From: a virus
Strand: one strand, 5' to 3'
IMG/VR virus record: IMGVR_UViG_3300036823_000006
Location: 1-25,042 of that record
DNA length: 25,042 nt
The translations under genes and the position numbers were made by a program. How positions within the stretch are numbered: the first letter of the stretch is position 1; each line of letters opens with the position of its first letter. Of this stretch, positions 1 to 25,042 are shown piece by piece. Under the pieces are notes generated by a model. That model searched no databases, was not told the DNA's origin, and worked only from the letters and a program-made list of their open reading frames with translations.

Positions 1-139
1 CGAACTCTGTTTCCTGAAAGTCCCGGTTATAAACAATCGCCGGATACACCATGGTGACGTTTGACGGAGGTTGAAAATATACGTTCACTCCTGACTGAAG
101 ACCACTGAGAAGAGACTGCAGGTCAAGTCGAACGCCCAT
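1..139 (-). CDS. Tail terminator / tail completion-like protein (3' part beyond window)
   Basis: The gene starts at an ATG at 139 and runs off the left edge, so only the first 46 codons are visible. The visible N-terminus has an amphipathic start (RLDLQSLLSGL) followed by a segment with PPSNV and then MVYPAIVYNRD. In phage tail-terminator or minor capsid proteins a PPS..x(M)xYPxIVY segment is usual near the N-terminus, and the position right after a connector gene fits that role. The start overlaps the upstream connector gene by 17 bases, which suggests translational coupling. The identification is from family memory on a short fragment; another small neck protein is possible. Confidence 0.55.
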   Translation of the reverse strand, partial: MGVRLDLQSLLSGLQSGVNVYFQPPSNVTMVYPAIVYNRDFQETEF

Positions 140-455
140 TCCACAGCCCTCCTATTGTCAACGTCATACGCGGACGCAGAACTTCCACGCCAGTGATGGC
201 CCAGCGATTACCTTCCCACTCGACGTAACGGAAATTCATGAAGTTTGCGTAGGCATGAGCATCCGCCAAGATACTGAACGAATTCTCGAGAGTGAGATTG
301 CTGTTAGTCTCTGGCGGAACTAGCAATGGTGGGTCCAGGCGCCTGGAGTTACGGACGACATCACCGTAATATGCTCTTTCGGTAATGACATCTTCCCAGA
401 CGCCTGGACTCGTTTCAGTGCTAACAGCCACGCCTACGGTTCCGTGGAACCGCAT
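123..455 (-). CDS. Head-tail connector / neck-like protein (DUF7253-like)
   Basis: This 110-residue protein has the compact beta-rich pattern of small neck proteins found directly after capsid genes. Visible landmarks are MRFHGTVGVAVSTETSPGVW at the start, then ITERAYYGDVVRNSRR, a central SFSILADAHAYANF and a C-terminal RYVEWEGNRWAITGVEV. I recognise this as resembling a family in Gram-positive phages annotated as head-tail connector or DUF7253. It lies 13 bases downstream of the capsid gene and overlaps the next gene, so the three are probably cotranscribed. Its role would be to seal or extend the connector ring between portal and tail. The family name is recalled rather than checked; the structural assignment also rests on position. 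Confidence 0.65.
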   Translation of the reverse strand: MRFHGTVGVAVSTETSPGVWEDVITERAYYGDVVRNSRRLDPPLLVPPETNSNLTLENSFSILADAHAYANFMNFRYVEWEGNRWAITGVEVLRPRMTLTIGGLWNGRST

Positions 456-468
456 TGATTACCCCGGT

Positions 469-2496
469 TTAGGCAGCCGGACGAGTGAACGTCCAGTCCT
501 GCTCCGCGTCATCGGCGAAGGAGTACGTAGAAGCAGCCTTGGCCCGGACGTGAACACTGTCGCCGGCCGCAAGTGCAGTCTGAGCACCAGCAGTCAGAGC
601 AGAGCTCTCGGTACCATCGTCGGCGACTGTCACGTAAGTCACGTGAGAAGTGGTCGGGATGGTAACGACACCAGTAGAGATGACGAATGCAGGCTGGACA
701 GGATCGGTGAGCATGCCGCCAGCACCAGTGAACTCCTGAACCACCAAAGCACCCTTGTACTTTGTCATGGCACCCGACACGCGAGTCTCCATGAGGTACT
801 TGAACTGGTTGTAGTCGATGTCGAAGAAGTCGAACATCGACACCTGACCGCCCTTGTCCGCACCGACAGTGTAGTCGGTGAGGTTGACGATGATGCCGAT
901 GAGACCGACAGTCGTCTCCAGCGCTTCACAGGGGATGATGTTGCTGACACCCATTGCGGCCGAGAGTTCCACCTTGGTCGGGTAGAGACGACGACCCAGA
1001 GTGTCCTTGGCGAGCAGCATCTTCGCCAGGTACGGCAGGGTCGTGTACATGACTGGGTTACCAGAACCGCGGTAGAACCGCATGCCGGTGACGATTGCAT
1101 CGACGATCTCGTCTGCAGAAGACGAAGTGGCCCCGGGATAGTCACCAGTGCTGTCCGACAGGTCGACCTCGAGCGTGGTGACGTACATGTCATCGTCACC
1201 GAGGATCGGCCGGACGTTCGTGGCACTGATCTTGTCCGGATCATCCACTTCGCGGCCGTCGCCGACCAGGACAGCGCGAGCGAGCTCCTCATCCAGCATG
1301 ACGCGCATCTCGGTCTGCAGCCACGACACCACATCGAAGTCCGTGATGTCCAGGATGTCGTCGCGATCCAGCTTCTGCTTCTTGTAGATGGTCTGCGGGG
1401 TCGTGATGCGCCGCGCAATCGAGAAGTACTCTTCCTTCTTCAGGTTCGTCTTGATGTAGCCCTTGGCGCGAGCTTCGTCCTGAGTGATGTCAGCAGTCCA
1501 GCTGCGAATCCTCGAGAACGGGGTCTTGCGAGTGCCAGTCAGGACGCCCGCGACCCATTCCATCCGCCTGGAGATCCAGTCAGGCGAATCCGTGACGGCC
1601 TGGTCGTACGGGAACAGCGTCTCGATGCTGTCGATGCCATGAGCAATGGCATACTCATCGACAGCCTGCTTCAGCGAGCCGCTCTTGTGTGCTGCATCGA
1701 AAATGCCCCTGATGTCGTCATGCGACAACGTGGAACCAGGCGCCTTGGCTGCCTTCTTGTCGTCGGTCTGGTCAAAGACGTTACGTCCCACTTGGCCGTC
1801 GCCCTTCTCGGTGTGAGTGATGGTGGAATTGGGATCGCCGGCCGTCGAACTGTGCTCTGCGGAAGCAGCACCGATCAGAGCGTACACGACTTGCTTCTGC
1901 TCGTCAGACATGCTGTTGAGCACGTCCTGCACGCTCGGTCCGTCTCCACCTTGAGCCGGGGGAGTTGGCGCCGCAGGCATCGGGCCCTTGGGGTTGGGAA
2001 GCAGTCGTTGCGGGTTCGTGATCGTGGTGCTGCCCGCGTGCTCGAGTGTGAGACCACTGTAGATGACTGCTTCATCATTGAGAACCTGCGTGCCGTCACC
2101 ATGAGCGATGTTGACGTTCTCGATGTACGCGCCAGGATTGGCGCCAGCGAGAACGAGGCTTCCTTCACGAATGTTCCCATGCGTGACGTTTGGTCCCTGC
2201 TGGCTCAACTGATTGGCATAGATCGAGAGTGCTGTGATGTCCTTGTGCTGGACAAGAGCCTTGGCCTGCTGGCCAGGAACAGTGTCGTTGAAGTAGCCCG
2301 ATGCGTAAACGCCATCGTTGAGGTGCTTGAGAATGAGATGGCCGAGAACATTCTCGGGAGCGTCGTGCTGGTGCTGCCACACGAGTGGGATCTGATCGCC
2401 GTCGTTAGCTTGGAAGGCGTGAGCGAGAATCGTTCGCCCATCAGTGCACTTGATCCCGTACTTAGTGACATACCCAGTGAAGTCAGGGTCTACCAT
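469..2496 (-). CDS. Prohead protease - major capsid protein fusion
   Basis: A single 675-residue frame combines two normally separate virion genes. Residues about 1-155 resemble an HK97-type (S78-like) prohead maturation protease: the candidate catalytic histidine lies in VWQHQHDAPENVLGH (H42/H44) and the candidate serine in ALSIYANQ (S91). Residues about 160-260 are low-complexity, proline- then charge-rich, where a scaffold (delta) domain and cleavage site would sit. Residues about 270-590 are an HK97-fold major capsid protein, with TTPQTIYKKQKLDRDDILD and FDVVSWLQTEMRVMLDEELA. Residues about 600-675 form an extra Thr/Ala/Val-rich beta domain ending in DWTFTRPAA, perhaps an Ig-like or decoration domain. 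The ATG at 2496 lies 12 bases after AAGGAG and overlaps the portal end by 14 bases. Self-cleavage would be expected to release the mature capsid protein; that is inference. Confidence 0.88.
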   Translation of the reverse strand: MVDPDFTGYVTKYGIKCTDGRTILAHAFQANDGDQIPLVWQHQHDAPENVLGHLILKHLNDGVYASGYFNDTVPGQQAKALVQHKDITALSIYANQLSQQGPNVTHGNIREGSLVLAGANPGAYIENVNIAHGDGTQVLNDEAVIYSGLTLEHAGSTTITNPQRLLPNPKGPMPAAPTPPAQGGDGPSVQDVLNSMSDEQKQVVYALIGAASAEHSSTAGDPNSTITHTEKGDGQVGRNVFDQTDDKKAAKAPGSTLSHDDIRGIFDAAHKSGSLKQAVDEYAIAHGIDSIETLFPYDQAVTDSPDWISRRMEWVAGVLTGTRKTPFSRIRSWTADITQDEARAKGYIKTNLKKEEYFSIARRITTPQTIYKKQKLDRDDILDITDFDVVSWLQTEMRVMLDEELARAVLVGDGREVDDPDKISATNVRPILGDDDMYVTTLEVDLSDSTGDYPGATSSSADEIVDAIVTGMRFYRGSGNPVMYTTLPYLAKMLLAKDTLGRRLYPTKVELSAAMGVSNIIPCEALETTVGLIGIIVNLTDYTVGADKGGQVSMFDFFDIDYNQFKYLMETRVSGAMTKYKGALVVQEFTGAGGMLTDPVQPAFVISTGVVTIPTTSHVTYVTVADDGTESSALTAGAQTALAAGDSVHVRAKAASTYSFADDAEQDWTFTRPAA

Positions 2497-3811
2497 TTTG
2501 ACTTGGTTCTCCTTGTGGTATCGCTGGGACTTGCGGTATAGCCGGGACTTGCGGGAACGGCGACTTAGGTGGCAGCGCCGGTCTCCCGAGTGCTACACCA
2601 TTCGACGGCAAATCTCCGTATGCAGCTGGTATGTTCTTGTTGAGAAGAAGATCGGCCTTCGGATCACTGGACGGCCGGAAACCAATGATGCTGCGCATGT
2701 CATTAGAGGAAAGAACTTCGTTCCTCGTGAACTTGTCAGCAATCTCAGCAAGATCCTTGACAGGAACCAGGCTAAATGGGTTCTTGATGTACAGAACTGT
2801 CTGACCCTGCGTGCGGGCAGTTTTAGTGAGGAACGTTCGGATCATAGCCTGGGCAATAGCACCCAAGATTGGCTCGATCGTCCGGTTGTAGTAGTTGATC
2901 ATCGTCGGTTCGTCTGCAGTACCGTTCATGACCGTGTCTGTCAAGCCGAGTTGTCCGTATAGCATTGTTGTGAGATAAGTGATTTGATTCATCAAATTGT
3001 TCTCGGCTGGCCGGTTAAGCTGAGTAATCTTCTCAGTACCATCTGTGTAAGCAATTCCGTACTGTGATCCCTTGAGTTGGAATTCAATTTCTTTCAGCCG
3101 TTTGTCAGCTTCCTGACGACGAGCTTCAGTTTTGATGACATAGGGCAGCTGGATTATAATGTCCAGGTTTCCCGATGCACTCTGCTCATCAACCGCATCC
3201 AGCAGACTGAGTTTCCTGAGCAGTCGCTGAAGTGTGGAGTTCGGCTCGTTCATGACCGAGTACAGTGGATTCTCCACGATTGCAACCATGTTCTTGGGTA
3301 CAAGTACGTCTTCTTGAAGACCTTTGTTGTCGTTATATGCTCTGACTGTCACATGTCTCGGATACCATTGCATGATTCTGCCAGTACGCATGGTATTGAC
3401 GTCATATCCACCGGTAGCGAGTGGATTGGCTGTCGTATCAACAGGAAGAATTGCAACGACGCCTTCATCGAAAAGCGTCTGAACTACATCCTGTATGAAT
3501 GCACGACCACCCTGATCACAATTGGCTTCTACCCTGAGGCAATCATTTAGTGCACTTGTCATATCCGACTGATATTGCCCATTGTCATCGAGTTTGACAT
3601 GCCGCATCGGAACAGCAGCAACATCTATCGCCATGTGTGTATAAAGTGCAGATATGATCGTTTTCTGATTAGTAAAGCGGAACCGTGAACGTTCGGGACG
3701 TTGCGTATATGATGGTCCAAGATCCATGGATGATGGCTGTGTGTCTGGATGCTTATCCTGCCACAAGAATGCGTTCCAGGCATGTTTCAGACGATCTGTG
3801 AATTTACCCAT
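2483..3811 (-). CDS. Portal protein
   Basis: The 442-residue protein has the length and organisation of HK97-type portal proteins, which form the twelve-fold ring through which DNA is packaged and ejected. Seen directly are an N-terminal helix ending in FLWQDKHPD, the SALYTHMAIDVAAVPMRH segment typical of portals, a central wing region with RHVTVRAYNDNKG, a stem region around TMLYGQLGLTD, and NEVLSSNDMRSIIGFRPSSDPKAD, the conserved portal C-terminal signature. The last 50 residues are proline-rich and contain a tandem PQVPAI repeat. The ATG at 3811 follows a strong AAGGAGGTGAT ribosome binding site. It sits 15 bases after the large terminase gene, the standard terminase-portal-protease-capsid order. 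Confidence 0.92.
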   Translation of the reverse strand: MGKFTDRLKHAWNAFLWQDKHPDTQPSSMDLGPSYTQRPERSRFRFTNQKTIISALYTHMAIDVAAVPMRHVKLDDNGQYQSDMTSALNDCLRVEANCDQGGRAFIQDVVQTLFDEGVVAILPVDTTANPLATGGYDVNTMRTGRIMQWYPRHVTVRAYNDNKGLQEDVLVPKNMVAIVENPLYSVMNEPNSTLQRLLRKLSLLDAVDEQSASGNLDIIIQLPYVIKTEARRQEADKRLKEIEFQLKGSQYGIAYTDGTEKITQLNRPAENNLMNQITYLTTMLYGQLGLTDTVMNGTADEPTMINYYNRTIEPILGAIAQAMIRTFLTKTARTQGQTVLYIKNPFSLVPVKDLAEIADKFTRNEVLSSNDMRSIIGFRPSSDPKADLLLNKNIPAAYGDLPSNGVALGRPALPPKSPFPQVPAIPQVPAIPQGEPSQNGRP

Positions 3812-3826
3812 ACATCACCTCCTTTC

Positions 3827-5572
3827 CTACTCAAAGGAATCTTTGTTCAGTTTGTAAGCCACGTAGGCATCCATCATTGCGGAAACGTTGTCGATTTTCT
3901 GCTCCTGACGTCGTTTAAACAATTTCCGGTTGCCATTCGTGTCTTCCATGGTGATTGCATTGCCCATGGCAAAAGACATTAGTTCCTGATCGAATATGAG
4001 CAGGCGTTCGCCAGACAATGTCTTAAGCTCGCCGAGAGGAACCGATTCTGTTCTGGCACCCTGAATTACTTTCTCGATGCCGAAAGGACCATTTTCAGCT
4101 TCCCAGCGAGTAACGAACTCTTTTGCGTTGTAGGGGTCAAACCCGAAAGCACGGACGTCGTACTCGTTATCCAGAACGAATTGCTCCAGATCTTCATATA
4201 CTTCCATCATGTCCAGGACAGCACCTTCGAGAACATGCAGACTGGTCTCGTTGATGAATTCCTCATACTTCTGGCGCATTGCACCAGGAAGTTTGGACAT
4301 AGTCAGGCTGGAAATATAACTCCGGGTTTTGACACCGAAAGCTCCTGTGCTAAGCGGGAACAACAACGTGAACGCACAGAAGTCGTCACCTTGCGACAAG
4401 TCTGCGCCCATAGCACAAGGCAACTTCCAGAATTCACGTTTCCTGTGCGGAAGTGTTTCTTCATACGTGAAGAAATATGTGAAGCCTTCCATCGGAATGC
4501 CAAATCTTTTTGCGAGAATATCGTTCCGCGAAGCCGGAGCGTTCTCCGCTCGTTCCACATCTAGCTGATATGTTTCATAACTGACAGTTTTCCCGATGTT
4601 CGGGTTAGCTTTCAGCCACATATCTGGATCTGCGACTTCCTCAAGCTCGTCCAGTTTGTAGTGCCAGATAGACACGTGCGGGTTAACGTAGTCACCCTTT
4701 AGTATGTCCGCGAGTTCAATCTTGATCGTGTCGCCAGAACCATTACGTATGGTTCCTTCTGAGCTAACCGCGATAATCACGTAATCCTCCAGTTTTGAGG
4801 CACCTTGCTCAAGTGCACCGATTACATCTTCTCTCAGGTCACCAGACAACCACTCGTCGATAGACGATACCTTTGGCCTGAGCCCTTGCAGCTTAGCTAT
4901 AGCCATCGGGCGTACTTCGAGCATCGAGCCCGTGAGAAAATTCTCAATTCCTTTTTTAGTGGAAGCGAGTTTGACACGATTAGCTCTTGAACCCGTAGTA
5001 TTCTGCAGCGATCCTTCTGTCAGGAACTGGAAGAGAGGCCCGCGTGCTCGTGTGATGGCTGTCCTGAGTGGCGACATAACTTCTTCGGCTTGCTTCATGG
5101 TCGGGGCAGTAGTAATCTGATGTGTTGTAGTTGTGTCGACAACCAGAAAATATGATTGAATACACTCAACATACATAGATTTAGCAGCACCACGAGCCAC
5201 GATCAAATATTGCTTATTAACGAGCCGTTTGCAGATTCGTTTCCGAATATAGCGTCCGCCGTGCCCATCAGGGTTCGGAACATACACACTTCGCTCGATA
5301 AAGTAGAACCAGGCAAGTAGTGATTCGGCCCACAACTTGAAACTGTCCAGCAGATGAAAGTCGCTTCCGTCTGTGAGTGTCAGTTCATTCTCACAGTACT
5401 TGATGAAGCCTTCAATAGCTGCATCATCATAGTAAAAGTTCGGATCAGCGATAAGATCATCGATGCGATTCATCTCCATTGAGATTTCCCGGTTTACCGG
5501 AATTTCCCCGCGGAGAACTGCAGCACGGAATGACCCATAATATATGGGCGTCGCCGTGTTCGACAACGTCAT
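3827..5572 (-). CDS. terL: Terminase large subunit
   Basis: The 581-residue protein is a two-domain packaging motor. The ATPase domain carries a Walker A variant ARGAAKS (residues 126-132), the Walker B acidic pair in SSIDEWL (D239, E240) and a coupling-type SSEGT segment near 271-274. The nuclease domain, RNase H-like, shows GADLSQGDD (D391), FGFDPYNAKEF (D479) and KIDNVSAMMDAYVAYK near the C-terminus, all expected metal-binding positions. The ATG at 5572 follows GGAGG with 8 bases of spacing. It lies directly upstream of the portal gene, but more than 4 kb downstream of the probable small subunit, an unusual separation. The product translocates DNA into the prohead and cuts the concatemer. 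Confidence 0.95.
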   Translation of the reverse strand: MTLSNTATPIYYGSFRAAVLRGEIPVNREISMEMNRIDDLIADPNFYYDDAAIEGFIKYCENELTLTDGSDFHLLDSFKLWAESLLAWFYFIERSVYVPNPDGHGGRYIRKRICKRLVNKQYLIVARGAAKSMYVECIQSYFLVVDTTTTHQITTAPTMKQAEEVMSPLRTAITRARGPLFQFLTEGSLQNTTGSRANRVKLASTKKGIENFLTGSMLEVRPMAIAKLQGLRPKVSSIDEWLSGDLREDVIGALEQGASKLEDYVIIAVSSEGTIRNGSGDTIKIELADILKGDYVNPHVSIWHYKLDELEEVADPDMWLKANPNIGKTVSYETYQLDVERAENAPASRNDILAKRFGIPMEGFTYFFTYEETLPHRKREFWKLPCAMGADLSQGDDFCAFTLLFPLSTGAFGVKTRSYISSLTMSKLPGAMRQKYEEFINETSLHVLEGAVLDMMEVYEDLEQFVLDNEYDVRAFGFDPYNAKEFVTRWEAENGPFGIEKVIQGARTESVPLGELKTLSGERLLIFDQELMSFAMGNAITMEDTNGNRKLFKRRQEQKIDNVSAMMDAYVAYKLNKDSFE

Positions 5573-5590
5573 CGCTCATCCTCCTCTCTG

Positions 5591-6214
5591 CTATGCGGAA
5601 GCTTTCTTGATGAGCTGGTCGAGCCCTTCTGCGGCGTATTTGTTAGCATATGCCGTTGCCTGCTGAGTGGCTACATTGCCACCGATCTTGAGAAGCTTGT
5701 CTACAGCGGCTTTGCCAGCGCTGACATGCTGTGGATTCAGCTGACCATGTGCCTTTTCTAGATTCATCCTTGTCACGAGATGCTGAAGTTCCACATTTGA
5801 CAAAGCACTCGTTCCGTGCTTGCCGACCGTGGCTCGAAGCGCATGCGCCTTGGCTGCGTCATCAGACACGTGACTCGATCCAGCGCTTCCGTCTTTGCGA
5901 ACACCCCAGCGCATGCCCTTGATACCGAAATGCGTGAGAAAATCATAAAGATCGGAATGTTTCAGCGATCCGTCTGAATTCCAGGTGTCCGGAATCATCT
6001 TGGCCAGATTGAGCGCATTAGCTCGCTTGATGAGATGAAGACGCACAGCATTTCTTCGTGCTACTTCGGTCTGGTCAGCAGAAGGTGCAGCACGGCCGAC
6101 AGAACTTATTGCATTGGTAAGATCGTCCGCATTCCTGACGTAGAATGAACTGTCAGGCATTGCAATCCCAAGCTTGGTCAGGACTTTGAGCTGCGCCGCG
6201 TTCGGAACGGCCAT
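5591..6214 (-). CDS. Putative structural protein with HFGIKGMRWGVR motif
   Basis: I do not know a defined function for this 207-residue protein. Its N-terminal 80 residues hold a basic helical segment (RRNAVRLHLIKRANALNLAK) followed by MIPDTW..DGSLKH, a combination common in small phage proteins near the terminase. Residues 95-106 are HFGIKGMRWGVR, a short motif widespread in structural or head-morphogenesis proteins of Gram-positive siphophages, whose role is unclear. The C-terminal 90 residues are Ala-rich and helical. The ATG at 6214 follows a strong AAAGGAGGT site, and the gene ends 18 bases before terL. A virion or prohead-associated protein is the best guess. The motif resembles the N-terminus of the RNA-polymerase-like protein at 11160-13817. 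Confidence 0.6.
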   Translation of the reverse strand: MAVPNAAQLKVLTKLGIAMPDSSFYVRNADDLTNAISSVGRAAPSADQTEVARRNAVRLHLIKRANALNLAKMIPDTWNSDGSLKHSDLYDFLTHFGIKGMRWGVRKDGSAGSSHVSDDAAKAHALRATVGKHGTSALSNVELQHLVTRMNLEKAHGQLNPQHVSAGKAAVDKLLKIGGNVATQQATAYANKYAAEGLDQLIKKASA

Positions 6215-6228
6215 CTTACCTCCTTTCG

Positions 6229-6429
6229 TCAGCTCGTATCGAACCAGATACAGCCGTCTGGAACTGCACCTGGGTCTGTGGCTCCTACATAATTGACAGC
6301 ACCAGCCTGAGGAACATAACTTGCACTCTCTGTGTTATAGAGGGCATTAGTTCCGGTAGCGCCAGCTGCTCCTGTAGCGCCGGTATCGCCAGTCGGTCCT
6401 TTAATATCCCCGACAAGGACTTTAGTCAC
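6229..6429 (-). CDS. Short collagen-like protein
   Basis: This 66-residue protein starts at a GTG after AAGGAGGAAC. Residues about 11-26 are Gly-X-Y collagen triplets (GPTGDTGATGAAGATG), which in phages form trimeric fibre or surface stalks. The C-terminus, NYVGATDPGAVPDGCIWFD, closely matches the end of the connector-like protein at 8221-8694 (DDPGDVPDGSIWFD), so the two share a terminal module. The gene lies between the repeat-containing protein and the structural protein, 14-16 bases from each, so it is probably a virion component. It is short for a fibre and might trimerise as a small head or tail decoration. Confidence 0.65.
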   Translation of the reverse strand: MTKVLVGDIKGPTGDTGATGAAGATGTNALYNTESASYVPQAGAVNYVGATDPGAVPDGCIWFDTS

Positions 6430-6438
6430 GTTCCTCCT

Positions 6439-7743
6439 TCAGCTGATAGAAACCCAGTTGCCGGCTATCTTCACTTTGGGAATGACCGACACCCAAGTAC
6501 CACCGATTCGTGCTTTCACGACACAGGGCACCCAGACACCACCAACACGAACTGAAGTTGCACTGCGTGCTGTACTGATTCCGGACAGGCCTGGTTTCTT
6601 GATGCTGATAGTGCCGGATGCTATCGGGCCGGCATGGGCAATACCGGAAAGAGTTGCTTTCTTAACGGCAATACTGCCAGTTGATGCCGTTCCAACGTGC
6701 ACTGTTCCAGAAAGAGCAGCCTTTTTGACAATGATACTGCCGGATGCTATCGGACCAGTATGCACAGAACCAGAAAGAGCTGCCTTCTTAACCGCAATAG
6801 TGCCGTTGACTGAGACAATATCTGCAGCGGAACCAGATAGTGCAGGTTTCTTAACGGCGATACTGCCATTGGCTGTAACTCCAACATGGCTTGCAGCCGA
6901 CAATGCAGGTTTCTTAACGGCGATACTGCCGTTGACTGAAACATTGTCTATAGCGGTACCAGACAGCGCAGGCTTTTTGATCGCAATGCTGCCATTGACC
7001 AGGATATTATCAGCACCAGTACCGGACAGCGAAGGCTTCTTAACAGCGATCGTGCCAGTACTTGTGATGAACGTTGGCCCTAGATAACCTTGATCTGTAA
7101 CTCCAGCATCGTCTAGGTAGAATGAAGCATTTGCGATACTTAGTGCAACTGCACCAAATCGTATCGTGCTGATAGATGTATTAGTATTGTACGTGGCCGG
7201 CGAAGTCTGTGTTTCTGTCGGTGTCAGTGAATCTGCCGTAAGGAACAACTTTACTTCGACTTGGCCAACCGTGGCTGATCCTATTACGAAGCCTTCTACA
7301 CGGAACCAGGCGCCAGTGGGAATTACAGTTGTTGTCTGGACTGTATTGGCGTTCGCAGCATCAGAAATCGAGACTTTGCCCGTGGCTGAGATTGACACCC
7401 GGGAGCATTCATTACCACTGGCATCGTCTAGCCGGACGAGGACATGTTGAGATGCCGGAAGTGCCGGAAAATATGCATAAACCCGGAACCAGGCAGTTGG
7501 TATGGTTCCTAGTTGCGCTGTCCATTTAAGAACAGCAGTAGTTGCAGTAGCCGGTGTCGTCATCTTGACGGCCATAGGCGTCCGTGTAGGATGATCTGTG
7601 CTGAACTGAATGGTCGATCCAGTTCCGGGAGTAACCGCGTCCCAGTATGCTCCCGAAGTTCCGCCGGTGTTGCCAGAACTACCTGTGGTCAGGGTGGTCC
7701 CGTTAGTGCCACCCTCAAAATCGTTAGTGAGCGTGACAGACAT
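6439..7743 (-). CDS. Virion surface/adhesin-like protein with LamG-like head and 21-residue repeats
   Basis: The 434-residue protein has three parts. Residues about 1-225 are a Thr/Ser/Gly-rich beta domain resembling a concanavalin A/LamG-type jelly roll (PTAWFRVYAYFPALPAS, GAWFRVEGFVIGSATVGQVE, then SFYLDDAGVTDQGYLG), often a carbohydrate-binding fold in phage proteins. Residues about 229-396 are eight head-to-tail repeats of 21 residues with the core G(S/T)IAVKKxxLSG. Residues about 398-434 hold three short Gly-Trp repeats (RVGGVWVPC, RIGGTWVSV, KIAGNWVSI), a pattern seen at the ends of phage tail and head fibres. The ATG at 7743 follows GAAGGGAGGG. Host-surface or glycan binding is inferred; no enzymatic motif is visible. 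Position among head genes suggests a capsid fibre rather than a tail fibre, but this is open. Confidence 0.65.
   Translation of the reverse strand: MSVTLTNDFEGGTNGTTLTTGSSGNTGGTSGAYWDAVTPGTGSTIQFSTDHPTRTPMAVKMTTPATATTAVLKWTAQLGTIPTAWFRVYAYFPALPASQHVLVRLDDASGNECSRVSISATGKVSISDAANANTVQTTTVIPTGAWFRVEGFVIGSATVGQVEVKLFLTADSLTPTETQTSPATYNTNTSISTIRFGAVALSIANASFYLDDAGVTDQGYLGPTFITSTGTIAVKKPSLSGTGADNILVNGSIAIKKPALSGTAIDNVSVNGSIAVKKPALSAASHVGVTANGSIAVKKPALSGSAADIVSVNGTIAVKKAALSGSVHTGPIASGSIIVKKAALSGTVHVGTASTGSIAVKKATLSGIAHAGPIASGTISIKKPGLSGISTARSATSVRVGGVWVPCVVKARIGGTWVSVIPKVKIAGNWVSIS
6556..7059 (-). repeat. Eight tandem 63-bp coding repeats
   Basis: The region encodes eight consecutive 21-residue units with consensus G(S/T)IAVKK(P/A)xLSG followed by a variable 9-10 residue stretch. 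Units differ by substitutions but keep length, so the array stays in frame. The variable stretches include TGADNILVN, TAIDNVSVN and SVHTGPIAS. Such an array can expand or contract by recombination. Confidence 0.85.
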
Positions 7744-7783
7744 GCGCGTCCCTCCCTTCCGGCTCTCTCATGACGAGCAGATG

Positions 7784-8218
7784 TTACTCTGTCATCGTGA
7801 TGGCGAAAGCAGAAGCTGAGACATCTTCTCCAGCGATGAGCGATACAGTGGAAATGATCAGGTCAGCCGTCCCACCGGTGGCAGCGACGGTGCCGTCGAA
7901 GACTGCCGACGTGCCGTCTGCCTTGTAGGCACGGAACCAGGCCGCGGTTCCTGTTGCCTCAGCGGAGACGTCGTCAGTAACCGTGTTCGCGGTAGCTGTG
8001 ACGACTTTCGAGCCGGCTGAACCTGATGCGACAGATGCGGCGAAGGCCGTTGCGCCGAAAGTCAGGCTGGCGAGTTGCACCTGCGCGCCAAGTGCAGTAT
8101 TGGCGTCCGTGGGCTTTGCTCCGCTGTAGATCTTGAGCGTGCCGCTGTTGCATTTGGCAGCGCAGGCGTCGACCATGGCCTTTGCTGTTTCGTCACTGAA
8201 GAATGGACCGTGTGCCAT
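7784..8218 (-). CDS. Small beta-rich virion-associated protein, unknown function
   Basis: The 144-residue protein begins MAHGPFFSDETAKAMVDAC, then CNSGTLKIYSGAKPTDANTAL, and continues as an Ala/Thr/Val-rich beta region with ATGTAAWFRAYKADGTSAVFDG and ends in LIAGEDVSASAFAITMTE. I recognise the layout (KAMVDA..LKIYSGxxPxxANxAL) from a widespread uncharacterised phage family located among head and tail genes. The ATG at 8218 follows GAGGAGTAACA, which overlaps the stop of the upstream gene. The WFR(A/V)Y segment resembles WFRVYAYF in the neighbouring 434-residue protein. A decoration or fibre-associated protein is likely, but no defined role can be assigned. Confidence 0.6.
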   Translation of the reverse strand: MAHGPFFSDETAKAMVDACAAKCNSGTLKIYSGAKPTDANTALGAQVQLASLTFGATAFAASVASGSAGSKVVTATANTVTDDVSAEATGTAAWFRAYKADGTSAVFDGTVAATGGTADLIISTVSLIAGEDVSASAFAITMTE

Positions 8219-8220
8219 TG

Positions 8221-8694
8221 TTACTCCTCGGCTAGTTGTGGGTCGAACCAGATCGATCCATCAGGAACATCACCCGGATCATCGTCTGTGACATAAGTCG
8301 ACGGCCCGTAGCCCAGTTCATCGCTTCCCGGAACACTTGGCGGGCTGATCTCCTCGGCGAGAATATTGATACGCCATTCAAGTTTTGCAAGCTGGTCTTT
8401 TATTGCATCGATGGCAAAAGATGTTCCGGGTGTATCAAAAGCGAGTTTTACACTAAGGTAAATATACTGCTTGACCAGATTCAGCATGCCAAGATTTGCA
8501 GTATAAGTCTCCCATAGTGTCGTGTTGTCAGTAATGACAAAGGTAATATCATTGCTGACGCCCAACTGCAGGAGAGACCCGAACGCCGAGTTGATGTGAA
8601 TGATGATGTCAAGATCAAAAGCGGTGTAGTCTGGATCAAAGCCAAGAACTTTCTTGACCGCATCAAGAATGCTGTCGGCGTTGGCATCAGTCAT
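8221..8694 (-). CDS. gp6-like head-tail connector protein with extra C-terminal tail
   Basis: Residues about 1-118 match a common phage head-tail adaptor family: ILDAVKKVLGFDPDYTAFD, DIIIHINSAFGSLLQLGV, a W-containing loop, LVKQYIYLSVKLAFDTPGTS and AIKDQLAKLEWRINI. In related phages this protein forms the ring that joins the portal. Residues about 120-157 are an added acidic tail ending DDPGDVPDGSIWFDPQLAEE, whose core also ends the collagen-like peptide at 6229-6429. The ATG at 8694 follows GCAGGAGAG. The gene is displaced: connectors usually lie after the capsid gene, whereas here it is upstream of terL. Confidence 0.7.
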   Translation of the reverse strand: MTDANADSILDAVKKVLGFDPDYTAFDLDIIIHINSAFGSLLQLGVSNDITFVITDNTTLWETYTANLGMLNLVKQYIYLSVKLAFDTPGTSFAIDAIKDQLAKLEWRINILAEEISPPSVPGSDELGYGPSTYVTDDDPGDVPDGSIWFDPQLAEE

Positions 8695-8711
8695 CGGGTC
8701 TCTCCTGCAGG

Positions 8712-9530
8712 TTAGATGTGACAGGCGCTACGAGCCTTCGTGTATGCCGATTCCGTATCCGGTCCCCACACGCCGTCGAGAGCGCCCGGGCTGAACATCA
8801 TCATCGTCAAGGCCCTTTGCACATTTGTGACGGTGTATTTCAGCGCGGCGACTGACTTCGGGCCCCAGATTCCATCGGCCGTCGTGCCGACACACTTCTG
8901 TGCGAAAACAACACCCGAAGGAAAATAGTTCGTACCGGCGCCATACACAGCCATGCAATGCTGATCTGTGTTGGCACCCCACTCGTTGTCGGCCGTGGTA
9001 CGAACGGCTCGCTGAAGCGGCTGGCAGTTTGGCTTGATGACGGGAGTACCAGTTGGCAGCCAGAGACTGCCACTGAAAACGTAACTGCGATCCCAGTGTC
9101 CGCCAGTTTGCTTTGTGCCATCTCGCTGACAGGCAATGACGCCTTCACCGGTGTACATCTCGCCGTCCAGCGTGGCGATCCAGAGGAAGTAATCCTGGTT
9201 CAGGATCTGCCTGCCCGTGAGTTGCCGAACTTCTGGAATCGTCGACACGTTGCAGTAAATTACTGCATCTTTCTTGCCCGTATGACTATTGTGGTCACCG
9301 ACCCACTGTTCCAGGCTTCCGCCCTTATCGCCATTCTCCCAGTCGCGGGCACTCGCCGCGGGAGATGAACCCCTCGTGTCGATCCAGCAGTGGCCGTAAC
9401 GAGAATTCGGAAAACGCGCCTCCATCGCAGCTGGCGTGATGGCGAACGTGCCGTTCATGTACGACGCTGCAACGTTGACAGTCTGAGGAATATCGTCCAG
9501 GACTGTCGAGTCGCCCATGATGCGATCCAT
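8712..9530 (-). CDS. Endolysin: GH25-like/DUF1906-type domain plus peptidoglycan-binding repeats
   Basis: The 272-residue protein looks like a cell-wall lytic enzyme. Residues about 17-155 resemble the Rv2525c/DUF1906-like TIM-barrel related to GH25 lysozymes: CWIDTRG (D51) at the end of an early strand, KKDAVIYCNVSTIPEVRQLT, NQDYFLWIATLDG and VIACQRDGTK. Residues about 168-225 and 233-270 are two peptidoglycan-binding-1-like units, each with the hallmark DG(I/V)WGP, for example TTADGIWGPKSVAAL and GALDGVWGPDTESAY. The ATG at 9530 follows GAGAGG; a second ATG lies 4 codons on. There is no signal peptide, so release would need a holin, and none is seen next to it. A virion-associated lysin used at entry is also possible given its place between terminase genes. 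Confidence 0.8.
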   Translation of the reverse strand: MDRIMGDSTVLDDIPQTVNVAASYMNGTFAITPAAMEARFPNSRYGHCWIDTRGSSPAASARDWENGDKGGSLEQWVGDHNSHTGKKDAVIYCNVSTIPEVRQLTGRQILNQDYFLWIATLDGEMYTGEGVIACQRDGTKQTGGHWDRSYVFSGSLWLPTGTPVIKPNCQPLQRAVRTTADNEWGANTDQHCMAVYGAGTNYFPSGVVFAQKCVGTTADGIWGPKSVAALKYTVTNVQRALTMMMFSPGALDGVWGPDTESAYTKARSACHI

Positions 9531-9543
9531 GCTTGCACCTCTC

Positions 9544-9978
9544 TTACCACAGTTTTGTGTCGCCAGCTCTTCTGCGAACTAGCGGTTTGTCCAGTTGATC
9601 TGCTGTCCCGAAATGAATCGCATTGTGCGTTCGGAACGAAACAGAGATCAGGTAGTCAGGATTCAAGATTGCAGAATCATGACTCTTTACATCTCGCGAA
9701 TCGATAGGATTCATGTGATGCACATAGATTGCCCGGTGCACTTCATGACCTTCGACACCAAGATCCCGGCCATAGTCCCTTGCTATGACTTCCTGACGAA
9801 CACGTTTCCATTCAGTAGATGTGTAAAAAGCCTGATTAAGCCAGCGCTCGAATCCGAATGTCGCCACACCGACTGCCGAATGAACTCGCAAGTATGCATA
9901 GCGATCTTCGAACAATTCAATCTGGCTAAGTTCTGTGTAAGTCCTCATCTTCGAACACTTCTTCTGGATGTCCGGCAT
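9544..9978 (-). CDS. HNH endonuclease
   Basis: The 144-residue protein carries a recognisable HNH module: FYTSTEWKRVRQEVIARDYGRD, then YVHHMNPI (H87, H88), ILNPDYLISVSF (N106) and THNAIHFG (H118, H122). The usual zinc-binding CxxC pair is absent; the spacing is instead filled by DLGVEGHEVH. Phage HNH enzymes beside terminase genes assist cutting at cos during packaging, and the gene lies directly after the probable small terminase. The ATG at 9978 overlaps that gene by 53 bases; an internal ATG at 9945 reduces the overlap to 20 and could be the real start. A homing endonuclease is the main alternative. Confidence 0.85.
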   Translation of the reverse strand: MPDIQKKCSKMRTYTELSQIELFEDRYAYLRVHSAVGVATFGFERWLNQAFYTSTEWKRVRQEVIARDYGRDLGVEGHEVHRAIYVHHMNPIDSRDVKSHDSAILNPDYLISVSFRTHNAIHFGTADQLDKPLVRRRAGDTKLW

Positions 9979-10273
9979 ACGTGCGCATAGCCTTGATTGC
10001 TTTCTCGTACAACTCTTCTACTCGCTCTGCCGAGGCAAGACCTTTAACCTTAGCTGCAAGAAGTTCGTTCTCATTAGTGATCTTCTTTTGCTCTAGGCGC
10101 TCACGACTCGATGCGAGCTTAAGGTAATGCACAATCACTTGTGATGAGGCTTTTCCGGTCAGCATCTGCTGTTCGGCTACATCCACAGCTAGCGCAATGA
10201 GCTGATTCTCTCTTGCTTCGGGAGTTGTGGCTGGTGGACGCGGAGGCCTTGAATCTTTTGAGCGAGAAGCCAC
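9926..10273 (-). CDS. terS: Probable terminase small subunit
   Basis: I chose the GTG at 10273, six bases after GGGGGTG, giving 115 residues; the frame stays open to a TTG at 10333, but that falls inside an inverted repeat. The N-terminus is basic and proline-rich (SRPPRPPATTPEAREN). The helical core reads KASSQVIVHYLKLASSRERL, then EQKKITNENELLAAK and AERVEELYEKAIKAMRTYAG. This layout is common in small phage proteins next to terminase or HNH genes, where it is annotated as a DNA-recognising small terminase. The gene is first in the structural block and is followed by an HNH endonuclease. The function is inferred from family resemblance and position; a general DNA-binding protein is possible. 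Confidence 0.6.
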   Translation of the reverse strand: MASRSKDSRPPRPPATTPEARENQLIALAVDVAEQQMLTGKASSQVIVHYLKLASSRERLEQKKITNENELLAAKVKGLASAERVEELYEKAIKAMRTYAGHPEEVFEDEDLHRT

Positions 10274-10311
10274 GAGTTCACCCCCACATTCAGAGACTAT
10301 TGGCCTGTGTA

Positions 10312-10437
10312 AAAGCACTTCATGAGGAGACAACGGAACTTCTTGCTAACTTTCAGAGAGGCCGAAAAGCCAGATCTGCGGTCGCGGGAATGGCCGGCAG
10401 ATGACAGAGATTACGTTGTCTCCACATGAAGTGCTTT
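10312..10437. promoter_or_regulatory. Divergent control region with mirrored 24-bp elements
   Basis: The arms 10312-10335 and 10414-10437 are reverse complements over 24 bases with a single mismatch (10325 against 10424). They are separated by 78 bases. Read outward, both begin CGTTGTCTCC and end CATGAAGTGCTTT, so the minus-strand structural block and the plus-strand small gene are each preceded by the same element. No good sigma-70 -35/-10 pair with normal spacing was found at either arm. The likeliest roles are twin promoters for a phage-specific polymerase or paired operators; a long-armed cruciform is less likely. Confidence 0.6.
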
Positions 10438-10492
10438 GAGATTCGCAATAATTACAAGGCCTCTAATGAAACCAAACTAAGGAGTATTGGAT

Positions 10493-10672
10493 ATGTCAAG
10501 TAACTGTCTGACTCCCGGTGCGTACTACCACGCCCGCATCAAGAGCCATTACGTCGACGTGCAAGTCGACTTCGGAAAGACTATTGACCTCACAGAAGGT
10601 GAAGCAGAAGTTCTCGAAGCCGAACTGCACGACGCGTTGGCGAAAGTGCTGGCGAAGTACTACCAGGAGTAA
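10493..10672 (+). CDS. Small conserved-looking protein, only plus-strand gene
   Basis: The ATG at 10493 lies eight bases after AAGGAG, giving 59 residues; a TTG two codons earlier is less likely. The protein reads as a short beta hairpin (YYHARIKSHYVDVQVDFG) followed by an amphipathic acidic helix (LTEGEAEVLEAELHDALAKV) and ends KYYQE. No motif identifies a function. It stands alone between the replication and structural blocks, divergent from the terminase gene, with an upstream copy of the mirrored element and its own terminator. That isolation suggests a separately expressed factor, for example a regulator or host-directed inhibitor, but this is inference only. Confidence 0.75.
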   Translation: MSSNCLTPGAYYHARIKSHYVDVQVDFGKTIDLTEGEAEVLEAELHDALAKVLAKYYQE

Positions 10673-10703
10673 GTCTACTGATCATCCGAACCCGAGTTGT
10701 CGG

Positions 10704-10735
10704 AATTAGAGCTCGCAAGGGCTCTAATTTTTTGC
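10704..10735 (+). terminator. Rho-independent terminator after the plus-strand gene
   Basis: A nine-base stem AATTAGAGC (10704-10712) pairs with GCTCTAATT (10721-10729); two more inner pairs (T-G, C-G) leave a GCAA tetraloop of the stable GNRA type. The T run continues to 10733. It lies 31 bases after the stop codon and would stop plus-strand transcription before it collides with the oncoming minus-strand operon. Confidence 0.9.
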
Positions 10736-10834
10736 TGGCTGGCATTGCCCGGCGATTAACCTCGCGCGAACCAGCGGATGATCTTGGACTTTCGGCCAAA
10801 AATTCCGCCGGGGCAAATTCAGGCAGCGGGCGAT

Positions 10835-10875
10835 GCAGGTGGGGGGTATGATTTTCGAACACCCCCCGCCCCTGC
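10835..10875. other. Strong G6/C6 hairpin in intergenic region
   Basis: GCAGG (10835-10839) pairs with CCTGC (10871-10875), and GGGGGGT (10841-10847) with ACCCCCC (10861-10867), around a 13-base loop; a T opposes GCC between the stems. No T run follows on either strand, so it is not a standard terminator. The 233-bp gap 10673-10905 otherwise holds only the plus-strand terminator. Its place near the terminase genes makes a packaging/cos-related element or RNA processing structure conceivable. Confidence 0.5.
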
Positions 10876-10905
10876 CTTCATCATTCTTTTGAAATTTATT
10901 TTAAG

Positions 10906-11163
10906 CTATGCTGCTGGACGAATCGCCTTCTTGTACAATCCATTTACATTCAGAGTGCAAATCTCAGTGATCGCATCTTCGATCGAAAGATCAAGATCAG
11001 CATCTGACAAATCGACTGAAGCATTTGCAATTCGTGCAAGCAGACCAGCAGTGTCGTAGCCCATGCTGCGATCGTATGCATCCCATTCATCGTAGTTAGT
11101 GAATGGATTCCATGGATTGTCGACAGTAGTCAGCATGTGTTCGACGTTGTCGTCAGCCATCAT
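10906..11163 (-). CDS. Conserved phage protein coupled to RNA polymerase-like gene
   Basis: The 85-residue acidic protein contains DNPWNPFTNYDEWDAYDRSM, then GYDTAGLLARIANAS, and an acidic helical part ending NVNGLYKKAIRP. I recognise the DNP(W/Y)xPFTxxDEWxxxD pattern from small uncharacterised phage proteins, so it is a genuine conserved family, but its function is not known to me. The ATG at 11163 overlaps the stop of the polymerase-like gene by four bases (ATGA), which implies translational coupling and perhaps a physical or functional partnership. It is the last gene of the minus-strand replication block. Confidence 0.75.
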   Translation of the reverse strand: MMADDNVEHMLTTVDNPWNPFTNYDEWDAYDRSMGYDTAGLLARIANASVDLSDADLDLSIEDAITEICTLNVNGLYKKAIRPAA

Positions 11164-13817
11164 CCTCCTCCACGATGAAGAGCCGAGTTGAGTGTACTAA
11201 CAGGAATGCCAAGTGAATCGGCAATCTCGGCTTGTGTGTAACCTGATGCTAGTCTTGCCTTAGCAAGAGCCAACTTAGCAGGTGTCACAACAGTTGCAGT
11301 ACGTGGTGTGGCCAGTGTACGGACACGGTCAGCATCAGCATTCTCAAGTATCTGACTCAGTTTGCTGCTACTGATAGCCCCTGATTGTATGGCCTTCCAT
11401 TCGTCATCGGTGATCTGTATTTGATTTTTCTTGGCACCAACACGCTCACGAGCTGCTGTCAATGCTTGACTCTTGAGCTTCTTGAGATCTGCTGAGTCCA
11501 TACCAGGATTGTCGTGACGCCTGGCACTGACGACTACATTAGCTACTAGTTGCGCCTGTCGTTCAAGTGGTTTGTTCTTGAGTGCCAGGTTAAGTTTTGC
11601 ATTAAGTGATGAAACTTCTGAATGATACGTTTGCTTTGCAGTTGGCGAATACCTTAGTGTTCCCGCAGACAGTGCTGACTTGCGTGCACTATTGGCTAGA
11701 GCTTTAAGAGCATTCGAATGTTCTGCATAGATGTTCTCTATCGGCATCCCACTTGAGAGTGATCGCGCATCTGCTGCTTCTGCTAGTTTAGTAGACGAAG
11801 TAGTGCGAACAATAGTACGACCTCGTTTGTCTTTGAACTGTTCGCCGGTGTCTTCGTATACTTTCTCGCCAGTGTCTGAGTTTACACCACCACCTTTTGA
11901 TGCAGGCCGTGGTCTGCGACTTGGAACTCTGATCTCTGAACTGGCTCGTGATACGATAGTCGACGCACCACCAAGACGGCCAGTAGAACCACGACCCTGA
12001 TACTTCTCTTTCAGTGAGGCAATTCCATTGTCGCGATAAGATTGCTTGTAGTTGAGATTGTGTTTTTCAGCATCAATCACAACCATTGAGTGACGGACTG
12101 CTCGAGCAAGTTCGTCAGGCTGAGCACCTTTAATCGACATGTCAGTAATCAGATTTGACACGTCACCCATCTGTTGCTGCTTAGCACGAGATGAGATCGT
12201 TGCCATTCCTGGATAGGCTGGATAAGCTTCTTTAGGTTCGAAGTTCTTAAGTCCAGCTAGTGGTGCAGATGTCTTGACTTCTCGTTTATTATTCGGGATG
12301 ACGAGAACTGTGTCACCATCGAAGTCTGCACCAGACAAACGTTCAGCAACTTTCGGATGTATGCCGATAGCATCGATGGCATTACCCAATGTTGCACGAG
12401 CTTCTGCATGTTTGTTGTTTACTGTTACTTCTGGTATCTCGAATGGACCACCATGCGGGAAACGCACAAGCGCAACCTTTTCACCGTTTCGGTAATTAGG
12501 TGCGTAAATTTCTCCTTCTTTCAGCGTCTCGATTGGTAGAATGACATGCGTTCCTTGTCGCGGCAGTGCCGCAGCTTTCAGGTGAACAGACGCTGAATCT
12601 GCACTGTCAGCAAACTTGTCGAGTAGCGCTTTCTTAACGACGGGATTCGTCAGTTGCAGAATGTCGTTGTATTCGTCTTTCCTTGAAGCCAGAGCTAGAC
12701 TTAGCTGACGTTGAGCCAACGCCACACTCTGTTTCGACAAGACCTGGCTAGACAGACTGCGAGACCAGTCTTTCCAGTCTCCTTCTTCGTTCACGATGTT
12801 CATTGGTGACAGCTTGCTCTTGCCGTCTGCATCTATATAGTGACGCTGACGAATAGTGGAACCGAATGGATTCTGTTCATCCTTCTGTTCTTTCAGAGCA
12901 TCAAGCTTGTTACCGGTGTCGTGCTTGTTCGTGTTAAACATCAGATCTGTTCCAGCAGGCAGATCATTTCTGTACATCGCCATGCCTTTTAGGTAATGCG
13001 TTCCATCTACGGCGATGCGTACTTGTGCATACCTGGATGAACCGAGTGAGATGTCTTCGACTCCAGGACGCACGTAGATGACACCGTCTGCCTTGGTGCC
13101 GCCTTCTTCGGCATAACGAACACCGACACGGCTAGAAGCGACATTACGAGGAGGCTCAATACCAAGATAGGTACGGCCACCATCTTCACTATAAGCCGCG
13201 ACAGTTCTGATTTTTTCTGGATTCTTGACGATGTCGATGTATTTTGTTCCAGGAGGAGCAAGTACTTTGATCGTTGTCTTCTTGCCAGTACCGAGTTGAT
13301 CGACCTGAACATTGTGCACCTCATACTGATCTTCACGAAGAACAGCAACAGCAGTAGCTAGTTTGGTATTACTGATACCGAGATGATTCTCAGTACCTGC
13401 GCCGACATCGAGATAACCATCTTTGCCAACTTTGTCTCGCAGCAAGTTAGCTGTAGCGAGAAGGACATCTTTCTTTTCTGCTTGTGATGTGTTCAGCAGT
13501 GTGCGAACAGTAGACTCATTGAGCCCCATCCGCTGTCCGATAGCGACATTTGACATGCCTTTCGACTTCAGACGCTGAGCTTGAGCTGTGTCAGCGGCTA
13601 GTTTCTCGTTTTTTGCTATGGCACGAGCTGCCCGCAGAGCTGTCGTAGATGTGCCGAAATCATCAGCTATCTGCGTTTCAGACAAACCCTTGCTTTTCAG
13701 CTGATCGACATAGTCCAGGAAACTGCGACTCTGCTCTACACTCTGGCCAGATCCCCACGGATAGCGACCTGAACGGCGAAGAATGCCATAGTGATACAGT
13801 TCGTTAATCTCGGTCAC
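11160..13817 (-). CDS. YonO-like double-psi beta-barrel RNA polymerase-like protein with HTH domains
   Basis: The 885-residue protein carries SGADFDGDTVLVIP (residues 495-508); D498, D500 and D502 form the DxDxD metal site of multisubunit and YonO/QDE-1-type RNA polymerases. The stretch before it (EKVALVRFPHGGPFEIP, then AIDAIGIHPKVAERL) matches the layout around the NADFDGD motif of beta'. The preceding GTHVILPIETLKEGEIYAP may be part of the barrel. After it, MGDVSNLITDMSIKGAQPDE and RHSMVVIDAEKHNLNYKQS are conserved in this phage family and could be bridge or trigger elements. HTH-like segments lie at about 40-67, 83-109 and 856-882. The N-terminus has YHYGILRRSGRYPWGSG. The GTG at 13817 abuts the previous stop after GGAGG. 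It probably transcribes phage genes; activity is unproven. Confidence 0.75.
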   Translation of the reverse strand: MTEINELYHYGILRRSGRYPWGSGQSVEQSRSFLDYVDQLKSKGLSETQIADDFGTSTTALRAARAIAKNEKLAADTAQAQRLKSKGMSNVAIGQRMGLNESTVRTLLNTSQAEKKDVLLATANLLRDKVGKDGYLDVGAGTENHLGISNTKLATAVAVLREDQYEVHNVQVDQLGTGKKTTIKVLAPPGTKYIDIVKNPEKIRTVAAYSEDGGRTYLGIEPPRNVASSRVGVRYAEEGGTKADGVIYVRPGVEDISLGSSRYAQVRIAVDGTHYLKGMAMYRNDLPAGTDLMFNTNKHDTGNKLDALKEQKDEQNPFGSTIRQRHYIDADGKSKLSPMNIVNEEGDWKDWSRSLSSQVLSKQSVALAQRQLSLALASRKDEYNDILQLTNPVVKKALLDKFADSADSASVHLKAAALPRQGTHVILPIETLKEGEIYAPNYRNGEKVALVRFPHGGPFEIPEVTVNNKHAEARATLGNAIDAIGIHPKVAERLSGADFDGDTVLVIPNNKREVKTSAPLAGLKNFEPKEAYPAYPGMATISSRAKQQQMGDVSNLITDMSIKGAQPDELARAVRHSMVVIDAEKHNLNYKQSYRDNGIASLKEKYQGRGSTGRLGGASTIVSRASSEIRVPSRRPRPASKGGGVNSDTGEKVYEDTGEQFKDKRGRTIVRTTSSTKLAEAADARSLSSGMPIENIYAEHSNALKALANSARKSALSAGTLRYSPTAKQTYHSEVSSLNAKLNLALKNKPLERQAQLVANVVVSARRHDNPGMDSADLKKLKSQALTAARERVGAKKNQIQITDDEWKAIQSGAISSSKLSQILENADADRVRTLATPRTATVVTPAKLALAKARLASGYTQAEIADSLGIPVSTLNSALHRGGG

Positions 13818-14372
13818 TCATCCTCCCTGCCTGAGATTCTCGATCTGCTGGTCGAACACGATGATCTTGCTCATGATGTGAGCGATAACATCCGTTTCTG
13901 GAAAGACCACATCCACTTCATCATTCTGGTAGATGCGAAGCTCGATCTCTATCTCTCCAGGCTTGGCACCATACTCGAGACAGTACAAGGCCGCGTAGAT
14001 TTCTAGCTGGTGAATCGAGCCATCTATGACACCTGTTTTAAGATCGTGAATGCGCAACAGATCTCTTGAGAAAGAGATAGCATCGGTTGTGCCGTAGCAG
14101 TTGGGTGAGTAGAACAGCACTTGCTCTGTTGCCATCCTGTAACCAATTGCATCGTTCACATACATGTTCAGGGTTTTACTGGATCGCGGAAGTTTGATTC
14201 CCAGGCGAACGGCGTTGTGAGCAAAGGCGTGCAATTCACTGCCGCGCTTGGCTGCCTGGGTGTTGTGGTAGACTTCCGCCAGTTTGCCGGCGTCGTAGTT
14301 TATCCAGTGATACTTGCTGGCGCTCAGAAACGCGTGCTGGCCTGCGAGATCCGAATGCGAGTTGAAGATCAT
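13818..14372 (-). CDS. Cas4/RecB-like PD-(D/E)XK nuclease
   Basis: I place the start at the ATG at 14372 (184 residues, beginning MIFNSHSDLAGQHAFLSASK), because related proteins begin with this segment; the frame is open to an ATG at 14426. Motifs fit the Cas4/RecB nuclease family: AAKRGSELHAFAHNAV (conserved H), YGTTDAISF (catalytic D), LLRIHDLKTG (D-x-K core) and HQLEIYAALYCLEYG (the QxxxY motif). No iron-sulphur cysteine cluster is evident. It probably processes DNA ends in recombination or replication with the adjacent VRR-NUC enzyme and SF2 helicase. Its stop directly precedes the start of the RNA polymerase-like gene, and its 5' end overlaps the VRR-NUC frame by 137 bases. Confidence 0.8.
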   Translation of the reverse strand: MIFNSHSDLAGQHAFLSASKYHWINYDAGKLAEVYHNTQAAKRGSELHAFAHNAVRLGIKLPRSSKTLNMYVNDAIGYRMATEQVLFYSPNCYGTTDAISFSRDLLRIHDLKTGVIDGSIHQLEIYAALYCLEYGAKPGEIEIELRIYQNDEVDVVFPETDVIAHIMSKIIVFDQQIENLRQGG

Positions 14373-14631
14373 GCAAGACTCGTTTCTGATTTTGCGGAGT
14401 GATGAACGCAGCGAACGACATGCCATCCATCAGGTCGATGTAGTATTCCTGATTTGGCTGCCGGCTAGATGTCGGGCCAGCTTTGCATTCGAGCGCTGCC
14501 CATGTGGTATTCCATAGCACCAGCAGATCTGGAACCCCCTGCAGGTAATTGGCATCGTTCTTCAGGACCATGCATCCTGGGAACATGTTCCTGAGACTCT
14601 TGATAAGTGACGCCTGGAATCTGTTTTCCAT
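14236..14631 (-). CDS. VRR-NUC domain nuclease
   Basis: The frame gives 131 residues, of which about 1-92 are the nuclease. The N-terminal helix ENRFQASLIKSLRNMFPG is followed by VLKNDANYLQGVPDLLVLW (D35) and WAALECKAG (E48, K50), the PD-(D/E)XK active site of VRR-NUC enzymes, then QNQKRVLHDLQLAFG. VRR-NUC proteins act on branched DNA, and phages often carry one beside an SF2 helicase, as here. The last 40 or so residues are basic, low in family resemblance, and overlap the next gene in another frame, so the natural stop may have been lost. The ATG at 14631 follows a weak purine stretch, AAGGGG, and lies behind a candidate promoter. Confidence 0.82.
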   Translation of the reverse strand: MENRFQASLIKSLRNMFPGCMVLKNDANYLQGVPDLLVLWNTTWAALECKAGPTSSRQPNQEYYIDLMDGMSFAAFITPQNQKRVLHDLQLAFGSRRPARVSERQQVSLDKLRRRQTGGSLPQHPGSQARQ

Positions 14632-14655
14632 GATTCCCCTTAAATCTGCGAAAGA

Positions 14656-14788
14656 AATAGAGAACCTGCCTGGTGATAAGCAAGCGTTCTCTATTACCTT
14701 CTATTATAGGCCCTGTTTTTCTTGCGATGGTATTTATCCAGGTATTTCCGTTTCCTGCCTATGTCTGTTTCGATTTATCTGGGTAAAT
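14656..14788 (-). promoter_or_regulatory. Candidate promoter and operator cluster upstream of the VRR-NUC gene
   Basis: On the minus strand a perfect TATAAT lies at 14708-14703, so transcription would start near 14696. No matching -35 is visible at 17 bases. Upstream are two related imperfect palindromes of the form ATTTATCYRGGTA at 14732-14747 and 14773-14788, spaced 41 bases, close to four helical turns. Centred near -43 and -84, they could be activator sites compensating for the weak -35. A perfect 10-bp inverted repeat (AATAGAGAAC at 14656-14665, GTTCTCTATT at 14686-14695) would form a hairpin at the 5' end of the transcript or serve as an operator. All roles are inferred from sequence pattern. 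Confidence 0.5.
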
Positions 14789-14845
14789 GGGGCATTGATG
14801 GACACGAGGTTCGATAATTCCCTACTAACTTGGTAGAGTGTGCGC

Positions 14846-15031
14846 TTGTGCGCTTTTTTTTTGGAAAAGACTTCAAACTACGTCCAGGCGCGTTTTCCCT
14901 ATATATATTTATTTTTATTATTATTATAGAAGAGAAAGATGCACAAGTAGCACAAACACGAGTTGACCAGGGAAAACGTCCAGAATAAACTTCACCAAAA
15001 GTAGCACAATGCGCGGCTTTTAGTTGCACAA
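14846..15031. other. Candidate replication origin
   Basis: The 414-bp gap between the VRR-NUC and helicase genes includes 28 consecutive A/T bases (14901-14928). This tract and adjacent sequence are enclosed by a perfect 10-bp inverted repeat, CGTTTTCCCT at 14891-14900 and AGGGAAAACG at 14969-14978. CGTCCAG occurs at 14881-14887 and again at 14977-14983. The hexamer GCACAA occurs at 14941, 14950, 15004 and 15026, and inverted at 14846-14851. An A/T-rich unwinding tract with iteron-like repeats in the longest intergenic region of a replication block is what an origin looks like. A complex promoter is the alternative. Confidence 0.4.
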
Positions 15032-15045
15032 ATGTCCACTATGTC

Positions 15046-16197
15046 TTATACAGTTCCTGACATCTCTTTTAGGGCATATGTCTCATTGAACTTCCGTTTG
15101 CTAAAAAGCGCACGAAAAAGCGCACAGTCTATTGGGCTCTGAGACCGGAAAATGAAGTAATTCAGGTCTGTAAACGGAGTGTTCAGCCTGTCGATCCGTC
15201 CCATGGCTTGCTCGAGAACACGATATGAGTATGTCATTGACCAGAAAATCATCGAATCAGTGACTGTGCAATTCCATCCTTCTGCTCCTGCAGCGTACTG
15301 CACAAGGTAAATCCATTCGTCTCCTTCTGGAATCGGCTCGTGATTATGACCGTTCCATTCTGCTTTTGTTATCTCCAGTTTCCGTAGTATCTCAAGTTCA
15401 TAGTCGAAGTTGTAGAAGATGATCAGTTTCGGATGCGTTATCATCAGCGCCCTTACTTGATCGAGACGACTGGGATCACTATTCACCACTCTGCGCATGA
15501 GACTGAACAACTCTGCAATGCTCCGGACTGGCCGTTCCTCGAGATAGTTCCAGCGTCGTTTCCACACCACATCGAACAGAACCTTGTCATAATCCACGAA
15601 CATCTCAGTCTGGTGCCTGACTGTATGCCGTTTGTATGGCATCTCGACAAGTATGCCAAGCAGGTGATCAGCTAGCTTTCGTGTCCTGAGAATTCTCTCT
15701 ACTTTCGGGTACTTTGCAAACCTGCTGAACACGACATGCTCACGAACGAATTCCGTACGGTTCTTGTAGAAACCATTCGCTATGAACACCGGGATGTAGT
15801 CCAGCCACGTGTCTCCAGGTGTCGCACTGAGCAATATCCACTGATTCTTCTTCGTTATCTGGATGAACGCCTTGACCCAGATCCCTGACCCGACAACACG
15901 CTGCTCGTCAAAGATGAAGAATGCATTCCCGACATCCTCGTAATCTGTCAGGTTGTTCCACGAATCGACCACGATGTCAACACCGAACAACTTAGCTTCT
16001 TCCTGCCAGTCACCTGAGTCACGCTTCTTTGCAGTGGTGATCACGTACAAGGCTGTCCATGGTGCGAACTTAGAGTAGTACGCCAGGCCTGTCCGGGTCT
16101 TTCCTGTGCCAACACCACCTTTCAGTATCTTGCCATTGCTGAGAGCTTTTACTGCCTCTTCCTGATGAGGCATGAGTGACGGGTTAGTGAATGTCAC
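15046..16197 (-). CDS. SF2 (SNF2/DEAD-like) DNA helicase
   Basis: The 383-residue protein shows the superfamily 2 motifs in order: the Q-like LMPHQEEAV, motif I GGVGTGKT (27-34), motif II FDEQR (96-100), motif III LLSATPGDTW (122-131), motif V GAEGWNC (304-310) and motif VI QAMGRIDRL (330-338). The second RecA-like domain contains PKLIIFYNFDYELEIL, typical of small phage SNF2-like helicases. It should use ATP to move on or remodel duplex or branched DNA. The GTG at 16197 overlaps the stop of the upstream zinc-ribbon-like gene by four bases (GTGA). With the VRR-NUC and Cas4-like genes it makes a recombination/repair set. Confidence 0.9.
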   Translation of the reverse strand: MTFTNPSLMPHQEEAVKALSNGKILKGGVGTGKTRTGLAYYSKFAPWTALYVITTAKKRDSGDWQEEAKLFGVDIVVDSWNNLTDYEDVGNAFFIFDEQRVVGSGIWVKAFIQITKKNQWILLSATPGDTWLDYIPVFIANGFYKNRTEFVREHVVFSRFAKYPKVERILRTRKLADHLLGILVEMPYKRHTVRHQTEMFVDYDKVLFDVVWKRRWNYLEERPVRSIAELFSLMRRVVNSDPSRLDQVRALMITHPKLIIFYNFDYELEILRKLEITKAEWNGHNHEPIPEGDEWIYLVQYAAGAEGWNCTVTDSMIFWSMTYSYRVLEQAMGRIDRLNTPFTDLNYFIFRSQSPIDCALFRALFSKRKFNETYALKEMSGTV

Positions 16198-16325
16198 CTA
16201 TTTAGCCGCCTTCTACGTCGTTTCCCGCACATCCTGCAAATCCAGTTACCTAGCATTTTCCCAGACTTGTCATACTGAATCCAGGAGTGTATGCCACTTG
16301 GATAGAGTGATTTTGAGCAAGTCAT
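16194..16325 (-). CDS. Small zinc-ribbon-like basic protein
   Basis: I chose the ATG at 16325 because GAGAGG precedes it closely; the frame is open to 16397 but that start has no ribosome binding site. The 43-residue product begins MTCSKSLYPSGIHSWIQYDK and ends with WICRMCGKRRRRRLNR. The CxxC pair near the C-terminus, together with the N-terminal cysteine and a histidine, could bind zinc, and the five-arginine run suggests nucleic acid contact. It is translationally coupled to the SF2 helicase, so it may act as a helicase or nuclease accessory factor, by inference only. Confidence 0.6.
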   Translation of the reverse strand: MTCSKSLYPSGIHSWIQYDKSGKMLGNWICRMCGKRRRRRLNR

Positions 16326-16359
16326 CTTGCCTCTCAAAAAGATAGTCATGGATGAACAA

Positions 16360-16391
16360 GGACGGGGGGCCAATTTCTGACCACCCCGTCC
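16360..16391. other. GC-rich hairpin upstream of the zinc-ribbon-like gene
   Basis: GGACGGGG (16360-16367) pairs with CCCCGTCC (16384-16391), extended inward by two G-C pairs with one bulged base, around an 11-base loop. No T run follows on either strand. In the minus-strand transcript it sits just before the coupled zinc-ribbon/helicase genes and could affect RNA stability or partial termination. It resembles the G6/C6 hairpin at 10835-10875. Nothing else was recognised in 16326-16510. Confidence 0.45.
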
Positions 16392-16510
16392 AATCATTCA
16401 AAATTACTTTTACTTCCAGATCACTTCCAGATTACGCCGAACGTCTGCATGACTCTGCCCTCCGTTCGCCAGGGTAGTAGTGGATCGTGCCTGTCGTGAC
16501 TTTACGCCTG

Positions 16511-16717
16511 CTACGAGGCTGGTGCCGGCTCCGCGACGGCCGGCGAGTTGTCCTGAGCTGGCGTCGACTTCACGCCTTCGTCAGACTTACCGCGGCGCAT
16601 GTTGTGCCACACCATCTCGCCGAACCGCTTGACCTCGTCGAGGAAGCTCTCCACCGACGGGTGCTGGTCCGCGAGCGCCTCGAACTCCGACTTGGCGGCG
16701 TCGCTGATCTGGTCCAT
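16511..16717 (-). CDS. Small acidic protein, unknown function
   Basis: The ATG at 16717 follows AAGGAG by four bases and is preferred to an ATG at 16732 that precedes this site. The 68-residue product has an amphipathic helical N-terminal half (DQISDAAKSEFEALADQHPS, FLDEVKRFGEMVWHNM) followed by an Ala/Pro/Ser-rich tail. I do not recognise the family. The helical half could mediate oligomerisation. It lies in the operon of small accessory genes between the replication enzyme and the SF2 helicase. Confidence 0.6.
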   Translation of the reverse strand: MDQISDAAKSEFEALADQHPSVESFLDEVKRFGEMVWHNMRRGKSDEGVKSTPAQDNSPAVAEPAPAS

Positions 16718-16912
16718 CGTGCTCCTTGTCATGTTGCGCAGGCATCACTGTCCAGGACTTGTCCGGACCGCCCTGTCATGTGGCGGCGAAAGTGCCCTTC
16801 CGGCCAGATAGTATCCTGTTTTACTGCTTCACATTTTCGCCTTGTTTTATTTGGTGCACCCAGGACAAGGACCAGGTATAGTGCTAATTTCCGTAGCTCT
16901 TCCCTGGCACCT

Positions 16913-17053
16913 TCACGATATTGGCGTTCTGCCAGTCCGTGACAGCAGCCTGGGCAGCACCACATCCTGTGCCCGGAACACGACCACAGGCTCGTCCTCA
17001 CCGATACTGCCATTCTCCAGTGTGACACGCCCGTACTTCTTGTCAACTGCCAT
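16913..17053 (-). CDS. Small conserved phage protein, possibly frameshifted
   Basis: The ATG at 17053 follows AGGAG by nine bases. The 46-residue product contains YGRVTLENGSIGEDEPVVVF then RAQDVVLPRLL; the GEDEPVVVFRAQD pattern is one I associate with a family of small phage proteins, usually longer than this. The frame stops early at 16913. In the -1 frame the DNA reads AAQAAVTDWQNANIVKVPGK and ends at 16884, which looks like a plausible family C-terminus. So the gene may have a frameshift, an internal deletion or a recoding site, or it may simply be short. There is no canonical slippery heptamer at the junction. Function unknown. Confidence 0.55.
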   Translation of the reverse strand: MAVDKKYGRVTLENGSIGEDEPVVVFRAQDVVLPRLLSRTGRTPIS

Positions 17054-17065
17054 TGGAAGTTTCTC

Positions 17066-17638
17066 CTACTTGCGATACTGCTTGTTCATCGTCTCCGGCT
17101 CGAAGTTATCCATCAGCTCTTCGATGCGGTCGGCGTAGTTGGAAGAGAAGTCCTGCCTGAGACCGTGCAGGTAGCCCGCATGCAGCACGGCGCTGTTCTT
17201 TGCTTCCCACAGCTTGCGGAGCGACTCGGTCAGCTCAGGTCCGTACAGGCAGCTGTCCACCAGGAACTGGGCGAGCTGTGCGAACCGCATCGAGACGCCC
17301 TGCAGCTCTTCCGGCAGATGACCGTAAGCGAAATGACGCCCCATGTGCTGGATCGAGTAATGCATAGACGACGGCATGATCAGGCCGTTCGACAAGTCCT
17401 TCCTTACGCGAGCCTTCCGGTAGACGTTGACCTCATCGTCAGACGGATCTCGCACGTTCAAGTTAAGTGCACTCATCTGCTGCTGTTTCACCTGATCCTC
17501 CAGAGAGGGAAGCCACGATTCCCGGCTACTTCCGGTTTTCTCTTGCTCCATGTCGGGCATAGTTATTGATCCTCCTTTTGCTGCTTCAGCGAGCTTGTAC
17601 CAGACAAGAGCACCGGGATTTACTGCCGGGCCGGTCAT
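17066..17638 (-). CDS. Protein with possible Acb2/Tad1-like helical hairpin domain
   Basis: From the coupled ATG at 17638 (ATGA overlap) the product has 190 residues. An internal ATG at 17560, ten bases after GGAGG, would give 164 and may be the main start. The N-terminal half is polar and disordered-looking. Residues about 93-150 form a compact helical unit: HYSIQHMGRHFAYGHLPEEL, MRFAQLAQFLVDSC, then GPELTESLRKLWEAKNSAVL. Small actinophage proteins with the same RH..Y.HLP..L, LA, GPE.T..LRKL.EAK..AV pattern are, to my recollection, placed with the Acb2/Tad1 hairpin domain that sequesters cyclic nucleotides made by CBASS and Thoeris defence. That link is inference; the domain is common and its ligand here is unknown. 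Confidence 0.6.
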   Translation of the reverse strand: MTGPAVNPGALVWYKLAEAAKGGSITMPDMEQEKTGSSRESWLPSLEDQVKQQQMSALNLNVRDPSDDEVNVYRKARVRKDLSNGLIMPSSMHYSIQHMGRHFAYGHLPEELQGVSMRFAQLAQFLVDSCLYGPELTESLRKLWEAKNSAVLHAGYLHGLRQDFSSNYADRIEELMDNFEPETMNKQYRK

Positions 17639-17892
17639 GGCAAATTTCCCCCGGCGGGGTCGTCAGTCAGGGACATGAGATAGGCGTCGACCTCTGCGAT
17701 CTTTGCCCTGTATTTCCCTTCCTGCGCAGCTGCGTCCCATCCTGCAAGGTCATACTCGAGACCTGGCTCCCAGATGGCATGGATGAGCTCGCGACGAAAC
17801 TCAGCTGCCTGATAGAGAGTGAGAGACGTGACATCGACGTCAGCGAACGGGACGACTTCGCCGCCGGTGCTGTTAACACTGCGGTCAGCCAT
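17635..17892 (-). CDS. Small protein, unknown function
   Basis: The 85-residue acidic product contains TSLTLYQAAEFRRELIHAIW, EPGLEYDLAGWDAAAQEGKY and RAKIAEVDAYLMSLTDD, consistent with three helices and a disordered N-terminus. No motif gives a function. The ATG at 17892 overlaps the upstream stop by eight bases and its own stop overlaps the next ATG by four, so it is embedded in a tightly coupled operon. Confidence 0.65.
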   Translation of the reverse strand: MADRSVNSTGGEVVPFADVDVTSLTLYQAAEFRRELIHAIWEPGLEYDLAGWDAAAQEGKYRAKIAEVDAYLMSLTDDPAGGNLP

Positions 17893-18304
17893 CTGACTTC
17901 TTATCGATGAGATAATTTATCTCGGAATCCACGTCGCCGTGCCATCCTGCCGGCTTCTTAGTGATGTTCCTGGTGACTGGACTGTTCGGCGCGCTGTTTT
18001 TCGGACGGCAGTCACCGAGCCAGTGATACAGCTCTGCCAGTTTTAGCAACGTCTGTTCCTTGTGAACGTCTGGCTTGAACCGCCTGCTGATTTCTTTCCT
18101 GAGATAATTTATCTCGGAAGTCAGGTCGCCATATATACCATTCTCGTCTTTCCTGTTATGCTGTTCGAGAACTGTATTAACGACATTGACGACATCCTGT
18201 AGCCAAGATTCCCGGTTGTCTACTGGAACAACGAATGTCCAGATAGCGTTTACTTCAGGATTGGCTATAAGAGCCTCGCGAAGGTCCTCATCGAATGTAG
18301 CCAT
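17885..18304 (-). CDS. Small helical protein, paralogue of the 18288-18587 product
   Basis: The 139-residue product begins MATFDEDLREALIANPEVNA and continues VPVDNRESWLQDVVNVVNTV. This N-terminal 45 residues aligns with the next upstream gene product (MATNEELREALRAQTSVREAW, DDRERWLDDIVNTIQ), so the two are tandem paralogues. The remainder has an internal repeat, GDLTSEINYLRK and GDVDSEINYLID, encoded by identical 19-bp DNA segments. No catalytic motif is seen. The start overlaps the preceding gene by 17 bases. Function unknown. Confidence 0.68.
   Translation of the reverse strand: MATFDEDLREALIANPEVNAIWTFVVPVDNRESWLQDVVNVVNTVLEQHNRKDENGIYGDLTSEINYLRKEISRRFKPDVHKEQTLLKLAELYHWLGDCRPKNSAPNSPVTRNITKKPAGWHGDVDSEINYLIDKKSDG
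17909..18119. repeat. Two identical 19-bp repeats containing a palindrome
   Basis: The segments 17909-17927 and 18101-18119 are identical (GAGATAATTTATCTCGGAA). Each contains the perfect palindrome GAGATAA-T-TTATCTC with 7-bp arms. They lie 192 bp apart in the same frame of one gene and encode SEINYL twice. They could be the trace of an internal duplication or paired protein-binding sites; identity at synonymous positions argues that the DNA itself is conserved or the copy is recent. Confidence 0.75.
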
Positions 18305-18587
18305 CAGGCAGCACTCCTGCTCCCCTGAGTTGCTGGTAGATGTCGGTTGCCATCTTGCGGTTCAGCCCAGCCTTGTTCAGGACGAGCACCACACTGATGG
18401 CCGTCTCAAGCATCATGTCGACGTCCTGCCAGCGCTCGGCATCGTTGATCTCTATCGTTGCCTGGATAGTGTTGACGATGTCATCGAGCCAACGTTCCCG
18501 GTCGTCGCCTTTGACTCCGAATGCCCAGGCTTCCCGCACACTTGTCTGAGCACGCAGGGCCTCGCGGAGCTCTTCATTTGTAGCCAT
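18288..18587 (-). CDS. Small helical protein, tandem paralogue
   Basis: The ATG at 18587 follows GGAGGAATA and overlaps the stop of the SSB-like gene by one base; the frame extends further upstream but without such a site. The 99-residue product begins MATNEELREALRAQTSVREA, then DDRERWLDDIVNTIQATIEI, and ends RGAGVLPDGYIR. Its first half matches the following gene product, indicating duplication and divergence. No functional motif is visible. Location next to the SSB-like gene suggests an accessory replication or host-takeover role, unproven. Confidence 0.7.
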   Translation of the reverse strand: MATNEELREALRAQTSVREAWAFGVKGDDRERWLDDIVNTIQATIEINDAERWQDVDMMLETAISVVLVLNKAGLNRKMATDIYQQLRGAGVLPDGYIR

Positions 18588-19090
18588 TATTCCTCCGGTT
18601 CGTCGTGCGACATCACAGCGACAGCTGCAGAGTCTGGCACGTCGTAGTATTTCTTCTCGAGTTCGTCTTCGCGGATGGTTACATAGATGGATTTGAGGTA
18701 GGCTTTGACTCCTGTCCGGCCGTTCACCTCCCACTCGTATGGACGGACGATCATGTCGACGTTCTCGATCTCAGCCCAGTCCAGCAAGCTGACCATGCTC
18801 TCATCGAGTGACGTCTTTCCGCGACTGGTGATCAGCATGATCTTGGGAGGATTCTTGCCGAAGTGGACTGAGACTTCCAGTCTTGGCTGTGGCGGCTCGT
18901 CTTCCTCACGAGGCTGCAGGTACTTCACGTTCCAGCCGTCCTCGAGCATCAACACAGCTTCCTCATCCTGAAGCAGGACGTTGAAATTGCGCTGGCCTGC
19001 TGCGTTGAACCGTCCTTCTTCACCAGAGAAGTTACGAAACAGGATACGGCGATTCTCAAGGACGACTGGATTCAACCTGGCTGCAGGCAT
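18587..19090 (-). CDS. Single-stranded DNA-binding-like protein
   Basis: The 167-residue product has the layout of a phage protein family annotated as SSB-like: RRILFRNFSGEEGRFN, AAGQRNFNVLL, MLEDGWNVKYLQPREEDEPP, NPPKIMLITSRGKTSL, then ENVDMIVRPYEWEVNGRTGV and AYLKSIYVTI, ending in an acidic tail (SHDEPEE), as SSB proteins often do. It would coat single strands during replication. The ATG at 19090 is two bases from the upstream stop with only a weak ribosome binding site, so coupled translation is likely. It sits a few genes downstream of the helicase-primase-polymerase gene. The SSB role is family-based and not visible from a catalytic motif. Confidence 0.72.
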   Translation of the reverse strand: MPAARLNPVVLENRRILFRNFSGEEGRFNAAGQRNFNVLLQDEEAVLMLEDGWNVKYLQPREEDEPPQPRLEVSVHFGKNPPKIMLITSRGKTSLDESMVSLLDWAEIENVDMIVRPYEWEVNGRTGVKAYLKSIYVTIREDELEKKYYDVPDSAAVAVMSHDEPEE

Positions 19091-19091
19091 T

Positions 19092-19367
19092 TTACAAACC
19101 CATGTCCTCGAGGTACTGAGTCAGGTCGATGATGTAGCCTTCCTGCGCTGTGAGCATCGCCTGATTGTCCTTGTTGTGGATGTAATCACGCTGGGCCTTG
19201 ATGAACTGGCGCTGGCCGTACGCCAGCCTGGCCGCGGCATCCACCGGGTTCGGTACCCTGGGCGGGATACTGACGGGACTCTCATCGGGCTGAGCAGTCA
19301 GTGCGCTGACTGTCGTCGCCGGCTTCTTTTCCTGCACTGCTGCCTGCGCTTGCTCTTCGATTGGCAT
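19092..19367 (-). CDS. Small protein, unknown function
   Basis: The 91-residue product has a disordered Ala/Gln/Pro-rich N-terminal half and a helical C-terminal half with PVDAAARLAYGQRQFIKAQR and DYIHNKDNQAMLTAQEGYII, ending DLTQYLEDMGL. No motif assigns a function. The ATG at 19367 follows GAGAGG by about ten bases, and the stop lies immediately before the SSB-like gene. The two may be coupled. Confidence 0.62.
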   Translation of the reverse strand: MPIEEQAQAAVQEKKPATTVSALTAQPDESPVSIPPRVPNPVDAAARLAYGQRQFIKAQRDYIHNKDNQAMLTAQEGYIIDLTQYLEDMGL

Positions 19368-19408
19368 TTCGCTGTTACCTCTCTTGTTGCGGGTTTACCG
19401 TGAAGTGA

Positions 19409-19723
19409 TTAATCGTTGTGGATGCCGAAGATGTTGTTGATCAGGCGCTGTTCTTTCTCCATGTCGATGCCGTCAGCGATCATCTTGATTTCCATCTCAG
19501 GCAGCCGTTCCAGAAGCTCCTTGTCAGAGATCACCGTATCCGGAAACGCCAGGCGCTGCAGCGAAGTACTAGCGATGACATAGTCAGCCAAGGCGGAATT
19601 GAGATCACCATGAACTGTCCACTTAATCACGCTTCCATCGACGCGGCCTTCGCCGATAACAAACCGCTTCCCATTCTGGTCATAGAACACCAGCGGGATT
19701 ATCCTGATCTCTTTACCGCCCAT
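19409..19723 (-). CDS. Small alpha/beta protein, unknown function
   Basis: The 104-residue product starts at an ATG after AAAGGAAAA. Its N-terminal half looks like beta strands (EIRIIPLVFYDQNGKRFVIG, GRVDGSVIKWTVHG), followed by helices (LNSALADYVIASTSLQRLAF, KELLERLPEMEIKMIADGID). It is not recognised as a named family. It belongs to the run of small genes after the replication polyprotein. Confidence 0.62.
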   Translation of the reverse strand: MGGKEIRIIPLVFYDQNGKRFVIGEGRVDGSVIKWTVHGDLNSALADYVIASTSLQRLAFPDTVISDKELLERLPEMEIKMIADGIDMEKEQRLINNIFGIHND

Positions 19724-19735
19724 GAGTTTTCCTTT

Positions 19736-19975
19736 CTAGGACAAGCCGCTGTCTTCCAGCTTGTGTTCCGGCAACAGCATTACCCTGATCTGCAGGTACT
19801 CATTTTTCTCGTGAAGCCCGATATGAGCTCGTACCTGATTTGCCCGAAACATCGATATCTGGTGATCATTGAGGGAACAGTTAATACACCAGGCTTCGCC
19901 CATCGGCGGTTGCACATCGATGCGCTTAGCGAGTGCCATCCGGAAACGCAACCAGAGCGAAGTGACAGTAGCCAT
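19736..19975 (-). CDS. Putative zinc-binding small protein (CxxC...HxxxH)
   Basis: The ATG at 19975 follows a strong AAAGGAGG site. The 79-residue product contains WCINCSLNDHQISMFRANQV followed by RAHIGLHEK: a CxxC pair and an HxxxH pair about 18 residues later, the spacing expected for a C2H2-type zinc site. The remainder is beta-rich (LQIRVMLLPEHKL). It could bind DNA or a protein partner; the target is unknown. It lies directly after the K/E-rich peptide gene. Confidence 0.65.
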   Translation of the reverse strand: MATVTSLWLRFRMALAKRIDVQPPMGEAWCINCSLNDHQISMFRANQVRAHIGLHEKNEYLQIRVMLLPEHKLEDSGLS

Positions 19976-19985
19976 GAATCCTCCT

Positions 19986-20132
19986 TTACTTTTTCTTCTT
20001 GCCTTCTTGTTTCTCGATCTTGCGCTGGATCTTCTTGAGATCCTCTTCTTCCTTCTTTTTTGATATGATTCCGGTTTGCTTGATTGCCTCTTTCTTCAGC
20101 TCTTCTTTAAGCTTTTCCTCTTCGTCACTCAC
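19986..20132 (-). CDS. 48-residue Lys/Glu-rich coiled-coil peptide
   Basis: The GTG at 20132 overlaps the stop of the polymerase fusion gene by four bases (GTGA) and follows AGGAGCGGAG. The product reads SDEEEKLKEELKKEAIKQTG then IISKKKEEEDLKKIQRKIEK and ends GKKKK, almost entirely Lys, Glu, Asp and hydrophobic residues in heptad-like spacing. Its coupling to the replication enzyme suggests it may be an accessory peptide of that protein, by inference. The intact reading frame, coupled start and following Shine-Dalgarno sequence of the next gene support it as real. Confidence 0.65.
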   Translation of the reverse strand: MSDEEEKLKEELKKEAIKQTGIISKKKEEEDLKKIQRKIEKQEGKKKK

Positions 20133-23100
20133 CGATTTTCTCCGCTCCTGAATTGCCCGGCATCTCCGAACTTGGATATGCTCTCGAGTGCTGCTTCTGC
20201 CAGTTTCCTGAAATATGACAGATCGATGGAGTCTTCTAGTCCTGACTCCTTGACCATTGCCGATTCCATCCAGAAGTATCCCTTTGTGCCGGCAGCAGCG
20301 TGGAATACTCCGTCCTTTCCCCGAAGGAGCGTAGCACCTCCAGCTCCCTCCTGGACTGGAACAAAGCTGCCAGCACGGCCGACAAAGTGCGGCTCGTCAT
20401 ATCCGAAATCCAGGTACAGGGCTGCCGAGGTGACTGTCTTGATTTCGCAGTAGTCATCGAACGTGACCGGCTCACGGCTGAACAGGGTCTTGAAGACATA
20501 AGGATGCTGGAACTGAGCACCAGTCGCAGTCCATTCACCGTTCTGCCGCCTCGCGATGTACACCGCGTCATTGACAAGGCAGAACTTCTGGTATGTGGCT
20601 TCATGCTCGAACTCATAGCCGTACTCTTTCCCGAAGTCGATTACGTACTGAATGATCTTTGGTGTGGCATTCGGGATCTTGATCGAATCTGTCTTGATGT
20701 GCACGACCTGGAAACCGTTGGCCTGTACCATCTCTTTCAAGTCGACCATAAAGAGAGCACCGCGCTTGCAGCCGATGTTGTCTTTGTTACGGACATCACG
20801 GAACGGGTTCGGGAATGTTGCGAAGGTCAGGCCGTAGACGATGTTGATGACAATCTTCAGCGCGTACGCCAGAGCTGTTGCATTCTCGTCTGTGTCAAGA
20901 TATGGGACAAGCGCTCCTCCGAGCATGCGCTTGGCTGCACTGTAATCGTGACGTTTGATTGCGATTCGCGCTGACTTGAGATCTGAATAATTCTTTGTAT
21001 AAGGGCCAAACAGGCGCAGTATCTCAATCGACGTTGGATGCATAGACGCGACATCGAGCACCGCGACGTCAGCATACATGCCGGGTTCAGCATAGACGTA
21101 ACCTCCTTCCCCAGTTACCTCGCCCTTGTATGTGCTGGTGCCAGCCTCGTAGTGATAGCCGGGAAATGTGTCAGCCAGGTCCGTGTAGATGAACTGGTCC
21201 TGCGGGTTCTTGTTGTCACCAAAGATGATCTTAGCCGTGTGCCGCTGAGTTGTGTCATTCACGAGCAGGCCGCTGAGATCGGCAAGTATCTGCCTGGCGA
21301 CGTAATCCTGCTTCCGGTCTTCGAAGACCTGTTCGGTGGTGATGACGTCATTGGCACAGTAGCTGGCGACGTCTTCCCACCGGTCTTCTGGCACTGGCTG
21401 ATCCCAGGGCAGACTGAGCTCTTTGTGATTGAGTCCGAGCTTGATCTGGAACCATTTAAGCGACTTCTTGACGCTAGAGAAGTCCCAGATGTCCGCATAT
21501 GACAGGTTATATGCGTCACCGAAAGTGGCATTCTTCTCGTTTGCGATGACTCGCTGACTGAGCTGGAAGAGATCATAGTTGCTGTAGCCCATGATCCGGG
21601 CGTATACCATGTGGTTGTCATAACGCCGGTTGTTAAACCCGACAAGGCGCATGGCAGTCAGCTCTTCCATCTGCTTGCTGCCAGGGTTGATCATCCTGAC
21701 TGTCTGGCTCTCGCCTTCGTACTTCCAGCAAACAACGAACAGGTTCGGGAAAACCTCAATGTCGAAGAACACGAGTCGTTCATCAGCAGTCTGCCTGGCT
21801 GGTTCTTCCTTGACGACAGCCACTTCAGTCTCTGAAGCGAACTTCATGCTCATGACGGCTTTGACACAGTAGGACGCCTGATTGGTGGACCCGTTTGCGA
21901 ATGCCAGAATCCTGCCTCGCATGTCCGTCACATCGTACTGCATCCCTGACGACCAGGCCTCGTCAAGAATCTTCGTGATGAAGTCAATGCTTGGCTTGGT
22001 TCCTGGATGTATCTCTTTCCGCAAGTTCCTCTGTATCAGTTCGCGCAAAGCTCGTTCACTGTGCATGGTATCTGAGTCAAGCACACGCCTCTCCTTAAGT
22101 GGCAGGCCACCATTGATCGTCGTGACGGGAATGTCATTGCACATCGTCAGACGGCGCCTGAGTGAGGCATCGTCTGGAAACGTCTTGACTTCAATCCCAG
22201 GGCTGTAGTTATGACTCAGCACTGAGACGTCACCGTCGTAGATGTAGTGGAGATGAATGCCTGCACCGCTCTGACTGAATTCGGCGTATGTCGATGGCCA
22301 CATGCTTGCAGCCTCAAGATTCAGAGCCAGATTTTTCTGACCATCATTGTCCCTCAGATCGAAGTCAATGACTATGTACTGCAGGTCCAGCTTGACATAG
22401 TGAAGCTCAGAGGTAGTCATGTCTGACAGAGTTGTCTTCACTTTTGCCCAGGGCTTTCCTGGTTTGCCATCTTCAGTTGCATACTGCGCCGGCTGGCTTG
22501 CGAGCAATTCATCCAGCAAAGATTCCTTGCATGTCATCACAAGGGAAGGCGGCAGTTTATCCGGTGGCGGGGTTATGCCGAGCTTCTCGATTTTGAATCC
22601 AGTGTACAAGTTCGTGACCTGGACACCGTCAACCCGGCCGCGCTCTGCAAAATGGCTGAAGTAGTTCCTGAGCTCATCACGGAAGCGACCCAGGTTTAGT
22701 CTCCAATCGTACTCGCCATCGTCGCAGAATGCTTTGTAGAGTCCCCAGGCTTGCTTCAGGGTCGTGCCATCCTGCTGCCTGAAGAGCTCATATTCCTCGG
22801 TCAGGAAGTTGTAGAACATGTCCGTCCGGATTATCATGTCAGTTGGGCGGTATGATGAGAACCTGTTCGGGCCAAGAGACCGGTAGACCTCCAGGCAATG
22901 CTGGGCAATGGCACCAAGCTCAAAACCAATCTCATGCTTGAGTGCCTCGTATTCACTTGACGGTACAGTATGACCTGTTGGGTGAACATCGATCAGCCTG
23001 CGGATAATGCCTGACTTGGCGTCCGTGATCTTGACTGACTGGTTGGTTCCTATGAAGAGCAGAGCATTAACTCTGCCGGTATACGGCGCCTTGTACTTGG

Positions 23101-23854
23101 CATTTATGATAATCTCCTCGTGAGAGACTATCGAGTTCAGCCTTGTGTTGTCGTCTATCCGTGACAAGTCACCGTCGTGCTGGATTGCTACTAGCGGGTT
23201 TGTCTTGAATGACTCAGTTGCGAATGCGTTCGACGTGCCAGTCAGGGCTTTTGCATCGAAGGTCTCTGTGTACCCGTCAAAGAGTCTTTTCAGGATGTTC
23301 AGGAACGTCGACTTGCCAGTCCCAGCTTCTCCGTACAGGACGAAGAACTTCTGAATATGCTTCGAGTCTCCTGCGACAATTGACCCTATTGCCCATTCCA
23401 GCTTCTCCAGCTCAGACGGTGCATACAGCACGCTCATCAAGTGATCGTAAGCTGTAGTTGATCCACTGGCGAGCGAATAAGGAAGTCGCTTAGAGCTGTA
23501 ATCTCCTTTCTTTGGCGGCGTGTCTGCAAATGCCAGGGTATTGTCAAGCTCCTGGTTCGAACTCGGCAAGTTCACGCAGTAACTTCTGAAGTCTTTCCAG
23601 GAGTTTGATTTGTAGCTGCTGAGTGCACGGACTGTTGTATGATCGTCAATTTTCTCAGCTCGAGCATAAAGGTCAGCATCGACCAGGCGCTGCACTACAA
23701 ACTCATCGGTGGACCACAGGCCAGCTTCTTCATCCCACACCGCACAGAAGGAACCGCCGCGAACTATCAGGTCTTGCGATCTGCGCACGACAAAGTCTGG
23801 ATACAACTCGGTCCCGGACTTTGCCTGCCTCTCCCTGACCTGAAAGAAATCCAC
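20129..23854 (-). CDS. SF3 helicase - AEP primase - family B DNA polymerase fusion
   Basis: One 1241-residue frame holds three replication enzymes. About 20-130 resembles a D5-type N-terminal domain. About 150-300 is a superfamily 3 helicase with Walker A GEAGTGKST (175-183), acidic IQHDGDLSRIDD, sensor LLFIGTNQ and arginine finger GIIRRLIDV. About 460-590 is an archaeo-eukaryotic primase/polymerase domain: VIDFDLRD (D497, D499), SQSGAGIHLHY (H534) and GIEVKTFPDDASLRRR. About 690-850 is a 3'-5' exonuclease: Exo I FFDIEVFP, Exo II FNNRRYDNH, Exo III YCANDVITT. About 925-1110 is family B polymerase: motif A VLDVASMHP (D934), motif B KIVINIVYG, motif C HIKTDS (D1056), which lacks the first Asp of YxDTDS. 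The GTG at 23854 follows GGGAGGGAGG. It could unwind, prime, extend and proofread from one chain; no mature cleavage site is evident. Confidence 0.88.
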   Translation of the reverse strand: MDFFQVRERQAKSGTELYPDFVVRRSQDLIVRGGSFCAVWDEEAGLWSTDEFVVQRLVDADLYARAEKIDDHTTVRALSSYKSNSWKDFRSYCVNLPSSNQELDNTLAFADTPPKKGDYSSKRLPYSLASGSTTAYDHLMSVLYAPSELEKLEWAIGSIVAGDSKHIQKFFVLYGEAGTGKSTFLNILKRLFDGYTETFDAKALTGTSNAFATESFKTNPLVAIQHDGDLSRIDDNTRLNSIVSHEEIIINAKYKAPYTGRVNALLFIGTNQSVKITDAKSGIIRRLIDVHPTGHTVPSSEYEALKHEIGFELGAIAQHCLEVYRSLGPNRFSSYRPTDMIIRTDMFYNFLTEEYELFRQQDGTTLKQAWGLYKAFCDDGEYDWRLNLGRFRDELRNYFSHFAERGRVDGVQVTNLYTGFKIEKLGITPPPDKLPPSLVMTCKESLLDELLASQPAQYATEDGKPGKPWAKVKTTLSDMTTSELHYVKLDLQYIVIDFDLRDNDGQKNLALNLEAASMWPSTYAEFSQSGAGIHLHYIYDGDVSVLSHNYSPGIEVKTFPDDASLRRRLTMCNDIPVTTINGGLPLKERRVLDSDTMHSERALRELIQRNLRKEIHPGTKPSIDFITKILDEAWSSGMQYDVTDMRGRILAFANGSTNQASYCVKAVMSMKFASETEVAVVKEEPARQTADERLVFFDIEVFPNLFVVCWKYEGESQTVRMINPGSKQMEELTAMRLVGFNNRRYDNHMVYARIMGYSNYDLFQLSQRVIANEKNATFGDAYNLSYADIWDFSSVKKSLKWFQIKLGLNHKELSLPWDQPVPEDRWEDVASYCANDVITTEQVFEDRKQDYVARQILADLSGLLVNDTTQRHTAKIIFGDNKNPQDQFIYTDLADTFPGYHYEAGTSTYKGEVTGEGGYVYAEPGMYADVAVLDVASMHPTSIEILRLFGPYTKNYSDLKSARIAIKRHDYSAAKRMLGGALVPYLDTDENATALAYALKIVINIVYGLTFATFPNPFRDVRNKDNIGCKRGALFMVDLKEMVQANGFQVVHIKTDSIKIPNATPKIIQYVIDFGKEYGYEFEHEATYQKFCLVNDAVYIARRQNGEWTATGAQFQHPYVFKTLFSREPVTFDDYCEIKTVTSAALYLDFGYDEPHFVGRAGSFVPVQEGAGGATLLRGKDGVFHAAAGTKGYFWMESAMVKESGLEDSIDLSYFRKLAEAALESISKFGDAGQFRSGENR

Positions 23855-23873
23855 TGGCGCCTCCCTCCCATGT

Positions 23874-24395
23874 CTAGTACATCTCGTTTTCGGTCATGTA
23901 TGCTGCCATCTGATACCAGAGTTCAACGTCTCTCTGGTCTTGCTCTGGTCTTTGCAGCGGGAATAGACCACCTCTTCCATCGGATTTGTAAGTACGATTA
24001 CTGAACCGTGCAAGGACATGATCGATATGCCGCAATGGAATTGGCGGGCAGGCATCATCATCGAAGACATCCAGATTCAGGTTTTCGAGAAACAAGGCGA
24101 AACACGAATGTACTGGCCAGTCGATCATGAAATCCATTCGCCTGGCTAGCCCAATCAGCAACTCAAGGATACTGACGCCTGGGGAAAATCGTTCTTCTCG
24201 CTCCAGTCCAGTGAATTCCTTGCGAAGCTGGGCAGCATCAGCTATACGGTTCTCATCACGAGGATTAACAACACGAAACTGCATGTCGTACATCCTGCCG
24301 CAAACTATCGTATAGCTTTGCGACGACTCCGGGTGAAATGGAGGACAGATCTGACTGTACAGCCAGTCAAAGTACATTTGTGTTCTGACTGGCAT
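23874..24395 (-). CDS. Conserved phage protein in replication block, unknown function
   Basis: The 173-residue product contains YFDWLYSQICP, QFRVVNPRDENRIADAAQLR, SPGVSILELLIGLARRMDFM, FALFLENLNLDVFDDD and a C-terminal GRGGLFPLQRPEQDQRDVEL followed by WYQMAAYM. I recognise this chain of motifs from an uncharacterised family found in Gram-positive phages near replication genes. The GGLFPL..P..DQR..ELWYQM signature is distinctive. No enzymatic motif is clear. The ATG overlaps the previous stop by one base (TAATG) and the stop is 19 bases before the polymerase fusion start, so all three are in one operon. Confidence 0.72.
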   Translation of the reverse strand: MPVRTQMYFDWLYSQICPPFHPESSQSYTIVCGRMYDMQFRVVNPRDENRIADAAQLRKEFTGLEREERFSPGVSILELLIGLARRMDFMIDWPVHSCFALFLENLNLDVFDDDACPPIPLRHIDHVLARFSNRTYKSDGRGGLFPLQRPEQDQRDVELWYQMAAYMTENEMY

Positions 24396-25042
24396 TATCC
24401 CCCCCGGTTTGGCCGCCCGTAGTTGAGGACCTCGTTTGCGTAGGTTCCGCTGTTGAGTATCACCTCGAAATCCACTGCGAGCATTTCATTCCGGATGTAG
24501 CAGATATGCGGATCTCCTGACAGACCTCCGAAACTCAGAGGTGAGATAGCACCGACGACTTTGATGACGTCACGGATGGGCAGGCTTTTGTCATCGACAA
24601 GGATGCGATCGCCGGCATAGTACGTGACAGTGAGGCACTGAGACCCGGGAGGCGTTTCGGAAAACTCGGCAAGCGAAATCCGGTACGGCCGCTTAGAGCT
24701 GGCTTCTTGTGCTTTGGCGAATAGGTTGGCAGTGGGTGCCGTATCGTTCTGGAGCGCGAGCTCGTCGGCTTCTGCGAGTTCTTCATCGGTGGGTAGTCCT
24801 TCGAGTGGATCATCTGATTTGAAGTGAGTGACATCGGCTGGCGTGAGTTCTGGCCTGGGGTCTCCCACGGCGGCAACCCCGTCGTCTGTGTCACTACTCT
24901 GCACGGCCATGTCGGGCTGGCCAACGTAAGGACTGCCGGTCTCGAGGAATTGCTTGGCCTGCTTGTTGTAGTGGGCCTTGACGCGGGCGACCTCTTCATC
25001 AAGTCTCCGGTCAAAGCTGGCCCGGAGATTGCGACGAGCAAG
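24395..25042 (-). CDS. Unknown protein, 5' end beyond window
   Basis: The frame is open from the stop at 24395 to the right edge, giving at least 215 residues. An ATG at 24910 exists, but the upstream 44 codons also look coding (SFDRRLDEEVARVKAHYNKQ, then FLETGSPYVG), and no ribosome binding site precedes 24910, so the gene is most likely truncated by the window. The visible part has a charged helical start, a disordered acidic middle (DPLEGLPTDEELAEADELAL) and a beta-rich C-terminal domain with QCLTVTYYAGDRILVDDK and FGGLSGDPHICYIRNEMLAV. Family not recognised. Confidence 0.65.
   Translation of the reverse strand, partial: LARRNLRASFDRRLDEEVARVKAHYNKQAKQFLETGSPYVGQPDMAVQSSDTDDGVAAVGDPRPELTPADVTHFKSDDPLEGLPTDEELAEADELALQNDTAPTANLFAKAQEASSKRPYRISLAEFSETPPGSQCLTVTYYAGDRILVDDKSLPIRDVIKVVGAISPLSFGGLSGDPHICYIRNEMLAVDFEVILNSGTYANEVLNYGRPNRGG

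Follow-up and report, generated by a model that had tools for sequence, protein, structure and literature searches.

Does one open reading frame in this viral DNA encode a helicase, a primase and a proofreading DNA polymerase as a single chain in that order, and is such an arrangement new? In the window, by which we mean the whole stretch of 25,042 nucleotides that was analyzed, the frame starts with GTG and is preceded by what its sequence suggests is a strong ribosome-binding site:

20129..23854, (-) strand: fused replicase ORF, HelPrimPolB type (phrog_4210), 1241 aa, single intact frame
23860..23869, (-) strand: ribosome-binding site GGGAGGGAGG, 5 nt before the GTG start, read from the sequence

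A PHROG search returned phrog_4210 ("DNA polymerase") as the best family match over residues 1-1238 (E=0), and Pfam detects solely the helicase (DUF5906) in the 1241-residue protein. The chain has three parts: an N-terminal region with an SF3 helicase (residues 1-430), an archaeo-eukaryotic primase (AEP) core with a putative helical accessory domain (residues ~440-675), and an exonuclease-PolB (residues ~694-1241). All motifs named in the original prediction are present in the one frame and in the predicted order, a set far beyond chance, and the domain order helicase, primase, PolB is borne out by motifs, profiles and modelled folds alike. In a model of residues 1-1200 (pLDDT 85.9, pTM 0.49) the modules are folded and the linkers at 431-435 and 676-688, together with a stretch at 589-595, are poorly predicted; the pTM of 0.49 marks low prediction confidence for the placement of the domains relative to each other.

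The helicase module comprises the following features:

22565..23854, (-) strand: N-terminal region and SF3 helicase, residues 1-430 (profile, motifs, conservation)
23306-23332, (-) strand: SF3 Walker A, residues 175-183
23162-23179, (-) strand: SF3 Walker B
23039-23050, (-) strand: SF3 sensor-1 Asn 271
22997-23002, (-) strand: SF3 Arg pair 285/286

The helicase core is preceded by a conserved region at the N terminus (residues 1-130), and a profile of 65 relatives searched against solved structures aligned in its helicase part with the SaPI primase-helicase 7ola (E=1e-9). At the other end of the chain lie the exonuclease and polymerase:

21215..21775, (-) strand: 3'-5' exonuclease, residues ~694-880 (motifs, conservation, fold)
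21743-21769, (-) strand: Exo I, residues 698-700
21611-21640, (-) strand: Exo II, residues 739-748
21344-21361, (-) strand: Exo III, residues 832-837
20132..21163, (-) strand: family B polymerase, residues ~898-1241 (motifs, profile, fold)
21026-21058, (-) strand: Pol motif A, residues 933-943, with His at the steric-gate position
20828-20863, (-) strand: Pol motif B, residues 998-1009
20675-20701, (-) strand: Pol motif C KTDS, residues 1052-1060

With Exo I-III and Pol A-C motifs all present, this part is a family B DNA polymerase with exonuclease, as predicted: the same profile matched E. coli Pol II across motifs A to C (E=4e-7), and the best PDB matches of the 1-1200 model are family B polymerases. 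Motif C reads K-T-D-S, not D-T-D-S. Motifs A and B are separated by 66 residues (D934 to K1000), a spacing too short for insertions of the TPR1/TPR2 type, which are absent between them, whereas protein-primed and primer-independent PolBs (phi29, piPolB) have such insertions. In phi29-type protein-primed polymerases the insertions confer strand displacement of their own, and the 66-residue gap therefore points to a PolB without the insertions that give intrinsic strand displacement.

The supposition that this domain order was undescribed proved wrong. A HelPrimPolB group, with an SF3 helicase and a PrimPol N-terminal to PolB, was named in 2020, and the fusion was there credited to earlier work (Kazlauskas 2020, PMC7544198); the group is defined by architecture, and the window protein shares with it the domain architecture and an atypical motif C, with no differences found. 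Biochemistry followed in 2025 with the purification of GP55 of Lactococcus phage 1706, a "four-in-one replicase" with helicase, primase, DNA polymerase and 3'-5' exonuclease activities (Zhang et al. 2025, PMC12205980). GP55 is a dimer; its unwinding depends on UTP/dTTP, its RNA priming prefers GTP and occurs at CCAAC, and it copies M13 ssDNA in full (PMC12205980). Its new helical accessory domain (aHD) replaces the PrimPol helix bundle and is essential for priming, and a D509A mutant is primase-deficient (PMC12205980). Strand displacement by GP55 is mostly lost on deletion of the helicase domain, and unwinding is nearly abolished on deletion of PolB (PMC12205980), which by analogy supports the predicted coupling of unwinding to synthesis through physical linkage in the window protein.

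In a full-length alignment GP55 and the window protein share 39.8% identity, with the same order of domains and a similar length (1241 aa, against 1317 aa in GP55). The seven GP55 residues examined are all identical here (GP55/window numbering: K189/K181, D509/D499, Y655/Y640, F667/F652, D712/D698, E714/E700 and D949/D934), but at only 40% identity the window protein may differ from GP55 in the nucleotide it prefers, in where it primes and in its oligomeric state. Actinophage proteins annotated "DNA primase/polymerase" (Gordonia phage Petito gp64, Arthrobacter phage Circum gp63, Rhodococcus phage ReqiPoco6 gp72) are ~50-60% identical to it end to end and have mostly the same flanking genes on both sides, leaving sequence divergence as the sole difference. 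NrS-1 polymerase, pRN1 ORF904 and the SaPI primase (7ola) share the AEP and helicase folds, but they place the primase first and the helicase second and have no PolB, whereas the window protein is helicase-first. Sequence comparison thus places the window protein among the known, characterized HelPrimPolB/GP55-type replicases, with its activities assigned by homology; because a helicase-primase-polymerase fusion in this order has already been published and tested, the architecture itself adds nothing new.

By analogy with GP55, we propose that the ORF very probably encodes the replicase of the phage itself and is orthologous to GP55 (HelPrimPolB), with a GP55-like helicase-primase-PolB mechanism. 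The N-terminal SF3 helicase domain would dimerize the protein and open the duplex at the expense of a nucleoside triphosphate, which in GP55 is UTP or dTTP; the AEP core and helical accessory domain would prime the exposed strand with a short stretch of RNA, and PolB would extend the primer while its exonuclease proofreads. Strand displacement, which the compact PolB lacks by itself, would presumably come from the helicase, as in GP55, so that unwinding and synthesis would be coupled within one protein.

We infer from the same analogy that the window protein acts like GP55 and as the main replicase of its phage; its genomic surroundings bear on the second part of this claim:

23874..24395, (-) strand: upstream gene, phrog_4678, predicted protein without assigned function
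24395..25042, (-) strand: second upstream gene, phrog_4695, predicted protein without assigned function, cut by the window end
18587..19090, (-) strand: single-strand annealing/putative ssDNA-binding protein, phrog_4787, PF24083, downstream of the fusion

Of the 143 loci with enough upstream DNA, 137 have the phrog_4678 gene ahead of the fusion; this conserved gene was not found beside GP55. The phrog_4787 (PF24083) gene was found downstream in 150 searched loci, and its putative product is likely the ssDNA-binding partner of the fused replicase. The neighborhood includes recombination genes (the single-strand annealing protein, an exonuclease, an SNF2-like helicase), as might be expected if the fusion served as an accessory enzyme in repair or re-priming while the host replisome did the bulk of replication. 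We regard that arrangement as improbable, given that GP55 replicates M13 ssDNA fully (PMC12205980), that the fusion of a helicase to a PolB with proofreading suits bulk synthesis better, and that 12 complete phages carrying the fusion have no family match to another replicative polymerase, primase or helicase. That comparison covered six Pfam families in the 12 complete genomes, the window record being an incomplete 25 kb: DnaB, DnaG N-terminal, PolA, beta clamp and OB-fold SSB gave no family match, and PF09250 matched inside the fusion only. The fusion being the sole replicative core of the 12 phages is consistent with these results.

Two other frames of the window may be recorded here. An 885-aa protein (11160-13817) that contains helix-turn-helix segments as well as an SGADFDGD motif matches phrog_4291 "RNA-dependent RNA polymerase"; it is a candidate single-chain RNA polymerase that may be of the YonO/crAss type, which it resembles. 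In Petito, a gene of similar size after the Cas4 exonuclease (gp92) is annotated merely as a helix-turn-helix protein. A 718-aa open frame at 385-2541 on the (+) strand, which overlaps the head maturation protease/major head gene (469-2496, (-) strand) in antisense, matches no PHROG and is likely to be spurious.

The primase is the module least visible to sequence searches, with no match of the AEP fold in Pfam and no significant match by sequence profile against the PDB:

22091..22537, (-) strand: AEP (PriS-like) primase core, residues 440-588 (motifs, conservation, modelled fold)
22349-22366, (-) strand: AEP motif I DFD, residues 497-502
22247-22270, (-) strand: AEP motif II SGAGIHLH, residues 529-536
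22184-22198, (-) strand: AEP motif III GIEVK, residues 553-557
21830..22066, (-) strand: putative counterpart of the alpha-helical accessory domain (aHD) of GP55, residues ~597-675 (alignment and model)

This invisibility, and a third acidic residue in motif III that is Glu (E555) rather than Asp, would suit a degenerate structural linker in a helicase-polymerase fusion primed by another enzyme or by the host. We consider such a linker very improbable. Because the segment lacks a significant sequence match to a solved structure, residues 436-692 were folded separately; the AF2 model has a pLDDT of 92.5, and in a structure search all ten PDB matches at E<=0.001 were the NrS-1 and pRN1 ORF904 primase-polymerases, confirming the AEP fold that the profiles miss. 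Residues D497, D499, H534, E555, K557 and R566 are invariant in 157/157 aligned sequences, the GP55 segment homologous to it synthesizes RNA primers and is made primase-deficient by D509A (PMC12205980), and PF09250 Prim-Pol matched weakly within the fused frame in three relatives. In the alignment Y640 pairs with GP55 Y655 and F652 with GP55 F667; helices 165-233 of the 436-692 model, likened to the GP55 aHD by placement, lie in the equivalent position with both essential aromatics present.

Distant phages do encode PolB and AEP-SF3 separately, but the chance that assembly or sequencing joined separate genes here is negligible, as the same chain occurs in 252 phage records and is unbroken in 155 of the 156 IMG/VR loci retrieved (~148 contigs). 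The 252 records, in which at least 80% of the chain is covered, are among 379 phage records matched by tblastn; the full-length matches among those listed are mostly from Gordonia, Arthrobacter and Streptomyces phages and are usually annotated "DNA primase/polymerase". The IMG/VR relatives (at least 156 loci on ~148 distinct contigs, from two profile scans, translated) retain the catalytic residues of all three modules in 155-156 of 156 cases. Across those aligned, the Walker lysine, the sensor Asn, both Arg and AEP D497/D499/H534/E555 are invariant, as are exonuclease D698/E700/D746/D836; polymerase D934 and D1056 are likewise invariant in the sequences that cover this region. Since the frames are unbroken and the catalytic residues invariant, the fusion is real, common and apparently active throughout. 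A pattern scan of bacterial genomes found no homologues.

One IMG/VR locus (L166) has a single in-frame stop (7240-7242) between the exonuclease and polymerase parts, either an error or a real break. For Streptomyces phage Bing, a gene split or interrupted by an intein was considered and rejected, gp64 being an intact fusion; Bing gp60 (L005:983-1438) is a separate 151-aa truncated helicase-domain paralogue upstream of gp64.

Separate genes in close relatives, which the original prediction had named as grounds for doubting the fusion, are excluded: every examined relative above ~35% identity has a single chain, and separate genes were seen only in distant relatives (~23-25% identity in PolB). 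In Listeria phage P40 (gp31/gp32) PolB is directly followed by an AEP-SF3 primase gene, and in Paenibacillus phage Wanderer (gp63/gp68) the two genes lie a few genes apart. Both phages have the same three functions and a distantly related PolB, but in separate genes, with the primase before the helicase and a gate Tyr. Because the primase precedes the helicase in their primase gene, the difference from the fused chain is one of rearrangement and not of fusion alone; we found no intermediate between the two arrangements. An AEP profile placed the motifs of the unfused P40 and Wanderer primases in register, although the match was not significant (probability 2.6%, E=0.018).

In family B polymerases a nearly universal steric-gate Tyr in motif A excludes ribonucleotides. 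In the window protein motif A reads DVASMHP, and H939 occupies the place of this Tyr, aligning with the Tyr of Pol II SLYP. His stands at the gate in every fused member examined that covers the position, and Tyr in the four unfused relatives sampled (P40, Wanderer, phiSHEF11 and a crAss-like phage). A literature search for a steric-gate histidine found no relevant paper, and the GP55 paper does not mention one (PMC12205980). We suggest, tentatively, that H939 and the KTDS motif C might together be an adaptation to the adjacent RNA primase, through altered ribonucleotide discrimination or acceptance of the very short RNA primers that the chain itself makes. The gate His is the unexplored, testable feature that the window protein adds to a family of one-chain replicases that occur commonly in phages of actinobacteria, in soil and elsewhere, and are found also in lactococcal and human-associated phages.
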